The position numbers and the translations under genes were made by a program. The notes below the pieces were generated by a model. That model searched no databases and was not told the origin of the DNA. It worked only from the letters and a program-made list of their open reading frames with translations. DNA of 64,000 nucleotides from Rhodocyclales bacterium (GTDB lineage Bacteria > Pseudomonadota > Gammaproteobacteria > Burkholderiales > Rhodocyclaceae): NCBI GenBank assembly GCA_016235165.1, contig JACRLX010000007.1:186001-250000 (forward strand), written 5' to 3'. Shown one piece after another: positions 1 through 64,000 of the stretch; positions within the stretch are counted from its first letter, which is position 1; each line of letters begins with the position of its first letter.

Positions 1-125
1 CTTTCTGGGGCTTCGATTCCCTGCCCATGCTGCGCGCCTGGCTACAAGGCGATCCATGGTTCGCCGGCGGCGCCTGGGAAGCGCCAGGGAAGATCGCGGT
101 CGGCGCAGCACGCAGGCGGCCATAG
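1..125 (+). CDS. C-terminal end of a small protein, YCII-like (partial)
   Basis: The third frame is open from the window edge to a TAG at 123-125, giving about 40 residues. The tail has the pattern F-D-S-L, then A-W, then D-P-W, A-G-G, which resembles the C-terminal half of YCII-related domain proteins (EFxSLxxAxAWxxxDPYxxAG). The start lies outside the window, so length and identity cannot be checked. It converges on the meaB gene, whose stop is 46 bases away. It could equally be another small alpha/beta-barrel protein. Confidence 0.4.
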   Translation, partial: FWGFDSLPMLRAWLQGDPWFAGGAWEAPGKIAVGAARRRP

Positions 126-145
126 CCACCATAGCCGCCGTTCCG

Positions 146-160
146 CCAGCGCCGACTTTT
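146..160 (+). repeat. Dispersed CCAGCGCCGACTTT motif, intergenic copy
   Basis: This 15-base stretch lies between two convergent genes. The core AGCGCCGACT recurs at least eight more times in the window on both strands, inside genes and between them (see findings). Function unknown. Confidence 0.5.
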
Positions 161-170
161 GCGCCGGCCG

Positions 171-1220
171 TCAACCCGCCCGGCGCAATTCCAGTCCGAG
201 TTCCGTACCGCGCGGATCGATCCTCGCGATCGTAATCCGCAGTCCCCGAATGTCGGCGAGCATGATCAGCGCCCCGGCAAGCTGACCGAGCAAAAAGCCG
301 CAGCCCACTCCCCGCGGCAAGACGCGAAACCTCAACACCTCGCCATGGTGTTCACCTGTCTCGCAACTCAAGCCTGCCAGCTCCGGCATGCGTTGCAGCA
401 ACTGGCCCCACATGTGATCCAGGTTCGCCGCCAGGGTCGCGGATGAGTCGGCCAGGCCGGCATCCCGCTCCCGCCGCGAAGATGCCTTCTCCCCGACCCG
501 CTGCAACACGGCTGCGACCAGTTCCTCCAGTCCATGCCCGCTCAGCGCGCTGACGGCATGCACCGGCGGCGCGCGGCGCCACAGGTGGGCGGCACTCGCA
601 AGCGACTGGCAGGCCTGGGCGGCGGCAGGCGTATCGCTCTTGGTCACCACCAGCAGGTCAGCCAGTTCCAGGATGCCGGCCTTGATCGCCTGCATCTCGT
701 CGCCCAGCGCCGGAGGAAACACCACCGCCAGCGTGTCGGACAAGGTGGCGACGTCAATCTCGGACTGGCCGGTGCCCACGGTCTCGACGATCACCAGGTC
801 GTAACCGGCGAGATCCATCAGCCGCACCATTTGCCGCGCGGCCGCCGTCAGCCCGCCCAGGCTGCCGCGCGTGGCGGTGGAGCGGATGAAGCAGCGCCCC
901 GCGGCGGCCTCGCCAATGCGAAAGCGGTCGCCGAGCAGCGCACCGCCGCTGACCGGGCTGGAGGGGTCGACCGCCAGCACGGCGACGCCCATGCCCTTGC
1001 CGAGCAGGATGCGCAGCAGAGCCCCGACCAGGGTCGACTTGCCGGCGCCCGGCGGCCCGGTAATCCCCAGCACATGGGCATGGCCGCTGCTGGCGGACAA
1101 TTGCCGCATCAGCCCTGCGGCGGCGGCCGGGTCTCGCTCGGCCAGCGACAGGGCCCGCGCCAGGGCCGGCTTGTCACCGGCGAGGAGGCTGGCGGAGAGT
1201 TGCGGGAGGGAATGGCTCAT
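171..1220 (-). CDS. meaB: MeaB/ArgK-type G-protein chaperone of a B12-dependent mutase
   Basis: This 349-residue protein is a P-loop GTPase of the MeaB family, which protects and reloads adenosylcobalamin-dependent acyl-CoA mutases. The Walker A motif GPPGAGKS is at about residues 55-62, the switch region carries VETVGTGQSE, and the base-recognition motif is TKSD. The length is slightly over the usual 320-330 residues. It is divergent from the GntR gene and shares the 82-base promoter region with it. The likely client is the two-subunit mutase at 10175-12180. Family assignment is secure; the client is inferred from context. Confidence 0.88.
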   Translation of the reverse strand: MSHSLPQLSASLLAGDKPALARALSLAERDPAAAAGLMRQLSASSGHAHVLGITGPPGAGKSTLVGALLRILLGKGMGVAVLAVDPSSPVSGGALLGDRFRIGEAAAGRCFIRSTATRGSLGGLTAAARQMVRLMDLAGYDLVIVETVGTGQSEIDVATLSDTLAVVFPPALGDEMQAIKAGILELADLLVVTKSDTPAAAQACQSLASAAHLWRRAPPVHAVSALSGHGLEELVAAVLQRVGEKASSRRERDAGLADSSATLAANLDHMWGQLLQRMPELAGLSCETGEHHGEVLRFRVLPRGVGCGFLLGQLAGALIMLADIRGLRITIARIDPRGTELGLELRRAG

Positions 1221-1226
1221 CTTCTA

Positions 1227-1261
1227 TTGACACTCGCAATGTACTGCGTATACAGTATCCA
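1227..1261 (+). promoter_or_regulatory. Promoter and operator of the GntR gene
   Basis: A consensus -35 TTGACA at 1227-1232 is followed after 16 bases by TATACA at 1249-1254. The sequence GTATACAGTATCCA at 1248-1261 overlaps the -10 box. The same 14 bases occur on the minus strand at 54414-54427, and close variants occur in front of two more genes. This placement suggests autorepression by the GntR protein. Confidence 0.6.
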
Positions 1262-1302
1262 GTATTCCACAAGCCGAGCGCAACAGCGCGAACGATTCTG
1301 CC

Positions 1303-2052
1303 ATGAACACGTCAATCAAGCCCCTTGAACGACCGGCAGGCCTCGCCGACCGGGTCTATAACCAGCTGCGCGACAACATCGGCAGCCACCAGATCCGACC
1401 CGGCGAGCGCCTGCAGGAAGTCAGCCTCGCCGCCCAGCTCGGCGTTTCCCGCACACCCGTGCGCGAGGCCCTGGCCCGGCTGGAAAGCGAAGGCATGATC
1501 GTGGTCGAGGGCCGCGGCTTCGTGGTGCCGGAACTGACCGATGCCGACATCGAAGAGATCTACCAGTTGCGCTTCCTGCTCGAACCGGCGGCGGTCAGCC
1601 TGGCCGTCGGTGAAGTGAGTAGCCCGACCGACCTGGCGAGCATGTCGGCGGCGGTCGATGAGGCCATCGCCGCCGAGAAGGCCGGCGATTTCCGCGCCTT
1701 CCTCGAAGCCAACAGCCGCTTCCACCATGCCTGGCGCGCCCTGGTTCCCAACCGCCGGATGTCCAAACTGCTCGACCAGTACGTCGGCCACGTGCGCTTC
1801 CTGCGCGTGCTGACCCTGGGCGATGCTACTGCGCGCAAGGCCGCGCTGACCGGCATGAAGGCCATCCACGCCGCCTTCCGCAAGCGTGATGCCGAAGCCG
1901 CAGCCACGGCCATGCACAAGCACCTCGAAGCCGCAAAACGCTTCCTCGTCGAAGCCATCGCCCAGATCGAGACGGAAAAGGCGGCCGAAGTCGCCGTGGC
2001 GCCAGCGCCGACTTCCGAAGCACCCGCGCCGCGCCGCAGCGCAAGAAACTGA
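1303..2052 (+). CDS. GntR-family transcriptional regulator, FCD subfamily
   Basis: The 249-residue protein has an N-terminal winged helix-turn-helix (residues about 15-80, with the typical SRTPVREALARLESEGM recognition segment) followed by an all-helical FCD effector domain (about 90-220). The Ala/Pro-rich tail is low complexity. FCD regulators usually sense carboxylates or acyl-CoA esters and repress catabolic operons. The gene heads the catabolic cluster, is divergent from meaB, and has an operator-like site over its own -10 box. That site recurs at three other catabolic promoters in the window, so I infer that this is a regional pathway regulator. Confidence 0.88.
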   Translation: MNTSIKPLERPAGLADRVYNQLRDNIGSHQIRPGERLQEVSLAAQLGVSRTPVREALARLESEGMIVVEGRGFVVPELTDADIEEIYQLRFLLEPAAVSLAVGEVSSPTDLASMSAAVDEAIAAEKAGDFRAFLEANSRFHHAWRALVPNRRMSKLLDQYVGHVRFLRVLTLGDATARKAALTGMKAIHAAFRKRDAEAAATAMHKHLEAAKRFLVEAIAQIETEKAAEVAVAPAPTSEAPAPRRSARN

Positions 2053-2087
2053 CCCGCATTCCCACCCTGAGAAGAGACCGACCCGCC

Positions 2088-3293
2088 ATGAGTTACAAGG
2101 CAGAAATACCCTACGGCGCTTACTGGAGCACCCCGTTCGCACGCTGGCAAGGCAGCTTCGCCAACCTGCACAGCATCGAATTCGCCGCCCATGTGGCCAA
2201 GGCCGAACTGGCGAAGCGCAGGATCGACCCGAAGGCCTTCGACTACGGCGTACTCGGTTTCTCGGTGCCACAGAAACATTCCTTCTACGGCCTGCCCTGG
2301 CTGGCCGGCCTGATCGGCGCGCCCCAGGTCGGCGGCCCGACCCTGATGCAGGCCTGCGCCACCGGCGCCCGCAGCCTGCTCGCCGCGGCGCAGGAAATCG
2401 AGGTCGGCCTCGCTTCGACGGCGCTGGTGGTGAATTGCGACCGCACCTCCAACGGCCCCCACCTGTATTACCCGAACCCGAAAGGGCCGGGCGGCACCGG
2501 CGGCGCCGAAGACTGGGTGATGGACAATTTCAATTGCGATCCGCTCGGACCGCACGCAATGCTCGTCACGGCGGAAAACGTGGCGAAAAAGCATGGCATC
2601 GCCACCGGGGAGCAGCATGAAGTAGTGTTGCGCCGCGAGGCGCAGTACCGCATGGCGCTGGAAAACGACAATGCCTTCCTCAAGCGCTTCATGACCCTGC
2701 CCTTCGACGTCCCGGCACCCGGCTACAGGAAAACGGCCAACACCCTCAACGGCGACGAAGGCATCACCACCTCGACCGCCGAGGGCCTGGCCAAGCTCAA
2801 GCCGGTGATGCCCGGCGGCTGCGTCACCTTCGGCGGCCAGACCCATCCCGCCGACGGCAATGCCGCAGTCATCGTCACCACGCGCGAGCGCGCCCGCGAA
2901 CTGGCCAGCGACCCGAAGATCGCGGTGCGCCTGCACGGCTTCGGCCAGGCCCGCGTCGACCTGGCGCACATGCCGGAAGCGACGGTGCCGGCGGCAAGGC
3001 AGGCCCTGGGACAGGCCGGCAAGAGCGTCGCCGGGATGAAGGCGATCAAGACCCACAACCCCTTCGCGGTGAACGACATCTATTTCTCGCGCCAGACCGG
3101 CTGCGACCTGCAGGCCATGAACAACTACGGCTGCTCGCTGGTCTGGGGCCACCCGCAAGCGCCGATGGGCACCCGCGCCATCATCGAACTGATCGAGGAG
3201 CTGGCACAGAAGGGTGGCGGCTTCGGCCTGTTCACCGGCTGCGCGGCGGGCGACACGGCGATGTCGGTGGTGCTCGAAGTCTGCGACGCGTGA
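2088..3293 (+). CDS. Thiolase (acyl-CoA C-acyltransferase)
   Basis: A 401-residue thiolase. The nucleophilic Cys is C90 in QACATGARSL, the His is in the GHPQAPMGTR segment, and the second active-site Cys is C385 in TGCAAGD. Thiolases of this type cleave 3-oxoacyl-CoA with CoA. In the proposed indoleacetate pathway it would cleave 2-aminobenzoylacetyl-CoA to 2-aminobenzoyl-CoA and acetyl-CoA; this substrate is inferred from the neighbours. It starts 35 bases after the GntR stop and is followed by a 112-base spacer that holds a GC-rich repeat. Confidence 0.85.
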   Translation: MSYKAEIPYGAYWSTPFARWQGSFANLHSIEFAAHVAKAELAKRRIDPKAFDYGVLGFSVPQKHSFYGLPWLAGLIGAPQVGGPTLMQACATGARSLLAAAQEIEVGLASTALVVNCDRTSNGPHLYYPNPKGPGGTGGAEDWVMDNFNCDPLGPHAMLVTAENVAKKHGIATGEQHEVVLRREAQYRMALENDNAFLKRFMTLPFDVPAPGYRKTANTLNGDEGITTSTAEGLAKLKPVMPGGCVTFGGQTHPADGNAAVIVTTRERARELASDPKIAVRLHGFGQARVDLAHMPEATVPAARQALGQAGKSVAGMKAIKTHNPFAVNDIYFSRQTGCDLQAMNNYGCSLVWGHPQAPMGTRAIIELIEELAQKGGGFGLFTGCAAGDTAMSVVLEVCDA

Positions 3294-3356
3294 GTGCCGT
3301 CCGCCGGGCCGCCCCAAGGACGGCACAGCCAATGATCCGGAGCGGGCGATGCCCGC

Positions 3357-3404
3357 GAACCGGCGTCACCCCCTTCCTTGCGAAGGGGGCCGGGGGGATG
3401 GCCC
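3357..3404 (+). repeat. GC-rich palindromic intergenic repeat, copy 1
   Basis: The segment begins GAACCGGCGTCACCCCC and closes with a GGGGGC-GGGGGG-ATGG block; CCCCCTT at 3369-3375 pairs with AAGGGGG at 3383-3389. A second copy with the same ends but a different hairpin loop lies at 60881-60929 inside livF. The copy here sits directly upstream of the ligase start and supplies its G-rich ribosome-binding region. Confidence 0.55.
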
Positions 3405-3405
3405 A

Positions 3406-4917
<1,512 letters not shown>

Positions 4918-4928
4918 AGGAGCATTCC

Positions 4929-7052
4929 ATGACACTCAAGATCGGCATCGACGTTGGCGGCACGTTCACCGATTTCGCCGTGACCCGCGACGGCGCGGAA
5001 CCGGCGATCTTCAAGTCGCTGTCCACCCCGTCCGATCCTTCGATCGCGGTGGTGAACGGCCTCACCGACATCGCCGCGGCGCAAACACCGCCGCAGACGC
5101 TGGAGGCCTTCGCCGCCACCATCGACACCATCGTGCATGGCACCACGGTCACCACCAACGCCACGCTGACGCACACCGGCGCCAAGTGCGGACTGCTCAC
5201 TACCGAAGGCGTCAGGGATGCGCTGGAAATGCGTCGCGGCATCCGCGAGGAGCAGTACAACAACCGCTACACCAACGTCAAACCGCTGGTACCGCGCTAC
5301 CTGCGCGCCTGCATCAAGGGCCGCCTCGACCGCAACGGCAACGAAGTGACGCCGCTCGACCTCGACCAGGTCCGGCAAGCCATCGCGCTGTTCAAGCAGG
5401 ACGGCGTGCAGGCGGTATCGATCTGCTTCATGAACTCCTTCGCCAATCCGGCGCACGAGCAGGCGGCGGCGAAACTGGTCAGGCAGGAAATGCCCGGCGC
5501 CTATCTGTCGGTGTCCACCGACCTGCTGCCCTCGATCCGCTTCTACGAGCGCATCAGCACCACGGCGCTGAATTCCTACGTCGGCCCCAAGCTCAACCAC
5601 TACCTCGACCAGCTGGTCGGCCGCCTCAAGGGCATCGGCTTCCACGGACTGCTGCTGATCATGCAGTCCAACGGCGGTGTGATCTCTCCGCAACTGGCGC
5701 GCGAGAAGGCGGCGTTGACCCTGCTCTCCGGCCCCGCCGGCGGCCCCGGCGCAGGCCTGTTCTACGTCAAGCCGCACAACCAGGACAAGTGCATCACCAC
5801 CGACATGGGCGGCACCAGTTTCGAGGCCTCGGTGGCGGTCGGCAGCCCGATGATCAAGAACGACGGCGAGATCGCCCGCCACAAGATCGCCCTGCCCATG
5901 CTCGACATCCACACCATCGGCGCCGGCGGCGGCTCGATCGGCTGGCTCGACGAAGGCGGCATGCTGCGCATGGGCCCGCAAAGCGCCGGCGCCGACCCCG
6001 GCCCGGCCTGCTACGGCAAGGGCGGCAAGCTCCCCGCCACCACCGACGCCAACGTGGTGCTGGGCTACCTCGATCCGAACTACTTTGCCGGCGGCAAGAT
6101 GAAGCTGGATGTCGGCGCTGCCAGGACGGCGATCGAGACCCACATCGCCAGGCCAATGGGCCTTTCCATCGAGGAGGCGGCGGCCGGCATGTACCGCGTG
6201 GCCTGCAACAACATGGCCCAGGGCGTGCGCGAGGTGACCATCAAGCGCGGCTTCGATCCGCGCGAGTTCCCCTTCATTCCGGCCGGCGGCGCCGGCCCCA
6301 TCCATTCCTGCCTGATCTGCGAGGAACTGGAAATCCCGCTGCAGATCGTGCCGCGCGAATCCTCGGTGCTCTGCGCCTTCGGCATGCTGATGAGCGAGCT
6401 CAAGCACGACTTCGTGCGCACCTTCGTTTCCAAGCTCGACGCGGTCGATTGGAAGAAGCTCACCGCGATGGTCGACGAGATGGCCGCCGAGGGCGCGCGC
6501 CAGCTCACCGAGGAGCGCATCCCCGAGGCGCGCCGCCGCCACGACATCAAATTCGACTGCCGCTACATCAAGCAGTACCACGAGGTCTCCTTCCTGGTGC
6601 CGCGCGATCTGGTGGCGAAGGGCGACGCCGCCGCCATCGCGCGGGCCTTCCACGCCGAACACAACCGGCTCTACGGCTACTCGCTGGAAGCGGAGAACCC
6701 GCCGATAGAAATCATCAACGTCCGCGTGCAGTCCATCGGCTTCACCGACAAGCCATCCTATCGCGGTGATGCCTGGGCCGGCGATGACGCCGCGAGCGCC
6801 GTCAAGGGGCAGCGCAGCATGTACATCCCCGAGACCAAGAAATTTGCCGAGGTGCCGGTCTACGACGGCCACAAGATGCGCTTCGGCAACCGCATCGATG
6901 GCCCGGCCATGATCGAGCAGGAGACCACGGCGATCTTCGTTTCCGCCGCCTACGACTGCGTGGTCGATGCCCTCGGCTCCTTCGCCATCTACCGCAAGGG
7001 ACGCGAAGACCTCGTCCAATCCTGTTTCGCAAGAGAGGAGGCTACGGCATGA
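4929..7052 (+). CDS. Hydantoinase/oxoprolinase-type ATP-dependent subunit (HyuA-like)
   Basis: A 707-residue HyuA-family protein. It starts with the ASKHA nucleotide-binding signature GIDVGGTFTDF, followed by HGTTVTTNATL and a second phosphate loop TDMGGTSFE near residue 290. HyuA/HyuB pairs use ATP to open lactam rings (hydantoin, 5-oxoproline) or, in the acetone and acetophenone carboxylase branches, to activate ketones. In the iaa pathway a hydantoinase-like pair is proposed to open the lactam of oxindoleacetate or its CoA ester. A ribosome-binding site (AGAGGAG) precedes the ATG, and the gene overlaps the next by 4 bases. The small third subunit of acetone carboxylase is absent. Confidence 0.8.
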   Translation: MTLKIGIDVGGTFTDFAVTRDGAEPAIFKSLSTPSDPSIAVVNGLTDIAAAQTPPQTLEAFAATIDTIVHGTTVTTNATLTHTGAKCGLLTTEGVRDALEMRRGIREEQYNNRYTNVKPLVPRYLRACIKGRLDRNGNEVTPLDLDQVRQAIALFKQDGVQAVSICFMNSFANPAHEQAAAKLVRQEMPGAYLSVSTDLLPSIRFYERISTTALNSYVGPKLNHYLDQLVGRLKGIGFHGLLLIMQSNGGVISPQLAREKAALTLLSGPAGGPGAGLFYVKPHNQDKCITTDMGGTSFEASVAVGSPMIKNDGEIARHKIALPMLDIHTIGAGGGSIGWLDEGGMLRMGPQSAGADPGPACYGKGGKLPATTDANVVLGYLDPNYFAGGKMKLDVGAARTAIETHIARPMGLSIEEAAAGMYRVACNNMAQGVREVTIKRGFDPREFPFIPAGGAGPIHSCLICEELEIPLQIVPRESSVLCAFGMLMSELKHDFVRTFVSKLDAVDWKKLTAMVDEMAAEGARQLTEERIPEARRRHDIKFDCRYIKQYHEVSFLVPRDLVAKGDAAAIARAFHAEHNRLYGYSLEAENPPIEIINVRVQSIGFTDKPSYRGDAWAGDDAASAVKGQRSMYIPETKKFAEVPVYDGHKMRFGNRIDGPAMIEQETTAIFVSAAYDCVVDALGSFAIYRKGREDLVQSCFAREEATA

Positions 7053-8728
7053 ACGCAAGGATTGATCCCATCCTCCTCTCGGTGTACGCCAGGACCTTCA
7101 AGTCCATCACCGACGAGATGAGCATCTCGATGGAGCAGACCACGCGCTCGCCCATCCTCTGCGAAGCCAAGGACTACGTCACCGGTCTTTACGATGCCGA
7201 CGGCAACATGCTGGAGCAGACCGAGAACCTGCCCATCCTGGCCTTCTCGCTGGCGCCGGTGTGCAAGTACATCAAGGACTATTTCGGCGACGAGATCTAT
7301 CCCGGCGACGTGATTTTCCACAACGACGTATTCAGTCTGGGCAACCAGAACAACGACGTCGCCGCCTTCAAGCCGGTGTTCTACGAAGACAAGCTGGTGG
7401 CGTGGACGGCGGTCAAGGGCCACCAGGCCGACATCGGCGGCAATGTCGCCGGCGGCTACAACCCGAACGCGGTCGAGGTCTGGCAGGAAGCCCTGCGTAT
7501 CCCGCCGGTCAAGGTGGTCGAGCGCGGCAAGCTGCGCAAGGACGTGTGGAACCTGATCTTCGCCAACGTGCGCCTCGACATCGTGCAGCACGACATGAAG
7601 GCCGAGATGGGCGCCTGTACGGTCGGCGAACGGCGCATGCTGGAACTGCTCAGGAAATACGGCGTCGCCAGCTACGAAACCCACAAGCAGGCCCTGTTCG
7701 ACGCCACGCGCAAGATGATGGAAGCCGAAATCGCCAAGATCCCCAATGGCAAGTATTCGGGTGAAGGCTATGTGTATTTCGACGGCCGCTTCGTTGGATC
7801 GAAGTACACCATCCGCGTGGATATCGAGGTCAAGGACAAGAGCATCAAGTTCGACTACTCGAAGACCGATCCGCAGACCAACGGTTTCGTAAACGGCACC
7901 TTCACCTCCAGCGCCTCGGCCACCATCCTGACCCTGCTGCAGATGGTGAATCCCGACATCCCGCACAACGAGGGCATGGTGCAGCCGATCGAGATCGTGA
8001 TCCCCGAGGGCACCATCCTCAACGCGGCCTACCCCAAGGCCACCACTTTCGGCAACCACCTCTGCCCGCCCAATGCCGACGCCATCCAGCGCGCCCTGGC
8101 CCCGGTGATGCCCGACCGAGTCACCGCCGGCTGGAACAACCTGCTGGCTTCGCTCACCACCGGCATCGATCCGGAAAAGAACGAGAAGTACGTCGATATC
8201 GGCTTCATGGGCCTCAAGGGCGGCTCGGGCGCGATGCGCGGCATCGACGGCTACGACCACATCGGCATGATCGACGCCTCGGGCGGCGTGCTCGACCAGG
8301 ACTACGAGATGTTCGAGCAGCAGACCCCGCATCGCCTGCTCAAGCACGAACTGCTGACCGACTCGGCCGGCGCCGGCGAATGGCGCGGCGGCCTCGGCGT
8401 CGAGACCATTTTCGAGATCGGCTCGGAAGACACCCAACTTGTCACCTTCGGCGACGGCGACTTCGAGCCGGCCTTCGGCCTCTTCGGCGGCAAGGAGGCC
8501 GGCCTCAATTTCATCCGCCTGCACTACCCCGACGGGCAGACCGTGGTACCGAAGAACAAGGACCTGATCACCGGCGTGCCCAAGGGCACCATCTACCACC
8601 AGGTCGCCAGCGGCGGCGGCGGCTACGGCGACCCGAAAAAACGCGACCGCAAAGTGCTGGCCGAGGAGATCCGCAATGGCGTGATCACGCCGGAAGCGGC
8701 GGTAAGGGATTACGGGTACAGCGAGTGA
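7049..8728 (+). CDS. Hydantoinase/oxoprolinase-type catalytic subunit (HyuB-like)
   Basis: A 559-residue HyuB-family protein, translationally coupled to HyuA (ATGA overlap). The conserved GHQADIGGNVAGG metal-site segment is present, and the C-terminal SGGGGYGDP motif is typical. In the segment usually reading GGTHxxD I see GNQNND, so one expected metal-ligand His seems to be Gln by manual alignment. Together with HyuA it would form the ATP-dependent ring-opening enzyme of the indoleacetate pathway; acetophenone-carboxylase-like function is the main alternative. It is followed by a 316-base spacer with two large inverted repeats. Confidence 0.8.
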   Translation: MNARIDPILLSVYARTFKSITDEMSISMEQTTRSPILCEAKDYVTGLYDADGNMLEQTENLPILAFSLAPVCKYIKDYFGDEIYPGDVIFHNDVFSLGNQNNDVAAFKPVFYEDKLVAWTAVKGHQADIGGNVAGGYNPNAVEVWQEALRIPPVKVVERGKLRKDVWNLIFANVRLDIVQHDMKAEMGACTVGERRMLELLRKYGVASYETHKQALFDATRKMMEAEIAKIPNGKYSGEGYVYFDGRFVGSKYTIRVDIEVKDKSIKFDYSKTDPQTNGFVNGTFTSSASATILTLLQMVNPDIPHNEGMVQPIEIVIPEGTILNAAYPKATTFGNHLCPPNADAIQRALAPVMPDRVTAGWNNLLASLTTGIDPEKNEKYVDIGFMGLKGGSGAMRGIDGYDHIGMIDASGGVLDQDYEMFEQQTPHRLLKHELLTDSAGAGEWRGGLGVETIFEIGSEDTQLVTFGDGDFEPAFGLFGGKEAGLNFIRLHYPDGQTVVPKNKDLITGVPKGTIYHQVASGGGGYGDPKKRDRKVLAEEIRNGVITPEAAVRDYGYSE

Positions 8729-8767
8729 GCGTGCAGGCAAACAGCGGCAGAGCAACCCGCAGCGCGC

Positions 8768-8873
8768 GATCGGGCCGCCAGGGTGCCCTGCTCCGCTTCA
8801 TGTCCCCCGGGCCGATGAATCGCCGGCCCTCCTCCTTTACTTACGCGGAACAGGGCACCCTGGCGGCCCGATC
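8768..8873 (-). ncRNA. Candidate structured RNA or ssDNA element, unit A
   Basis: Two 29-base arms (8768-8796 and 8845-8873) are complementary with one mismatch and enclose exactly 48 bases. Read on the minus strand, the interior shows GTAAAGGAGGAG, an inner hairpin, then CGGGGGACATGAA. Unit B on the other strand has the same layout and the same 48-base interior with different stem sequences that still pair. Type is uncertain: it may be a transcribed RNA, a paired terminator, or a non-coding mobile repeat. Confidence 0.5.
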
Positions 8874-8923
8874 CGGAAACGCCTCACCGGTTTGCCGTAG
8901 CAATGCGCACACCTTTCCCGCCC

Positions 8924-9017
8924 GGGTTGTCGGGTGTCCGATTCCCGCAGGTAAAGGGGGAGAAGCAGGCGAAGCCTGTTTCGGAGGACACGGAGGGAAT
9001 CGGACACCCGGCAGCCC
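8924..9017 (+). ncRNA. Candidate structured RNA or ssDNA element, unit B
   Basis: Arms at 8924-8946 and 8995-9017 pair over 23 bases with two G-U type positions and enclose 48 bases. The interior has GTAAAGGGGGAG, a 9-bp inner hairpin with a GAA loop, then CGGAGGACACGGA. The unpaired blocks match unit A while the hairpin changes by compensatory substitutions. It ends 27 bases before the acyl-CoA dehydrogenase start, so it could affect expression of the downstream half of the operon. Confidence 0.5.
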
Positions 9018-9044
9018 AGGCGCCGCGGGAAGGCTAATCCAACC

Positions 9045-10178
9045 ATGAATTTCGACCTAACCGACGACCAAAAGGCGATCCGCGACACCTTCGCCCGCTT
9101 CTGCGACGAACGCATCGCGCCACAGGCAGAAGCGCTCGACGAAGCGAAACAGTATCCCCGCGCCCTGTTCCAGGAACTCGCCGACCTCGGCTTCTTCGGC
9201 ATGCGCTATCCGGAGGACGTCGGCGGCACCGGCATGGCGCTGACCGAGTTCGCCATGGCGCTGCAGGAAATCTCGCGCGGCTCGATGTCGCTGGCCGGCG
9301 CCGTGGCCATGCAGTCGCTGATGGGCACCAAGTTCCTGCACCTGCTGGGCAACGCCGACATCATCGAGCGCCTGTTCAAGCCCGCGCTGCGCGGCGAGAA
9401 GATCGGCGCCATCTGCATGACCGAGCCGAATGCCGGCTCCGACCTCGACTCCATCGCCACCACGGCGAAGAAGGTCGGGGGCGGCTATGTGATCAACGGC
9501 CAGAAGACCTGGATCACCTCGGCGCCGGTGGCCGACTTCTTCACTGTCTTCGCCAAGGCCGGCGAAGAGAAGAAGCTGACCATCTTCCTCGTCGAGAAGC
9601 ACTTCAAGGGCCTCATCGTCGGCCGCGAGATCCACAAGATGGGGGTCTGGGCCCTGCCCACCTCGGAAGTCGCCTTCGACGAATGCTTCGTCCCCGACAG
9701 CCATCGCCTGTCGAAGGAAGAAGGCGACGGCGAAAGCCATTTGCGCAAGACCCTCGGCGAAATTCGCATCATCACCGGCGCCATGGGCCTGGGCGTAGCC
9801 CACGCCGCACTCGCCGAAGCCGTGCGCTACGCGGGCGAACGCCAGCAGTTCGGCAAGACTATCAACCGCTATCAGGCGATCCAACTGAAGCTCGCCGAGA
9901 TGGCCACCGAACTCGAAGCCGCCGAACACCTCGTGTACTACGCTGCCTGGCTGTGCGATTCCGGCCGCCCGTACCACAAGCACGCGGCGATGGCCAAGCT
10001 GTTCGCCACCGAGACTGCGGCCAAGGTCTGCGACCAGGCGGCGCGCGTCTTCGCCTCTTATGGCTACGCCATGGAATACCCGGTGCAAAGGTATCTCCGC
10101 GACGTGCGCTTCACGCTGATCGGCGGCGGCACCAGCGAAATCCTCAAACTCATCATTGCCAAGGAAGTCTCCTCATGA
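9045..10178 (+). CDS. iaaF: Acyl-CoA dehydrogenase, probable decarboxylating 2-carboxyacyl-CoA (benzylmalonyl-CoA-type) dehydrogenase
   Basis: A 377-residue FAD-dependent acyl-CoA dehydrogenase with the usual three domains, including MTEPNAGSDL and the FGKTINRYQAIQLKLAEM helix. The C-terminal catalytic Glu of the family (IYEGTSE) is replaced: the sequence is LIGGGTSEI, putting Gly361 at that position. IaaF of Aromatoleum oxidises benzylmalonyl-CoA with simultaneous loss of CO2, so a base for C2 deprotonation is not needed; the substitution fits that mechanism. The direct coupling to the mutase genes (ATGA overlap) supports 2-aminobenzylmalonyl-CoA as the inferred substrate. Confidence 0.8.
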   Translation: MNFDLTDDQKAIRDTFARFCDERIAPQAEALDEAKQYPRALFQELADLGFFGMRYPEDVGGTGMALTEFAMALQEISRGSMSLAGAVAMQSLMGTKFLHLLGNADIIERLFKPALRGEKIGAICMTEPNAGSDLDSIATTAKKVGGGYVINGQKTWITSAPVADFFTVFAKAGEEKKLTIFLVEKHFKGLIVGREIHKMGVWALPTSEVAFDECFVPDSHRLSKEEGDGESHLRKTLGEIRIITGAMGLGVAHAALAEAVRYAGERQQFGKTINRYQAIQLKLAEMATELEAAEHLVYYAAWLCDSGRPYHKHAAMAKLFATETAAKVCDQAARVFASYGYAMEYPVQRYLRDVRFTLIGGGTSEILKLIIAKEVSS

Positions 10179-10570
10179 GCACCAGACCGATCAAGGTACT
10201 GCTCGGCAAGCCTGGCCTCGACGGCCACGACCAGGGCGCCAAGGTCGTCGCCCGCGCGATGATGGACGCCGGCTTCGAAGTCATCTACACCGGCTTGCGC
10301 CAGACCCCGGAACAAATCGCCCGCATCGCCCTCGAAGAAGACGTCGACGTGATTTCGCTGTCCTCCATGGCCGGCTCGCACATCCCCTTCTGCACCAAGC
10401 TCAAGCCGCTGCTCGAAGCCAACGGTCTCACCGACAAGCTCTGGGTGATCGGCGGCAACCTGCCGGCGCAAGACCACGACGCCCTGCGTGCGCTGGGCTT
10501 CAAGGGCATCTTTCCGTCCGGCTCGAAGCTCGATGCCATCACCGAATACATCCGGAGCCATGTGAAATGA
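10175..10570 (+). CDS. B12-binding small subunit of an acyl-CoA mutase
   Basis: A 131-residue free-standing cobalamin-binding domain. The DxHxxG base-off motif is in [11 protein letters not shown] (residues about 14-24), followed by the SLSSMAGSH strand-loop and the GGNLP loop that hold the nucleotide tail. It overlaps the dehydrogenase stop (ATGA) and its own stop overlaps the large-subunit start, so the three genes are translated in tandem. It pairs with the large subunit as in 2-hydroxyisobutyryl-CoA and archaeal-type methylmalonyl-CoA mutases. The proposed role is (2-aminophenyl)succinyl-CoA mutase. Confidence 0.88.
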
Positions 10571-12180
10571 ATGCTCCCCAGAAACCCGAACTGAAAAAGG
10601 TCATCAACGAATCTGGCATCGAGGTCAAGCCGCTGTACACCGCGGCGGACGTCGAGGCCAGCGGCGGCATGGAGATGGTCGGCGAGCCCGGGGCTTATCC
10701 CTTCACCCGCGGCATCCACCGCGAGATGTACCGCAAGCAGCCCTGGACCATGCGCCAGTACGCGGGCTTCGGTAATCCGCAGGAATCGAACCAGCGCTTC
10801 AAGTACCTGATCGCCAACGGCCAGACCGGACTCAACGTCGCCTTCGACCTGCCGACGCAGATCGGCCTCGATTCCGACGACCCGCTGGCCGAGGGCGAGA
10901 TCGGCCGCGTCGGCATGTCGATCGACACCCTGCGCGATTTCGAAATCGCCTTCGACGGCATCGACCTGAAGAAGATCACCGTATCGCTGACCATCAACGG
11001 CGCGGCGGCGATCCTGATCGCCATGTACCTGGCGATGGCCGAGAAGCGCGGCTACGACATCAGGGAACTGCGCGGCACGGCGCAGAACGACATCCTCAAG
11101 GAATTCATCGGCCGCGGCACCTGGATTTTCCCCGTCGAGCCCTCGATCCGCCTGGTCGGCGACACCATCGAGTATTGCGCCAAGGAGGCGCCGAAGTACA
11201 CGCCGGTCTCGGTCTGCGGCTACCACATCCGCGAATCCGGGGCGACGCCGGCGCAGGAAATGGCCTACGCCTTCTGCATCGCCAAGGCCTACGCCGACGA
11301 CGCCATCAAGCGCGGCCTGCCGGTGGATGAGTTCGCCGGGCGCCTGTCGTACAACTTCAACATCTTCGGCAACATTTTCGAGCAGGTGTGCAAGTTCCGC
11401 GCGGGACGCAGCCTGTGGGCCAAGATCATGAAGGAGCAGTACGGCGCCGAGAAGCCCGGCTCGATGTGGCTGCGCATGATCGCGGCGGGCGGCGGCGGCG
11501 GCCTGACCTTCGAGCAGCCCGAGGTCAATATCGTGCGCGGCGCCTACTACGCGCTGATCTCGGCTCTCTCGGGCACACAGACCATGGCGCTGTGTTCCTA
11601 CGACGAGGCCTACACGATTCCGACCGAGTACTCGGCGCGCATCTCGCTGCGCACCATGCAGTTGCTGATCGAGGAAATGGGCCTCACCGAAACCGTCGAT
11701 CCGCTGGCCGGCTCGTTCTACGTCGAGACCATGACCAACGAGATGCGCAAGAAGATGGAAGAAATCATGGCCGAGGTCGATGCCCAGGGCGGCATCGTCA
11801 AAATGGTTGCCGACGGCACCATCCAGGCCAAGGTCTCGGCCCAGGCCTACCAGATGCAGCGCAACATCGATTCCGGCGTGTTCCGCAAGGTCGGCGTCAA
11901 TTGCTACCGCAACGAGAAGGAAGAAGACCACCCGGTCGAGTTCCATCCCTACAACGAGGAAGACGCGCGGCACCAGATCGAGGGCCTGCAGAAGATCCGC
12001 GCCGAGCGTGACAACGCCGCCGTTGCCGCGGCCTTGGCCGAACTGCGCGCCGACGCCGCCGCGGGCCGCAACGTCATGCCCGCCCTGATGAAGGCGGTGA
12101 AGGCCTACGCCAGCGTCGGCGAAATGACCAAGGAACTTGTCAATGTCTTTGGGCGATACCAAGAGCCCATTCGATTCTGA
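10567..12180 (+). CDS. Acyl-CoA mutase large subunit, probable (2-aminophenyl)succinyl-CoA mutase
   Basis: A 537-residue TIM-barrel subunit of the methylmalonyl-CoA mutase family. Manual alignment to the Propionibacterium enzyme places the Tyr of RQYAGF at Tyr89, the Arg of [10 protein letters not shown] at Arg207, and [10 protein letters not shown] at Tyr243/His244. Tyr89 and Arg207 bind the free carboxylate in methylmalonyl-CoA mutase and are changed in isobutyryl- and 2-hydroxyisobutyryl-CoA mutases, so a dicarboxylic CoA substrate is likely. This fits rearrangement of 2-aminophenylsuccinyl-CoA to 2-aminobenzylmalonyl-CoA. Plain methylmalonyl-CoA mutase remains possible. The start at 10567 overlaps the small-subunit stop. 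Confidence 0.85.
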
Positions 12181-12190
12181 GGAAGACCCG

Positions 12191-13057
12191 ATGACCGAAC
12201 TGAAACGCTATTTCGCCCCGACCAGCCTCGATCAGGCGGTCGAGTGCCTCAAGGGCGGCAATGTCACGATACTCGCGGGGGGCACCGACCTGACGCCGCA
12301 AAGCCAGGCGGGCCGCATCAAGTTCCGCGAGACCCTGATGAACATCCGCCACATTCCCCAGCTCAGCGGGATCACGCTGGAAGGCAATGAAATCCGCATC
12401 GGCGCGCTGGCGACGATCACCGAGATCATGGAGCACCCGCTGGTGCGCCAGCACCTGCCGGTGCTGGTCGAGGCCTGCGACCACTTTGCCAGCGACCAGA
12501 TCCGCAATGCCGGCACCCTCGGCGGCAACATCTGCAATGCCTCGCCGGCTGGCGACACGCTGGTGCCCTTGCTTGTACTCGACGCCTGCGTCGAGCTGGC
12601 CTCGATGCCCGAAGCCAAGCTCTATCGCCACTGCATGCCGATCTCGACCTTCTTCACCGGCCCGGGCAAGACCCGCAAGTCGCTTTGCGAGCTGGTCACC
12701 GGCGTGCGCATTCCGGTGCCCAGTCCTGACCATCGCTCGCGCTTCTACAAGCACGGCACGCGGCCGGCACTGGACATCTCGACCATCTCGATCGGTATTG
12801 CCGGTGACATCAAGGATGGCGTGATCTCCAATGTGCGCGTCGCCTTCGGCGCCGTGGCGCCGACGCCGCTGCGAGCCACCGCGACGGAGTCGGCGCTGGA
12901 GGGACGCCACCTCGACGCGGCGACCATCGAGGCCGCCGCCGTCGCCGCGCGCGACGAAGTCAATCCGATCGACGACGTGCGCGCCACGGCCTGGTACCGC
13001 AGGGAAATGATCCACAACATGACGAAAAGGGTTCTCGAAAATGTCGCTCAAGCATGA
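12191..13057 (+). CDS. Molybdenum hydroxylase, FAD-binding medium subunit
   Basis: A 288-residue CoxM/HcrB-like subunit. It shows the FAD loop AGGTDLTPQ and the second signature IRNAGTLGGNICNASPAGD. The [4Fe-4S] insertion of 4-hydroxybenzoyl-CoA reductase HcrB is not visible. I chose ATG 12191 because GAGGAAG precedes it and homology begins with MTELKRYFAPTS. It overlaps the next gene by 17 bases. With the next two genes it forms an XDH-family enzyme, inferred to be the indoleacetate (or indoleacetyl-CoA) ring hydroxylase. Confidence 0.85.
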   Translation: MTELKRYFAPTSLDQAVECLKGGNVTILAGGTDLTPQSQAGRIKFRETLMNIRHIPQLSGITLEGNEIRIGALATITEIMEHPLVRQHLPVLVEACDHFASDQIRNAGTLGGNICNASPAGDTLVPLLVLDACVELASMPEAKLYRHCMPISTFFTGPGKTRKSLCELVTGVRIPVPSPDHRSRFYKHGTRPALDISTISIGIAGDIKDGVISNVRVAFGAVAPTPLRATATESALEGRHLDAATIEAAAVAARDEVNPIDDVRATAWYRREMIHNMTKRVLENVAQA

Positions 13058-13520
13058 GATCGAATTCACCCTGAACGGGGTGAAGCGCAAGGTGATGGTC
13101 GACGTCAGGATGAATGCCCTCGACATGCTGCGCGACATCGTCGGCCTGACCGGCACCAAGTACGGCTGCGGCGAGGGCGAGTGCGGCGCCTGCACCATCC
13201 AGGTGGATGGCGTGTCGCTGAACTCCTGCCTGATGTTCGCCGTCGATTGCGCCGGCCGCAACCTCACCACGGTCGAAGGCCTCACCGACCAGCCGCGCGG
13301 CGAAGCCCTGCGCGATGCCTTCGTCGAACACGGCGCCGTGCAGTGCGGCTTCTGCACGCCAGGCATGATGATGCAGGCCGACCACCTGCTGGCGAAGCAC
13401 GAGCACCCCGACGAAGCCTGCGTCAAGCGCGGGCTCGAAGGCAACCTGTGCCGCTGCACCGGCTACAAGAAGATCGTAGACGCCGTGGTCGCCTGCGGTA
13501 ATGCGGAGCCCACACCATGA
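13041..13520 (+). CDS. Molybdenum hydroxylase, [2Fe-2S] small subunit
   Basis: A 159-residue CoxS/HcrC-like subunit with two [2Fe-2S] clusters. The plant-type N-terminal cluster motif is CGEGECGACT with a further Cys at NSC, and the C-terminal four-helix domain carries QCGFCTPG and CRCTGYKKI. It passes electrons between the Mo and FAD subunits. It overlaps the medium-subunit gene upstream and the Mo-subunit start downstream (ATGA). Confidence 0.9.
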   Translation: MSLKHEIEFTLNGVKRKVMVDVRMNALDMLRDIVGLTGTKYGCGEGECGACTIQVDGVSLNSCLMFAVDCAGRNLTTVEGLTDQPRGEALRDAFVEHGAVQCGFCTPGMMMQADHLLAKHEHPDEACVKRGLEGNLCRCTGYKKIVDAVVACGNAEPTP

Positions 13521-15751
13521 ACGTCGCCGAGAAAAAACACCGCGTCATCGAACCCGATTCCCTGATCGGCAAGCGCATCCCCAAGATGGATGCGCCGGAC
13601 AAGGCCAGCGGCCGCACGCGCTACATCCACGACATCAACCTGCCCGGCCAGTTGCACGGCAAGATCCTGCGTTCGGCCCGCATCCATGCGCTGATCAAGT
13701 CCATCGACACCTCGGCGGCCAGGGCCCTGCCCGGCGTGCATGTGGTGATCACCGCCGCCGACATCGCAGACCAGCGCCCGATCGGCGTCGCCAAGGACCA
13801 CTTCCCGCTCAAGGTCGGCCGTGTGCGCAGCCAGCGCGACGAGATCGCCGCGGTGGCCGCCGAGTCGGAGGAAATCGCAGAGGCCGCGCTGAAGCTGATC
13901 AAGGTCGAGTACGAGGACCTGCCGGTGATCGGCAATCCCGAGGACTCGATCAAGCCCGGGGCGGTGTTGATCCACCCCGAGCCGCACGGCGCCGACGGCA
14001 CCCACCTGCACCTCAAGCAGGGCACCTCGATCGCCCACAAAGGCAAGCCGGACAACGTCGCCATGCGCTTCGACTACACCCACGGCGACGTGGTGCATGG
14101 CGAAGCCGAGTCCGACGTGGTGATCGAGGATACCTTCAAGCTGCACTACGTCACCCATTGCTGCATGGGCGTCTCGGGCATGATCGCCGAGTTCGATGCC
14201 GGCGGCAACGTGCTGATGTATTCGAACACCCAGGTGCCCTTCCTGCACAAGCGCGAGTTCGCCGAGTACCTCAACATCGACCCGGCGCGCATCCGCAGCA
14301 GGAAGGACGGCACCTTGACCTTCCGCCAGGTGCATACCCTGCACGACAACGGCGCCTACACTTCGTGGGGGGCGACCACGCCCTTCGTGATGATGCAGAC
14401 CTTCTCCTCGCTGTATCGCGTGCCGCATTGCGATTACCACACGGCGGCGGTGTACACCAATAATCCCTATGCCGGCTCCTTCCGCGGCTACGGCAACCTG
14501 CAGGCCACCTTCGCCATCGAACAGCACATGGACATGCTGGCCGAGACGATCGGCATGGACCCGCTGGAATTCCGCATGAAGAATGCCCAGGAGGCCGGCG
14601 AAGTCACCGGCCAGGGCATGAGCTTCAAGAGCTGCGGCTTCAAGGACTGCATCAAGACGGCGGCCGGGCGCAGCGACTTCTCGCGCAAGTTCGCCGAGAA
14701 CCACGCCAACCAGAAGAAGCCCGGCAACATCAAGCGCGGCATCGGCATGGCCTCGATGCTGCACGTCGGCGGCGGCGCCAAGATCTACCCATCCGACGGC
14801 TGCGGCACCATCCTCAAGCTCGACGACTTCGCCAACGTCACGCTGATCACCGGCGCCTCGGAAATCGGCCAGGGCTCGGAAACCGTGCTCTCGCAACTGG
14901 TCTGCGAGGAACTCGGTCTGCCGATCTCGGCCGTCACCGTGGTCAACAACGACACCGCGATCACGCCCTGGGACGTCGGCGTACATGCCAGCCGCACCAC
15001 TTTCGTCGCCGGCAATTCGGCGATCGGCGCGGCCAGGAAGGCCAAGTCCAAGATCCTCGCCGTGGCGGCGAAGAAGTTCGATTGCACGGAGGCCGACCTC
15101 GACCTGCGCGGCGGCTTCGTCATCCGCGCCGACAGCGGCGAAGCCCTGGTGGAACTTTCCAAACTGCTGCGCAACCTGCACTTCCAGGACAAGGCCGAAC
15201 TGGTGATGACGACGTTCTACTACGAGCCGCCCAGCGTGCACCAGGACAAGGGCTTCAAGGGCGACGTCTCGGCGGCCTATGCCTGGGGCACGCAAGTGGT
15301 GGAAGTCGAAGTCGACACCGACACCGGCTTCATCAAGCTGCTCAAGGTCACCGGCGCCCACGACGTCGGCCGCGTGCTGAACCGCCTCGGCATCGAAGGC
15401 CAGATCGAGGGCGGCGTGGTCATGGGCCAGGGCTATGCCTTCACCGAGGACCTGATGATCGAAGACGGCAAGATGAAGAACCCCAACTTCCGCGACTACA
15501 AACTGGTCACCGCGCCGGAGATCCCCGAAATGGACATCGCCTTCATCGAATCCATGGACGGCGAAGGCCCGCAGGGCGCCAAGGGCGTCGGCGAGGCGCC
15601 GGCGATCTGCATGGCCGCGGCGGCGGCCAATGCCATCGCCAATGCCACCGGAACACGGCTGTTCGAACTGCCCTTCACGCCGGAAAAGGTCTACCGGGCG
15701 CTGCACGGCCAGGCGCCGAAGCGCTACTGGAAGCCCTGGAAGGCCGAATAG
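13517..15751 (+). CDS. Molybdenum hydroxylase, molybdopterin-binding large subunit with an apparent internal deletion
   Basis: A 744-residue XDH-family Mo subunit. Domain 1 begins near [13 protein letters not shown], and the catalytic Glu is in KGVGEAPA near the C terminus. The family-wide GGxFGxK pterin-contact motif, normally followed by 50-60 residues before the segment that here reads [10 protein letters not shown], is absent: DPARIR joins directly to SRKDGT at about 14280-14303. The rest aligns well. An in-frame deletion or an assembly collapse is likely, and activity is doubtful. The operon suggests hydroxylation at C2 of the indole ring of indoleacetate or its CoA ester. Confidence 0.82.
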
Positions 15752-15752
15752 C

Positions 15753-16943
15753 GTGCGCCGCCGCACCATCCTCTCTATGGAGCAGGCGCTGTCCCTGCCC
15801 TACGCGACGCTGCGCTTCGCCCAGCTCGGCTGGCGTGTGATCCGCATCGAATCCACGCCGACCGGCGACGGCCTGCCGGGCGACCCGAACCGCTACATCG
15901 GCGGCCGTGTCGCCGACGACGACCGGCGCAGTTATTTCATCGCGCCCAATGTCGGCAAGGAGGCCATCGCGCTCAACCTCAAGGATCCGAAAGGCCAGGA
16001 GGTGCTGCGCCGCCTGATCACCGAACTCGACGCCGACGTCTTCTGCTGCAACACCGTGCCCAAGCGCTACAAGCAGCTCGGCATCGATTACGAGTCGCTC
16101 GCGGCGGCGAAGCCGGACTTGATCTGGGCGGGCATCTCGGCCATGGGCCCGGACTACCCGGACGCCCCCGGCTACGACCCGGTAATCCAGGCCATGGCCG
16201 GCTACATGGAGCTCACCGGCCCGGCCGATGGCCCGCCCACCTTGTCCGGCGTGCCGCTGATCGACCTCAAGGCCGGCGACGAGGTCTATGCCGGCGTGAT
16301 GATGGCCCTGCTCGAACGCGCCGAGACCGGCCGTGGCAGCCGCATCGATGTCTCGATGCTGCAGGCGGCCGCTTCCTGGCTGATCACCACCCTGCCCCTG
16401 CTCGACTTCGACTGCGATCCGTCGGAGGTCACGCGCTGCGGCAACGAGCACCGCAAGTTCATCCCGACCAATGTCTATCCCACCGCCGACGGCTTCATCT
16501 ACATGGCCATCGGCAGCGACGTGCAATGGCGGCGGCTGACCGAGATCCCCTGGTTCGCGCCGGTGGCCAATGCCGTGCGCGCCACCAACGAGGGCCGGGT
16601 CAGGGAGCGCGAAGCCATCCACCGCGACATGGCCGCCGTGACTCGCCGTATCGCCACCGCCGACATTGCCGCCGCCTTCCGTCAGGCGACCATCCCGCAT
16701 GCCGCGATCAACGACATTCCAGCGGTGCGTGAGATGGAAGCCATCGCCCGCACGCTGACGCGCACGCGCGCACCCGACGGGCGCGAAGTGCGCATGCAGC
16801 CCCAGGCCGTCGACCTGCCGGGCACCGTGCGCGAACTGGAATTCCCGCCCAAGTATGGCCAGCATACGGCTTCCGTCCTCGCCGAGGCCGGGTACTCGGC
16901 AGCGGATTGCACAAGCCTGAGGGAACAGGGCATCATTGCCTGA
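15753..16943 (+). CDS. iaaL: Class III (CaiB/BaiF) CoA-transferase, probable arylsuccinate CoA-transferase
   Basis: I chose GTG 15753, one base after the Mo-subunit stop, because it retains the first family strand ([15 protein letters not shown]); ATG 15777 would cut into it. The product is about 396 residues. The conserved catalytic Asp is in [15 protein letters not shown]. Aromatoleum IaaL is a phenylsuccinyl-CoA transferase in the iaa operon; this gene could activate 2-aminophenylsuccinate from succinyl-CoA before the mutase. That assignment is by context; other class III transferases look alike. Confidence 0.75.
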
Positions 16944-16990
16944 AGGCAGACGACAACATCATCACGAACCACTCAAGGAGGAGTCACACA

Positions 16991-18142
16991 ATGAAGAAGA
17001 TCACCAACCTGCTGGCGGCCGCCGGCCTCGCCCTGGCCATGAGCCTGCCCGTTCACGCCCAGGTCAAGATCGGCGTCATCGCCTCGTCCACCGGCGCGAT
17101 ACCCTTCGTCGGCATTCCGCAGAAGAACGCGGTCGCCCTGCTGCCGACCAGGATCGGCGACTTCAGCGTCGAGTACATCGTTTTCGACGACGCCAGCGAT
17201 CCGACGCAGAGCGTGCAACTGACCAAGAAGCTGCTCGGCGAAAGCAGGATCGACGCGCTGATCGGCCCGTCGGGCTCGGGCAATGCCATGGGCGTGCTCG
17301 GCTTCATGGCCGAAGCGCAGACGCCGATGCTGGCGCCGGTCGGCACGGCGGCCGTGGTGCTGCCGATGGACGACAAGAAGCGCTGGGTGTTCAAGACCCA
17401 CCCCAACGACGACGTCATCAGTGAAGGCCTGGTCGCCGCCATGAGCAAGCGCGGCGTCAAGTCCGTCGGCTTCATCGGCCGTGCCGATCCCTACGGTGAG
17501 AACTGGTACAAGACCTTCGCCCCGATGGCCGAGAAAGCCGGCATCAAGGTCGTCGCCAACGAGCGCTACGGCCCGAAGGACACCACCGCCCTGGCCCAGG
17601 CGCTGAAGATGATCGCCGCCAAGCCCGACGCCATGATGGTCGCCGGGGTCGGCGCCGACGCCGCGATGCCGCATTCGCAGCTCGTCGACTCCGGATTCAA
17701 GGGCCCGATCTTCCAGACCCACGGTGCCTCCTCCGGCGCCTTCCTGCAAATTGGCGGCAAGAAGGTCGAAGGCGCGCTGATCATGGGCCCGCTGGTGGTG
17801 GTGCCGGAAGAGATCCCGGACAGCGCGCCGTCGAAGGCGGTCACGCTCGAGCTGATCAAGGGCTACGAAAAGGCCTTCGGCTCCAAGCCGCCGATCTTCG
17901 CTGCCGGCACCTATGACGCCGGCCTGCTGCTCTCGCACGCCATCCCGATCGCCGCCAAAAAGGGCAAGCCGGGCACCCAGGAGTTCCGCTCCGCGCTGCG
18001 CGACGCGCTGGAAGGCACCAGGGACCTGAAGGCCTCGCAAGGCCCGATCAGCATGTCGGCCAGCGACCATTCCGGCTACGACCTGCGCGGCCAGGTGATG
18101 ATCACGGTGAAGGACGGCAAATTCACCCGGGCCAAGGACTGA
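16991..18142 (+). CDS. Periplasmic branched-chain amino-acid-type (Leu/Ile/Val family) binding protein
   Basis: A 383-residue type I solute-binding protein. The N terminus is a clear signal peptide, MKKITNLLAAAGLALAMSLP, with cleavage likely after VHA. The mature part opens with VKIGVIASSTGAIPFVG, typical of LivK-like proteins. A strong ribosome-binding site (AAGGAGGAG) precedes the ATG. No permease genes are adjacent; the LivFGMH set at 60-63.5 kb could serve it. Proteins of this family bind aromatic acids in Rhodocyclales, so indoleacetate or a related acid is a plausible ligand (inference). Confidence 0.85.
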   Translation: MKKITNLLAAAGLALAMSLPVHAQVKIGVIASSTGAIPFVGIPQKNAVALLPTRIGDFSVEYIVFDDASDPTQSVQLTKKLLGESRIDALIGPSGSGNAMGVLGFMAEAQTPMLAPVGTAAVVLPMDDKKRWVFKTHPNDDVISEGLVAAMSKRGVKSVGFIGRADPYGENWYKTFAPMAEKAGIKVVANERYGPKDTTALAQALKMIAAKPDAMMVAGVGADAAMPHSQLVDSGFKGPIFQTHGASSGAFLQIGGKKVEGALIMGPLVVVPEEIPDSAPSKAVTLELIKGYEKAFGSKPPIFAAGTYDAGLLLSHAIPIAAKKGKPGTQEFRSALRDALEGTRDLKASQGPISMSASDHSGYDLRGQVMITVKDGKFTRAKD

Positions 18143-18150
18143 AGCCCGCC

Positions 18151-18172
18151 GGGGCGGTGCCCCTGCCGCCCC
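18151..18172 (+). terminator. GC-rich stem-loop after the binding-protein gene
   Basis: GGGGCGG at 18151-18157 pairs with CCGCCCC at 18166-18172 around an 8-base loop, 9 bases after the stop. No T-run follows, so it is more likely an attenuator or mRNA-stabilising hairpin that leaves binding-protein mRNA in excess. Confidence 0.4.
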
Positions 18173-18189
18173 GCCTTCACCCCAATGGC

Positions 18190-19236
18190 ATGAGCCGCAA
18201 GAACCAGCCCGCCTGGACTCCGCCTGCGGAGCACCTGGCGCTGCTGCCGCCCTTCAGCGGCAATCAGTTCAACGGCTGGGGTGAAGCCGAGCCGCGCCGA
18301 CCGCGCCAGATCTTCTGGCTGCGCAAATCCGAGGGCCATCCCTACGGCCGGCTGCTCGACGCCGTCAAGCAGCGCTTCGTTTCCGTGCCGGCCTATCGCG
18401 ATGTCTATGCCCTGGCCGACCGCGGCCCTGCCAGGCTGCCGCCCCCCGCAGAAAATCGCCGTGTTGCCAGCGCCGACTCCTGGACCCGCGCCGTCAAGGA
18501 CTTCGCGCTCAACCGCTCCGGCGCGCGGCCCGAGGGCTACCCCGGCGCCGAAGCCGAACTGGTCGGCATCACCGCGATCCGCCCGGAATGGGTGTACGAG
18601 GGCTTCGAGTGCACGCTGCCCAACCTGATCGTCATCGGCAATGCCATGGACCACGCACGCTTGTCGAAAGTGCCGGCTAGCGCCGATGACCCGGAAGGCC
18701 AGCTCGAAGTCTGCGACCAGTACAACCGCGGCGCCCGCGTGGTGAACTGGCTGGCGCACTGGATCCGCGCCCAGGGTTATGAAGCCAGGCCCCACGCCGG
18801 CCCCTGGGTCGGCTCGCTCAATCTGCTGCCGGCGGCGATTGCCTGCGGCTTCGGCGAACTGGGCAAGCACGGCTCGCTGATCAATCGCGAGTACGGTTCC
18901 AGCTTTCGGCTGGCCGCCGTCGAGACCGACCTGCCGTTGAACCACGATGCTCCCGATGCCTTCGGCGCCGACGACTTCTGCGCCGGCTGCCAGGTCTGCG
19001 CCAACGAATGCCCGCCCGACGCCATCAGCCGCGAGAAGCGGCTGGTGCGCGGCAACGTGAAATGGGCGGTGGATTTCGACCGCTGCATTCCCTATTTCAA
19101 CGAGACCTACGGCTGCGGCATCTGCCTTGCCGTCTGCCCCTGGAGCACGCCGGGGCGGGCGCCGAAGCTGGCGCAGCGCTTCGCCCGCCGCGCGCGCGAG
19201 CGTGCCGGCCGGCCAATTGCGGAGGCCGCCGCATGA
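18190..19236 (+). CDS. RdhA/QueG-like double [4Fe-4S] protein
   Basis: About 348 residues. The C-terminal part carries two ferredoxin-type motifs, CAGCQVCANECP and, after a spacer, a Cys followed by GCGICLAVCP. Upstream is a stretch resembling the reductive dehalogenase/QueG core (KHGSLINREYGSSFRLAAVETDLPL-like pattern). There is no Tat signal. ATG 18190 is preferred because the alternative ATG 18157 would put the hairpin inside the gene. Reductive dehalogenases and epoxyqueuosine reductase bind cobalamin, but I cannot confirm a corrinoid site. Position beside an oxidoreductase suggests electron transfer or a reductive step; the role is unknown. Confidence 0.65.
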   Translation: MSRKNQPAWTPPAEHLALLPPFSGNQFNGWGEAEPRRPRQIFWLRKSEGHPYGRLLDAVKQRFVSVPAYRDVYALADRGPARLPPPAENRRVASADSWTRAVKDFALNRSGARPEGYPGAEAELVGITAIRPEWVYEGFECTLPNLIVIGNAMDHARLSKVPASADDPEGQLEVCDQYNRGARVVNWLAHWIRAQGYEARPHAGPWVGSLNLLPAAIACGFGELGKHGSLINREYGSSFRLAAVETDLPLNHDAPDAFGADDFCAGCQVCANECPPDAISREKRLVRGNVKWAVDFDRCIPYFNETYGCGICLAVCPWSTPGRAPKLAQRFARRARERAGRPIAEAAA

Positions 19237-19322
19237 CGCTCTCGCACCGCATCTCGCTGCGCCTGTGCCACTGGTGGCGCACCACCACCGACGGCGCCCG
19301 AACGCCCTCCCCCCGCCGCTGA
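19233..19322 (+). CDS. Possible 29-residue small protein
   Basis: An ATG overlaps the preceding stop (ATGA) and the frame runs 29 codons (MTLSHRISLRLCHWWRTTTD and so on) to a TGA. Translational coupling is possible, but the peptide is basic, resembles nothing I know, and could be chance. Confidence 0.2.
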   Translation: MTLSHRISLRLCHWWRTTTDGARTPSPRR

Positions 19323-19391
19323 AGCGCGATCCCCGCGATCGCACGTGAGACGAAGACGCCCCCAGGGCGCCGCAGCACGGAGGAGCAGCAG

Positions 19392-22300
19392 ATGACGATC
19401 GCCAACGTAAGCCTCGAAGACAAGTACCGCGTCGAACGCGGCAGGGTATTCCTCACCGGCATGCAGGCCCTGGCCCGCCTGCCCATGCTGCAGCACGAAC
19501 TCGACAGCCGCGCCGGACTGCATACCGCCGGCTACATCTCCGGTTATCGCGGCTCGCCGCTGGGCGGCCTGGACACCGCGCTGCACGGCGCCGCGCCCTG
19601 GCTCAAGCAGCACGACATCACGTTTCAGCCCGGGCTGAACGAAGACATCGCCGCCACGGCGGTGTGGGGCACCCAGCAGTTGCACCTGTTTCCGCAACCC
19701 AGGTTCGACGGCATCTTTTCCATGTGGTACGGCAAGGGACCGGGGGTCGACCGCAGCGGCGACGTCTTCCGCCACGCCAACCATGCCGGCACCTCGAAAC
19801 ACGGCGGCGTGCTGCTGATCGCCGGCGACGATCCCTCGGCGCGTTCGTCCGCCGTGGCCCACCAGAGCGAGCACATCTTCTCGGCCTGCGGCATCCCGGT
19901 GCTGGCGCCATCCAACCTGCAGGAATACCTCGACTACGGCCTGCACGGCTGGGCCATGTCGCGCTATTCGGGCTGCTGGGTGGCGATGAAGCTGACCTCG
20001 GACACGGCGGAAAGCTCGGCCGTGGTCACGGTCGATCCCGAGCGCTACGAGTTCCGCATCCCCTCGGACTTCCAGTTGCCGCCCGACGGCGTGCACCTGC
20101 GCTGGCCCGATCCGCAACTGGCCCAGGAACTGCGCCTGCAGCAGTACAAGGTCTATGCCGCGATCGCCTACGCCCGCGCCAACGGCCTCAACCGCATGAT
20201 CTACGACAGCCCGCGCCCGCGGCTGGGCATCATCGCCTGCGGCAAGGCCTACATGGATGTGCGCCAGGCGCTCGACGACCTCTGCATCGACGAGAAATAC
20301 GCCGCCGAGATCGGCCTGCGCCTGTTCAAGGTCGGCATGCCCTGGCCGCTGGAGGCCGACTCGGTGCGCCATTTCGCCGAGGGCCTGGAAGAAATCCTCG
20401 TCGTCGAGGAAAAGCGCCAGATCATCGAATACCAGTTGAAGGAAATGCTCTACAACTGGCGCGAAGACGTGCGCCCGCGCGTCGTCGGCAAATACGACGA
20501 AACCGGCGAATGGCCGGTGCCCGAGCACCGCTGGCTGCTGCCGCCCACCGCCGAGCTGACCCCGGCCATCGTCGCCCGCGCCATCGCCGCGCGCATCAAT
20601 CGCTTCCATAGCTCGCCCCGCATCAGCGACTACATCGCCTTCCTCGACGCCAAGGCGCAGGCATTGGCCAAACCCAAGGTGACGCTGCTACGCACGCCCT
20701 GGTTCTGCCCCGGCTGCCCGCACAACCTGTCGACCAAGGTGCCCGAGGGCAGTTGCGCGCTCGGCGGCGTCGGCTGCCACCTGATGGCGGTGATGATGGG
20801 GCGCAACACCCTGACCATCTCGCACATGGGCGGCGAAGGTGCCACCTGGCTCGGCGTTGCCGGCCACAGCGGCACGCAGCACGTGTTCGCCAACATGGGC
20901 GACGGCACCTATTTCCATTCCGGTCTGCTCGCCATCCGCGCCGCCGTCGCGGCCAAGGTAAACATCACCTACAAGCTGCTGTTCAACGACGCCGTGGCCA
21001 TGACCGGCGGCCAGCCGGTCGACGGCACGCTGACCGTGCCGCAACTGACGCGCCAGCTTGCCGCCGAAGATGTCGCGCGCATCATCGTGATGAGCGACGA
21101 GCCGGAGAAGTACCGGGGCGTGACCGACTTCGCCCCCGGCGTCGACATCCGCCACCGCGAGCGCCTGGACGAAACCCAGCGCGAGCTGCGCGACACGCCC
21201 GGCGTCACGGCGCTGATCTACGACCAGACCTGTGCCGCCGAAAAGCGTCGCCGCCGCAAGCGCGGCGCCTTCCCCGACCCCGAGCAGCGCGTTTTCATCC
21301 ACCAGGAAGTCTGCGAAGGCTGCGGCGACTGCGCCGCCAAATCCAACTGCCTCGCCGTGGTGCCGGTGGATACCGAGTTTGGCCGCAAGCGCGCGATCGA
21401 CCAGTTCGCCTGCAACAAGGATTTCTCCTGCCTCGACGGCTTCTGCCCGAGCATGGTCACGGTGCATGGCGGCAGCGTGCGCCGCGGCAAGGCGCTGGCC
21501 ACCGGCGGGGAGGATGCCGCCGTCCTGCCGGCGCCAGCGCTCTGCGTCTCTGCGAGAACTCCCGCCAGCCTTGCCGATCCCTACGGCATCCTCATCGCCG
21601 GTGTCGGCGGCACCGGCGTGGTCACCATCGGCGCCCTGCTCGGCATGGCCGCCCACCTCGAAGGCAAGGGTGTCACCGTGCTCGACATGACCGGCCTGGC
21701 ACAGAAGGGCGGCGCCGTGATGTCGCACGTGCGCATCGCAGCGCGCCAGGAGCAGCTGCACTCGGCGCGCATCGCCACCGGCGAAGCCAGGCTGCTGCTG
21801 GGCTGCGACATCGTCGTCGCCGTCAGCGAGGATGCGCTGTCCAAGACCGCGCCGGGCTACACCCAGGCCATCATCAACACCGGGCGCAGCATCACCGGCG
21901 AATTCCTGCGCAACCCGGATCGCGATTTCCCCGAAGGGGCGATGGAGCAGGTGGTGGCCGACACCGTGGGCCGCGAGGCCACGCAGTTCATCGCCGCCAC
22001 GCGCCTGGCGACGCGGCTGATGGGCCACAGCATCGCCACCAACATTTTTCTGCTCGGCCACGCCTTCCAGCGCGGCCTGGTGCCGCTGTCGGCCGAGGCC
22101 ATCCAGCGCGCCATCGAGCTCAACGGCGCCGCCGTCGAGGACAACCTGCGCGCCTTCCGCTGGGGCCGCCGCGCGGCGCACGACCCGGCCGCCATCGCCG
22201 CCCTGCTCGGCAACGAAACCAGCGCCACCGAACCCCTCGCCACGACGCTGGAAGAAATCATTGCGCGCCGCCGCGCCCAGCTCGTCGCCTACCAGGACGA

Positions 22301-22898
22301 AGCCTATGCGCGGCGCTATCTCGCCCTGGTGGATCGTGTGCGCGCCGCCGAACGCAAGCTGGGCGACGGTGAGCCGCTAACTGCAGCCGTCGCCCGTAAC
22401 TATCACAAGCTGCTGGCCTACAAGGACGAATTCGAGGTTGCGCGCCTGTTCGCCGAGCCCGGCTTCGGCAAGGCGCTGGCCGCCAGCTTCGAGGGCGACT
22501 ACCGGCTCAACTTCCACATCACCCTGCCCTGGCAGCGCGGCGCCACGCCCGGCGCGGAGCCGAAGAAGATCCGCTTCGGCCCCTGGCTGCTGCCGGCGAT
22601 GAAGCTGCTGGCCCGGCTGAAGTTCCTGCGCGGCACCGCGCTCAACCCCTTTGGCCGCATTCCGGAGCGCGTGAAGGAGCGCGAACTGATTGCCGAGTAC
22701 GAGGCCACGGTCGGGCACATCCTCGACCGCCTCGACGCCGTCAATCGCGACACCGCAATCGCCCTGGCGCGCTGGCCAGAAGGCGTGCGCGGCTACGGGC
22801 CGGTCAAGGAAAAATCGGTCGCGGCGGCAACGGCGAAACGCGGGGAGTTGCAGGCGGCGTTCGACGGGGCGGAGGTCGATGCCAGGGTCGCGGCTTGA
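19392..22898 (+). CDS. Indolepyruvate:ferredoxin oxidoreductase family protein (fused, TPP-dependent)
   Basis: A 1168-residue fused 2-oxoacid:ferredoxin oxidoreductase of the proteobacterial IOR type. The order is pyrimidine-binding domain (residues 1-400), TPP-binding domain with CPGCPHN and the NMGDGTYFHSG thiamine motif (about 440-600), a Cys-rich segment (CEGCGDC at about 640), the gamma-like domain with GVGGTGVVTIG (about 735), and a C-terminal extension. The enzyme oxidatively decarboxylates aryl pyruvates to aryl-acetyl-CoA with ferredoxin reduction. In this operon it would convert indolepyruvate from tryptophan to indoleacetyl-CoA. AGGAG precedes the ATG. Confidence 0.85.
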   Translation: MTIANVSLEDKYRVERGRVFLTGMQALARLPMLQHELDSRAGLHTAGYISGYRGSPLGGLDTALHGAAPWLKQHDITFQPGLNEDIAATAVWGTQQLHLFPQPRFDGIFSMWYGKGPGVDRSGDVFRHANHAGTSKHGGVLLIAGDDPSARSSAVAHQSEHIFSACGIPVLAPSNLQEYLDYGLHGWAMSRYSGCWVAMKLTSDTAESSAVVTVDPERYEFRIPSDFQLPPDGVHLRWPDPQLAQELRLQQYKVYAAIAYARANGLNRMIYDSPRPRLGIIACGKAYMDVRQALDDLCIDEKYAAEIGLRLFKVGMPWPLEADSVRHFAEGLEEILVVEEKRQIIEYQLKEMLYNWREDVRPRVVGKYDETGEWPVPEHRWLLPPTAELTPAIVARAIAARINRFHSSPRISDYIAFLDAKAQALAKPKVTLLRTPWFCPGCPHNLSTKVPEGSCALGGVGCHLMAVMMGRNTLTISHMGGEGATWLGVAGHSGTQHVFANMGDGTYFHSGLLAIRAAVAAKVNITYKLLFNDAVAMTGGQPVDGTLTVPQLTRQLAAEDVARIIVMSDEPEKYRGVTDFAPGVDIRHRERLDETQRELRDTPGVTALIYDQTCAAEKRRRRKRGAFPDPEQRVFIHQEVCEGCGDCAAKSNCLAVVPVDTEFGRKRAIDQFACNKDFSCLDGFCPSMVTVHGGSVRRGKALATGGEDAAVLPAPALCVSARTPASLADPYGILIAGVGGTGVVTIGALLGMAAHLEGKGVTVLDMTGLAQKGGAVMSHVRIAARQEQLHSARIATGEARLLLGCDIVVAVSEDALSKTAPGYTQAIINTGRSITGEFLRNPDRDFPEGAMEQVVADTVGREATQFIAATRLATRLMGHSIATNIFLLGHAFQRGLVPLSAEAIQRAIELNGAAVEDNLRAFRWGRRAAHDPAAIAALLGNETSATEPLATTLEEIIARRRAQLVAYQDEAYARRYLALVDRVRAAERKLGDGEPLTAAVARNYHKLLAYKDEFEVARLFAEPGFGKALAASFEGDYRLNFHITLPWQRGATPGAEPKKIRFGPWLLPAMKLLARLKFLRGTALNPFGRIPERVKERELIAEYEATVGHILDRLDAVNRDTAIALARWPEGVRGYGPVKEKSVAAATAKRGELQAAFDGAEVDARVAA

Positions 22899-22993
22899 GA
22901 TGAAAAGCGGCGGACGTCTTTTCGGCCGCAGCGGCCGTGGGAGTGCACGAGTCGATAGGTCAAGCGTAAGGCGGACTGTAAACCTCGGAAAAC

Positions 22994-23243
22994 TCAAGCC
23001 ACCTTGAGGACCAGCCGCTTGCCGCAGGCCTTGACGTATTTGCGCAGCGTTGCCACCGAAGGCGAATGCTTACCCGTGGCCAGCGAGCGCTCCAGGCGGG
23101 CCACGGCGGGCGGTTGCGTGCCCATGCGCTCCGCCAGCCATGAGATCGACTAGCTGAATGAAGTGATCCACATTGCGCTGAAACCAATGGTCATCGCCAA
23201 GCTGCTCCTGAAACCAGGACTCGCTCCTTGTTACCGCCGTCAT
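22994..23243 (-). pseudogene. Frameshifted XRE-type helix-turn-helix (antitoxin-like) remnant
   Basis: On the minus strand an ATG at 23241-23243 opens a frame reading SESWFQEQLGDDHWFQ. A second frame downstream (22994-23149) encodes WLAERMGTQPPAVARLERSL and ends RLVLKVA with a stop at 22994-22996. The second part is a clear HTH_3 domain of the HigA antitoxin type. The two parts are in different frames and a TAG lies at 23150-23152, so the gene is broken. No partner toxin is seen. Confidence 0.6.
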
Positions 23244-23736
23244 CGTGATAGGGTTCTGTGACTAGGGATTCCTGATCGTCTGCAATGCCTCTGAAACGCT
23301 TGTAGCGCGCCCACAATTCCGCAGGCGAGGGAAACGCATCCAGCCCGAATTCGGTTTCCGTGTCTTCGCCTTCGACAGCCGTCTTGTTATGGCAGGCAAA
23401 GCCGTCGCCGTTGGAACTGAAGGCACAGGGCACATCCAGGATGTCGGCATAGCCCAGGGCCTGCTGCAAGCCATGGCTGATGGTGTAGTTGTTTTCCTTG
23501 GCTTCGACCACCGCTACCGGCACGCCCTTTTCCTTCTGGAGCACGTAGTCGGCGAATTTCTTCTTTTTCTTGTTGCGAGAGGATAGATTGCCGCGAACGA
23601 CGACCGGGCCGGGCGTCAAGGTCACCTCACGACGAATCTGCATCATTTCGTCCCAACCTGCCCGGACGATGGCCGGCGTGATGAACTTTGCCTTGATGTC
23701 AGACTCGCTGAGTTCCTTCTTCTCGTTGCTATCCAT
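23191..23736 (-). pseudogene. hsdR: Truncated type I restriction endonuclease HsdR (N-terminal nuclease domain)
   Basis: The 181-residue frame from ATG 23734-23736 has the HsdR N-terminal restriction domain: ADYVL, then VAVVEAKENN (the D...ExK nuclease core), then GLQQALGYADILDVPCAFSS. Intact HsdR proteins have 800-1100 residues with helicase motors; here the frame ends soon after the nuclease domain (EPYHDDGGNKE) and overlaps the XRE remnant. No hsdM or hsdS is nearby. Base composition is less GC-rich than the neighbours. This is a decayed, probably acquired R-M locus. Confidence 0.72.
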
Positions 23737-24002
23737 CAGGTGAATCCAAAGTTGGATGGAGCATGGCTTGTTTGCGCCATCGGTGCACTGAGGGGCGTCG
23801 AAGTCTATCCGGTTTCTGCGATGCCAGCTTAGCGGCATATTGCGCCCATTCGGCAAACCAGGTCGGTAAGTCGGCTCAGGCCGACGACCGGCCCTTCCCA
23901 TAGTTCTACCCGCTGAAAGCTTTCACAAATCGCCGTCCCACCAGCGCCGACTTTCACGGGATCAGGAAGTACCGCCCCGGCCTGTGCCGGCCGCACCGCC
24001 CT
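23737..24002. other. Gene-free spacer with one AGCGCCGACT motif
   Basis: No supported gene is present upstream of the hsdR remnant. The only recognisable element is CCAGCGCCGACTTT at 23941-23954, identical in core to the copy at 146-160. Confidence 0.4.
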
Positions 24003-25661
24003 TCAAGCCGTCTTAAATTCGCGTCGCCCGCAGAGCGCTTCGATCTGTTCGAGCAGCACCCGGTTCTCGTCCCGCTCGGCCATCTCGCATTGTTCTTCGA
24101 GCACCGAGGCCAGCAGGGCGTCGGTGGTCAGGGGGTTGGCCATCACCACGCGGAACACGGTGATCCGGCTGCCGCGGTAGCGGCCCGGCGCAAGCCGCGT
24201 GCGGGAAACGAAGGTGCGGCCGGTTTCGCGCTGCCGCTTCTGCATGGTCTCGGTGACCTTGTCGAGGATTTCGTTGATGCGCGCGGCCTGCTCTGCCGGG
24301 GCGGCGGCGAGTTGCGCCTGCACCCAGGCCGGGTTGTAGCGGTAGGTGAAGATGTTGAGTTCGGGTTCGGTAATCAGCTCGAAGTCGGGATGGGCCTCGA
24401 TCTGGCGCGCAAAGCGGCAGGCGCGTTCGATGCCGTGGTCGATCAGCATTTCATAGCCCTTGCGGCCGATGATGGAAAGGCCGGCATGGACCAGCATCGC
24501 CATGCCCGGTCGCGAGCCTTCCAGCGTGTGGCTGCCGAGGTCGCGCGAGCCTTCGCGCAGGATGTAGGCAGCGTGATGCTCGATCGCGGCCAGCGCGGTG
24601 GGGTCCTTGAACAGCACCATGCCGGCGCCCATGGGCACGTAGAGCTGCTTGTGTGCGTCGACGGTGACCGAGTCGGCGCGCTCGATGCCCTTGAGCAGCG
24701 ACCGATAGGTGCCGGACAGCAGGGTCGCCCCGCCCCAGGCGGCATCGACGTGATAGTGGCAGCCCAGCTCTTGCGCCAGGTCGGCGAGTTCGTCGAGCGG
24801 ATCGATGTTGCCGGTTTCCGTGGTACCGGCGATGCCCACCAGGCTCAGCGGGCGGATGCCTTCGGCATTGAGCCTGGCGCAGTGCCGGCGCAGGCTTTTC
24901 ATGTCGACGCGATTGTCGTCGTCGGTATCCACCGCGATCAGGTTTTCGCGGCCGATGCCCAGCACGTCGGCGGCCTTGCCCAACGAATAATGCCCGCGGC
25001 GCGAGACGAGGACGGCGAGCCCCTTGCAGTCGAGGTGTTGCAGGGCCTTGAACATGCCTTCCTGGGCGATGCCGCGGAAGCTTCCCGCCGGGCCGCAGAG
25101 CCGGTTGCGCGCGGCCCACAGCGCCGTGATGTTGGCGATGGTGCCGCCGGAACAGAAGGCACCAAGCGCGTGGCGGCTGTCCTGCATCCATTGCGCATAG
25201 AAGGCGTCGTCGCCGCCGTAGATCAGGCGGTGCAGCATGCCCAGCACTTGCCGCTCCATGGGCGTGAAGGCGCGCGAGGTTTCGACCTTGACCAGGTTCT
25301 GGTTCAGGGCGGTGAGGATGCGCGAGAGCGGCAGCATGAAATACGGCAGGGCGGACGTCATGTGGCCGATGAAACCCGGTGAGGCGGTATGCACCGACTG
25401 GGAGACGACCTTCTCCTTGAGGAAATCGGTATAGGCCGAAACGAAAGTGGGCTCTTCGGGTATGCGCGACTGGGAAAAGTCGTCCTCGATCTCGGCCAGG
25501 TCGCGCTCCAGGGCGACGATGTGTTCCTGGAGAAAGCCCGCCAGATTGTCGGAGATGGCCTGATCGATCCGCCCCAGGGTGGAATCGGGCGATTCGGGCA
25601 CGGTAAAGATCCGGTGCAGGTTTTCCAGGCTGACCTGGGCGCGTTCTCTGGATCGTGGCAT
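24003..25661 (-). CDS. panP: PLP-dependent aspartate 1-decarboxylase, PanP type
   Basis: A 552-residue group II PLP decarboxylase. The N-terminal half has the PanP-like segment FIGHMTSALPYFM and ETSRAFTPMERQVLGMLHRL; the PLP Lys is in VTVDAHKQLYVPMGAG, with HVDAAWGG upstream holding the cofactor. PanP replaces PanD for beta-alanine (pantothenate) synthesis in several proteobacteria; glutamate decarboxylase relatives are the alternative. The gene stands alone. Confidence 0.78.
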   Translation of the reverse strand: MPRSRERAQVSLENLHRIFTVPESPDSTLGRIDQAISDNLAGFLQEHIVALERDLAEIEDDFSQSRIPEEPTFVSAYTDFLKEKVVSQSVHTASPGFIGHMTSALPYFMLPLSRILTALNQNLVKVETSRAFTPMERQVLGMLHRLIYGGDDAFYAQWMQDSRHALGAFCSGGTIANITALWAARNRLCGPAGSFRGIAQEGMFKALQHLDCKGLAVLVSRRGHYSLGKAADVLGIGRENLIAVDTDDDNRVDMKSLRRHCARLNAEGIRPLSLVGIAGTTETGNIDPLDELADLAQELGCHYHVDAAWGGATLLSGTYRSLLKGIERADSVTVDAHKQLYVPMGAGMVLFKDPTALAAIEHHAAYILREGSRDLGSHTLEGSRPGMAMLVHAGLSIIGRKGYEMLIDHGIERACRFARQIEAHPDFELITEPELNIFTYRYNPAWVQAQLAAAPAEQAARINEILDKVTETMQKRQRETGRTFVSRTRLAPGRYRGSRITVFRVVMANPLTTDALLASVLEEQCEMAERDENRVLLEQIEALCGRREFKTA

Positions 25662-25882
25662 GGAGGAGCAGTCGAGCTAGTGTTCGAGGGAAGGATGATA
25701 AATCGGCCGGCCCCATCCAGGGACGCAGGCATTTGGCTTGGGGCGGGAATTTCGGCGGCGGGCAAGCGTCGTTTTCGGCGCGGAAACGTGTCACAGAAGC
25801 CGCCGGAACGCCCTCCGCTCAGGCGTACTGCGGCCAGTCCTTGCGGATTTCCGCCACGCAGGCCTCGATGCAGGCCGCCCGC

Positions 25883-26389
25883 TCAGGGATTGCCCAGGTA
25901 GTCGGCCTTGCCGATCTCGACGCCGTTGTGGCGCAGGATGTTGTAGGCGGTGACCAGATGGAAATAGAAATTCGGCAGGGCGAAACCAAAGAGGTAGTCA
26001 CGGCCGTTGAAGGACCAGTCCTTGCCGCCGACGCGCAGCGCGATCGGCCGTTCCTCCGCGCCGACAAACTGTTCCGGCGTAAAGGACTCGACGAAGGCTA
26101 TGGTCGTGGCGATGCGCGCGCGAAGTTCGTCGAAACTCTGCTCCGTATCCTCGTAGCGCGGCACCTCGGCGCCGGCCAGCCGCGCCGCGGCCCCCTTGGC
26201 GTGGTCGGTGGCTATCTGCACCTGCTTGATCATGGGCAGCATGTCGGGGAACAAGCGGGCACCCAGCAGCACCTCGGGAGCAATCTTTTTCGCCGCAGCG
26301 TGGGCCTGCGCCTTGGCAAGTATCGCGTCGAGCTTGCGCAACATGTGCGCCAGGCGCGGCGCGCTGGCTTCGTGCATGGAAAGGCTCAT
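25883..26389 (-). CDS. DUF1993 family protein
   Basis: A 168-residue helical protein of the DUF1993 type (DinB-like four-helix fold). Recognisable segments are LGARLFPDMLPMIKQVQIATDHAKG and the C-terminal NFYFHLVTAYNILRHNG. The start at 26387-26389 removes an unrelated upstream extension. It is divergent from selO with about 130 bases between them. The function of the family is unknown. Confidence 0.7.
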   Translation of the reverse strand: MSLSMHEASAPRLAHMLRKLDAILAKAQAHAAAKKIAPEVLLGARLFPDMLPMIKQVQIATDHAKGAAARLAGAEVPRYEDTEQSFDELRARIATTIAFVESFTPEQFVGAEERPIALRVGGKDWSFNGRDYLFGFALPNFYFHLVTAYNILRHNGVEIGKADYLGNP

Positions 26390-26522
26390 GTCAGTCTCCG
26401 GCAAAGGCTTGATTCTGCCATCGCGAGCCGCATCTGTCGTTTGAGTCGAGGGCGACAAAACCCTTGCCCTGACGGGGCCTTCCCCGCTGTCAGCTCGATT
26501 AAGCTTGGCAATCTCCTTGCTC

Positions 26523-28037
26523 ATGACTTCTCCCGTGTCCGACGTTTCGTTCAAACTCGACAACAGCTTTGCCCGCGAGTTGCCCGGCTGTTATGTCGCC
26601 TGGTCGCCGGCGCCGGTGGCGGCGCCGCGCCTGCTCTACTTCAACCGTGAGTTGGCCGGGGAACTTGGGCTCGGGCTCGATGCGGCAGGCACGGACGAGC
26701 TGGCCGCGCTGTTCTCCGGCCAGGCCTTGCCGGAACACGTGGCGCCGATCGCCCAGGTCTATGCCGGCCACCAGTTCGGCAATTTCTCGCCACAGCTCGG
26801 CGACGGGCGCGCCCTGCTGATCGGCGAAGCCATCGACCGCCAGGGTCGGCGCCGCGACCTGGCCTTCAAGGGCTCGGGGCGCACGCCGTTTTCGCGCAAC
26901 GGCGACGGCAAGGCCGCCGTCGGCCCGATGCTGCGCGAAGTGCTGATCGGCGAGGCGATGCATGCGCTGGGGATACCGACCACGCGCGCGCTGGCGGTGG
27001 TCGCCACCGGCGAGCCGGTGTATCGCGAGCAGACCCTGCCCGGCGCCATCCTGACGCGCGTCGCCGCCAGCCACATCCGCGTCGGCACTTTCGAGTATTT
27101 TGCGGCGCGCGACGACCGCGAGCGCCTGAAGCAACTGGCCGACTACAGCATCGCGCGCCACGATGCCGAACTCGGCGACGGGCCGCAGCGCCATGCGCAA
27201 TGGCTGCACGCCGTGGCGCAGCGACAGTCGGCGCTGCTGGCACGGTGGATGAATGTCGGCTTCATCCATGGCGTGATGAACACCGACAACATGAGCATCG
27301 CCGGCGAGAGCATCGACTTCGGCCCCTGTGCCTTCATGGAGGCCTACCACCCCGGCACGGTGTTCAGCTCGATCGACCAGCACGGACGCTATGCCTACGC
27401 CAATCAGCCCGGCATCGCGCAGTGGAACCTGGCGCGCTTCGCCGAGGCCATCCTGCCCCTGCTGGCCGACGACGAGGACAGTGCAGTGGACATCGCCACC
27501 GGGATCCTCGCCGGATTCGGTGCAAGCTATCGTCACCACTGGCTGCAAGGCCTGCGCGCCAAGCTGGGATTGGCGGGGGAACCAGCTCAGTCCGGCGCCG
27601 ACGACCAACGCGACACGGCGCTGGCCGAGGACTGGCTCGCGCTGTTGCAGGCCGGCGGCGTCGATTACACCTTGGCCTGGCGACGCCTGGCCGACGCAGC
27701 GGAAGGCCGCCCGCAGCCGCTGCACGCGCTGTTCGCCGACGGCCCTGCCTTGCAGGCCTGGCTGGCGCGCTGGCAGCAGCGCTGCGCCATCGAACCGTCC
27801 CATGCGACCGCGCAGCGCGCACAGGCCATGCGAGCGGTGAATCCACTGATCATCCCGCGCAACCATCGCGTCGAGGAAGCGCTGGACGCCGCCTCGGCAC
27901 GCGGCGAGCTCGGCCCCTTCGAAGCCCTGCTCGACGCGCTGCGCCGCCCCTTCGACGACGATCCGCAACTCGCCCGCTACGCCGAGCCTGCCCCGACCGA
28001 ATACACTGCCGGCTACCGCAGCTTCTGCGGCACCTGA
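26523..28037 (+). CDS. selO: SelO/YdiU protein AMPylase
   Basis: About 504 residues of the SelO pseudokinase family (UPF0061), which transfers AMP to Ser/Thr/Tyr of target proteins. Visible landmarks are QVYAGHQFGNFSPQLGDGRA near the start, the Lys segment LAFKGSGRTPFSRNGDGKA, and GVMNTDNMSI plus IDFGPCAFMEAY for metal and nucleotide binding. Bacterial SelO lacks the C-terminal selenocysteine; this one ends YRSFCGT. ATG 26505 is an alternative start six codons upstream. Confidence 0.9.
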   Translation: MTSPVSDVSFKLDNSFARELPGCYVAWSPAPVAAPRLLYFNRELAGELGLGLDAAGTDELAALFSGQALPEHVAPIAQVYAGHQFGNFSPQLGDGRALLIGEAIDRQGRRRDLAFKGSGRTPFSRNGDGKAAVGPMLREVLIGEAMHALGIPTTRALAVVATGEPVYREQTLPGAILTRVAASHIRVGTFEYFAARDDRERLKQLADYSIARHDAELGDGPQRHAQWLHAVAQRQSALLARWMNVGFIHGVMNTDNMSIAGESIDFGPCAFMEAYHPGTVFSSIDQHGRYAYANQPGIAQWNLARFAEAILPLLADDEDSAVDIATGILAGFGASYRHHWLQGLRAKLGLAGEPAQSGADDQRDTALAEDWLALLQAGGVDYTLAWRRLADAAEGRPQPLHALFADGPALQAWLARWQQRCAIEPSHATAQRAQAMRAVNPLIIPRNHRVEEALDAASARGELGPFEALLDALRRPFDDDPQLARYAEPAPTEYTAGYRSFCGT

Positions 28038-28057
28038 GCGGCCCGCCGCAAACGGCC

Positions 28058-29305
28058 TCAGGGAAAGGGCGGCGGGATGCGCTCGCCGGCTGCCAGCGCT
28101 TCCAGCAGCCCGGCGAGGAGTGCCGCACCGTCGCTGCCACGCAGCCGCTCTGCCGCCGCCTGACGCGGGCGCGGGTCCATCGCCAGCGCTGCTTCGAGGG
28201 CCTGGCGCAGGCCGTCGGCGGTCACCTTTTCCAGCGAACCGGCACGGGGCGCCAGGCCGGCGCGATGCAGGCAGGCGGCGTGATGGTATTGATCGAGGAT
28301 CAGCGGCAGCAGGACTTGCGGCACGCCCGCGCGCAAGGCCGTCGCGGTCGTTCCCGAGCCACCGTGGTGGATCACCGCAGCGACGCGCGTGAACAGCCTG
28401 GCATGCGGCACGTCGCCCACCACGCGCCAGCCCGGCGGCAGATCGCCGGCGCCAAGCCCGGCCCATCCCGCACCGAGCAGCACGCGCCGCCCGCCCGAAG
28501 ACAGGGCGTGCCGCAGCAGGCCGCCAATGCGCATGGTCGCATCGCCCGACATGCTGCCGAAGCCGACGAACACCGGCGGCTCGCCGGCCGCCAGCCAGTC
28601 ATCGAGTTCCGGATCGAGGGTCCGCTCGTCCTCGTAGTACAGGAAGCTGGCATAGGGCACGCGCGACGCCCATTCCGACGAGGGCGCCAGGATCTTGCGG
28701 TCGGCTGCCACCAGCCAGGGCATGTCGCGGCACAGGTGGTCGAAAATGTGGATCGGCGCCAGGCCGAGCCGGGCGCGACCGAGATTGATCGGCGCGCCGA
28801 AGGTACGCTGGCTGAAACGATGCGTCAGCGACCACAGCAGCGAATTGATCCAGCGCGGCAGGTTCTGCCAAGGCACCATGGCCGGCGGATGGTCGCGCCC
28901 GGGTATGACGCAAGGCGAATACGCGATGCCCAGCACCGGGATGCCCAGGTGTTCGGCGACCGAGGGCGCCGACAGCGCGAGCCCGCCGCAGGCGATTGCC
29001 GCGCTGCCTTGCGCGGCTGCGAGCAAACCGTCGAACTGGCCTGGCAACTCGTCGCAAAAGTAAGCCTGCATCGCGCGCATCAGGCGCAGCGGATCGCCGC
29101 TCATGGCGGCCGGGTTGGCGGCAAGCCAGGCCTGGGTGTCGCGACCGATCGGGCTGAAGGCCAGGCCCAGTTGCGCGGCCCAGGCGGCGAAGTTGGGCGA
29201 CGCGGCGACATGCACCTGGTGGCCGCGCGCCATCAGGGTGCGCGCCAGGGCGAACATCGGTTGCACATCGCCGCGCGATCCGGCGGCAGCCAGAGTGAAT
29301 TTGAT
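28058..29305 (-). CDS. GT1-type glycosyltransferase with an apparent ATC start codon
   Basis: A GT-B fold, UDP-glucuronosyl/macrolide-transferase-like enzyme. The C-terminal donor site is seen in FVGFGSMSGD and AVIHHGGSGTTATALRAGVPQ. Family members begin M-K-F-x-L-A-A-A-G-S-R-G-D-V-Q-P. Here that segment is encoded but with ATC (29303-29305) where ATG is expected, and GGGAGG sits 6 bases upstream. The first conventional start is GTG at 29264-29266, which would delete this conserved N terminus. No ATG, GTG or TTG exists between the upstream stop and the ATC. The acceptor is unknown. Confidence 0.72.
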   Translation of the reverse strand: MKFTLAAAGSRGDVQPMFALARTLMARGHQVHVAASPNFAAWAAQLGLAFSPIGRDTQAWLAANPAAMSGDPLRLMRAMQAYFCDELPGQFDGLLAAAQGSAAIACGGLALSAPSVAEHLGIPVLGIAYSPCVIPGRDHPPAMVPWQNLPRWINSLLWSLTHRFSQRTFGAPINLGRARLGLAPIHIFDHLCRDMPWLVAADRKILAPSSEWASRVPYASFLYYEDERTLDPELDDWLAAGEPPVFVGFGSMSGDATMRIGGLLRHALSSGGRRVLLGAGWAGLGAGDLPPGWRVVGDVPHARLFTRVAAVIHHGGSGTTATALRAGVPQVLLPLILDQYHHAACLHRAGLAPRAGSLEKVTADGLRQALEAALAMDPRPRQAAAERLRGSDGAALLAGLLEALAAGERIPPPFP

Positions 29306-29430
29306 GCCGACCTCCCAATTCGGTATTGCAGGGCCCGGCGTGCGCCAGGGCCCGCGCCTTGCCGGATTCTAGGCGACAGTCGCCATGCGGATGGCCCATA
29401 ATCCACGCACCATCACATCATTCGCCTGCC

Positions 29431-30606
29431 GTGCCAAGAACCGCCGTCTGGTCCAGCGCCTTCCGTCCCTTCTACCTGCTCGGCGCCGCCTATGCGCCAC
29501 TGCTGGCGGCGGCCTGGCTGGCGGCCTGGCTGGGGCTGTGGGTAGTGCCGGCCGGCCTGCCGCTGAAACTGGTGCATGGCCACGAATTCATCTTCGGCTT
29601 TGCCGCCGCCATAATCTTCGGCGTGGTGATCACGGCGCTACCCAGTTGGGCCGGCACCGATGAAATCGACGGCGGACGGCTGGCGCTGCTGGTGGCGCTA
29701 TGGCTGATCGGGCGCCTCGGTTTCTGGTTCGCGCCCTGGCTGCCGACACCGCTGCCGGCCCTGCTCGACTGCCTGCTGTATGCCGCCGCGATCTTCATGC
29801 TGGCGCCTGCGCTGCTGCACGTGAAAAACCGGCTCTACCTGCTGCTGCTGCCGATACTCGCGGCGCTGTTCCTCGCCAACCTGGTATTTCACCACGCCGC
29901 CGGGCGTGGCGATGCGGCCCTGGCCGGGCTGGCGCTGCGCGGCGCGATCTGGGCCATCGTCGTGCTCTACGTGCTGAAGGGCGGCGTGCTGGCGCCGATC
30001 TTCACCGGCAACGCGCTGCGCGAAACGGGGCGCGGCGAGCAAGCGGCCTTCCTGATGCCGCTGGAGGCCGCCGCGCTGTTGGCGCTGCTTCTGCTGGCCG
30101 GCTTCGACCTGGCCGCTGCGTCACCGGCCTTGAGCGGCAGCGCGGCGCTGGCCTGCGCCGTGCTTTACGGCTGGCGCAGCCTGCGCTGGCAGGGCTGGCG
30201 CGTGGCCGAGGTGCCGCTGCTGCTGGCCATGCACCTGGGATTCGCCTTGCTGCTGCTGGCCTTCACGCTCAAGGCCGTGGCCGACCTGACCGGGGCGATC
30301 GCCGAGGCAAGCTGGCTGCATGCCTTCACCGTCGGCAGCCTGGGCCTGATGATGCTGGGCCTGATGACCCGCGTCAGCCAGCGCCACACCGGCCGCCCCT
30401 TGATCATGCCGCGCGCCATGCAGCTCGCCTGCGGCCTCATGTTCCTCGCCGCAGCGCTGCGCGTGGTTTCAGGAGTCGGCGCTGGCAGCACGGCGCTGAT
30501 CGGCCCCGCCACCCTGCTCTGGGCCGGCGCCTTCGTCATCTTCCTGTGGTGCTATGCGAGGATACTGATTTCACCCAGCCTGCCGCGCACCAGCAACCAG
30601 CCATGA
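29431..30606 (+). CDS. nnrS: NnrS family membrane protein
   Basis: About 391 residues with roughly 12 hydrophobic segments and the NnrS signatures SSAFRPFYLLGAAYAPL and LVHGHEFIFGFAAAIIFGVV. NnrS is a heme- and copper-containing protein linked to nitric oxide tolerance in denitrifiers. GTG 29431 is chosen because it directly precedes the conserved N terminus (PRTAVWSSAFRPF). It overlaps the next gene by ATGA. Its presence suggests a denitrifying lifestyle. Confidence 0.82.
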   Translation: MPRTAVWSSAFRPFYLLGAAYAPLLAAAWLAAWLGLWVVPAGLPLKLVHGHEFIFGFAAAIIFGVVITALPSWAGTDEIDGGRLALLVALWLIGRLGFWFAPWLPTPLPALLDCLLYAAAIFMLAPALLHVKNRLYLLLLPILAALFLANLVFHHAAGRGDAALAGLALRGAIWAIVVLYVLKGGVLAPIFTGNALRETGRGEQAAFLMPLEAAALLALLLLAGFDLAAASPALSGSAALACAVLYGWRSLRWQGWRVAEVPLLLAMHLGFALLLLAFTLKAVADLTGAIAEASWLHAFTVGSLGLMMLGLMTRVSQRHTGRPLIMPRAMQLACGLMFLAAALRVVSGVGAGSTALIGPATLLWAGAFVIFLWCYARILISPSLPRTSNQP

Positions 30607-32105
30607 ACCCCGCCCTCCTCCTCGCCCGCACCGCCCGCCTGTACCCGGACTGCCCTGCGCTGGCCATCGGCACCCGCGTCGTCGCCGGTTATGCCGAGTT
30701 CGCCGCAAGCGTCACCCGGCTGGCCGGCGGGATGTCGCGGCGACTTGCCCCCGGCGATCGCGTCGGGCTGGTGATGAAGAACTGCCCCGAGTATGCCGTG
30801 GCGATGTTCGCCTGCTGGCATGCCGGGCTGGTGGCGGTGCCGATCAATGCCAAGCTGCACCCGAAGGAACTCGAATACATCCTCGGCCACAGCAGCTGCC
30901 GGCTGTGCTTCGCCACGACCGACCTGTATCCGGCGGTCGCCGGCCTTGCCCTGCCCGCACTGGCCGATGTCGTCGAGATCGGCAGCGCCGCCTGGGATGG
31001 GCTGTTCGCCGCGCCGATCGAGATGGCGCCACGCGCAGCCGACGACGCCGCCTGGCTGTTCTACACCAGCGGCACCACCGGACGGCCCAAGGGCGTGACG
31101 CTGACCACCCGCAACCTGATGGCGGCGCTGCTCAGCTACTTCGCCGATGTCGATGCCGTGGCCACGGGCGATGCCATCATCCACGCCGCGCCGATGTCGC
31201 ATGGCTCGGGCTTCTACATGCTGCCGCACGTGGCCCACGGCGGGCTCAACGTGACGCCGGAATCAGGCGGCTTCGAGCCGGCCGAGGTGTTCGAACTGCT
31301 GCGCGCGCATCGCGGGGTGACGATGTTCGCCGCGCCGACCATGGTCAAGCGCCTGGTGGACCACCGCGACAGCGGCGCCGTGCCGGGGCTGAAGTCCATC
31401 GTCTATGGCGGTGGGCCGATGTACGTCGCCGACTGCCAGGCAGCACGGGCCCGCTTCGGCAATGTGCTGGTGCAGATCTACGGCCAGGGCGAATCGCCGA
31501 TGACGATCAGCTGCCTGCCGCGCGCCGACCATGCCGATACGGCGCATCCGCGCCATCTGGAACGGCTGGCCTCGGTCGGCCCGGCTTTCACTGGGGTCGA
31601 GGTGCGCGTCGCCGGCGCCGACGACGTGCCGCTGCCCGCGGGCGAGATCGGTGAAGTGCTGGTGCGCGGCGACACCGTGATGGCCGGCTACTGGGACAAC
31701 CCGGCGGCCACCGCCGAAACATTGCGCGGCGGCTGGCTGCATACCGGCGATGTCGGCAGCATGGATGCCGACGGCTACCTGACGCTGAAGGATCGCAGCA
31801 AGGACGTGATCATTTCCGGCGGCTCCAACATCTACCCGCGCGAGGTGGAGGAAGTGCTGCTGCGCCACCCGGCGGTAAGCGAAGTCTCGGTGGTCGGCCA
31901 GCCTGACGCGGAATGGGGCGAGATCGTGGTCGCCTGCGTCGTGCCACGCGGGCCGGCGCCCGACACGGCGGAGCTCGACGCCCTGTGCCTGGAGAACATT
32001 GCGCGCTTCAAGCGGCCCAAGCGCTATGTCCTGCTCGAAGCCCTGCCCAAGAACAACACCGGCAAGGTGCTGAAGACAGCCTTGCGCGACGAGCTTTGCA
32101 GGTAA
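30603..32105 (+). CDS. AMP-forming acyl-CoA ligase
   Basis: A 500-residue ANL enzyme with [19 protein letters not shown], the adenine motif YGQGESPM, the hinge [21 protein letters not shown] and the catalytic Lys in [13 protein letters not shown]. It resembles long-chain or aryl acid ligases (feruloyl/cyclohexane-carboxylate-like). It is coupled to nnrS by a 4-base overlap, which does not indicate the substrate. Substrate unknown. Confidence 0.8.
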
Positions 32106-32115
32106 GCTTCGATCC

Positions 32116-33129
32116 ATGCAGACCACCATGACCCCCAGCCAGATCGTCAAGTTCCTCGACCAGCACGTGGTTGGCCAGGAAGAAGCCAAGCGCCAGCTTG
32201 CGGTTGCGGTCTACACCCACTACCGCAAGATCGAACTGGCGGCACCCGAGCGGCTGGAGGTGATCAAGAGCAACGTGCTGCTGATCGGTCCCACCGGCAC
32301 CGGCAAGACCCTGCTCTGCGAGACCCTTTCGCGCGTGCTCGGCGTGCCCTTCGTCACCGCCAACGCCACCTCGCTGGCGCAGAGCGAATACGTCAATGAC
32401 GAGATCGTCGCCATCCTCGAACGCCTGATCGACAAGGCCGCCGGCGACGTGGCCAGGGCGCAGCGCGGCATCGTCTTCATCGACGAGATCGACAAGCTCA
32501 AGGTCACCGAGGCGCAGCAGAACCAGCTGCGCGGCACCTCGGGCGAAGGTGTACAGCACGCGCTGCTGAAAATCATGGAAGGCGCGCCGGTGAAGTTGCG
32601 CGAAAGCGCCTACATCGATACCACCGAGATCCTTTTCATCTGCGGCGGCGCCTTTGTCGGCATCGAGGCCATCCTGTCGCGCACGCACAGCTTCGGCTTC
32701 ATCTCCACCTCGGAAGACGACAACCAGAAGCTGCTCGACCGCCTCAACGCCCGCATCAAGCCGACCGACCTGTTCGAGTATGGCCTGATCCAGGAGTTCG
32801 CCGGGCGCCTGCCCATCGTCGCCCCGCTGAAGCCGCTCTCGCGCGAGATGATGATGCGCATCATGACCGAGCCGCGAAATTCGATCTACGCCCAGTACCG
32901 GCAGATCCTCGGCACCGCCGGGGTCGAACTGGTGATCGAACCGCTGGCCTTCGAGCAGATCGCCGACCTGGCCATGGAATACAAGGTCGGCGCGCGCAGC
33001 CTGCGCGGCATCTTCGAGGAAATGCTGACGCCGGTGATCTACCTGGTGCCCGACCATCCCGAGGTCAAGCAGGTGCGCATTGGCTCGCTGTTCGAAAACC
33101 CCCGCTACATCGGCCAGAAATCGGCGTAG
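32116..33129 (+). CDS. ClpX-like AAA+ ATPase lacking the zinc-binding domain
   Basis: A 337-residue AAA+ protein closest to ClpX: Walker A GPTGTGKT, Walker B IVFIDEIDK, the GTSGEGVQHALLKIMEG segment and EFAGRLPIVAPL with the GARSLRGIFEE sensor 2. The N-terminal C4 zinc domain of ClpX (about 60 residues) is missing. The pore-1 loop GYVG is replaced by EYVN, and the ClpP-contact IGF loop appears as SFGFIS. It may be a specialised unfoldase or remodeller rather than the housekeeping ClpX. No clpP is adjacent. Confidence 0.78.
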   Translation: MQTTMTPSQIVKFLDQHVVGQEEAKRQLAVAVYTHYRKIELAAPERLEVIKSNVLLIGPTGTGKTLLCETLSRVLGVPFVTANATSLAQSEYVNDEIVAILERLIDKAAGDVARAQRGIVFIDEIDKLKVTEAQQNQLRGTSGEGVQHALLKIMEGAPVKLRESAYIDTTEILFICGGAFVGIEAILSRTHSFGFISTSEDDNQKLLDRLNARIKPTDLFEYGLIQEFAGRLPIVAPLKPLSREMMMRIMTEPRNSIYAQYRQILGTAGVELVIEPLAFEQIADLAMEYKVGARSLRGIFEEMLTPVIYLVPDHPEVKQVRIGSLFENPRYIGQKSA

Positions 33130-33132
33130 TCC

Positions 33133-33146
33133 CGGCGCCGACTTTT
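33133..33146 (+). repeat. CGGCGCCGACTTTT motif variant
   Basis: A variant of the dispersed motif (GGCGCCGACTTT) lies four bases after the ClpX-like stop and abuts the foldback element. Confidence 0.35.
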
Positions 33147-33147
33147 A

Positions 33148-33412
33148 GGGCGTGTTCTCAATCATCCGGCGGATGGCGTTGAAGCCAGACGCGGATGGAT
33201 GCAAGGCGGAGGATGCCGGCAAGGGTAATCCCTTGCCAAGTCCGACAACGCCGCAGACGCCGCGTCTGGCCGCAACCCGAAGGGCCGGGTCAAATCGGGC
33301 GCGCTGCGGCGTTACGGCGCCTGGCAAGGTATGAACATCGCGGCGTCGCCGCGCCTTGCATCGCATCCCGATTTGATCCCGGCGCCACCGTCGCATGATT
33401 GAGAACACGCCC
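33148..33412. mobile_element. 265-bp MITE-like foldback element flanked by TA
   Basis: Terminal inverted repeats of 18 bases (GGGCGTGTTCTCAATCAT at 33148-33165, complement at 33395-33412) bound the element, and the dinucleotide TA lies directly outside both ends (33146-33147, 33413-33414). Further internal inverted segments occur (for example ATGCAAGGC and GCCTTGCAT; a GGGTCAAATCGGG-like pair). No transposase is encoded. TA flanks suggest movement by an IS630/mariner-type transposase. It sits between the ClpX-like gene and the promoter of the next gene. Confidence 0.65.
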
Positions 33413-33426
33413 TAGAGCCGGAGAGA

Positions 33427-33473
33427 TTGAAGCGGCGCGACGATTGTTGGATAATCCATTGTATACCGCATAC
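33427..33473 (+). promoter_or_regulatory. Promoter and operator of the dehydrogenase/hydratase fusion gene
   Basis: TTGAAG at 33427-33432, a 17-base spacer and GATAAT at 33450-33455 form a sigma70-type promoter. GTATACCGCATAC at 33461-33473 matches 10 of 13 bases of the site in front of the GntR gene and lies within the inverted repeat TTGTAT-N5-ATACAA, just downstream of the -10 box, a position suited to repression. Confidence 0.55.
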
Positions 33474-33485
33474 AAGGATGCCGAC

Positions 33486-35498
33486 ATGAGCCTTCGCTTC
33501 GCCAATCCGCTGCTTGCCACGCCCACCCGCGCCCTGCCCCGCGTCGTCGCCATCATCGGCGCCGGCACCATCGGCCCGGATATCGGTTACTACCTGAAGA
33601 GCGCGCTGCCCGGCCTCAAGCTCTACCTGGTCGACGTGAACCAGAAGGCCGTCGAAGCCGCCCTGCTGCGCTTTGCCGAGTACTCGAAAAAAGCCGTGGC
33701 GCGCGGCAAGATGAGCGAGGCCGAGGCCAGGGACGTGATCCACAATCTGTACGGCACCATGGATTACGCCGACATCGCCGATGCCGACTGGGTGATCGAG
33801 GCCGCCACCGAGAACCTGCCGCTGAAGCGCAAGATCTTCGCCATGATCGAAGCCGTGGTGCGGCCCGACGCGCTGATCACCTCGAATACCAGTTCGCTGC
33901 CGGCGGAACTGATCTTCAGTGAGATGAAGCATCCCGAACGCGCCACGGTGACCCACTTCTTCGCCCCGGCATGGCGCAATCCAGCGGTCGAGGTCATCGA
34001 ATGGGCGAAGTGCGATCCCGCCGTGGTCGACTACCTGCGCTGGGCCTTCTGCATGACGGGCAAGGTGCCGCTGCTGACGGCCGATGTCGCCTGCTTCATG
34101 CTCGACCGCATCTTCGACAATTGGTGCAACGAATCCGCGATGCTGCTCGACCGCGCCACCGCCGCCGAGGTGGACAGCGTCGCTGCCGAGTTCGTCCATG
34201 CCGGCCCCTTCTTCGTGCTCAACCTGGCGCACGGCAATCCGATCATCACCGAGACCAATACCCTGCAGGCCGAAATGGAGGGCGCGCACTACGATCCCGC
34301 GCCCATCTTCAAGTCGGTCGACACCTGGGTCACGGTGCCGCCCGGCAAGAAAGTCGAAGTTGCCGCGCCGACCGCGCGCGCGATCCGCGAGCGCCTGCTC
34401 GGCATCCTGTTTTCGCAAAGCGTGGACATCGTCGATCGCAAGATCGGCGAGCCGGCCGATCTCGACCTCGGCTGCCGCCTGGCTTTGGGCTTCAAGCGCG
34501 GTCCGCTCGACCTGATGCGCAGCCTGGGCGAGCAGACCACGGGCGAAGCGCTGATTCGCCTGCGCAAAGAGCGCCCCGGCATGCCGATGCCGACGCGGCC
34601 CTTCGACGCCTACCAGGGCTTCCTGCGCCACATCCTGGTCGACGACCTCGGCGATGTCAAAGTCATCACCCTGCGCCGCCCCGAGGCAATGAACGCGCTG
34701 CACGACGAGATGAACAACGAGATCCTCTCGGTCATCAAACGCTACGAGAACGATCCCAAGGTGGCCGGCTTCGTCCTCACCGGCTACGGCACCAGGGCCT
34801 TCTGCGCCGGTGGCGACATCGGCCGCTTCGTGGACATGCTGGGCGACGCCGACGCCTCGGCGCAGTACGCACGCGACTGCTCGCGCCTGCTGGTGCATCT
34901 CGACCAGATGAAGAAGCCGGTGGTCGCCGCCCTGAACGGCATCGCACTGGGCGGCGGCTTCGAACTCGCTTCGCGCTGCCACGGCATCGTCGCCCTCAAG
35001 CGCGCCTGGATCCAGATGCCCGAGGTGACCCTGGGCATCACCCACGGCATCGGCGCCATGGCCGTGCCCTACCGCCGCTGGCCGCACGCGGCGCACACCT
35101 TCAACGCCATGCTGCGCACCGCCGAACGCCTGAAGGCAACGCGTGCCCATGAACTCGGCATCATCGACGGCCTCGCCGAGGATGTCGACCACCTGGTCGC
35201 GATGGCCGTCGCCCGCGTGCGCGAGATGGCGGGCAAGGTCAAGCCGATCGGCGACGACCCGGTGCCGGTCAGCATCGAGCCGGTGGAGGCGCGCGCCGCC
35301 AGCGGCCAGATCCTCAGCCGCGAATGCATAGCCCTGATGGAGCGCTCCATCCTCGAAGCAGCGGCGGCGAAGAGCTTCGCCGAGGCGCTGGAAGTCGGCT
35401 ACCGTTCCTTCGGTCTTTCGGCCTGCCTCGACAGCGCGCGCGAGGGCATCACCGCTTTCAAGGAAAAGCGCACGCCGGATTTCAGCAAGACGAAATAA
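33486..35498 (+). CDS. Bifunctional 3-hydroxyacyl-CoA dehydrogenase (N) / enoyl-CoA hydratase (C)
   Basis: A 670-residue fusion with domain order reversed relative to FadB. Residues 1-390 form the dehydrogenase, with the NAD loop IGAGTIGPDIG and THFFAPAWRNP. Residues about 400-660 form a crotonase domain with the CoA/oxyanion motif FCAGGDIGR and GIALGGGFELASR, PEVTLGITHG supplying the catalytic Glu pair. This order is known from archaeal crotonyl-CoA hydratase/3-hydroxybutyryl-CoA dehydrogenases. AAGGATG precedes ATG 33486. The shared operator suggests it hydrates and oxidises 2-aminocinnamoyl-CoA or a ring-cleavage product; this is inference. Confidence 0.85.
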   Translation: MSLRFANPLLATPTRALPRVVAIIGAGTIGPDIGYYLKSALPGLKLYLVDVNQKAVEAALLRFAEYSKKAVARGKMSEAEARDVIHNLYGTMDYADIADADWVIEAATENLPLKRKIFAMIEAVVRPDALITSNTSSLPAELIFSEMKHPERATVTHFFAPAWRNPAVEVIEWAKCDPAVVDYLRWAFCMTGKVPLLTADVACFMLDRIFDNWCNESAMLLDRATAAEVDSVAAEFVHAGPFFVLNLAHGNPIITETNTLQAEMEGAHYDPAPIFKSVDTWVTVPPGKKVEVAAPTARAIRERLLGILFSQSVDIVDRKIGEPADLDLGCRLALGFKRGPLDLMRSLGEQTTGEALIRLRKERPGMPMPTRPFDAYQGFLRHILVDDLGDVKVITLRRPEAMNALHDEMNNEILSVIKRYENDPKVAGFVLTGYGTRAFCAGGDIGRFVDMLGDADASAQYARDCSRLLVHLDQMKKPVVAALNGIALGGGFELASRCHGIVALKRAWIQMPEVTLGITHGIGAMAVPYRRWPHAAHTFNAMLRTAERLKATRAHELGIIDGLAEDVDHLVAMAVARVREMAGKVKPIGDDPVPVSIEPVEARAASGQILSRECIALMERSILEAAAAKSFAEALEVGYRSFGLSACLDSAREGITAFKEKRTPDFSKTK

Positions 35499-35507
35499 GT
35501 AGTGGCT

Positions 35508-35527
35508 GGCCCGGTGGCGGCCGGGCC
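35508..35527. terminator. Hairpin between convergent genes
   Basis: GGCCCGG at 35508-35514 pairs with CCGGGCC at 35521-35527 around a 6-base loop, between the stops of two convergent genes. No T-run, so only a possible terminator. Confidence 0.3.
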
Positions 35528-35538
35528 GTCCCGCACTG

Positions 35539-36963
35539 TCAGCCGGAGCCGGTGGCCGGCGGATAGCCGACGCGAAAGCCGCCCCAATGCTGCCCGTTGA
35601 CGTAGATCGGAACCGAGAGGTCATGCATGACCTCGCCGGTGTCGCGTTTGTAGGTCTGCACCAGGACGAGCTTGGTATGGCTCCCGCAGCGCGCACCGGT
35701 CTTGTCGTCAAAGATTCGCTTGGTGCGATTCCCCACCAGATCCTTCTCCGGGTCGCCGGTCAAGGCTTGGCAGAAGCGGTTGTTGTGCGTCGGCACATAG
35801 CCGCGCCGGTCGGTTGCGATCGCGTATGACGCGTCCGGGTTCTTCGCCAGAAATGCTTCCTGCAAGGCCGGCAGAACCCGATCGGTGTAGGCGTCGAACC
35901 GGCTGGTGAACTTCTGCGGCTTGCTATTGGCTATCGGCTTGTATTGATCGGAAAAGAGATCCTCACGGGATATCGCTCCGGCGGCAATATCGTTTTCGAA
36001 GACCTTGCCAATCTTGTCGGCAAGCACCCTGGCCGACTGAAAGATTCTGGTGTGGGCGCAGTCGAGCCCGCGCGTAACCATGATACTGAACGCCTGCTCG
36101 CCCGGCTTCTCGGCCAGATTGGAGGCCTGGGTCAGCTCGTCGTGAAAATGCTTCATGCGACGAAATCCCTCGGCCGCCAGGGCCGCGATGCTGTCCGAGG
36201 ATTTCTGGGTTCGACGCGCATCCGTCGCGATCGATCGAACCTGTTCCTCGGAAGTCACCGCATCATTGAGGATCATGGTCAGCTGGGTGCCAACGGCAGT
36301 GGCGGTGCTTGCCACGACGGAAGAACTGGAACTCAGGTCGGTGATGGTGTCGATGGAAATCCGTGTGTGCTCCTGAACGCTGGAAATGGCCTCGGTAATC
36401 TCGTTCGAAGCGTTCATCGCCTCCGTCGCCAATTTGCGAACTTCCGCGGCCACCACCGCAAACCCACGTCCGGCTACGCCGGCCCGGGCCGCCTCGATCG
36501 AGGCATTCAGGGCAAGAAGATTGGTCTGCCTGGCGATTGCCTGGATAGACGTGGTTACCTCCTGGATGCGGGCAATCTCCCCGGCGAGGCGGCTCATGCC
36601 GTTTTCGGCATCCCGGACCCGATCCGCCATGGCCTTCATGTCGGACACCACCTGGGACAGTTCGGCCGACCCCACCTCCGACTCCTCGCGGGTACGACGC
36701 GCATTCTGCGCCGCCAGATCGGCGCGATCCGCCACCGATTCGGACAACGCGCGAATTGCCACCGAGTCGTCGACAATCTGGTTGGCCTGTTCCGCAGCCT
36801 TGTCCGATTCCTGTGTCAGGCGTGAGAGCGTATGGCAGACATGGGCCAATCCGACGCCCATCTCCTGTAGCGTGCCATACAGTTCGCGTCCCCGTCCCGG
36901 CACAAACCATTTGCCGGGACTTGCCGATTCAACCACAGTGCGACGCCGAAGTATGTTTAGCAT
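35539..36963 (-). CDS. Soluble methyl-accepting chemotaxis protein with a C-terminal sensor domain
   Basis: 474 residues with no transmembrane segment. The conserved chemoreceptor hairpin is [20 protein letters not shown] (about residue 180), followed by [14 protein letters not shown]-terminal domain of about 130 residues contains [16 protein letters not shown], a NRTKRIF segment and [20 protein letters not shown], a pattern shared by many MCP ligand domains that are usually periplasmic. The start at 36961-36963 is favoured by AAGGAG eight bases upstream. It is probably a cytoplasmic receptor; the signal is unknown. Confidence 0.8.
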
Positions 36964-37110
36964 CCCGGTGCTCCTTAGGATCTGTTGCAATTCGACCAAG
37001 CATTTCACCGCAGACAATGATACAAGATCGCATTCCAGCAGTCTGTCAGGGACCAAGGCCGGACAGTCCCGGGGGGTCGTCGGGTCGGCGGCCGAGCGGT
37101 CAATGGAACT

Positions 37111-37187
37111 CTATGCATCTTCCGCCATGCGCACTTTCTGCGCGGCGGTTTCCGGCGTGAACGGGTAAGTGGGGACTTGGTCTCCAT
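37111..37187 (-). pseudogene. Remnant of a DUF1348 (SnoaL/NTF2-like) gene
   Basis: On the minus strand, one frame upstream of a TAG at 37111-37113 reads YPFTPETAAQKVRMAEDA, which matches the usual N terminus of DUF1348 proteins (PFTxETAxxKVRxAEDAWNSRDP). The expected Trp codon after EDA is the TAG. The only ATG (37185-37187) is in another frame. The rest of the gene (about 140 residues) is missing. The 296-base gap between the chemoreceptor and radical SAM genes holds nothing else I can support. Confidence 0.45.
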
Positions 37188-37259
37188 GACGGCCCTCTCG
37201 CGGATTCGGGTTCGGGTGGCGACAGCGTAACGTGCCCCGCCCTGGCCCGTGTGCATTGC

Positions 37260-38417
37260 TCAGGGCATGATTTCGACGTAGTCATAGACCTCGGCGCCAA
37301 TCAGCCGCTGGCGCACAGGCAGCGTCAGGCGTGCGAACCAGCCGGCCGGATCATGCCGGTCGATCTCGCGTCCCATGAACCGGAGCAGTTCGCAGATCGG
37401 CTCGACCACGTTGGCGCGGTAGCGTTCGTCCTTGCGCACGTAGGCCAGGTGCAGGTTCTTCATGCAGTTGCGGCGGCACCACGAAAACGCCTCGCAGCCT
37501 TCGCAGGGCATCTCCGGCGTCGGTTGCAGCGGGCTCTTCCCCAGCCAGTTGCCCTGGATTTCGCCCATTTTCATCTCGTGGGCGTACATCATGTCCGGGC
37601 AGGGATAGATCTCACCGCTGGGCATGACATTGATCAGGTGGGTGGAGACGCGGCACTGCGTGAGCCCGGCGTAGAGTTCGCGGCCGCGGTTGGGCAGCAG
37701 CTTGTTGCGCACGATGCCCATCAGCGGCACCACCGGGTAGAGCCTGTCGCTGCGCTCGAAGAAGCGGTCGATCAGCCTCACCAGCACTGCCTTGCGCTTG
37801 TCCACCGAGTCGCCGAAGTACATTTCGTCGGCGACGAATTGCCAGTACAGGTAGTCGAAGGCATCGGCGAGGTCGTCGAGCTCCTCGAAGGTGGTGTCCG
37901 GGTTGCCCCAGGTCACGCGCGCCGTGACGGTGCCGCCGAGCCTGTCGCGCACGTGATGTACATTGCGTATCACCTGGCGCCAGATGCCGCGGCCACGGTA
38001 GCCGTCGGTGGTCTGCTCGCCGCCGTCGATCGAAACCAGGACGTTCGACAGCTTGGCCAGCACCCAGTCCGGCAGGTCGTCGAGCAGGGTGCCGTTGGTC
38101 TGCAACTGGTAGCGGAAGGCCGGGAAGCGCCTCATCACGGCTTCCATCATCGGCCGGTTCAGGGTCGGCTCGCCGCCGTAGAAGGTGACGTAGATTTCCT
38201 TGCCGGAAAGATGCTTCTCGACGAAGACGGCGAGCTGCTCGATGTCGTATTTGAGTTCGGTCTGCGAGCCCAGCACCTCGCCTACGCCCAGCGAGCAGTA
38301 GGTGCATTTCAGGTTGCATTTGAGCGTCGTCAGCAGTTGCAGTTCAACGCGGTCGCCAACGATGGGGTCGGCAGCGGATTCCGGCCGGGCCGGAACGACG
38401 GAAATACTGGTGCTCAT
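37260..38417 (-). CDS. Radical SAM/SPASM domain enzyme
   Basis: A 385-residue radical SAM protein. The cluster motif is CNLKCTYC (residues about 34-41), followed by TFYGGEPTLNRPM. The C-terminal SPASM region has a Cys in LTQCRV, PSGEIYPCPD and CEGCEAFSWCRRNC for auxiliary clusters. Such enzymes modify ribosomal peptides or act as anaerobic sulfatase-maturase-like enzymes. I found no convincing precursor peptide or sulfatase beside it. The aminopeptidase gene upstream on the same strand could share its transcript. Function unknown. Confidence 0.78.
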   Translation of the reverse strand: MSTSISVVPARPESAADPIVGDRVELQLLTTLKCNLKCTYCSLGVGEVLGSQTELKYDIEQLAVFVEKHLSGKEIYVTFYGGEPTLNRPMMEAVMRRFPAFRYQLQTNGTLLDDLPDWVLAKLSNVLVSIDGGEQTTDGYRGRGIWRQVIRNVHHVRDRLGGTVTARVTWGNPDTTFEELDDLADAFDYLYWQFVADEMYFGDSVDKRKAVLVRLIDRFFERSDRLYPVVPLMGIVRNKLLPNRGRELYAGLTQCRVSTHLINVMPSGEIYPCPDMMYAHEMKMGEIQGNWLGKSPLQPTPEMPCEGCEAFSWCRRNCMKNLHLAYVRKDERYRANVVEPICELLRFMGREIDRHDPAGWFARLTLPVRQRLIGAEVYDYVEIMP

Positions 38418-38442
38418 GAAGCCCTTTCCATACATACGTCCT

Positions 38443-39747
38443 TCAGTCTGTGTAAACCGCAGCCAATGCCGCAATCATGTGGGCCGGGTCGTCGGCGCCC
38501 GCGCTTTCGCGCGCGCTGTGCATGGCCCACATCGGCGAACCGACATCGACCGTGGCCATGCCCAGGCGCGCGGCGACGATGGGGCCGATGGTGCTGCCGC
38601 AACCGAGGTCGCTGCGGTGTGAATACTGCTGAAAAGGCACGCCGGCGCGCTCGCAGCAGGCGATGAAACGCGCCGCGCTTTCCGCCCCGGTGGCATAGCG
38701 CTGGTTGGCGTTGGTCTTGATCACCGGGCCGCCGTTCACCAGCAGCTTGTGCCCCGGCTCGTAGGCCCCGGGAAAATTCGGCTGGTAGGCGTGCGCCATG
38801 TCGGCGCTGACGAAGAAGCTCGCCGCCGTCGCGCGGCGTCGGTCTTCGCCATCCAGCCCGGCGCCAATGCCGATGCGCGCCAGCACATCGGCGACGAAAC
38901 TGCCGCCCGCGCCCACCGCACTCTCGCTGCCGACTTCTTCATGGTCGAACAGAGCCGCGAGGCAGCTGGCGGCAGGTGCCTCGACGCTGGCCAGCGCGGA
39001 AAGCGCGGCATGGCAGGAGGCCAGGTTGTCGAGCTGGCGGCTGGCGATGAAGGCTTCGTCGACACCCCACAGGCTGCCCGCCTGCGTGTCGTGAGCCACC
39101 AGCTCCCAGCTCATGAGATCGGCGGCTTCGGCCTGTGCCGCCTCCGCCAGCAGGCGGCGCAAGCCCGCCTCGGCATCGGCACCCTCGCCGAGCGGGCCGA
39201 GGATCAGCGGCAACTCGGTCTGCTTGTTGAACTTGAGCCCGTTTTCATTGACTTCCCGGTTCATGTGGATAGCCAGGTTGGGCAGGCGCAGCAGGGGTTG
39301 CGCGAAGCGGACGGATCGTGTCGCCGGCCCGCTGGCGGTGCGTAGCACCAGGCGTCCGGCGAGGCCCAGGTCGCGGTCGGCAAAGCTCGCCAGGATGGGA
39401 CCGCCATAGACCTCGACCGCAACCCGCGCCAGGCCGTCACCGCCCAGCGCGGCCTTGGGCTTGAGCCGCAGGCCGGGCGAATCGGTATGGGCGCCGACGA
39501 TGCGAAAGCCTGCCTCGGCGAGCGGCCGCGTGCCGACGACGAAAGCGATCAGCGAAGAGCCGCCGCGCACCACGTAATGCCGGCCGCCGGCTTTCAGGGC
39601 CCAGCGCTGGGTCTCTTCCAGTTTCGTGAAACCCGCCTCGCGCAGGCACGCTTCGGCGCTCGCCACCGCGTGCCAGGGGCTGGGGCTGGCATCGATGAAG
39701 GCGATCAGGTCGCGGGCGACGGTATGGTTCGGATCCTTGGGCAACAT
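38443..39747 (-). CDS. apeB: M18 family aminopeptidase
   Basis: A 434-residue M18 metalloaminopeptidase. Zinc ligands and catalytic residues are visible in VGAHTDSPGLRLKPK, RQLDNLASC, DHEEVGSES, SADMAHAYQPNF and AMHSARESAG near the C terminus. These dodecameric enzymes remove acidic or hydrophobic N-terminal residues from peptides in the cytoplasm. The start at 39745-39747 (MLPKDPNHTVARDL) fits the family N terminus. Confidence 0.88.
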   Translation of the reverse strand: MLPKDPNHTVARDLIAFIDASPSPWHAVASAEACLREAGFTKLEETQRWALKAGGRHYVVRGGSSLIAFVVGTRPLAEAGFRIVGAHTDSPGLRLKPKAALGGDGLARVAVEVYGGPILASFADRDLGLAGRLVLRTASGPATRSVRFAQPLLRLPNLAIHMNREVNENGLKFNKQTELPLILGPLGEGADAEAGLRRLLAEAAQAEAADLMSWELVAHDTQAGSLWGVDEAFIASRQLDNLASCHAALSALASVEAPAASCLAALFDHEEVGSESAVGAGGSFVADVLARIGIGAGLDGEDRRRATAASFFVSADMAHAYQPNFPGAYEPGHKLLVNGGPVIKTNANQRYATGAESAARFIACCERAGVPFQQYSHRSDLGCGSTIGPIVAARLGMATVDVGSPMWAMHSARESAGADDPAHMIAALAAVYTD

Positions 39748-39810
39748 GGCGGTTTCGTGTCGGTGGGGGCGTGAAGCATACCTCGTCAAACGCCCGAAAG
39801 CCGCGCCGCG

Positions 39811-40377
39811 CTACTTCCGGGGCGGCGCCAGCTCCGGGTATTCCTGCTGGACGGTCGATCCGTCCTCGCGCCAGGCGTGGCAGCCATTGATGAAGCGTGG
39901 CGTGTTGCGCGGCGACCAGCGCCGGGGATCGGGCTCGATCGCCATCTGCTGTCCGATGCGGTCCGGCCACGAGGCCTGCATATAGGTGTTGGCGGCCTGG
40001 GTCACCAGCTCGGTGAGATGGGTGCAGCCCTGGATGCCACCCAGGCGCTCTTTCACCGCCTGCGAGAAACCACCGCCGATACGCAGGCCGATCAGGCTGC
40101 GATAGGCCGCATCGACACCGCCGCACATCGGCCAGGGGGCGATCGCGGTATGCGCCCTGACGTCGCGGATCGTGTCGTCGCCGTCCATCACCAGCGACAA
40201 GCTCATGGTGTGCATGTACTCGCCTTCGCGCACCGGTTCGCGGGAACGGAAAGGGACTTCCTGTCCCTTGAGGTCGGTCACGGTGGCCTCGATTTCCAGG
40301 CCGCCGTCAGCCAGGCGGAAGGCGCGGCAGGTAATGGTCCGGGTATGCACCAGGCGGCGCGTGCTGTCATTGCTCAC
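39811..40377 (-). CDS. DUF2889 family protein
   Basis: A 188-residue protein with the DUF2889 pattern: HTRTITCRAFRLADGGLEIEA at the start, GEYMHTMSLSLVMD in the middle and GGIQGCTHLTELV near the end. The most likely start is GTG 40375-40377, which overlaps the sufU stop. The family is often found beside catabolic CoA genes, and its function is unknown to me. Confidence 0.68.
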   Translation of the reverse strand: MSNDSTRRLVHTRTITCRAFRLADGGLEIEATVTDLKGQEVPFRSREPVREGEYMHTMSLSLVMDGDDTIRDVRAHTAIAPWPMCGGVDAAYRSLIGLRIGGGFSQAVKERLGGIQGCTHLTELVTQAANTYMQASWPDRIGQQMAIEPDPRRWSPRNTPRFINGCHAWREDGSTVQQEYPELAPPRK

Positions 40378-40804
40378 GATGGCTGACTCCTTCGAGCGCC
40401 TGCCGCAGGGCGCGAAACGGCAGCAGCACGCACTTGTGGCGGCTGCGGAAACTGCGGGCGGGGGCAAACATTGCCAGTTCCGGCCAGGCCGGCGGCGCGT
40501 CACGGCCTTCTGCCAGCAGCGCCTCCAGCGCCGCCGTTGCGGACGCCGCGGCCGCCGCGTCCATTCCCGACGCGCGCCGACCCAGCAGCGAGGCCGCGGC
40601 ACGGCACAACAAACATCCCCGCGTTTCCTGGGCCAAGGCGGCAACGCGTCCGCTGTCGAGCCGCAGCGTCAGGCGCACCCGGTCGCCGCACAAGGGACTG
40701 TCGGCGCACGCCGCTGCATCCGCCGGATCGAGCCGACCGTGGCCGTGGTCGGCTTGCGCCCAGTCCTTGATCGCCTGCTGGTAGAGCTCCTCGCCGCCGC
40801 TCAT
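40367..40804 (-). CDS. sufU: SufU/IscU-like iron-sulfur or sulfur-transfer protein
   Basis: A 145-residue IscU/NifU-N-like protein. The three Cys positions are in SPLCGDRV, RGCLLCRAAAS and SRHKCVLLPFRAL. In SufU the metal site accepts sulfur from the adjacent SufS-type desulfurase. It overlaps sufS by 4 bases and the DUF2889 gene by 11 bases, so the three are probably one transcript. Confidence 0.8.
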   Translation of the reverse strand: MSGGEELYQQAIKDWAQADHGHGRLDPADAAACADSPLCGDRVRLTLRLDSGRVAALAQETRGCLLCRAAASLLGRRASGMDAAAAASATAALEALLAEGRDAPPAWPELAMFAPARSFRSRHKCVLLPFRALRQALEGVSHREQ

Positions 40805-41991
40805 CGCAGGACCTTCGCGGCGTGGCGCAGGCCGTCGAGCAGGGCGGCGACGTCCGCCGCGTCGTTGTAGAGCGCCAGGCTGGCGCGGGTGCAGGCCTCG
40901 ACCCCCAGCGCCGCCAGCAGCGGCTGGGCGCAGTGGTGGCCGCCGCGCAGGGCAAGCCCGCGCGCATCCAGCACCTGGCAGATGTCATGCGGATGCAGGC
41001 CGGCCATCTCGAAGCTGACGATGGGCGCGCGCCGGTCCGCCCTCATCGAGCCGAGCACCCGCAGGCCGCGGATGTCGTGCAGGCCGTCGAGCAGCCGCGC
41101 GCAGAGTTCCGCTTCACGCATCCGCAGGCGCGGCCAGTCGAGCCCCATCATCCAGTCGAGCGCCGCCGCAAGGCCCACGGCCTGGGCGATCGGCGGCGTA
41201 CCCGCCTCGAAGCGGCGCGGCGCTTCGGCCCAGCTAAAGCCGCCCGGACCGACTTCGCCGACCATGCCGCCGCCGCCGTGGAAGGGGGGCAGGTCGCGCA
41301 ACAACTCGCGACGCGCCCACAGCACGCCGACACCTCCGGGTGCGAAGCACTTGTGGCCGGAGAAGGCATAGAAATCGATCCCCATCACGCGCACATCCTG
41401 CGGCCCGTGCTGCACCGCCTGGGCGCCATCGAGCAGAACCTTGGCGCCGACGCGGCGCGCCGCATCGACCACGGCCGCCACATCGGTAACCGCCCCGGTA
41501 ACGTTGGAACAATGCGTCAGCGCCACCAGGCGCGTTTGGTCATGCAGCAGCTCCGGCAGCCGATCGAGGTCGAGCTGGCCATCCGGCCGCAGGGGCAGGA
41601 TGTCGAGGGCGATGCCCTGGCGTTCGCGCAGCATCAGCCAGGGCACGAAATTGCTGTGGTGCTCGGCCTGCGATACCAGCACGCGATCGCCCGCCTGCAA
41701 GCCGGCACCGAAGGCATGCGCGACCAGGTTGAGCGCGGCGGTGGCGCCGGAGGTAAACACGATCTCGTCGGCCGCCGCATTCAGGAAGCGCGCCGCCGAC
41801 GTCCGCGCCGACTCGTAGGCCTGGTCGGCGGCTTCCGCCAGCGCATAGGTCCCGCGCATCACGTTGGCGCGGCTCCCGGTTTCGTGGCGCAACACGGCAT
41901 CGAGGGCGCCGCGATGGATCTGTGCCGTCGCCGCACTGTCGAGGTAGTGCAGGCCGGGCTGCGCCGCGAGCAGGGGAAATTCGGACTTCAT
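40801..41991 (-). CDS. sufS: SufS-type cysteine desulfurase
   Basis: A 396-residue class V PLP enzyme. The PLP Lys is in YAFSGHKCFAP, the substrate-binding region has TSGATAALNLVAHA and HHSNFVPW, and the persulfide Cys is in RGGHHCAQPL. The start at 41989-41991 (MKSEFPLLAAQPGLHYLDSA) fits the family. It lies between sufU and a molybdenum-cofactor gene, so it may deliver sulfur both to Fe-S assembly and to the terminal sulfido ligand of XDH-type enzymes (inference). Confidence 0.87.
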   Translation of the reverse strand: MKSEFPLLAAQPGLHYLDSAATAQIHRGALDAVLRHETGSRANVMRGTYALAEAADQAYESARTSAARFLNAAADEIVFTSGATAALNLVAHAFGAGLQAGDRVLVSQAEHHSNFVPWLMLRERQGIALDILPLRPDGQLDLDRLPELLHDQTRLVALTHCSNVTGAVTDVAAVVDAARRVGAKVLLDGAQAVQHGPQDVRVMGIDFYAFSGHKCFAPGGVGVLWARRELLRDLPPFHGGGGMVGEVGPGGFSWAEAPRRFEAGTPPIAQAVGLAAALDWMMGLDWPRLRMREAELCARLLDGLHDIRGLRVLGSMRADRRAPIVSFEMAGLHPHDICQVLDARGLALRGGHHCAQPLLAALGVEACTRASLALYNDAADVAALLDGLRHAAKVLR

Positions 41992-43607
41992 CGCGATTCC
42001 ATGGCACGCAGCGCCGCGGGCGTATCGACATCGGCGAAGATCGCGTCGTCGTCCCACTCGACGCGTGCCACGCGGTCGGCATGGGTCTGCAACAGGCTAC
42101 GCGCGCCGACATCGCCCTCGACGGTGGCCATCTCGGCGACCAGGGCGCGCGGCCAGAGGATGGGATTGCCGCGCCGCCCGCCGCGCACCGGGGCGACGAT
42201 GCGCGGCGCGCGCGAATCCCAGGCCGCGATCAGGCGGTCGATCAGGCTCGCGCCGACGCGCGGCATGTCGGCCAGCATCACCACCACCGCGTCGGCTTCC
42301 TCCGGCAATGCCGCCAGCCCCGTGCGCAGCGACGAAGCCATGCCGGTAGCATGATCCGGGTTGCGCAGGCATTCGACCTCCAGACCCGAGAGCGCCTGCT
42401 CGACGGCCTCGGCCTGATGGCCGGTGACCACCTGCACGCTGACGCAGCGCGAGGCCAGCGCGGCATTCGCGGCACGGCGCACCATGGGCACGCCATCGAC
42501 CTCGCACAGCAGCTTGTTGGCGCCGCCCATGCGGCTGCTCGATCCAGCCGCCAGCACCAGTGCGGCGATGCGGCAACCGGAGGCGCTGCGCCGGGCCTCG
42601 GGTTCGCTGGCGTCCTCGTCTTCCACGGCCTCGGGCGCGCTGCGGATCAGGCCGCCGACGCCCATCGCGCGAATCTGCGCGTCGCCCATCGGCAGCCCGG
42701 CCAGCAGGCGCTGCAACACCCAGTCGAGGCCGTTCAGGCGGCGCGAACGGGCGCAACCGGGCAGGATGATCACCGGCACGTCGCCGATGCGTCCCAGCAG
42801 CAGCATGTTGCCCGGCTCCACCGGCATGCCGAAGCGTTCGATCAGGCCACCGGCGGCGACAATGGCGGAAGGGATCGTGTCGCCGCGATCCTTGGGCACC
42901 GTGGCGCCGGAGACCAGGAGCAGGTCGCAGCCGGCACCCAGCGCCTCGCGCAGCGCCCGCGCCACGGCGTCGCGATCATGGGCACAGCGCTGCACCAGTC
43001 CGAGGTGGCTGCCGAGATCCTCGATGCGACGGCGGCTGCCGTTCACCGCCGTGGCGTAGTTCTTCGCCGGATCGCCCGGCTGCCCGGTGACGATCAGGGC
43101 TGCGCGTTTCGCGGCAAAGGGCCGCAGGCGGAACGCGGCGCCCTGCCCCACCGCCGCCCGGCAGCCGTCGATGACTTCGCTTCCAACCGCCAGCGGAATG
43201 ATCTTGACCGTCGCCACCACCGCGCCGGCGCGCACCGCCGTCCGCTGCGGCAGCGTGGCCACCGTGACTGCCTCGTCGACGGCATTGAGGCGGTCGATCG
43301 AGGCCGCATCGACCTCGAACAGGCCGCGTGCCGTGGCGTGCAGATTGCAGCGCCCGGTGTGCGCCCGGCGCGCCTCGACGCCCGTGCCGGCGAGCATTGC
43401 CGCCACGGCCGCCGCCGCCGCATCCTCGTCGAGATCGCCCGGTGCCAGGCGCGCGCCGTAAACCCGCTCTATCCCCGCGTCGCGCAGGGCCTGAAAGTCG
43501 GCGCTGGTGACACGGCGCCGTTTCTTCAGCACCCCGTCCGGCAGCCGCAGGCTGTGCGCCAGCAGCAGGCCCCCGGCCTCGGCAACGGGAAATTCGCCGA
43601 AGATCAC
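41988..43607 (-). CDS. Molybdopterin-binding (MoeA/MogA-like) and MocA-type nucleotidyltransferase fusion
   Basis: 539 residues with two domains. Residues 1-330 resemble the molybdopterin-binding domain fused to cytidylyltransferases (VSGATVPKDRGDTIPSAI, GNMLLLGRIGDVPVIILPG). Residues about 345-535 are MocA/MobA-like, with LVLAAGSSSRMGGANKLL, LADMPRV and GGRRGNPILWP. It would make the cytosine dinucleotide form of Moco that XDH-family hydroxylases use. It overlaps sufS and xdhC by 4 bases each. A client in this window is the hydroxylase at 12191-15751. Confidence 0.83.
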   Translation of the reverse strand: MIFGEFPVAEAGGLLLAHSLRLPDGVLKKRRRVTSADFQALRDAGIERVYGARLAPGDLDEDAAAAAVAAMLAGTGVEARRAHTGRCNLHATARGLFEVDAASIDRLNAVDEAVTVATLPQRTAVRAGAVVATVKIIPLAVGSEVIDGCRAAVGQGAAFRLRPFAAKRAALIVTGQPGDPAKNYATAVNGSRRRIEDLGSHLGLVQRCAHDRDAVARALREALGAGCDLLLVSGATVPKDRGDTIPSAIVAAGGLIERFGMPVEPGNMLLLGRIGDVPVIILPGCARSRRLNGLDWVLQRLLAGLPMGDAQIRAMGVGGLIRSAPEAVEDEDASEPEARRSASGCRIAALVLAAGSSSRMGGANKLLCEVDGVPMVRRAANAALASRCVSVQVVTGHQAEAVEQALSGLEVECLRNPDHATGMASSLRTGLAALPEEADAVVVMLADMPRVGASLIDRLIAAWDSRAPRIVAPVRGGRRGNPILWPRALVAEMATVEGDVGARSLLQTHADRVARVEWDDDAIFADVDTPAALRAMESR

Positions 43608-44614
43608 GCCTCGCCCTTGTAGCGCACGCGAATGATCTCGGCCAGGATTGCTACCGCAATCTCGGCCGGCGCGCGACCGCCGAGGTCAAGCCCGATCGGC
43701 GAATGGATGCGCCCGAGGCGGTCGCCCAGCCCCGCCTCGGTCAGACGCTGCACGCGCTTCTCGTGGGTGCGCCGGCTGCCCAGCGCACCGATGTAGAACA
43801 GTTCGCTGGGCAAGGCCAGTTGCAGGGCGGGATCGTCGAGCTTGGGATCGTGCGCCAGCGCCACCAGCGCCGTCGCCGAATCCAGGCCCAGGCGCTGCAA
43901 GGCCTCGTCCGGCCATTCGTCGCTCAGCTGCACGCCGGGAAAGCGCGCCGGCGAGGCAAAGGCGCCGCGCGGATCGATCACCACCACCTCGAAACCGGCC
44001 GTCGCCGCCATGCCGGCCAGGGCCTGGGCGATATGCACGGCACCGACGATCAGCAGCCGCGGCGCCGGCACGTAGGCGCGGGCAAACAGCTCCGGCCCAG
44101 ATTCCAGCCGTCCGCTGCGCCCGGACAGCAGGCGCTCGCGCGCCTCGGCCAGGGCCGCGTCGTGCAACGCCAGCCCGCCCTCGACGCCCTCGGTCGTGAC
44201 CAGGCAGCGGGCGGCATCAGCCAGCCGCGTCACCACCACCAGTGGGCGCCGCTGCCTGCCTGCCGCAACGATGCGCGCGGCGAGTTCATCCAGCGCGCCG
44301 GATTCGACATACACCTGCACGCGGCCGCCACAGGCCAGACCGACTTCCCAGGCCTGCTCGTCGCTGACGCCGAATTCAAGCAGGCGTGGCGCGGCGCCAG
44401 CCATCACCTCCCGTGCCGACTCGATCACCGCGCCCTCGATGCAACCGCCCGACACCGAGCCGAGGAAGTGCCCCTCGCCATCGACGGCCAGGTGGCTGCC
44501 CTCCGGGCGCGGCGAGGAACCCCAGGTGCTGACCACGGTGGCGAGCGCCGCGGGCTTGCCGTCGGCCCGCCATGCGCCCAGGGCGGCGATGGGTGCATCA
44601 TCGTCTTTGTTCAT
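43604..44614 (-). CDS. xdhC: XdhC/CoxF-family molybdenum cofactor insertion protein
   Basis: About 336 residues. The N-terminal XdhC/CoxI domain has ATVVSTWGSSPRPEGSHLAV and the GSVSGGCIEGAV motif; the C-terminal Rossmann domain has RLLIVGAVHIAQALAG and FYIGALGSRRTHEKR. XdhC proteins bind Moco and protect it during sulfuration and insertion into XDH-type enzymes. The start at 44612-44614 is one of two close candidates. It is the first gene of the maturation operon. Confidence 0.87.
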   Translation of the reverse strand: MNKDDDAPIAALGAWRADGKPAALATVVSTWGSSPRPEGSHLAVDGEGHFLGSVSGGCIEGAVIESAREVMAGAAPRLLEFGVSDEQAWEVGLACGGRVQVYVESGALDELAARIVAAGRQRRPLVVVTRLADAARCLVTTEGVEGGLALHDAALAEARERLLSGRSGRLESGPELFARAYVPAPRLLIVGAVHIAQALAGMAATAGFEVVVIDPRGAFASPARFPGVQLSDEWPDEALQRLGLDSATALVALAHDPKLDDPALQLALPSELFYIGALGSRRTHEKRVQRLTEAGLGDRLGRIHSPIGLDLGGRAPAEIAVAILAEIIRVRYKGEA

Positions 44615-44688
44615 TGCGCGCATTGAAGTGGTTTGGCCAGCGGGGATTGTCACATGCGGCAGAATGCAAAAAAACCATCATGCGGGGA

Positions 44689-44729
44689 TTGACATGAACT
44701 TGTTCCATTGCATACAGTGTACCGTATCC
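44689..44729 (+). promoter_or_regulatory. Promoter and operator of trpB2
   Basis: TTGACA at 44689-44694 and CATACA at 44711-44716 with 16-base spacing mirror the GntR promoter layout. GTGTACCGTATCC at 44717-44729 differs from the GntR site at only two of 13 positions and lies directly after the -10 box. Confidence 0.58.
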
Positions 44730-44860
44730 GGAATTGGACCTACCGACCGCCGTCGGGAAACGCGTAGCATCCCCCGGCGACCGATCCCTGATCGAGGATG
44801 CAGCATGGCCCGCCGCGGGCCGTCCGCCCTGACCATAACAAATGTGGAGGTGACACTCTG

Positions 44861-46243
44861 ATGAGCCAGATCCGTGTAGTTCTCGACCAAAACGAAATCC
44901 CGACCCACTGGTACAACGTGATGGCTGACCTTCCCAGCCCGCCGATGCCGCCGCTGGGGCCCGACGGCAACCCGGTGACGCCGGACCAGATGCTCGCCAT
45001 CTTCCCTGGCCCCATCCTCGAACAGGAGATGTCGCCCGAGCGCTGGATTCCGATTCCCGAGGAAGTGCGCCAGGCCTATGCGCTGTGGCGCCCGAGCCCG
45101 CTGTGCCGCGCCGAGCGCCTGGAGAAGCTGCTCGGCACGCCGGCCAAGATCTTCTACAAATACGAAGGCGTCTCGCCGGCCGGCTCGCACAAACCCAATT
45201 CCTCCGTGCCCCAGGCCTACCTCAACAAGATTGCCGGCACCCAGCGCCTGGTCACCGAGACCGGCGCCGGCCAGTGGGGCTCCTCGCTCGCCTTCGCCGG
45301 CCAGTTGTTCGGCCTGCCGGTGCGCATCTACATGGTCAAGATCAGCTACGAGCAAAAGCCCTACCGCCGCCTGATGATGCAAACCTGGGGCGGCGAGGTG
45401 CTGGCCAGCCCGACCACCAACACCAAGGCCGGCCGCGACATCCTGGCCAAGGACCCGAACAACCCCGGCAGCCTGGGCATCGCGATTTCCGAGGCGGTCG
45501 AGGAATGCGTATCGACGCCGGGCACCAAGTATGCGCTGGGTTCCGTGCTCAACCACGTGCTGCTGCACCAGACCGTGGTCGGCCTCGAAGCCAAGAAACA
45601 GTTCGAGAAGATCGGCGAGTACCCCGACATGATCTTCGCCCCCTGCGGCGGCGGTTCCAACTTCGGCGGTGCAGCTTTTCCCTTCCTCGCCGACAAGGCG
45701 GCCGGCGAAAAGCGCGCGCAGAACCTGCGCGCCGTGGCCGTCGAGCCGACCTCCTGCCCGACGCTGACCAAGGGCGTGTATGCCTACGATTTCGGCGACG
45801 CCACGGGTTACACCCCGCTGATGAAGATGTACACCCTGGGCCACGACTTCATGCCGCCCGGCATCCACGCCGGCGGCCTGCGCTACCACGGCGACAGCCC
45901 GCTGGTTTCGCAGCTGTTCCACGAGAAGATCATCGAGGCGGTGGCCGTGCCGCAGGTCGCCACCTTCGAGGCCGGTGTCATGTTCGCGCGCACGGAAGGC
46001 ATCATCCCGGCGCCCGAGTCCTGCCACGGCATCCGCGCCTGCATCGACGAGGCGCTGCGCTGCAAGGCCAGCGGCGAACCCAAGGTGCTGTTCTTCAACC
46101 TCTCCGGCCACGGCCATTTCGACATGACGGCCTACGAGAGCTACCTCGCCGGCAAGCTGGAGGACTTCGAATATCCCGAATCGGCGATCAAGGAATCGAT
46201 GGCGCACCTGCCGAATGTCGATTGGCCGCCGAAGGCGGCGTGA
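44861..46243 (+). CDS. trpB2: TrpB2-type tryptophan synthase beta-like protein
   Basis: A 460-residue PLP enzyme of the TrpB2 branch. The PLP Lys is in [14 protein letters not shown], the phosphate loop in [11 protein letters not shown], and the long insertions typical of TrpB2 are present. TrpB2 can condense serine with free indole without TrpA. GTGGAGGTG precedes the ATG. No trpA is adjacent, and a terminator follows, so the gene is monocistronic. Its operator links it to the GntR regulon; it may recycle indole or act on a related compound (inference). Confidence 0.85.
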
Positions 46244-46265
46244 GGCGAAGGCCAAGCTGGACAAG

Positions 46266-46290
46266 CGGGGGCGCAAGCCCCCGTTTTCTT
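46266..46290 (+). terminator. Rho-independent terminator of trpB2
   Basis: CGGGGGC at 46266-46272, a GCAA loop and GCCCCCG at 46277-46283 are followed by TTTTCTT. This is the clearest intrinsic terminator in the window. Confidence 0.8.
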
Positions 46291-46434
46291 GGTCGTTGCC
46301 CGCTGCGGGCAACGTGCTCTCCGCAGCGATCACCTTGCGCGGCTCAGTGCACCCGCCGTGCTAATCTGCTTCCGTTTGATTTAAAACAAGGGCTGGCAGA
46401 CAGCTCCGCGTAAGGTAGCCAGAGGAGGAAGTTG

Positions 46435-46605
46435 ATGACCCGACATCGGCGCTGCCGGTCGGGTTCGCCGTGGTTTCCAAAATGCCATCCAGATTCTTCC
46501 ATCACCTGGTTACATCCCTCCCCTTGGCAGTCGCGGCGCTATGGACGCTCGTCGTCGGCGGCTCGCTGGCCTGGACCCTGTCCGAGAACGAACGGGACCA
46601 TATGA
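46435..46605 (+). other. Short upstream ORF overlapping the kinase start out of frame
   Basis: A strong ribosome-binding sequence (GAGGAAG) precedes ATG 46435, which opens a 56-codon frame ending at TGA 46603-46605, inside the kinase gene. The kinase start (GTG 46470 or ATG 46482) has no good site of its own. The frame could be a leader that couples translation, or the kinase N terminus may be altered by a frameshift. Confidence 0.3.
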
Positions 46606-49208
46606 ACACGGCCTTCGCCGAGGCCAGGGCCAACCTCAACAAGGACATCACCCTGCGCCGCTGGGCTTCCGATCACGGCGGCGTGTACGTGCCGATCACC
46701 GGGCGACAGCAGCCGGTGCCTTTCCTGGAGCACGTTCCCGGGCGCGATGTCACCACCACGGATGGACTGAAACTGACCCTGCTGAACCCCGCGACCGTGG
46801 TCCGCCAGATGATGGATCGCTACGCTCAGGATTATGGCGTCCGCGGCCGGATTACCGGGCTCAAGTATCTGAATCCGGCCAATGCGCCGGATGCCTGGGA
46901 GAAAAGGCAGCTGGAAGAGTTTGAACAGGGCGGCCACATGGAAGTCTGGGAAGTCAGCGATATTGACGGCCGTCCGTACTTGCGCCACCTGCGCGCCATG
47001 TACATGGAGGACGGCTGCGCGAAATGCCACGCGGTTCTCGGCTACAAGACCGGGGATCTTCGCGGCGCAACCGGCCTCAACCTGCCCCTGGGACAATATT
47101 ACGAAAAAATACGGCAAGACCGCGTCGATCTCGGGCTGACCCACGGGCTGATCTGGCTCTTCGGCCTCATCGGCATCGGCGTTTCATCCACCCTGCTGCG
47201 GCGGCGCGACCTCGAACTGAGCCAGTCCAAGTCGATCATCGATTCGACGGGTGATGCCATCATCGGCAAGTCCTTGCAGGGCATCATCACCAGCTGGAAT
47301 CCCGGCGCGCAAAAACTGTTCGGGTACACGATGGAGGAGGCGGTCGGGAACCCGATGCAGATGCTGCTGCCTGCGGACCGCAAAGACGAGGAAGCCGGGA
47401 TACTTGTCCGCATCGCCAAGGGTGAACGCATCGAGCGCCTGGAAACCGTGTGTCGCTGCAAGGATGGCCGCCTGGTCGAGATCTCGGCCACCATATCGCC
47501 AATCCGTGACGGCAAGGGCAACATCGTCGGCGCATCCAAGATCGCCAGGGACATCACCGACCGCAAGCATGCCGAAAACAAGGCGCGGCGGGCAACGGCG
47601 ATGCTCGAGGAAGCCATCGGCAGCCTGGCGCAGGGTTTCACCATCTACGACGAGCAGGATCGCATGGTGATCTGCAACGAGGCCTACCGCAACATCTACC
47701 ACACCAGCCGCGACCTGATCGTGCCGGGGGCCCGGTTCGAGGACGTCGTCCGCCAGGGCGCGGAGCGAGGCCAGTACCGGGATGCCGTCGGCCGCATCGA
47801 CGCGTGGGTCGAGGAGCGCGTCCAGCGCCACCAACTCGCCGATGGACGCGAGATCGAACAGGTACTCGGCGACGGACGATGCCTGCTGATCGTCGAGTAC
47901 CGCACACCGAGCGGATTCATCGTCGGCAACCGGATCGACATCACGGCGCGCAAGGCCGCGGAGGAGGAACTCGATCGGCACCGCTACCACCTGGAGGAGC
48001 AGGTGCAGGCGCGCACCGCCGAACTGACCCAGGCCAAGGAAGCCGCGGAATCGGCCAACATCGCCAAGAGCGCCTTCCTCGCCAACATGAGCCACGAAAT
48101 ACGCACCCCCATGAACGGCATCATGGGCATGGTGCACCTGCTGCGCCGCGATGGAATGACCCCAAGGCAGGCGCATCACCTCGACACGATCGACCGTTCC
48201 GCCCGCCACCTGCTCGAAATCATCAACAATGTCCTCGACCTGTCCAAGATCGAGGCGGGAAAACTGGTCCTCGAGATGGCGCCGGTCCGTATCGAAGCCC
48301 TCTTGGAAAATGTCCGGGCACTGCTCGCCGAGCGCGCGCGCGACGCAGGCCTCGATCTCCGCATCGGGGCGATCGGCACGACCACCGCCCTGCTCGGCGA
48401 TCCCACCCGCCTTGAGCAGTGCCTGCTCAACTATGCCGCGAATGCGATCAAGTTCACCGAACAGGGTTCCATCACCCTGGGGGTGACGAGCCTGGCGGAG
48501 ACCGAAGGATCGGCGCTGATTCGATTCGAAGTGATGGACACCGGAATCGGAATCGACGCCGAGGATGTGAAGCGGCTTTTTTCGGCATTCGAGCAAGCCG
48601 ACAATTCCACCACCCGAAAGTATGGCGGTACCGGGCTCGGACTTGCCATCACCAAGCATCTTGCCGAACTGATGGGCGGTTCAGTCGGTGTCGACAGCCG
48701 CCCTGGCGAGGGCAGCCGGTTCTGGTTCACGGCCTTGCTCGCCAAAGGAAGCGGCCCACGGGCTGCGAACACCGTCGTTCCGATCGACGCCGAACGACTC
48801 CTGCGCGAACGCCATTCCGGCAGCCGCATCCTGGTGGTCGATGACGAACCGGTCAACCGCGAAGTGGCCATGCTGTCCCTGGAAGCTACGGCGCTGAGGG
48901 TCGATACGGCCCAGGACGGCATCGAAGCCACGGCGATGGCGCGGGACAACCGCTACGACGCGATACTGATGGACGTCCAGATGCCCAATGTCGACGGGCT
49001 GGAGGCAACCCGGCTCATTCGTGCCATTCCCGGATATGTGGACACACCAATCATTGCCATGACGGCGAACGTCTTTTCCGAAGACAGGTTGCGCTGCCTC
49101 GATGCCGGGATGAGCGACTTCCTGGCCAAGCCGTTCAATCCGAACGAACTGTTCTCGACACTGCTGCGATACCTGGACACCCAGAACCCTCCACCACGAC
49201 GTACTTGA
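46470..49208 (+). CDS. Hybrid sensor histidine kinase with a heme-c-type DUF3365 sensor
   Basis: A 912-residue membrane kinase. A transmembrane helix (residues about 13-35) is followed by a periplasmic domain with CAKCH at about residue 183, the covalent heme-binding motif seen in DUF3365 (Tll0287-like) sensors. A second helix is at about 225-245. Then come two PAS domains (about 255-500), the H-box [17 protein letters not shown] (about 540), an ATPase domain with [11 protein letters not shown], and a receiver domain with [11 protein letters not shown] and the phospho-Asp in [12 protein letters not shown] (about 833). It probably senses redox state or a gas. No partner regulator is adjacent. 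Confidence 0.85.
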
Positions 49209-49265
49209 CGCTGGTGACAGGCAAGGCCCACCTTGGCCGCCTGAAGACCATGCCGACGAATGCTT

Positions 49266-49475
49266 CTATTCGTGCTCGCCGCATGCACTCCCGGTCGCGG
49301 ACTGCTTCCTGGCCGAAAACTCGGCTGCGACCCGCTGGAATTCGGCGATAGCTTCCTCGCTGATCTCCTCGCCGCATTCGTAGCAACAGGCCTTGCCCTT
49401 GAGGCGGTCGACCCAGCGGCAGCCGCAGTGGTCGCAGGCCAGTTCCGGCGCGCCGTGCGGGTTGATGAAAATCAC
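49266..49475 (-). CDS. Small zinc-ribbon-like protein
   Basis: 69 residues with paired cysteines CDHCGCRW and CCYECGEEISEE, consistent with one zinc ribbon. The start overlaps the stop of the upstream gene by 4 bases, which supports a real, coupled gene. It is the last gene of the aryl-CoA operon. Function unknown. Confidence 0.6.
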   Translation of the reverse strand: MIFINPHGAPELACDHCGCRWVDRLKGKACCYECGEEISEEAIAEFQRVAAEFSARKQSATGSACGEHE

Positions 49476-49939
49476 CGGCAGGCCCCGAGGAAGGCCAGGC
49501 CCAGCGATTCAAGGAAATCCTCGTAGCCGGCATCCTGCAACTGGGCCTTGTTCTTGAAGACGAAGAACATGATGTTGCCGCGGCGGATGGATTTCTTGAT
49601 GGTCGTCAGCGCATTGCCGGCGAGCTCGGCGCGCGCCGCCGCCAGCGCCTCGGCATCGGCCACCAGCAGCAGGTCGACCTTCACCGTGGCCATGCCGGCA
49701 AAGCGCTCGATCGCGGCCTGCATGCCACCGCCCTGCACTTCCCAGGCCAGCATGTCCACCTCGGCCGCGCGCTGCACACCTTCGAGGTGCTTGCCCGGAA
49801 GGATGCCCGAGGCCTCGCGCGAGACGATGCCGATGCGGGCGCCGTCGTCCATCTCGGTAAAGACTTCACGGTGGCGGTCGAGCATCGCCTGCCAGTCCGC
49901 CAGTTCGCCGAAGCCGCCAAATTCAACGATTGCGTTCAT
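49472..49939 (-). CDS. Unknown protein in the aryl-CoA operon (155 residues)
   Basis: The frame begins MNAIVEFGGFGELADWQAML and is predicted soluble and mixed alpha/beta. I see no motif for a known enzyme. It lies 13 bases from the upstream gene and overlaps the zinc-ribbon gene, so it belongs to the same transcript as RidA and the CoA ligase. Confidence 0.6.
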   Translation of the reverse strand: MNAIVEFGGFGELADWQAMLDRHREVFTEMDDGARIGIVSREASGILPGKHLEGVQRAAEVDMLAWEVQGGGMQAAIERFAGMATVKVDLLLVADAEALAAARAELAGNALTTIKKSIRRGNIMFFVFKNKAQLQDAGYEDFLESLGLAFLGACR

Positions 49940-49952
49940 GTGTTCGTGGCCG

Positions 49953-50336
49953 TCAATGTTTTGGGGTCGCCAACTCAAGGTCCTCGATGAATTCCAGTAC
50001 CCCGCCGACATCCAGTTCGTCACGTTGCCGCAGGATGAAGGCCTTGATGTCGAGCAGGCGCGCCAGATGGGCCATCGACGCCGTACCCTCAGCGCCGACT
50101 CTTTCGATGGCGGCATCGTTCAGCACCAGCAGAAGCCCCCAGTCCTCGGGATAGCTGCCGGCAAAAGGTACCGGCCCGGTCGCCCGCTCGCGGCTGCCAG
50201 GCCACCACAGCCAGGCTTGGCCGCGCCGCGCGGCGAAGGCGGCACCGCCGATGAAGGCCACGGCAAGCGGCGGCCCGGCGGCCTCCTCGACTACGGGCAG
50301 GCGCTCGAGGATGCGCGCCCAGCGTTCTTCATCCAT
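49953..50336 (-). CDS. Unknown protein in the aryl-CoA operon (127 residues)
   Basis: A soluble protein starting MDEERWARILERLPVVEEA with a Gly/Ala/Trp-rich strand (AARRGQAWLWWPGS) and a C-terminal helical region. I do not recognise the family. It lies 6 bases downstream of the RidA-family gene in the same orientation, so co-transcription is very likely. Confidence 0.6.
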   Translation of the reverse strand: MDEERWARILERLPVVEEAAGPPLAVAFIGGAAFAARRGQAWLWWPGSRERATGPVPFAGSYPEDWGLLLVLNDAAIERVGAEGTASMAHLARLLDIKAFILRQRDELDVGGVLEFIEDLELATPKH

Positions 50337-50342
50337 TCGCCA

Positions 50343-50741
50343 TCAGTCGGGGATGACGGCCGTGGCCTCGATCTCGACCCTGGCCCCATGCTCGACGAAG
50401 CCAGCGACCTGCACCGCCGTCATTGCCGCGTTGTAATGGCCGATCAGGCGGCGGAACACGGCGCCGAGTTCCTTTTGCTTGTCCCAGTATTCCTCCTTGC
50501 TGCCGAGGTACCAGGTCATGCGCACGATGTGCTCGGGCCCGGCGCCGGCCTCGGCCAGGATTGCAATCACGTTCTTCAGCGCCTGTTCGGCCTGGCTGAC
50601 GATGTCATCGCCGGGAAATTCGCATTTCTCGTCCCAGCCGACCTGGCCGGCGACGAAGACCATCTGCCCGCGCGTCGTGACGCCATGGGCATAGCCTTTG
50701 GCCAGCGGCCAGCCTGGGGGGAGCAAGGTCTTTGGCTTCAC
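50343..50741 (-). CDS. RidA/YjgF-family protein
   Basis: 132 residues of the Rid family (VFVAGQVGWD, QALKNVIAILAEAG, VEIEATAVIPD). RidA proper hydrolyses reactive enamines and imines using a conserved Arg; the corresponding stretch here reads NAAMTAVQV, where Met seems to stand in that place, so this is probably a RidA paralogue with a different activity. It overlaps the CoA ligase by 4 bases. A role with enamine intermediates of 2-aminobenzoyl-CoA breakdown is tempting but unproven. Confidence 0.8.
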   Translation of the reverse strand: MKPKTLLPPGWPLAKGYAHGVTTRGQMVFVAGQVGWDEKCEFPGDDIVSQAEQALKNVIAILAEAGAGPEHIVRMTWYLGSKEEYWDKQKELGAVFRRLIGHYNAAMTAVQVAGFVEHGARVEIEATAVIPD

Positions 50742-52366
50742 CTGGTTTCTCCTTGTGCGGCCTGGCGCAGGCGGAAGCGCTGCAGCTTGCCGGTTTCGGT
50801 GCGCGGCAGGCTGGCGACGAACTCGACCTGGCGCGGATATTTGTAGGGCGCGATGCTCTGCTTGACGTAATCCTGCAGCTCCCTGGCCGTCTCGGGCGTG
50901 GGGTCAAAGCCGGGACGCAGCACGACGATGGCCTTGACCACCTGGCCGCGCTCCTCGTCGGGCACGCCGATCACGCCGCATTCGGCCACCTTGGGATGGC
51001 GCAGCAGCGCGTCCTCGACTTCCGGCCCGGCGATGTTGTAACCGGCCGAGATGATCATGTCATCAGTACGCGAGTGGTAGTGGAAGTAGCCCTCGGCGTC
51101 CAGCGCATAGGCGTCGCCCGTGTAGTTCCAGCCGTCCTTGACGTACTTGGCCTGGCGCTCGTCGGCCAGATACCTGCAACCGGTCGGGCCTTTCACCGCC
51201 AGCTTGCCGACTTCGCCGGCCTTCACCGGCTTGCCGGCATCATTCATGACACAGGCGACATACCCGGGCACCACCTTGCCGGTGGCGCCGGGGCGCGCCT
51301 CCTGCTCGTCGGCCGAGATGAAGATGTGCATCAGTTCGGTGGCGCCGATGCCGTCGATCATCTCGATGCCCGTCGCCTCCTTCCACAGCGCGCGCGTCGC
51401 CGCCGGCAGGGCCTCGCCGGCCGAGACGCACTTGCGCAAGCTGCTGCCGCGCAGCGGGCCGGCAATTGCAGCGATGGCGCGGTAGGAGGTCGGCGCGGTG
51501 AAGAGTATCGTCGCCTTGTACTTCAACACCGCATTGACCAGGTCCTGCGGCCCGCCCTGCTCCAGCAGCACCGTCGAGGCGCCGATCGACAGCGGAAACA
51601 GCAGCAGGCCGCCGAGGCCGAAGGTGAAGGCGAGCGGCGGCGTGCCCATGAAGACGTCGTCGGGCGTCGGGCGCAGCACGTAGGGCGGCCAGCAGACGCA
51701 GGAGGCCATCACGTCGCGGTGGAAATGCATGGTCGCCTTGGGCTGGCCTGTGGTGCCCGAGGTGAAGGCGAGGATGCAGGTGTCGTCACGCGCCGTGTCG
51801 ACGTTCCTGAACTCGGCGGACTGCTTCGCCATCGCGGCTTCGAGGCCGTCGGCGGAGGCATCGTTGAACCAGCGGATGTACTTCAGCTCCGGCGACTCGG
51901 CGGCGGCGAGCTTGAGTTCCTCGGCCAGGCGCAGGTCGCACAGGGCATGGCTCACCTGCGCCTTGGCGATCACGTGCTTGAGTTCTTTCGCCCGCAGCAG
52001 CGGCATGGTCGCCGTGGCGACAGCGCCGACTTTCATCACCGCGAACCAGCAGGCGGCCATCATCGGGTTGTTCGGCGCGCGCAGCAGCACGCGGTTGCCG
52101 GGCACCACGCCGAGCTCCTTCACCAGCAGGTTGGCGATGCGGTTGGCCTTCTCCTGCAGCTCGGCGTAGGTCCAGCGCAGCTTCGGCGCCTGGATGCAGA
52201 CGCGCCCTCCCCGCCCCTCCGCCACATGCCGGTCGAGCAGCTCCGTCGCGCAGTTCATGCGCTCGGGAAACTTCAGCTCCGGCAGCTCGAAGAGGAATTC
52301 CGGCTGCGCCTCGGGCGGCGGCAGCTTGTCGCGGGTGAAGGTATCGACATGCGCCGAGTAAGCCAT
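50738..52366 (-). CDS. Benzoate-CoA-ligase-family enzyme, probable 2-aminobenzoate-CoA ligase
   Basis: A 542-residue ANL enzyme of the benzoate/2-aminobenzoate-CoA ligase group. Motifs are LAFTSGTTGQPKATMHFHRD (P-loop), DGIGATELMHIF, YTGDAYALDAEGYFHYHSR and RTETGKLQRFRLRQ with the catalytic Lys. The N terminus MAYSAHVDTFTRDKLPPPE is typical of the 2-aminobenzoate branch. It lies between RidA and the FadH-like reductase, consistent with 2-aminobenzoyl-CoA metabolism, the end product of the proposed indoleacetate pathway. Confidence 0.75.
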   Translation of the reverse strand: MAYSAHVDTFTRDKLPPPEAQPEFLFELPELKFPERMNCATELLDRHVAEGRGGRVCIQAPKLRWTYAELQEKANRIANLLVKELGVVPGNRVLLRAPNNPMMAACWFAVMKVGAVATATMPLLRAKELKHVIAKAQVSHALCDLRLAEELKLAAAESPELKYIRWFNDASADGLEAAMAKQSAEFRNVDTARDDTCILAFTSGTTGQPKATMHFHRDVMASCVCWPPYVLRPTPDDVFMGTPPLAFTFGLGGLLLFPLSIGASTVLLEQGGPQDLVNAVLKYKATILFTAPTSYRAIAAIAGPLRGSSLRKCVSAGEALPAATRALWKEATGIEMIDGIGATELMHIFISADEQEARPGATGKVVPGYVACVMNDAGKPVKAGEVGKLAVKGPTGCRYLADERQAKYVKDGWNYTGDAYALDAEGYFHYHSRTDDMIISAGYNIAGPEVEDALLRHPKVAECGVIGVPDEERGQVVKAIVVLRPGFDPTPETARELQDYVKQSIAPYKYPRQVEFVASLPRTETGKLQRFRLRQAAQGETR

Positions 52367-52378
52367 GGCCGCCTCCCG

Positions 52379-54364
52379 TCAAATACGAACGCCGAGCTTG
52401 TAACCCTCCTGAATCGCGGCGTCGAGGCCGCGCGGCACCGTGGCATCGCCGCCGCCGTGCAGCTCGTCGATCATCCACTGGAATTCGTAGAACAGGTCGT
52501 GGTTGGCTCGGCGCGGGCTGGAGACGATGACGTTGTCGCAGGGCACGAAAACCTCCTCGCCCTTGGCCGTCTTCACCGTCGCGCCTTCCGCCGTGACCTT
52601 GAGCAGTTGCGCCGAGCAGATGGTCTTGATGCCGAGTTCATCCACCCACGCCGTATGGCGCCACTTGAAGGTCGGCATGATGTCGCCGCCGACGCGCTTG
52701 TCCTTTTCGACCACCGTCACTTCATGACCGGCCTTCTGCAGGAACTCGGATATCGTCAGGCCGATCGCGCCGCCGCCGACCATCACCACGCGCTTGCCCA
52801 CCGTCTTGCGGCGATGGGCGACTTCCAGTGCGTCGATCAGCAGCTCGCTGCCCGGCATGTATTTGAAGGACTCCAGGTCGGTGCGGGCGCCGGCGGCGAC
52901 GATGCAGGCGTCGTATTCGTGGAGCACGCTGCGCATGAACTTGGCGTTGGCCTCGGTGTTGAGGCGGACTTCGACGCCGAGCTTCTTCGCCATCACGCCG
53001 TAATAGTCGATCACGCCCTGCAGGTCGGCCGGGCGCGCCAGGTCGTTGCCGGCATAGGCGGCGAGGTTGCCGCCGATCTTGTCGTTCTTGTCGAACACGG
53101 TCACGCTGTGGCCGCGGCGGCGGGCGGTGATCGCCGCTTCCATGCCGGCCGGACCGGCGCCGATGACCATCACACGCTTCTTCTCGGTGGCCTCGGTGAC
53201 GTGGTATTCGGGCTCGACCTCATGGCCCAGCATCGGGTTCATGGTGCAGGTGTAGGGCAGGTCGCGGAACAGGCGCGACAGGCAGTTGAGCGAGCCGATG
53301 CAGGGGCGCACCTCTTCCATGCGGTCTTCGGCGGCCTTGTGGATCATTTCCGGATCAGCCAGGAGCGGTCGGCAGATCTCCCAGTAGTCGAAGCTGCCAT
53401 CCTTCACGCACTGGTTGGCCATGGCCGGGTCGGGCAGGCGGTTGCCGAAGGCCACCAGCGTGTTGGGGAACATCTTCTTGGCCTTTTCGGCGAGGAAGTT
53501 CCAGTAACCCGGCTCGACGTCGCGGCCAAACGAGGATTCCGGCGCTTCCTGCCAGCCGACGGTGACCGAGATCATGTCCACGCCGCAATCGACGGCCTGC
53601 TGCATCAGCTCGAAGGATTCGTCCTGGGTGTTGCCGCCCCACTTGTCCATCAGTTCGGCACCGTTGAGGCGCACCGAGAGCGGATTGTCCGGTGTGGCCT
53701 GCTTGATGGCGTCGATCAGTTCGCGCATGAAGCGGCCACGGTTCTGCACCGAACCGCCGTACTCGTCGCTGCGCTGGTTGGTAAAGCGCGAGTTGAAGTT
53801 GGCCAGGAGATAGCCCATGAAGCTGGTGATCTCGGTGGCGTCGAAGCCGGCGCGGATGGCGCGCTTCGCCGCATCGGCATGCTGCTGCACGGTGACCGCG
53901 ATCTGTTCCTTGGTCATCTCGCGCGGCGGGCGGAAGTGCGGCAGGGTCTGCGGCACCACGGAGGGCTGGATGCAATAGCCGAGGTCGATGCCGCCGTAGC
54001 GGCCGGCGTGCAGGATCTGCTGCATCGCCACGGCACCGGCGTCGTGGATGTAGCGGGCGATCATCTCGAACTGCGGCAGGAACTTGTCGTCGTGGATCGC
54101 CACCTGGCGGAAGTAGGCCTTGCCCTCGCCCCAGGGGTCGGGATAGGCGCCCTGGTTGGTGATCAGGCCGCAGCCGGTGCCGGCGATCACGCGCACCCGC
54201 GCCAGTTCGCGCGGGGTGATGGTGCCGTCGCGACCGTTGTAGTTGGAGACGCAGCAGGCGCCGTACTTGATGCGGTTCTTGACCTCGAACTTGCCAACCT
54301 TGCCCGGCTTGAACAAATCCTTGAGCCTGGCTTCCCCCGGGCGTGTCACGACGATTTCTGTCAC
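52379..54364 (-). CDS. Old-yellow-enzyme/2,4-dienoyl-CoA-reductase-like flavoprotein
   Basis: 661 residues: an N-terminal FMN TIM barrel (1-370), an iron-sulfur linker, and a C-terminal FAD/NAD(P) module (RVMVIGAGPAGMEAAITARR at about 400; VVMVGGGAIGLTISEFLQKA at about 530). In FadH and trimethylamine dehydrogenase the [4Fe-4S] cluster is held by CxxCxxxC or CxxCxxC plus a distal Cys; here the linker reads CIGSLNCL, so one ligand position is Ser. GTG 54362-54364 is chosen for its AGGAGA site. It may reduce the dearomatised ring of a hydroxylated 2-aminobenzoyl-CoA, a job done by the C-terminal half of the fused monooxygenase/reductase in Aromatoleum evansii. Confidence 0.78.
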   Translation of the reverse strand: MTEIVVTRPGEARLKDLFKPGKVGKFEVKNRIKYGACCVSNYNGRDGTITPRELARVRVIAGTGCGLITNQGAYPDPWGEGKAYFRQVAIHDDKFLPQFEMIARYIHDAGAVAMQQILHAGRYGGIDLGYCIQPSVVPQTLPHFRPPREMTKEQIAVTVQQHADAAKRAIRAGFDATEITSFMGYLLANFNSRFTNQRSDEYGGSVQNRGRFMRELIDAIKQATPDNPLSVRLNGAELMDKWGGNTQDESFELMQQAVDCGVDMISVTVGWQEAPESSFGRDVEPGYWNFLAEKAKKMFPNTLVAFGNRLPDPAMANQCVKDGSFDYWEICRPLLADPEMIHKAAEDRMEEVRPCIGSLNCLSRLFRDLPYTCTMNPMLGHEVEPEYHVTEATEKKRVMVIGAGPAGMEAAITARRRGHSVTVFDKNDKIGGNLAAYAGNDLARPADLQGVIDYYGVMAKKLGVEVRLNTEANAKFMRSVLHEYDACIVAAGARTDLESFKYMPGSELLIDALEVAHRRKTVGKRVVMVGGGAIGLTISEFLQKAGHEVTVVEKDKRVGGDIMPTFKWRHTAWVDELGIKTICSAQLLKVTAEGATVKTAKGEEVFVPCDNVIVSSPRRANHDLFYEFQWMIDELHGGGDATVPRGLDAAIQEGYKLGVRI

Positions 54365-54413
54365 GGCGATGTCTCCTGATGGCCCGGCATTCGCCGGGCA
54401 TTGAATTCTGTAT

Positions 54414-54454
54414 TGGATACTGTATACATTACGTGCAAACCATTGGAGCGTCAA
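54414..54454 (-). promoter_or_regulatory. Promoter and operator of the FadH-like/ligase/RidA operon
   Basis: On the minus strand TTGACG (54449-54454) and TAATGT (54426-54431) are 17 bases apart. GTATACAGTATCCA (54414-54427) follows, identical over 14 bases to the site in front of the GntR gene. The -35 box overlaps the stop of the upstream hydroxylase gene. Confidence 0.6.
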
Positions 54455-55602
54455 TACGAGTCGCCGAAGATTTCGGGGTGGCTGTGCTCAAAGGCCGCCG
54501 CCAGTTTCGGGTCGCGCCGCGCCACCTCGGAATGATCGACCCGTCCGGTGCGGGTCATGTAGCTGTAGGCGAAATCCAGCGGCGCAAGATGTATCAGTTC
54601 ATCCATGCGCTCATACCAGCGGATGCTGGCCGTGGCCGCATCGAGAAGCTTCTGCATCGGCGGCAGGCGGCGCTCCTGGTAGAGCACCAGCGCCTCGGCC
54701 ACCGTGCCGGAATCTCGCAAGGCTTTCCACAGGGCGATCGCATCCTCCATCGCCAGCCGGGTGCCGGAGCCGATCGAGAAATGCGCCGTGCGCAGCGCGT
54801 CGCCCATCAGCACCACCTTGCCGTAGCTCCATTGCCGGTTGGTGATCGCCGGAAACTGGCGCCAGTAGGACTTGTTGGAGAGTATCGGCCGGCCGTCCAG
54901 ATCATTGGCGAACACCTGCTCGCAATGGCGGATCGTCGCAGCCTCGTCCATGCCGGCGAATCCGGCGCGCTGCCAGGTGGCGTCGGTTACCTCGACCAGA
55001 AAGGTACTCATGCTCGCGCTGTAGCGGTAGTGGTGAGCGCAGAACACGCCGTGCCCGGTTTCGCGGAAGGTCAGCGACAGGCTGTCGAAGACCTTGCTGG
55101 TGCCGTACCAGATGAAGCGGTTGGGCCGCATGTCGGTCTCGGTGCCGAACTTTTCCTCGTTCTCGTTACGTATCCAGGAGAAGGCGCCGTTGGCGGCCAC
55201 GATGAGGTCGGCACCTGCGAGGGCCGGATGATCCAGGGCCGTTACCTCGCTGTCGAACTCGATCTTCACGCCCAGCGACTCGGCGTGGGCGTAGAGCCGG
55301 CTCAGCAGTTCCAGCCGGCCGATCGATGCGAAGCCGTTGCCGGTGATGGGCACGGGCGTGTCGTTGTGCACGATGGTCAGATTGGGCCAGGTCTCCATCA
55401 GTGGCGTCAGCAACTGGTACATGGCCTCGTCGTCGGCGCGCAGGAACTCCAGCGCCCGGTCGGAGAACACCACGCCGAAACCCCAGGTCGCGTCGCGCGG
55501 GCCGCGCTCGAAGACCACGACGTCGTGTTCCGGGTTCTCGCGCTTCATCAGCGCCGCGAAGTAAAGCCCGGCGGGACCGCCGCCGACAATGCGTATCTTC
55601 AT
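54451..55602 (-). CDS. FAD-dependent aryl-CoA hydroxylase (salicylyl-CoA 5-hydroxylase/2-aminobenzoyl-CoA monooxygenase-like)
   Basis: A 383-residue group A flavin hydroxylase. The dinucleotide fold is IRIVGGGPAGLYFAALM at the N terminus, with FGVVFSDRALEFL after it, and the second FAD motif is VVLMGDALRTAHFSIGSGTRLAMEDA at about 280. It resembles the N-terminal half of bifunctional salicylyl-CoA 5-hydroxylase/2-aminobenzoyl-CoA monooxygenase-reductase proteins, here without the fused reductase; the next gene downstream encodes an OYE reductase separately. It overlaps the EntE-like ligase gene by 4 bases, suggesting that the ligase makes its CoA substrate. Confidence 0.8.
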   Translation of the reverse strand: MKIRIVGGGPAGLYFAALMKRENPEHDVVVFERGPRDATWGFGVVFSDRALEFLRADDEAMYQLLTPLMETWPNLTIVHNDTPVPITGNGFASIGRLELLSRLYAHAESLGVKIEFDSEVTALDHPALAGADLIVAANGAFSWIRNENEEKFGTETDMRPNRFIWYGTSKVFDSLSLTFRETGHGVFCAHHYRYSASMSTFLVEVTDATWQRAGFAGMDEAATIRHCEQVFANDLDGRPILSNKSYWRQFPAITNRQWSYGKVVLMGDALRTAHFSIGSGTRLAMEDAIALWKALRDSGTVAEALVLYQERRLPPMQKLLDAATASIRWYERMDELIHLAPLDFAYSYMTRTGRVDHSEVARRDPKLAAAFEHSHPEIFGDSY

Positions 55603-57251
55603 GCCCCTGCCTTTTCTGTTTCGATTTTCGCCGCGATCATTTCGCGCAGCTGGCGCTTGAGGATCTTGCCCACCGGGCTGAGCGGGAACTGGCTGACCAC
55701 CTCCAGGCGTTCCGGCAGCTTGAAGCTGGCGATCTTCTGCGCGCGCAGGAAAGCGATGAGTTCATCGAATGCCAAGGCCTCGCCATCCTTGGCGATGACG
55801 AAGGCGCAGGCCTTCTCGCCGAACACCGGGTCGGGCATCGCCACCAGCGTCACGGCCTTGACCTTGGGGTGGCCGAAGATCAGGTTCTCGACTTCTTCGC
55901 AACTGATCTTCTCGCCGCCGCGATTGATCAGGTCCTTGCGCCGGCCCTCCGTGAACACGTGGCGGCCGACTTTCCTCACGATGTCGCCCATGCGGTAGAA
56001 GCCGTCGGGCGTGAAGGCCTCGGCCTGCTTTTCCGGCGCCTTGTAGTAGCCCTGGATGGTGTAGGGCCCGCGCGTCACCAGCTCGCCGGGCTCGCCGTCC
56101 GCCACTTCCCTGCCCTCGTCGTCGAGCACCTTGATCTCGTCGTCATCGCACACCGGGACGCCGGAGCTGGTCAGCAGCAAGTCTTCCGGCGCATCCAGCG
56201 GCACCATGTTGATCAGGCCCTCCGCCGTGCCGTAGATTTCCTGGGCGATGCAACCGAAGCGCTGGCGCAGCCGCCCGCGCAGTTCCGGCGCCAGGCGCGC
56301 CCCGCCGTTCTGGATCACCTTCAGCGAGGACAGGTCGTAGCCGTCGGGCACCGGCGAGTTCAGCCAGTTCGAGATCAGCGGCACCACGGCGGCGATCACG
56401 CTGACCTTCTCGCGCTGCACCAGCGAGAACACCTCGGCCGCGTCGCCCGAGGGCGCCAGCACCACCGTGCCGCCGAAATAGAAGCAACCGAGCATGCCGG
56501 GCGAGGCCAGGTTGTAGTTGTGTCCCAGCGGCAGGATGGCCATGAACACCGTGGTCTCGTCGAAGCCGCCGGCGCGCCCGCAGAGCCGGGCATTGAGCAC
56601 GTAATCCTCGTGGGTGCGCGGAATCAGCTTCGACAGCGAGGTGGTACCGCCCGAGAGCAGCATGGTGGTGACTTCCGCCGGATCCGGGTCGTGACCGGCG
56701 AGCCGCGCCGCGATGGCCTCGTCCGACAGGGGTGCCGAAAGCAGGGCACGCAGGTCGAGCTGGCCCGCACCCGGTTTGCCGGCGACGAAGACCAGGCGCA
56801 GGGCCGGCGCGTCGGGGCCGACTTCGCGCGCCATCTCGCGGTAGTCGAAGTTGCCGAGGCGGTCGGGAATCACGTAGGCCATGGCGCCCGAGGCCCTGAG
56901 GAAGTGGCGCACCTCGCTGTGGCGATGGGCGCGCAGCGCCATCACCGGGATCGCGCCGATGCGCGTCAGGGCGAAATAGGCGAAGACGAATTCCGGGCTG
57001 TTGGGAAGTTGCAGCACCACGCGATCCTGTGCCTTGATGCCGGCCTCGAGGAAGCCGCAGGCCAAGCGCCGCGAACCGGACACCAGGTCTGCATAGCTCA
57101 GACGCAGATCGCCGCAGACCAGCGCCGTCTTGCCCGGATGGCGTGCGGCACTGCGCTCCAGGAGTTGCGGAATCGTGATGCCTTCCCACCACCCGCGCTG
57201 GCGGTAACGCGCCGCCACCTCGGCGGGCCAGGGTACGCAGCCTTCGAGCAT
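55599..57251 (-). CDS. EntE/DhbE-like aryl acid adenylate/CoA ligase
   Basis: A 550-residue ANL enzyme closest to 2,3-dihydroxybenzoate- and salicylate-activating enzymes. The N terminus (PWPAEVAARYRQRGWWEG) is typical of that group, along with LLSGGTTSLSKLIPRTHEDY, EIYGTAEGLINMV, YRMGDIVRK and SPVGKILKRQLREMI with the catalytic Lys. GAGGAGA precedes the ATG at 57249-57251. It is the first gene of an operon with the hydroxylase and is divergent from a LysR gene. Salicylate or 2-aminobenzoate are the likely substrates. Confidence 0.77.
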   Translation of the reverse strand: MLEGCVPWPAEVAARYRQRGWWEGITIPQLLERSAARHPGKTALVCGDLRLSYADLVSGSRRLACGFLEAGIKAQDRVVLQLPNSPEFVFAYFALTRIGAIPVMALRAHRHSEVRHFLRASGAMAYVIPDRLGNFDYREMAREVGPDAPALRLVFVAGKPGAGQLDLRALLSAPLSDEAIAARLAGHDPDPAEVTTMLLSGGTTSLSKLIPRTHEDYVLNARLCGRAGGFDETTVFMAILPLGHNYNLASPGMLGCFYFGGTVVLAPSGDAAEVFSLVQREKVSVIAAVVPLISNWLNSPVPDGYDLSSLKVIQNGGARLAPELRGRLRQRFGCIAQEIYGTAEGLINMVPLDAPEDLLLTSSGVPVCDDDEIKVLDDEGREVADGEPGELVTRGPYTIQGYYKAPEKQAEAFTPDGFYRMGDIVRKVGRHVFTEGRRKDLINRGGEKISCEEVENLIFGHPKVKAVTLVAMPDPVFGEKACAFVIAKDGEALAFDELIAFLRAQKIASFKLPERLEVVSQFPLSPVGKILKRQLREMIAAKIETEKAGA

Positions 57252-57327
57252 GCTTGTCTCCTCGTGTGCGCCGGGTATCCCGGTCTGTGATCGATGCACT
57301 CTAGGGCAAAACTCGCCTTGCGAATAG

Positions 57328-57354
57328 TGAATGACATGAATACAATCAATTCAC
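57328..57354. promoter_or_regulatory. Possible LysR operator in the divergent spacer
   Basis: GTGAAT at 57328-57333 and ATTCAC at 57349-57354 form an inverted repeat in the 106-base AT-richer spacer between the ligase gene and the LysR gene, where a LysR regulator would control both directions. Confidence 0.4.
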
Positions 57355-57357
57355 ACC

Positions 57358-58260
57358 ATGAATATCAAGGATGTCGATCTCAACCTGCTGGTGGTGTTCG
57401 ACGCGGTGCTGAGCGAGCGCTCGATCAGTCGCGCCGCAGACCACCTGAACCTGTCGCAGCCGGCGGTGAGCAATGCCCTGGCGCGCCTGCGCAAGACGAC
57501 CGGCGACCGCCTGTTCGTGCGCCTCGCCAACGGCATGGTGCCGACACCCTATGCCGAATCGATCGCCGAACCGATCCGCTCCGCACTGGCGACAATCAGC
57601 GCATCGCTGGCCGGACGAAAAGGCTTCGACCCGGCGAGCTCGGAGCGCGACTTCGCGATCCACATCACCGACCTCGGCGAAGCCTTCTTCCTGCCACGCC
57701 TGCTGGCACGCATGAATCGCATTGCGCCGCGCGTGCGCCTGCGCACCCTCGCCCTATCCACCGACGAGGCCCGCGACGCCCTGCGCAGCGGCGCCGCCGA
57801 CCTGACCATCGGCAACCTGCCGGATTTCGATGCGGGCTTCTACCAGCAGCGCCTGTTCCGCGACCGCTACGTCTGCATCGTCAGCCGCGACCACCCGACC
57901 ATAGGCACGCGAATCACGGCACGCCAGTTCGCCGCTGCCGGCCATGCAATCGCCATGCCCGGCGGTACCGGCCACGGCATCATCGAGCGCACCCTGGTGG
58001 CCCACGGGCTGGAAAGCCGCATCGCGCTGCGGGTGCAGAATTTCCTGGTGCTGCCGAGCATCGTCGCCGCCAGCGAACTGATCGCCATCGTCCCGCACAG
58101 CGTGGGCAGCCAGATCTCGCCGCGGGATGCGGTCAGGCTGCTGCCGCTGCCGGTGGCCATCCCCGCCTTCGATGTCCGCCAGTGCTGGCACGAGCGCTAC
58201 CACGACGATCCCGGCCACCGCTGGTTGCGTCAGCAGTTCGCGGAGCTTTTCGGCAGGTAA
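57358..58260 (+). CDS. LysR-family regulator (NahR/LinR-like)
   Basis: 300 residues with the N-terminal HTH (LLVVFDAVLSERSISRAADH, LSQPAVSNALARLRKTTGD) and a type 2 periplasmic-like effector domain. The NahR/NodD-type N terminus (VDLNLLVVFDAVL) is typical of regulators for salicylate and other aromatic acids. Divergent arrangement with the EntE-like ligase suggests that it activates the ligase/hydroxylase operon. Confidence 0.85.
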   Translation: MNIKDVDLNLLVVFDAVLSERSISRAADHLNLSQPAVSNALARLRKTTGDRLFVRLANGMVPTPYAESIAEPIRSALATISASLAGRKGFDPASSERDFAIHITDLGEAFFLPRLLARMNRIAPRVRLRTLALSTDEARDALRSGAADLTIGNLPDFDAGFYQQRLFRDRYVCIVSRDHPTIGTRITARQFAAAGHAIAMPGGTGHGIIERTLVAHGLESRIALRVQNFLVLPSIVAASELIAIVPHSVGSQISPRDAVRLLPLPVAIPAFDVRQCWHERYHDDPGHRWLRQQFAELFGR

Positions 58261-58303
58261 AGTAAAATATTCTTTTCAACTCGTTTATTTTGGCTCTCAA
58301 ATT

Positions 58304-59305
58304 ATGGCCGACATCTACAGGTGCCGAGCGTGCGGTTCCAGCAACCCGGTAAATGGAACTGAGCCGACCAAATGCCCCGTCTGCCAGATTTCGCCTGCTG
58401 ATTTTTCGCTTACCTGCTCCGGATGCAAACAGGTATCGAAAGGACCCGAGATCGGTTCTCCGGGCTATTGCCCGAATTGTGGCGATCGCTATATGTTCCT
58501 GGTTGTCGCGACTCCATCGGTATTCCCGACAGGCAAGGACACAGGGCCGCCACCAAAGACGATGGGCGAGGAACGGCCAGCCTCCAGTCCACAACCCCAA
58601 CCCGCCCCGCCCAAGGTGACGACGCCTGCCGCCGAGCCCGATTCGGGTAGCAGCCTGCTTCTCCGGCTCAAACAACAGGCGGCGGAAAAACTGGCAAGCG
58701 AAGCCAAACAATCCGGCCTGCAGCAGCAGCAGAAGGCCGCGCTCAGCAAAGCCCTTTCGAACGCCTATTCCTACTTGTGTGATTTCACCAAGCAGGTCAA
58801 TGTGCTCAAGCCCGATTATCCGGGCGTCTATGTCCTCAGCGATCAGGCGAAATTCGACGCGCTTACCTGGAAAGAAGGCTTTGCCGACTTCCGGCTGGTT
58901 CCGGGAACGACAGAGGATCGGATGTTTGAGCGCGTTACCCTGAGCTACACACTGACAGGAAATGATCCGATCATCGTGGAACGGGAACCTCCGCGAATCG
59001 AGTTGTTTGCCCGCTCATTGCATGACAATGGGCTTGTCGCGAAAGAGACCGAGTTCAAGAACAATCTTGGGCGGGTCGCTCGCACCCGATTTGAAATCAA
59101 ACGCGAGGTACGCGCCAGTCTCCTTCTTGTTGGCGACTACGCGGCAGGAGATATGCGCCTGCGGATAACCAATGTGCAGCGCCTGGGATCCGAGGACTAC
59201 CGCATTCCCGTCGATGAGCTCACGCAATCCGCTCTTGAGGAGGTTGCGTTACTCGTTCTTGGGGCATCGAAGAAATTCATCCAGCGCTTCAAGCGCGTAA
59301 TTTGA
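58304..59305 (+). CDS. Zinc-ribbon protein of unknown function
   Basis: 333 residues. Two N-terminal zinc ribbons (CRACGS, CPVCQ; CSGCKQ, CPNCGD) are followed by a Pro/Ala-rich linker (about residues 75-110) and a C-terminal domain of about 200 residues with no recognised motif. The gene and its T/A-rich 43-base upstream region are clearly lower in GC than neighbouring genes, which suggests recent acquisition. It interrupts the aryl-CoA cluster between the LysR gene and the convergent hydrolase gene. Confidence 0.6.
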   Translation: MADIYRCRACGSSNPVNGTEPTKCPVCQISPADFSLTCSGCKQVSKGPEIGSPGYCPNCGDRYMFLVVATPSVFPTGKDTGPPPKTMGEERPASSPQPQPAPPKVTTPAAEPDSGSSLLLRLKQQAAEKLASEAKQSGLQQQQKAALSKALSNAYSYLCDFTKQVNVLKPDYPGVYVLSDQAKFDALTWKEGFADFRLVPGTTEDRMFERVTLSYTLTGNDPIIVEREPPRIELFARSLHDNGLVAKETEFKNNLGRVARTRFEIKREVRASLLLVGDYAAGDMRLRITNVQRLGSEDYRIPVDELTQSALEEVALLVLGASKKFIQRFKRVI

Positions 59306-59330
59306 ATCCAGCGGCGGACGATCCAAAGGG

Positions 59331-59342
59331 AAAGTCGGCGCC
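59331..59342. repeat. Dispersed motif variant (AAAGTCGGCGCC)
   Basis: Complement of GGCGCCGACTTT, located between two convergent gene ends, like the copy at 146-160. Confidence 0.35.
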
Positions 59343-59356
59343 GACGGTACGGCGAA

Positions 59357-60127
59357 CTACAGACTCTCGACGAAGCGCTCGATCGCCTCGATCACCGCCG
59401 CCGTCTGGTCCTTGTGGGCCGAGTGCCGGCAGTCGGCAAGCTTGAGCAGTTCGACGCCGGCCGAGTTGCGTGCGCCGGCCGCGATGGCCTCGATCTGCGC
59501 CATGGTCCCGTACTCGTCATCCTCGCCCTGGATCGCCAGGATCGGGCAGGTGATGTGCGGCACGCAGTCCTCGATATTCCAGGCGCGGAAATCCGGGTGC
59601 AGCCAGATGTCATTCCAGCCCCGGAAAGTACGCTCGACATCGCGATGGTAGCGGCCGAGCTTGGCCGGCAGGTCGGTGGTTTCGAAGGCGAGCTTCGCCG
59701 CCGCGATGCTGCGGATCGAGATGTCCTCGACGAAACAGTGCGGTGCCATCACCACCACGCCTGCCGCCGGGTGTCCGGCGCCCGCGTAAAGCAGGGCGAT
59801 CGAGGCGCCGTCGGAATGGCCGACCAGAACAGGATTCTCGATCTCCAGCGCGGCCAGCACTTCAGGCAGGGTGTCGCGCCCCTCGCGGTGCATGTAGTCG
59901 GTGCCGAAGGGCGCTGCCAGCAGGTCGGACTGGCCGTAGCCGTAACGGGAATAGACCAGCGTGCGACAACCAGTGGCATGGGCGAGCCGCGCCGGGAAAT
60001 CGCGCCACATCGCCACCGAGCCAAGGCCCTCGTGCAGCAACACCAGGGTCGGGCGGTTGATCTGGTGCGCAGGGATCAACTGGTATTCGAGGCAGTGGCC
60101 GCCGGCTGTGGCGAAACCGGATTTCAT
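59357..60127 (-). CDS. Alpha/beta hydrolase
   Basis: A 256-residue alpha/beta hydrolase. The nucleophile elbow is GHSDGAS (Ser near residue 109), the oxyanion region LLHEGLGSVAMW, the acid in IQGEDDEYGT and the His in CRHSAHKDQ. The form resembles 3-oxoadipate enol-lactonase-like and acyl-CoA thioesterase-like hydrolases in aromatic clusters. It overlaps livF by 4 bases, so it is transcribed with the transporter. Substrate unknown. Confidence 0.8.
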   Translation of the reverse strand: MKSGFATAGGHCLEYQLIPAHQINRPTLVLLHEGLGSVAMWRDFPARLAHATGCRTLVYSRYGYGQSDLLAAPFGTDYMHREGRDTLPEVLAALEIENPVLVGHSDGASIALLYAGAGHPAAGVVVMAPHCFVEDISIRSIAAAKLAFETTDLPAKLGRYHRDVERTFRGWNDIWLHPDFRAWNIEDCVPHITCPILAIQGEDDEYGTMAQIEAIAAGARNSAGVELLKLADCRHSAHKDQTAAVIEAIERFVESL

Positions 60128-60942
60128 ACGCCGAGGAAGCGGTGCATCAGCTCCTGGTTGCCGGAAAGTTCGGCCGACTCGCCAGCAAACACCACCCGGC
60201 CCTTGACCAGCACCACGCTGCGGTCGGCCAGCGCCATCACGGCGCCGTAATTCTTGTCTACGATCAGGGTGGCGATCCCTGAGGCGCGGATGGTCTTGAT
60301 AATGCTCCAGATCTCTTTCGCGATCAGCGGCGCCAGGCCTTCAGTGGCCTCGTCGAGGATCAGCAGGTCGGGATTGGTCATCAGCGCGCGACCGATGGTC
60401 AGCATTTGCTGTTCGCCGCCGGACAACTGCGCGCCGCCGTTGGCGAGGCGTTCGCCGAGGCGCGGAAAGGTGTGCAGGACGCGCTCGTAATCCCACTCGC
60501 GGCGGCCATCGACGCCGGCCCGCGCGGCCATGATCAGGTTCTCGCGCACCGAGAGGTTGGGGAAGATGCCACGGCCTTCGGGCACGTAGGCGATGCCCCG
60601 GCGCGCGATGGCATGCGGCGCGGCGTGGGTCATGTCCACGCCGCGCACGCGCACGCTGCCCTGGCGCGGCCGCACCAGGCCGAGCATGGACTTGATCAGC
60701 GTGGTCTTGCCCATGCCGTTGCGGCCCATCAGGCCGATGGTCTCGCCCTTCTTCACGGTGAAGTCCACACCATGCAGGATGTGGCTGGCGCCGTAGAAGC
60801 TGTGCAGGCCGTTGGCGTCGAGGATCAGTTCAGTCGACGGGCCGCCCCTAGACTGAACAGTCTCAGCCTGCGAGCTCAGCGAACCGTGGTCACCCCCGCC
60901 CTCGGGGCGGGGGCTGGGGGGTGGGCTCCTGTGCTCAGCCAT
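60124..60942 (-). CDS. livF: LIV-type ABC transporter ATPase LivF with repeat-encoded N-terminal extension
   Basis: About 272 residues. The ABC core has GRNGMGKTT (Walker A), the signature LSGGEQQ and LLILDEATEGLAP (Walker B). The first 40 or so residues (HRSPPPSPRPEGGGDHG) are translated from a palindromic GC-rich repeat and have no counterpart in LivF. The ATG overlaps the livG stop by 8 bases. No other standard start lies between the repeat and the core, so either the extension is real or a weak start is used. Confidence 0.85.
   Translation of the reverse strand: MAEHRSPPPSPRPEGGGDHGSLSSQAETVQSRGGPSTELILDANGLHSFYGASHILHGVDFTVKKGETIGLMGRNGMGKTTLIKSMLGLVRPRQGSVRVRGVDMTHAAPHAIARRGIAYVPEGRGIFPNLSVRENLIMAARAGVDGRREWDYERVLHTFPRLGERLANGGAQLSGGEQQMLTIGRALMTNPDLLILDEATEGLAPLIAKEIWSIIKTIRASGIATLIVDKNYGAVMALADRSVVLVKGRVVFAGESAELSGNQELMHRFLGV
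60881..60929 (+). repeat. GC-rich palindromic repeat, copy 2 (inside livF)
   Basis: It begins GAACCGTGGTCACCCCC and ends in a GGGGGCTGGGGGG block, matching the copy at 3357-3404 at both ends. The hairpin arm and loop sequences differ. Its location within the 5' end of livF shows in-frame tolerance of the insertion. Confidence 0.5.
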
Positions 60943-61696
60943 GCAGCATCTCCTCGCCGCCAAGGTAGGCGGCCTGTACCGCCGGACTGGCGCGCACCTG
61001 CTCCGGCGTGCCGGATTCGAGCACTTCGCCATTGACCATCACCGTCAGGCGGTGGGCGACGGCAAACACCGCGTCCATGTCGTGCTCGATCAGCATGATG
61101 GCGTGGTCGGCAGTAAGCTTCTTGATCAGCTCGACCATGCGCTGCGACTCGTGCGGCCCCATGCCTGCCAGGGGTTCGTCGAGCAGCAGCACGCGCGGCT
61201 GCGTGGCAAGGCACATGGCGATTTCGAGCTGACGCTGTTCACCGTGCGAGAGCGTGGCGGCGACGCGTTCGGCGCGATGACCAAGGCCGGCAGCCTCCAG
61301 CGCGGCGTGGGCGCGGGCATTGATTTCGGCATAGCCTTCGGCGCGGCTGAACACGCGCGTTGCATGCGGCGTGCGCGACTGGGAGGCGAGCCTGGCATTC
61401 TCGAACACGGTGAAGGGCAGGAAGATATTGGTCTTCTGGTAACTGCGGCCGACGCCCATGCGCGAGATCTGGTCGGAGCTCAGGCCGGCGATGTCGCGCC
61501 CTTCCAGTACCACGCGGCCGGCGCTCGGCGGCAGGTCGCCGGAGAGCAGGTTGGTCAAGGTGGATTTGCCGGCGCCGTTGGGGCCGATCACCACATGGAC
61601 CTCACCGACATGCAGGTCGAGCGAGACGTCGCTGACCGCCACCAGGCCGCCGAAGCGCTTGGTCAGGCCTTCGGTGCGCAGTATTGCCTCAGCCAT
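60935..61696 (-). CDS. livG: LIV-type ABC transporter ATPase LivG
   Basis: 253 residues with GPNGAGKST, the signature LSHGEQRQLEIAM, VLLLDEPLAGMGPHES, and the LivG-type VGRSYQKTNIFLPFTVFENA Q-loop region. It couples to LivM/LivH to import branched-chain amino acids or, in this context, aromatic acids. It overlaps livM by 8 bases. Confidence 0.9.
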   Translation of the reverse strand: MAEAILRTEGLTKRFGGLVAVSDVSLDLHVGEVHVVIGPNGAGKSTLTNLLSGDLPPSAGRVVLEGRDIAGLSSDQISRMGVGRSYQKTNIFLPFTVFENARLASQSRTPHATRVFSRAEGYAEINARAHAALEAAGLGHRAERVAATLSHGEQRQLEIAMCLATQPRVLLLDEPLAGMGPHESQRMVELIKKLTADHAIMLIEHDMDAVFAVAHRLTVMVNGEVLESGTPEQVRASPAVQAAYLGGEEMLHG

Positions 61697-62687
61697 CGGC
61701 GCCCTCCTCAGCCTCTACCTGCGGCTTGCGCCGGAAGCTGTTCATCAGCCCGGCCAGGCCCTGCGGCAGATAGAGTGCCACCAGCATGATCAGGATGCCC
61801 ATCGCCAGTTGCCAATGCTTGGCGGCAACGCCAAACCAGGCCTGGTTGGAGAGCACTTCCTGCAACAGCACGAAGGCGAAGGCGCCGAGCACCGCGCCGT
61901 GCAGCGTGCCCATGCCGCCGAGAATCACCATCATCAACACCATGCCCGACTGGTGCCAGGAAAGGATTTCGGGATTGACGAAGCCGAACTGCACGGCAGC
62001 AAGGTAGCCGGCCAGCCCGCCCAGCGCGCCGGCCAGGGCGAAGCTCGCCAACTGGTAGCGGAACACCGGGAAGCCAAGCGCGCGCATGCGGTGCTCATTG
62101 ACCTTGATGCCGACCAGCGTGCGACCGAAGCTGGAGCCGAGGATGCGCCGCAGCAGGAAGAAGCTTGCGGCGGTGAAGGCCAGCACCAGCCAGTAAAACT
62201 GGTCGAGTTTTTCCAGGTTTACCAGCACCGTCTCGCCAAGGTTCATGGTCGGTTTGGCATAGATGTAGATGCCGTCGGAGCCGCCGCCAAGCTTGGTGTC
62301 GTGGAAGATGAAGAACAGCATCTGGGCGAAGGCCAGGGTCACCATGATGAAGTAGATGCCGCGCGTGCGCAGCACCAGCAGGCCGGTGACCAGGGCGAAG
62401 ACGACGCAGATGCCGAGCGAGGCCGGCAGTGTCCACCACAGGCTGGCTGCCTCGTACTTCGGCCCCATCAGTGCCAGCGCATAGCCGGCCAGGCCAAAGT
62501 AGGCGGCATGGCCGAAGCTGACCAGCCCGGTGTAGCCGACCAGCAGATCGAGGCTCATGGCGAAAATGGCCATGATCAGCACCTTGGTCACCAACTGCGT
62601 GTAGAAGGTGCTCTCCAGCAGCGGGAACAGCGCGAAGAGGCCGACAACGACCCAGGGCAGCCAGCGGGAGAGCGCGCCGTGGTTCAT
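61689..62687 (-). CDS. livM: LIV-type ABC transporter permease LivM
   Basis: 332 residues with about nine hydrophobic helices and the LivM signatures LLVGYTGLVSFGHAAYFGLAG and LLRRILGSSFGRTLVGIKVNE. The start at 62685-62687 fits the family N terminus; its ATG shares a base with the livH stop. Confidence 0.9.
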   Translation of the reverse strand: MNHGALSRWLPWVVVGLFALFPLLESTFYTQLVTKVLIMAIFAMSLDLLVGYTGLVSFGHAAYFGLAGYALALMGPKYEAASLWWTLPASLGICVVFALVTGLLVLRTRGIYFIMVTLAFAQMLFFIFHDTKLGGGSDGIYIYAKPTMNLGETVLVNLEKLDQFYWLVLAFTAASFFLLRRILGSSFGRTLVGIKVNEHRMRALGFPVFRYQLASFALAGALGGLAGYLAAVQFGFVNPEILSWHQSGMVLMMVILGGMGTLHGAVLGAFAFVLLQEVLSNQAWFGVAAKHWQLAMGILIMLVALYLPQGLAGLMNSFRRKPQVEAEEGADG

Positions 62688-63553
62688 CACTTGCGCCCGA
62701 ACAGGCCTTCCGGCCGCCACACCAGCACCACAGCCATCAGCACATAGACGATCATGCCGGCGAAATCCGGCACTAGCACCTGGCCGAAGGTTTCAGCCAG
62801 TCCGATCATCAGCGAGGCGGCCATGGCGCCCTTGACCGAACCGATGCCGCCGATCACGACGACGACGAAGCAGATGATCAGCACATGGCTGCCCATGTTC
62901 GGCGTCACCGAGGACAGCGGCGCATTGATCATACCGGCGAAGGCGGCGAGGGCCACGCCCATGGCGAACACCAGGGTGTAGATCAGCTTGATGTCGATGC
63001 CCAGCGACTGCACCATGTCACGGTTGCTGGCGCCGGCGCGGATCATCATGCCCAGCCGTGTCTTCTGGATCAGCAGGTAGAGCGCGAGGGCCAGCAGCAG
63101 GCAGACGCCGGAGATGGCCAGGCGATACACCGGGTAGGAAAGGTTCTCGGTCAGCGGAATCGAGGCATTGAGCAGGGCTGGTACAGCGACGCCATGCACG
63201 TCGTCGCCCCAGATGATCGAGCGCAGTTCCTCGAAGACCAGGATCAGGCCGTAGGTCAGCAGCACCTGGTAGAGATGGTCGCGCGTGTAGAGCTGGCGGA
63301 ACAGCAGTTTTTCCAGCGCCATGCCGAGCACCACGGTGAGCGGTATGGCGATGGCGATCGCCGTGGCGAGGTTGCCCGTCATGCTCGCCAGCGACCAGGC
63401 CAGGTAAGCGCCGACCATGTAGAAGCTGCCATGCGCCAGATTGATGATGCCCATGATGCCGAACACCAGCGTCAGGCCGCTCGATACCAGAAACAGCAAC
63501 AGGCCGTATTGCAGGCCGTTGAGCAACTGGATGAGGATGAAGGCGAGATCCAT
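62687..63553 (-). CDS. livH: LIV-type ABC transporter permease LivH
   Basis: 288 residues with eight or so helices. LVFGIMGIINLAHGSFYMVGAY and TRLGMMIRAGASNRDMVQSLGI are typical of LivH. It is the first membrane gene after the binding-protein gene at the window edge. Confidence 0.9.
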   Translation of the reverse strand: MDLAFILIQLLNGLQYGLLLFLVSSGLTLVFGIMGIINLAHGSFYMVGAYLAWSLASMTGNLATAIAIAIPLTVVLGMALEKLLFRQLYTRDHLYQVLLTYGLILVFEELRSIIWGDDVHGVAVPALLNASIPLTENLSYPVYRLAISGVCLLLALALYLLIQKTRLGMMIRAGASNRDMVQSLGIDIKLIYTLVFAMGVALAAFAGMINAPLSSVTPNMGSHVLIICFVVVVIGGIGSVKGAMAASLMIGLAETFGQVLVPDFAGMIVYVLMAVVLVWRPEGLFGRK

Positions 63554-63618
63554 GGAATCGTGATTGAAACGGCGGCAATGATCTGCTACCGCTGACTTGA
63601 AGCCCGACCGGGACCGTC

Positions 63619-63682
63619 ATTCCCGCGAAAGCGGGAATCCAGGATCCTCAGCCGGGTGCTGGATCCCCGCTTTCGCGGGGAT
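63619..63682. repeat. Nested inverted repeat between the binding-protein and livH genes
   Basis: TTCCCGC-GAAA-GCGGGAA and ATCCCCGC-TTTC-GCGGGGAT form two hairpins whose outer parts are also complementary (CGCGAAAGCGGG against CCGCTTTCGCG). It is a REP-like sequence of a kind common in betaproteobacteria and may attenuate transcription from the binding-protein gene into livH. Confidence 0.6.
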
Positions 63683-63691
63683 GAGGTTTTG

Positions 63692-64000
63692 CTATGCCTT
63701 GCAGCCGCGCGCCGGATCGGCGAGCGCCTTCCAGGCCACGCCCATGGTCTTGTTCTCCTTGCCGACCACCTTGCGCAGATACATGTCCTGCACTGGGTTG
63801 TGCGCCTTGGAGAGCGTCCATTGGCCGCGCGGGCTGTCGATCTTGGCGGCTTCCATGCCCTTGATCACGCCGGCCTTGTCGGCGACATTGCCCTTGACGG
63901 CATCGAGGCCGGCCGCCAGCAGCTGGCCGGCGTCATAGCCCTGCACCGCATAGACGTCGGGCTGCAATTTGAAGGTCTTGGCATAGGCCAGGCGGAAGGC
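63692..64000 (-). CDS. Periplasmic LIV-family binding protein (C-terminal part, runs off the window)
   Basis: The C-terminal 102 residues are present: a stretch with VYAVQGYDAGQLLAAGLDAV, then RGQWTLSKAHNPVQDMYLR and the end ADPARGCKA. This is the usual C-terminal pattern of Leu/Ile/Val-type binding proteins of aromatic-acid transporters. The start lies beyond the window end. It is the binding protein of the LivHMGF system that follows. Confidence 0.82.
   Translation of the reverse strand, partial: AFRLAYAKTFKLQPDVYAVQGYDAGQLLAAGLDAVKGNVADKAGVIKGMEAAKIDSPRGQWTLSKAHNPVQDMYLRKVVGKENKTMGVAWKALADPARGCKA

Follow-up and report, generated by a model that had tools for sequence, protein, structure and literature searches.

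REP, BIME and REPIN sequences are intergenic palindromes, often arranged as inverted doublets, in which the fold of one strand is recognised. Bacterial MITEs such as Correia and ERIC are short, multicopy and variable in their presence and absence, and IS200/IS605 ends and integron attC sites are strand-specific hairpins of single-stranded DNA (ssDNA) with unpaired conserved bases. REP sequences and IS200/IS605 ends act as folded ssDNA. One published account gives REPs as 20–40 bp long, mostly with a GTAG or CGTC tag (PMC3733652).

The repeat that we describe here, found in a 64-kb stretch of DNA (hereafter, the window), resembles each of these systems in part. Like REP and REPIN sequences, it consists of intergenic palindromes in inverted doublets (52/54 in the –/+ order) with one strand constrained; unlike REPs, its modules are ~105 nt long, with conserved internal loops, a sequence-free outer stem and no tag of the GTAG/CGTC type, and, unlike RAYT systems, it has no adjoining or tracking Y1 gene. 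Like the Correia and ERIC MITEs, it is short, multicopy and either present or absent at a site, and its Luteimonas form has terminal inverted repeats (TIRs) and an 8-bp duplication; however, it has a strand-specific, covarying module that is common to lineages in which the ends of the element differ. Like IS200/IS605 ends and attC sites, it has strand-specific hairpins with conserved unpaired bases, in what would be an ssDNA form. In contrast to both, a long stem of free sequence encloses these conserved bases, and in contrast to IS200/IS605 no Y1 gene adjoins the repeat.

In the window, we found that the gap between two genes of an operon, given as hyuB and a dehydrogenase gene in the first-pass annotation, holds the following features:

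8729–9044 (316 bp), no strand: whole gap from the upstream stop codon to the downstream ATG; the ends of the insert inside it are approximate
8768–8873, sense strand minus: class II hairpin module, from its arms and folding; R1 score 98.6 bits
8797–8809, minus: class II loop block 2, CGGGGGACATGAA
8829–8840, minus: class II loop block 1, GTAAAGGAGGAG
8874–8918, no strand: 45-bp spacer that separates the two modules, whose 5' ends face each other
8919–9022, sense strand plus: class I hairpin module, from its arms and folding; R1 score 107.9 bits
8951–8962, plus: class I loop block 1, GTAAAGGGGGAG
8982–8994, plus: class I loop block 2, CGGAGGACACGGA

The two modules together form one copy of a mobile repeat (8768–9022). 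The first-pass annotation had described two inverted structured units here, and this is borne out by their arms, interiors, loop blocks and folding. The class II arms (8768–8796/8845–8873) are 29 nt long, as had been described, and 97% complementary. In class I, the 23-bp stem of that description is only the uninterrupted inner part (8924–8946/8995–9017) of a full arm of 28 nt (8919–8946/8995–9022, 89% complementary), and pairing reaches 9022, five bases past the coordinates given earlier. The interior between the arms is exactly 48 nt in each module, as had been claimed, and both conserved unpaired blocks lie where they had been placed. The sequence GTAAAGGRGGAG occurs twice in the window, at 8829–8840 (minus) and 8951–8962 (plus), as compared to 0.16 occurrences expected with one mismatch allowed. 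Exact matches to CGGRGGACAYGRA are found only at 8797–8809 (minus) and 8982–8994 (plus); with two mismatches there are 12 matches in the 64-kb window as compared to 13.74 expected, which is no rarer than chance. Relative to 200 shuffles, the sense strands of the modules fold with z = –11.0 and –9.3, and the opposite strands fold well but less stably (z = –10.0 and –8.8). The class I sense strand is the plus strand, which is the strand of both flanking genes.

When the two-block pattern was searched in the genome from which the window comes (the source genome), we found 12 matches and none for the reversed control; thus, the pattern in the window is not chance. Including weaker copies, the source genome has nine paired units, each with class II on one strand and class I on the other, 5' ends facing and ~45 bp apart, and in two of these units there is a nested insert inside one module. 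By a home-made gene caller, which underlies all of our orientation and context counts, class I is co-directional with both flanking genes in 9/9 units. The distance from unit to gene is 18–66 bp, and one downstream start was placed within the unit.

A covariance model built from 12 modules and then used for genome searches matched 17 of 31 same-genus genomes, none of six other genera of the family, one of 24 other genomes of the order and at least 13 of 397 genomes of the phylum, the last being a lower bound because nine candidates were scored per genome. All 13 come from three families: that of the source genome, a second of its order and one of its class. With the loop pattern, we found at least 120 stretches in named genomes, including Hydrogenophaga, Rhodoferax, Rubrivivax, Curvibacter, Aquabacterium, Variovorax and Sulfurisoma and, beyond the Betaproteobacteria, Luteimonas and Pseudoxanthomonas (Lysobacteraceae). 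The repeat is a mobile family of many Betaproteobacteria and of relatives of Xanthomonas. The first-pass annotation had staked its reading on homologues with covariation in Rhodocyclales, and such homologues do exist, over a range wider than one order. Further copies were fetched from 17 Luteimonas regions and 20 regions of two other genomes, which are part of all the copies. With one 281-bp unit as query, a plasmid search gave four partial matches, at most 40% covered, and a phage search gave no match. A 42.8-kb IMG/VR contig has one module near each end (L194 446–554 and L195 7349–7431) and is perhaps a provirus bounded by host repeats. At the level of titles and abstract openings, together with passages of PMC3733652, PMC10969869 and, on CRISPR only, PMC2755013, we found no account of this repeat in the literature, and an earlier one is possible in the Polaromonas JS666 genome paper, which is cited for MITEs in a passage of PMC10969869.

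Each module has an outer stem that is free in sequence, internal loops that are purine-rich and conserved, and a hairpin at its apex. In a MAFFT alignment of 12 modules of the source genome, both sides change in 26 of 36 pairs, and covariation is 0.660 as compared to 0.221 after shuffling. In a set of 31 modules (29 from other loci and the two of the window), both sides change in 35 of 36 pairs, with 24/24 for the outer stem, and covariation is 0.839 as compared to 0.218. Slid structures reach at most 0.165 in this set, a control that the structure tends to exceed because it derives from folding these very modules. That structure is conserved over sequence, as first proposed from two units, therefore holds in many homologues. 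The remark that the pattern fits no family also stands for Rfam, which gave no match at the gathering score in the window, none for the element at a permissive threshold, and in 10 other loci nothing but two xanthine riboswitches. These two form a divergent pair about 1 kb from the element in Hydrogenophaga (L137 2265–2319 and 2415–2472).

The internal loops show coupled positions. Antisense echoes were taken out before counting, so that alignment A2 went from 126 to 121 modules, A3 (the genus set) from 114 to 76 and A5 from 90 to 81; the couplings could be parsed in 113/121 modules of A2 and 70/76 of A3, and the other eight and six rows were dropped, among them L137 with C-G at the loop R-Y pair. 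This R-Y pair is kept in 183/183 parsed modules. Its two partners, an R just ahead of GTAAAGG and the Y that ends ACAY, are A-T in 58 and G-C in 55 of the 113 modules, and A-T in 59 and G-C in 11 of the 70 genus modules. Positions R8/R4 are A/G in 91, G/A in 15, A/A in five and G/G in two of the 113, and G/A in 32, A/G in 29 and A/A in nine of the genus set. Loop conservation, Y10 and, in A2, the G7-G5 and R-only states are partly imposed, because the loci (at least 120) were picked by exact loop patterns; R0 and the stems are not imposed by this choice. From the coupled positions and the neighbouring combinations CGA/GAG and TGA/GAA, we infer tandem G·A pairs flanked by Watson-Crick pairs. 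The spacers show little structure as a group (mean z –0.5 to –1.1), and these z-scores give no general support to a third hairpin, which a few individual spacers do show.

To see which strand keeps the fold, we compared G·T with A·C on each module's own strand. Among outer-stem cells that are not Watson-Crick, there are 217 G·T and 30 A·C in 121 modules and 123 and 17 in 76 modules, in alignments that were fitted to the model and lean towards it. Structure-fitted counts for modules between tandem genes are 46 G·T and 4 A·C in sense (n = 23) and 50 and 5 in antisense (n = 29). When the arms are aligned with equal treatment of the two kinds, isolated mismatches are G·T in 292 and A·C in 40 cases, or 108 and 21 as distinct contexts. 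Of 320 distinct hairpins collected, 316 were used, giving 597:257 before restriction to isolated mismatches, and the 292:40 count comes from the same collection repeated without an identity cut. By group, the isolated G·T:A·C counts are 79:5 in the genus, 171:17 in other genera and 12:0 in one Oxalobacteraceae genome, and 30:18, a weak bias, in Luteimonas. At one orthologous site in 11 species, the ratio is 25:1 for sense and 22:6 for antisense modules, and at the window's orthologous site, with nine modules per class, it is 21:4 and 26:2; the pairs behind these ratios come from RNA folding, where G-U is permitted, so that the ratios are tilted towards it. Cores longer than 60 nt were left out, as were modules lying too close to the end of a contig (hence nine per class from 11 loci at the window's site). 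The own-strand fold of each module is kept whatever the operon direction, and the claim that one strand per unit is constrained is confirmed by the 292:40 excess. The G·T excess is found in antisense modules too, which speaks against operon mRNA or duplex DNA as the target of selection and in favour of folded ssDNA or separate transcripts. The two options of the first-pass annotation, an RNA or a protein-recognised ssDNA fold, are still the right ones; of these, ssDNA is favoured by the strand test, with separate transcripts possible.

Modules within 400 bp of each other lie back to back (–/+) in 52 of 54 cases. In 142 searched loci there are 150 units, 52 of them pairs and 98 single modules, which indicates that the back-to-back order is dispensable in places. 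Single modules between tandem genes are sense in 15 and antisense in 23 cases. Convergent gene pairs surround 38 of 116 classifiable units as compared to 66 of 614 background gene pairs (Fisher 1.8e-8, not from independent data because several loci share genomes), and divergent pairs surround 8/116 as compared to 77/614 (p = 0.08, not significant). Of the 150 units, 28 are at contig or locus edges and six are intragenic. In one locus (L110 4998–5088), a module lies inside a long open frame, presumably that of a cobyrinate synthase-like protein, and adds in-frame residues. When 100 of 152 listed neighbour proteins were scanned, we found no shared class among flanking genes (151 Pfam families, the commonest in 4/100), and we therefore rejected a gene-specific or riboswitch-like cis-regulator.

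At orthologous junctions, the element is present in some genomes and absent from others. In 21 same-genus genomes with both flanks, the window's junction is filled in 10 (including the source genome and one copy that has lost most of its class II module), holds 7 nt in six and has other, unrelated inserts in five. A second junction, thiolase/hydroxyacyl-CoA dehydrogenase by Pfam, is filled in 11, empty in 11 and otherwise occupied in two (n = 24), and a third, at a branched-chain transporter, is filled in one, empty in four and otherwise occupied in 12 of 17 read, with one more unreadable. The element is thus a mobile repeat and no fixed operon feature; it is multicopy, too short for a transposase gene and variable at orthologous sites, all of which characterise MITEs. 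In the source genome, the right ends read AC directly followed by TGAMATG in 5/9 units, and the left ends read RATGAAA(A)CC in 5/9; there are three variants, and in the window copy no such end can be recognised. A stop/start junction is thus present on both sides of the unit. This repeated junction may be a 7–9-bp duplication, or it may reflect conserved ends combined with a choice of target; it is imperfect, and we saw no TIR in the window's genus. Similar junctions were found in two of five fetched Sulfurisoma loci (L418 and L419). Sister-species junctions have several unrelated inserts (L213, L219, L220, L260–L265, L267, L268, L272–L275, L297, L310; L214, L216), many of them long hairpins and two with an ORF that we take to be DUF559-like, as though inserts in general tended to land at stop/start junctions. 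The 15 copies fetched from one Oxalobacteraceae genome are all single modules, set in palindromes that reach about 50 bp by eye and whose middle varies from copy to copy. The module is constant, and its frame, that is, the ends of the element, varies between lineages.

Luteimonas terricola has about twenty copies, including partial ones, that share 86–97% identity with one of their number and ride in a ~400-bp element with ends GGTTCWTCTCCCAACT, for which there are 63 TIR sites and none in the control. Of 15 TIR pairs, 12 span 339–414 bp (370–414 bp plus one of 339 bp) and three are shorter or partial. An exact 8-bp duplication is present in two pairs, both at T-rich runs, and 7/8 in a third; most pairs lie at T/A runs. 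The weak strand bias (30:18) and this MITE form with TIRs and the 8-bp duplication suggest that the fold is probably no driver of the spread in Luteimonas, which probably is DDE-driven with the fold weakly kept and the hairpins as passengers. No ISL3 transposase was found in Luteimonas, and ISL3 was rejected as the driver there; among the TIR places listed with at most two mismatches, no facing pair lies 0.5–5 kb apart, as an autonomous relative might.

Other repeats were seen near the element or in the window. A ~73-bp GTAG-tagged, REP-like doublet (beginning GCGTAGGC) is present in L014:12708–12884, in L017 (minus-strand module near 9900–10080), in L204, L318–L324 and in other genus loci. 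Its 15 distinct contexts, which come from loci picked for carrying the element, are 13 after GTAAAG(G/A)(A/G)GG of block 1, one in block 2 and one outside the element; either it is a REP that targets the block 1 loop, or one insertion was spread by conversion. In the window, a 27-nt inverted repeat (beginning TAGGGCGTGTTCTCAATCAT) around 215 bp at 33146–33414 is MITE-like, and a 31-nt inverted repeat (beginning TCATTCCCGCGAAAGCGGGAATCC) at 63617–63684 is REP-like. Wide pairs in the source genome are complete units around host genes, and transposon ends around cargo were rejected on this ground; in the ORF lists of the wide pairs in L097, L104 and L110 we saw no transposase by eye.

The family, its covariation, the back-to-back order, the insertion at gene junctions and the own-strand constraint whatever the gene direction are direct observations. 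Our preferred reading, to which we give about even credence, is a non-autonomous mobile repeat whose ~105-nt module is read as folded ssDNA. By analogy with REP sequences and IS200/IS605 ends, the module would work in this form, and a putative trans-acting protein would recognise the fold. With one module on each strand, a replication fork would present a single correct fold whichever strand it exposes, and this would account for the back-to-back order. An ancestral insertion between the two operon genes would have been followed by persistence with the fold intact. Against this reading, G·U is favoured in RNA too and both strands may be transcribed, the fold is kept at orthologous sites in up to 11 species (which suggests local function or conversion between copies over pure selfishness), the 9/9 class I orientation in the source genome is not in itself predicted by a strand-blind model, 98 of 150 units are single modules, and in Luteimonas the bias is weak and the unit moves as a TIR MITE. 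The main rival, which we consider rather unlikely though a real contender, is an RNA element in which each module is transcribed on its own strand, by convergent read-through or from promoters that are antisense or lie in the spacer; once folded, the RNA would bind a protein, or protect or process 3' ends. The conserved loops, whose non-canonical positions are coupled, resemble an RNA 3D motif. G·U outnumbers A·C, units are enriched between convergent genes (38/116) and class I follows the operon in all nine units, as such an element would have it; however, single modules are unbiased to the sense of tandem genes (15 as compared to 23 antisense), modules antisense to the operon are equally constrained, flanking genes share no common class and the spacers have little structure.

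An ordinary DDE-type MITE with passenger hairpins, whose pairing would come from arm-to-arm template switching or inter-copy conversion and not from selection on the fold, is improbable in our judgement. The Luteimonas TIR sites, duplications and weak strand bias fit it, as do clustered double changes and whole-stem replacement between orthologues (by eye), but it leaves the 7:1 excess of G·T over A·C, the unchanged loops and the coupled loop positions unaccounted for, the ends vary between lineages while the module stays, and in Luteimonas neither an ISL3 transposase nor a facing TIR pair was found. A REPIN that owes its mobility to a RAYT (REP-associated tyrosine transposase) is in our view very improbable, although the palindromes are back to back, enriched at 3' ends and constrained on one strand, and a Y1 match is present in 10 of 12 element-bearing genomes of other genera and 26 of 31 genus genomes. 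Y1 is also present in genomes without the element, and there is no Y1 match in a 99%-complete draft genome with 13 R1 matches or in the Luteimonas draft, which has 82 R1 matches (both-strand echoes included, with up to 150 candidates scored per genome). None of 45 fetched Y1 loci, with about 1.5 kb per side where the contig allowed, has the element (best 13.4 bits). Moreover, the modules are ~105 nt long, every outer-stem pair varies and there is no constant tag at the foot. A RAYT/IS200 driver was therefore rejected, since Y1 loci neither carry, adjoin nor track the element, and a REP/RAYT family, named at the outset as what might explain the palindromes, probably does not explain them. From the Y1 loci, the ISL3 search in Luteimonas and the ORF lists of the wide pairs, no partner of the element emerged, be it a transposase or another protein.

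Taken together, these data lead us to propose, with a confidence just short of even, that the module represents a new class of nucleic-acid element that acts on one specific strand. It would probably be an ssDNA fold of ~105 nt whose purine-rich internal loop is coupled, with putative recognition by an enzyme, and it would pass between lineages within differing mobile frames, namely inserts at stop/start junctions, long single palindromes and TIR MITEs. The family is large and its covariation exceptionally strong, and evolution itself shows which strand folds, irrespective of the direction in which the neighbours are transcribed. The question of which protein reads the fold of the module, and whether as ssDNA or as RNA, thereby becomes testable. 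If it is ssDNA, the module would add a recognition system beyond those of REP, IS200/IS605 and attC.
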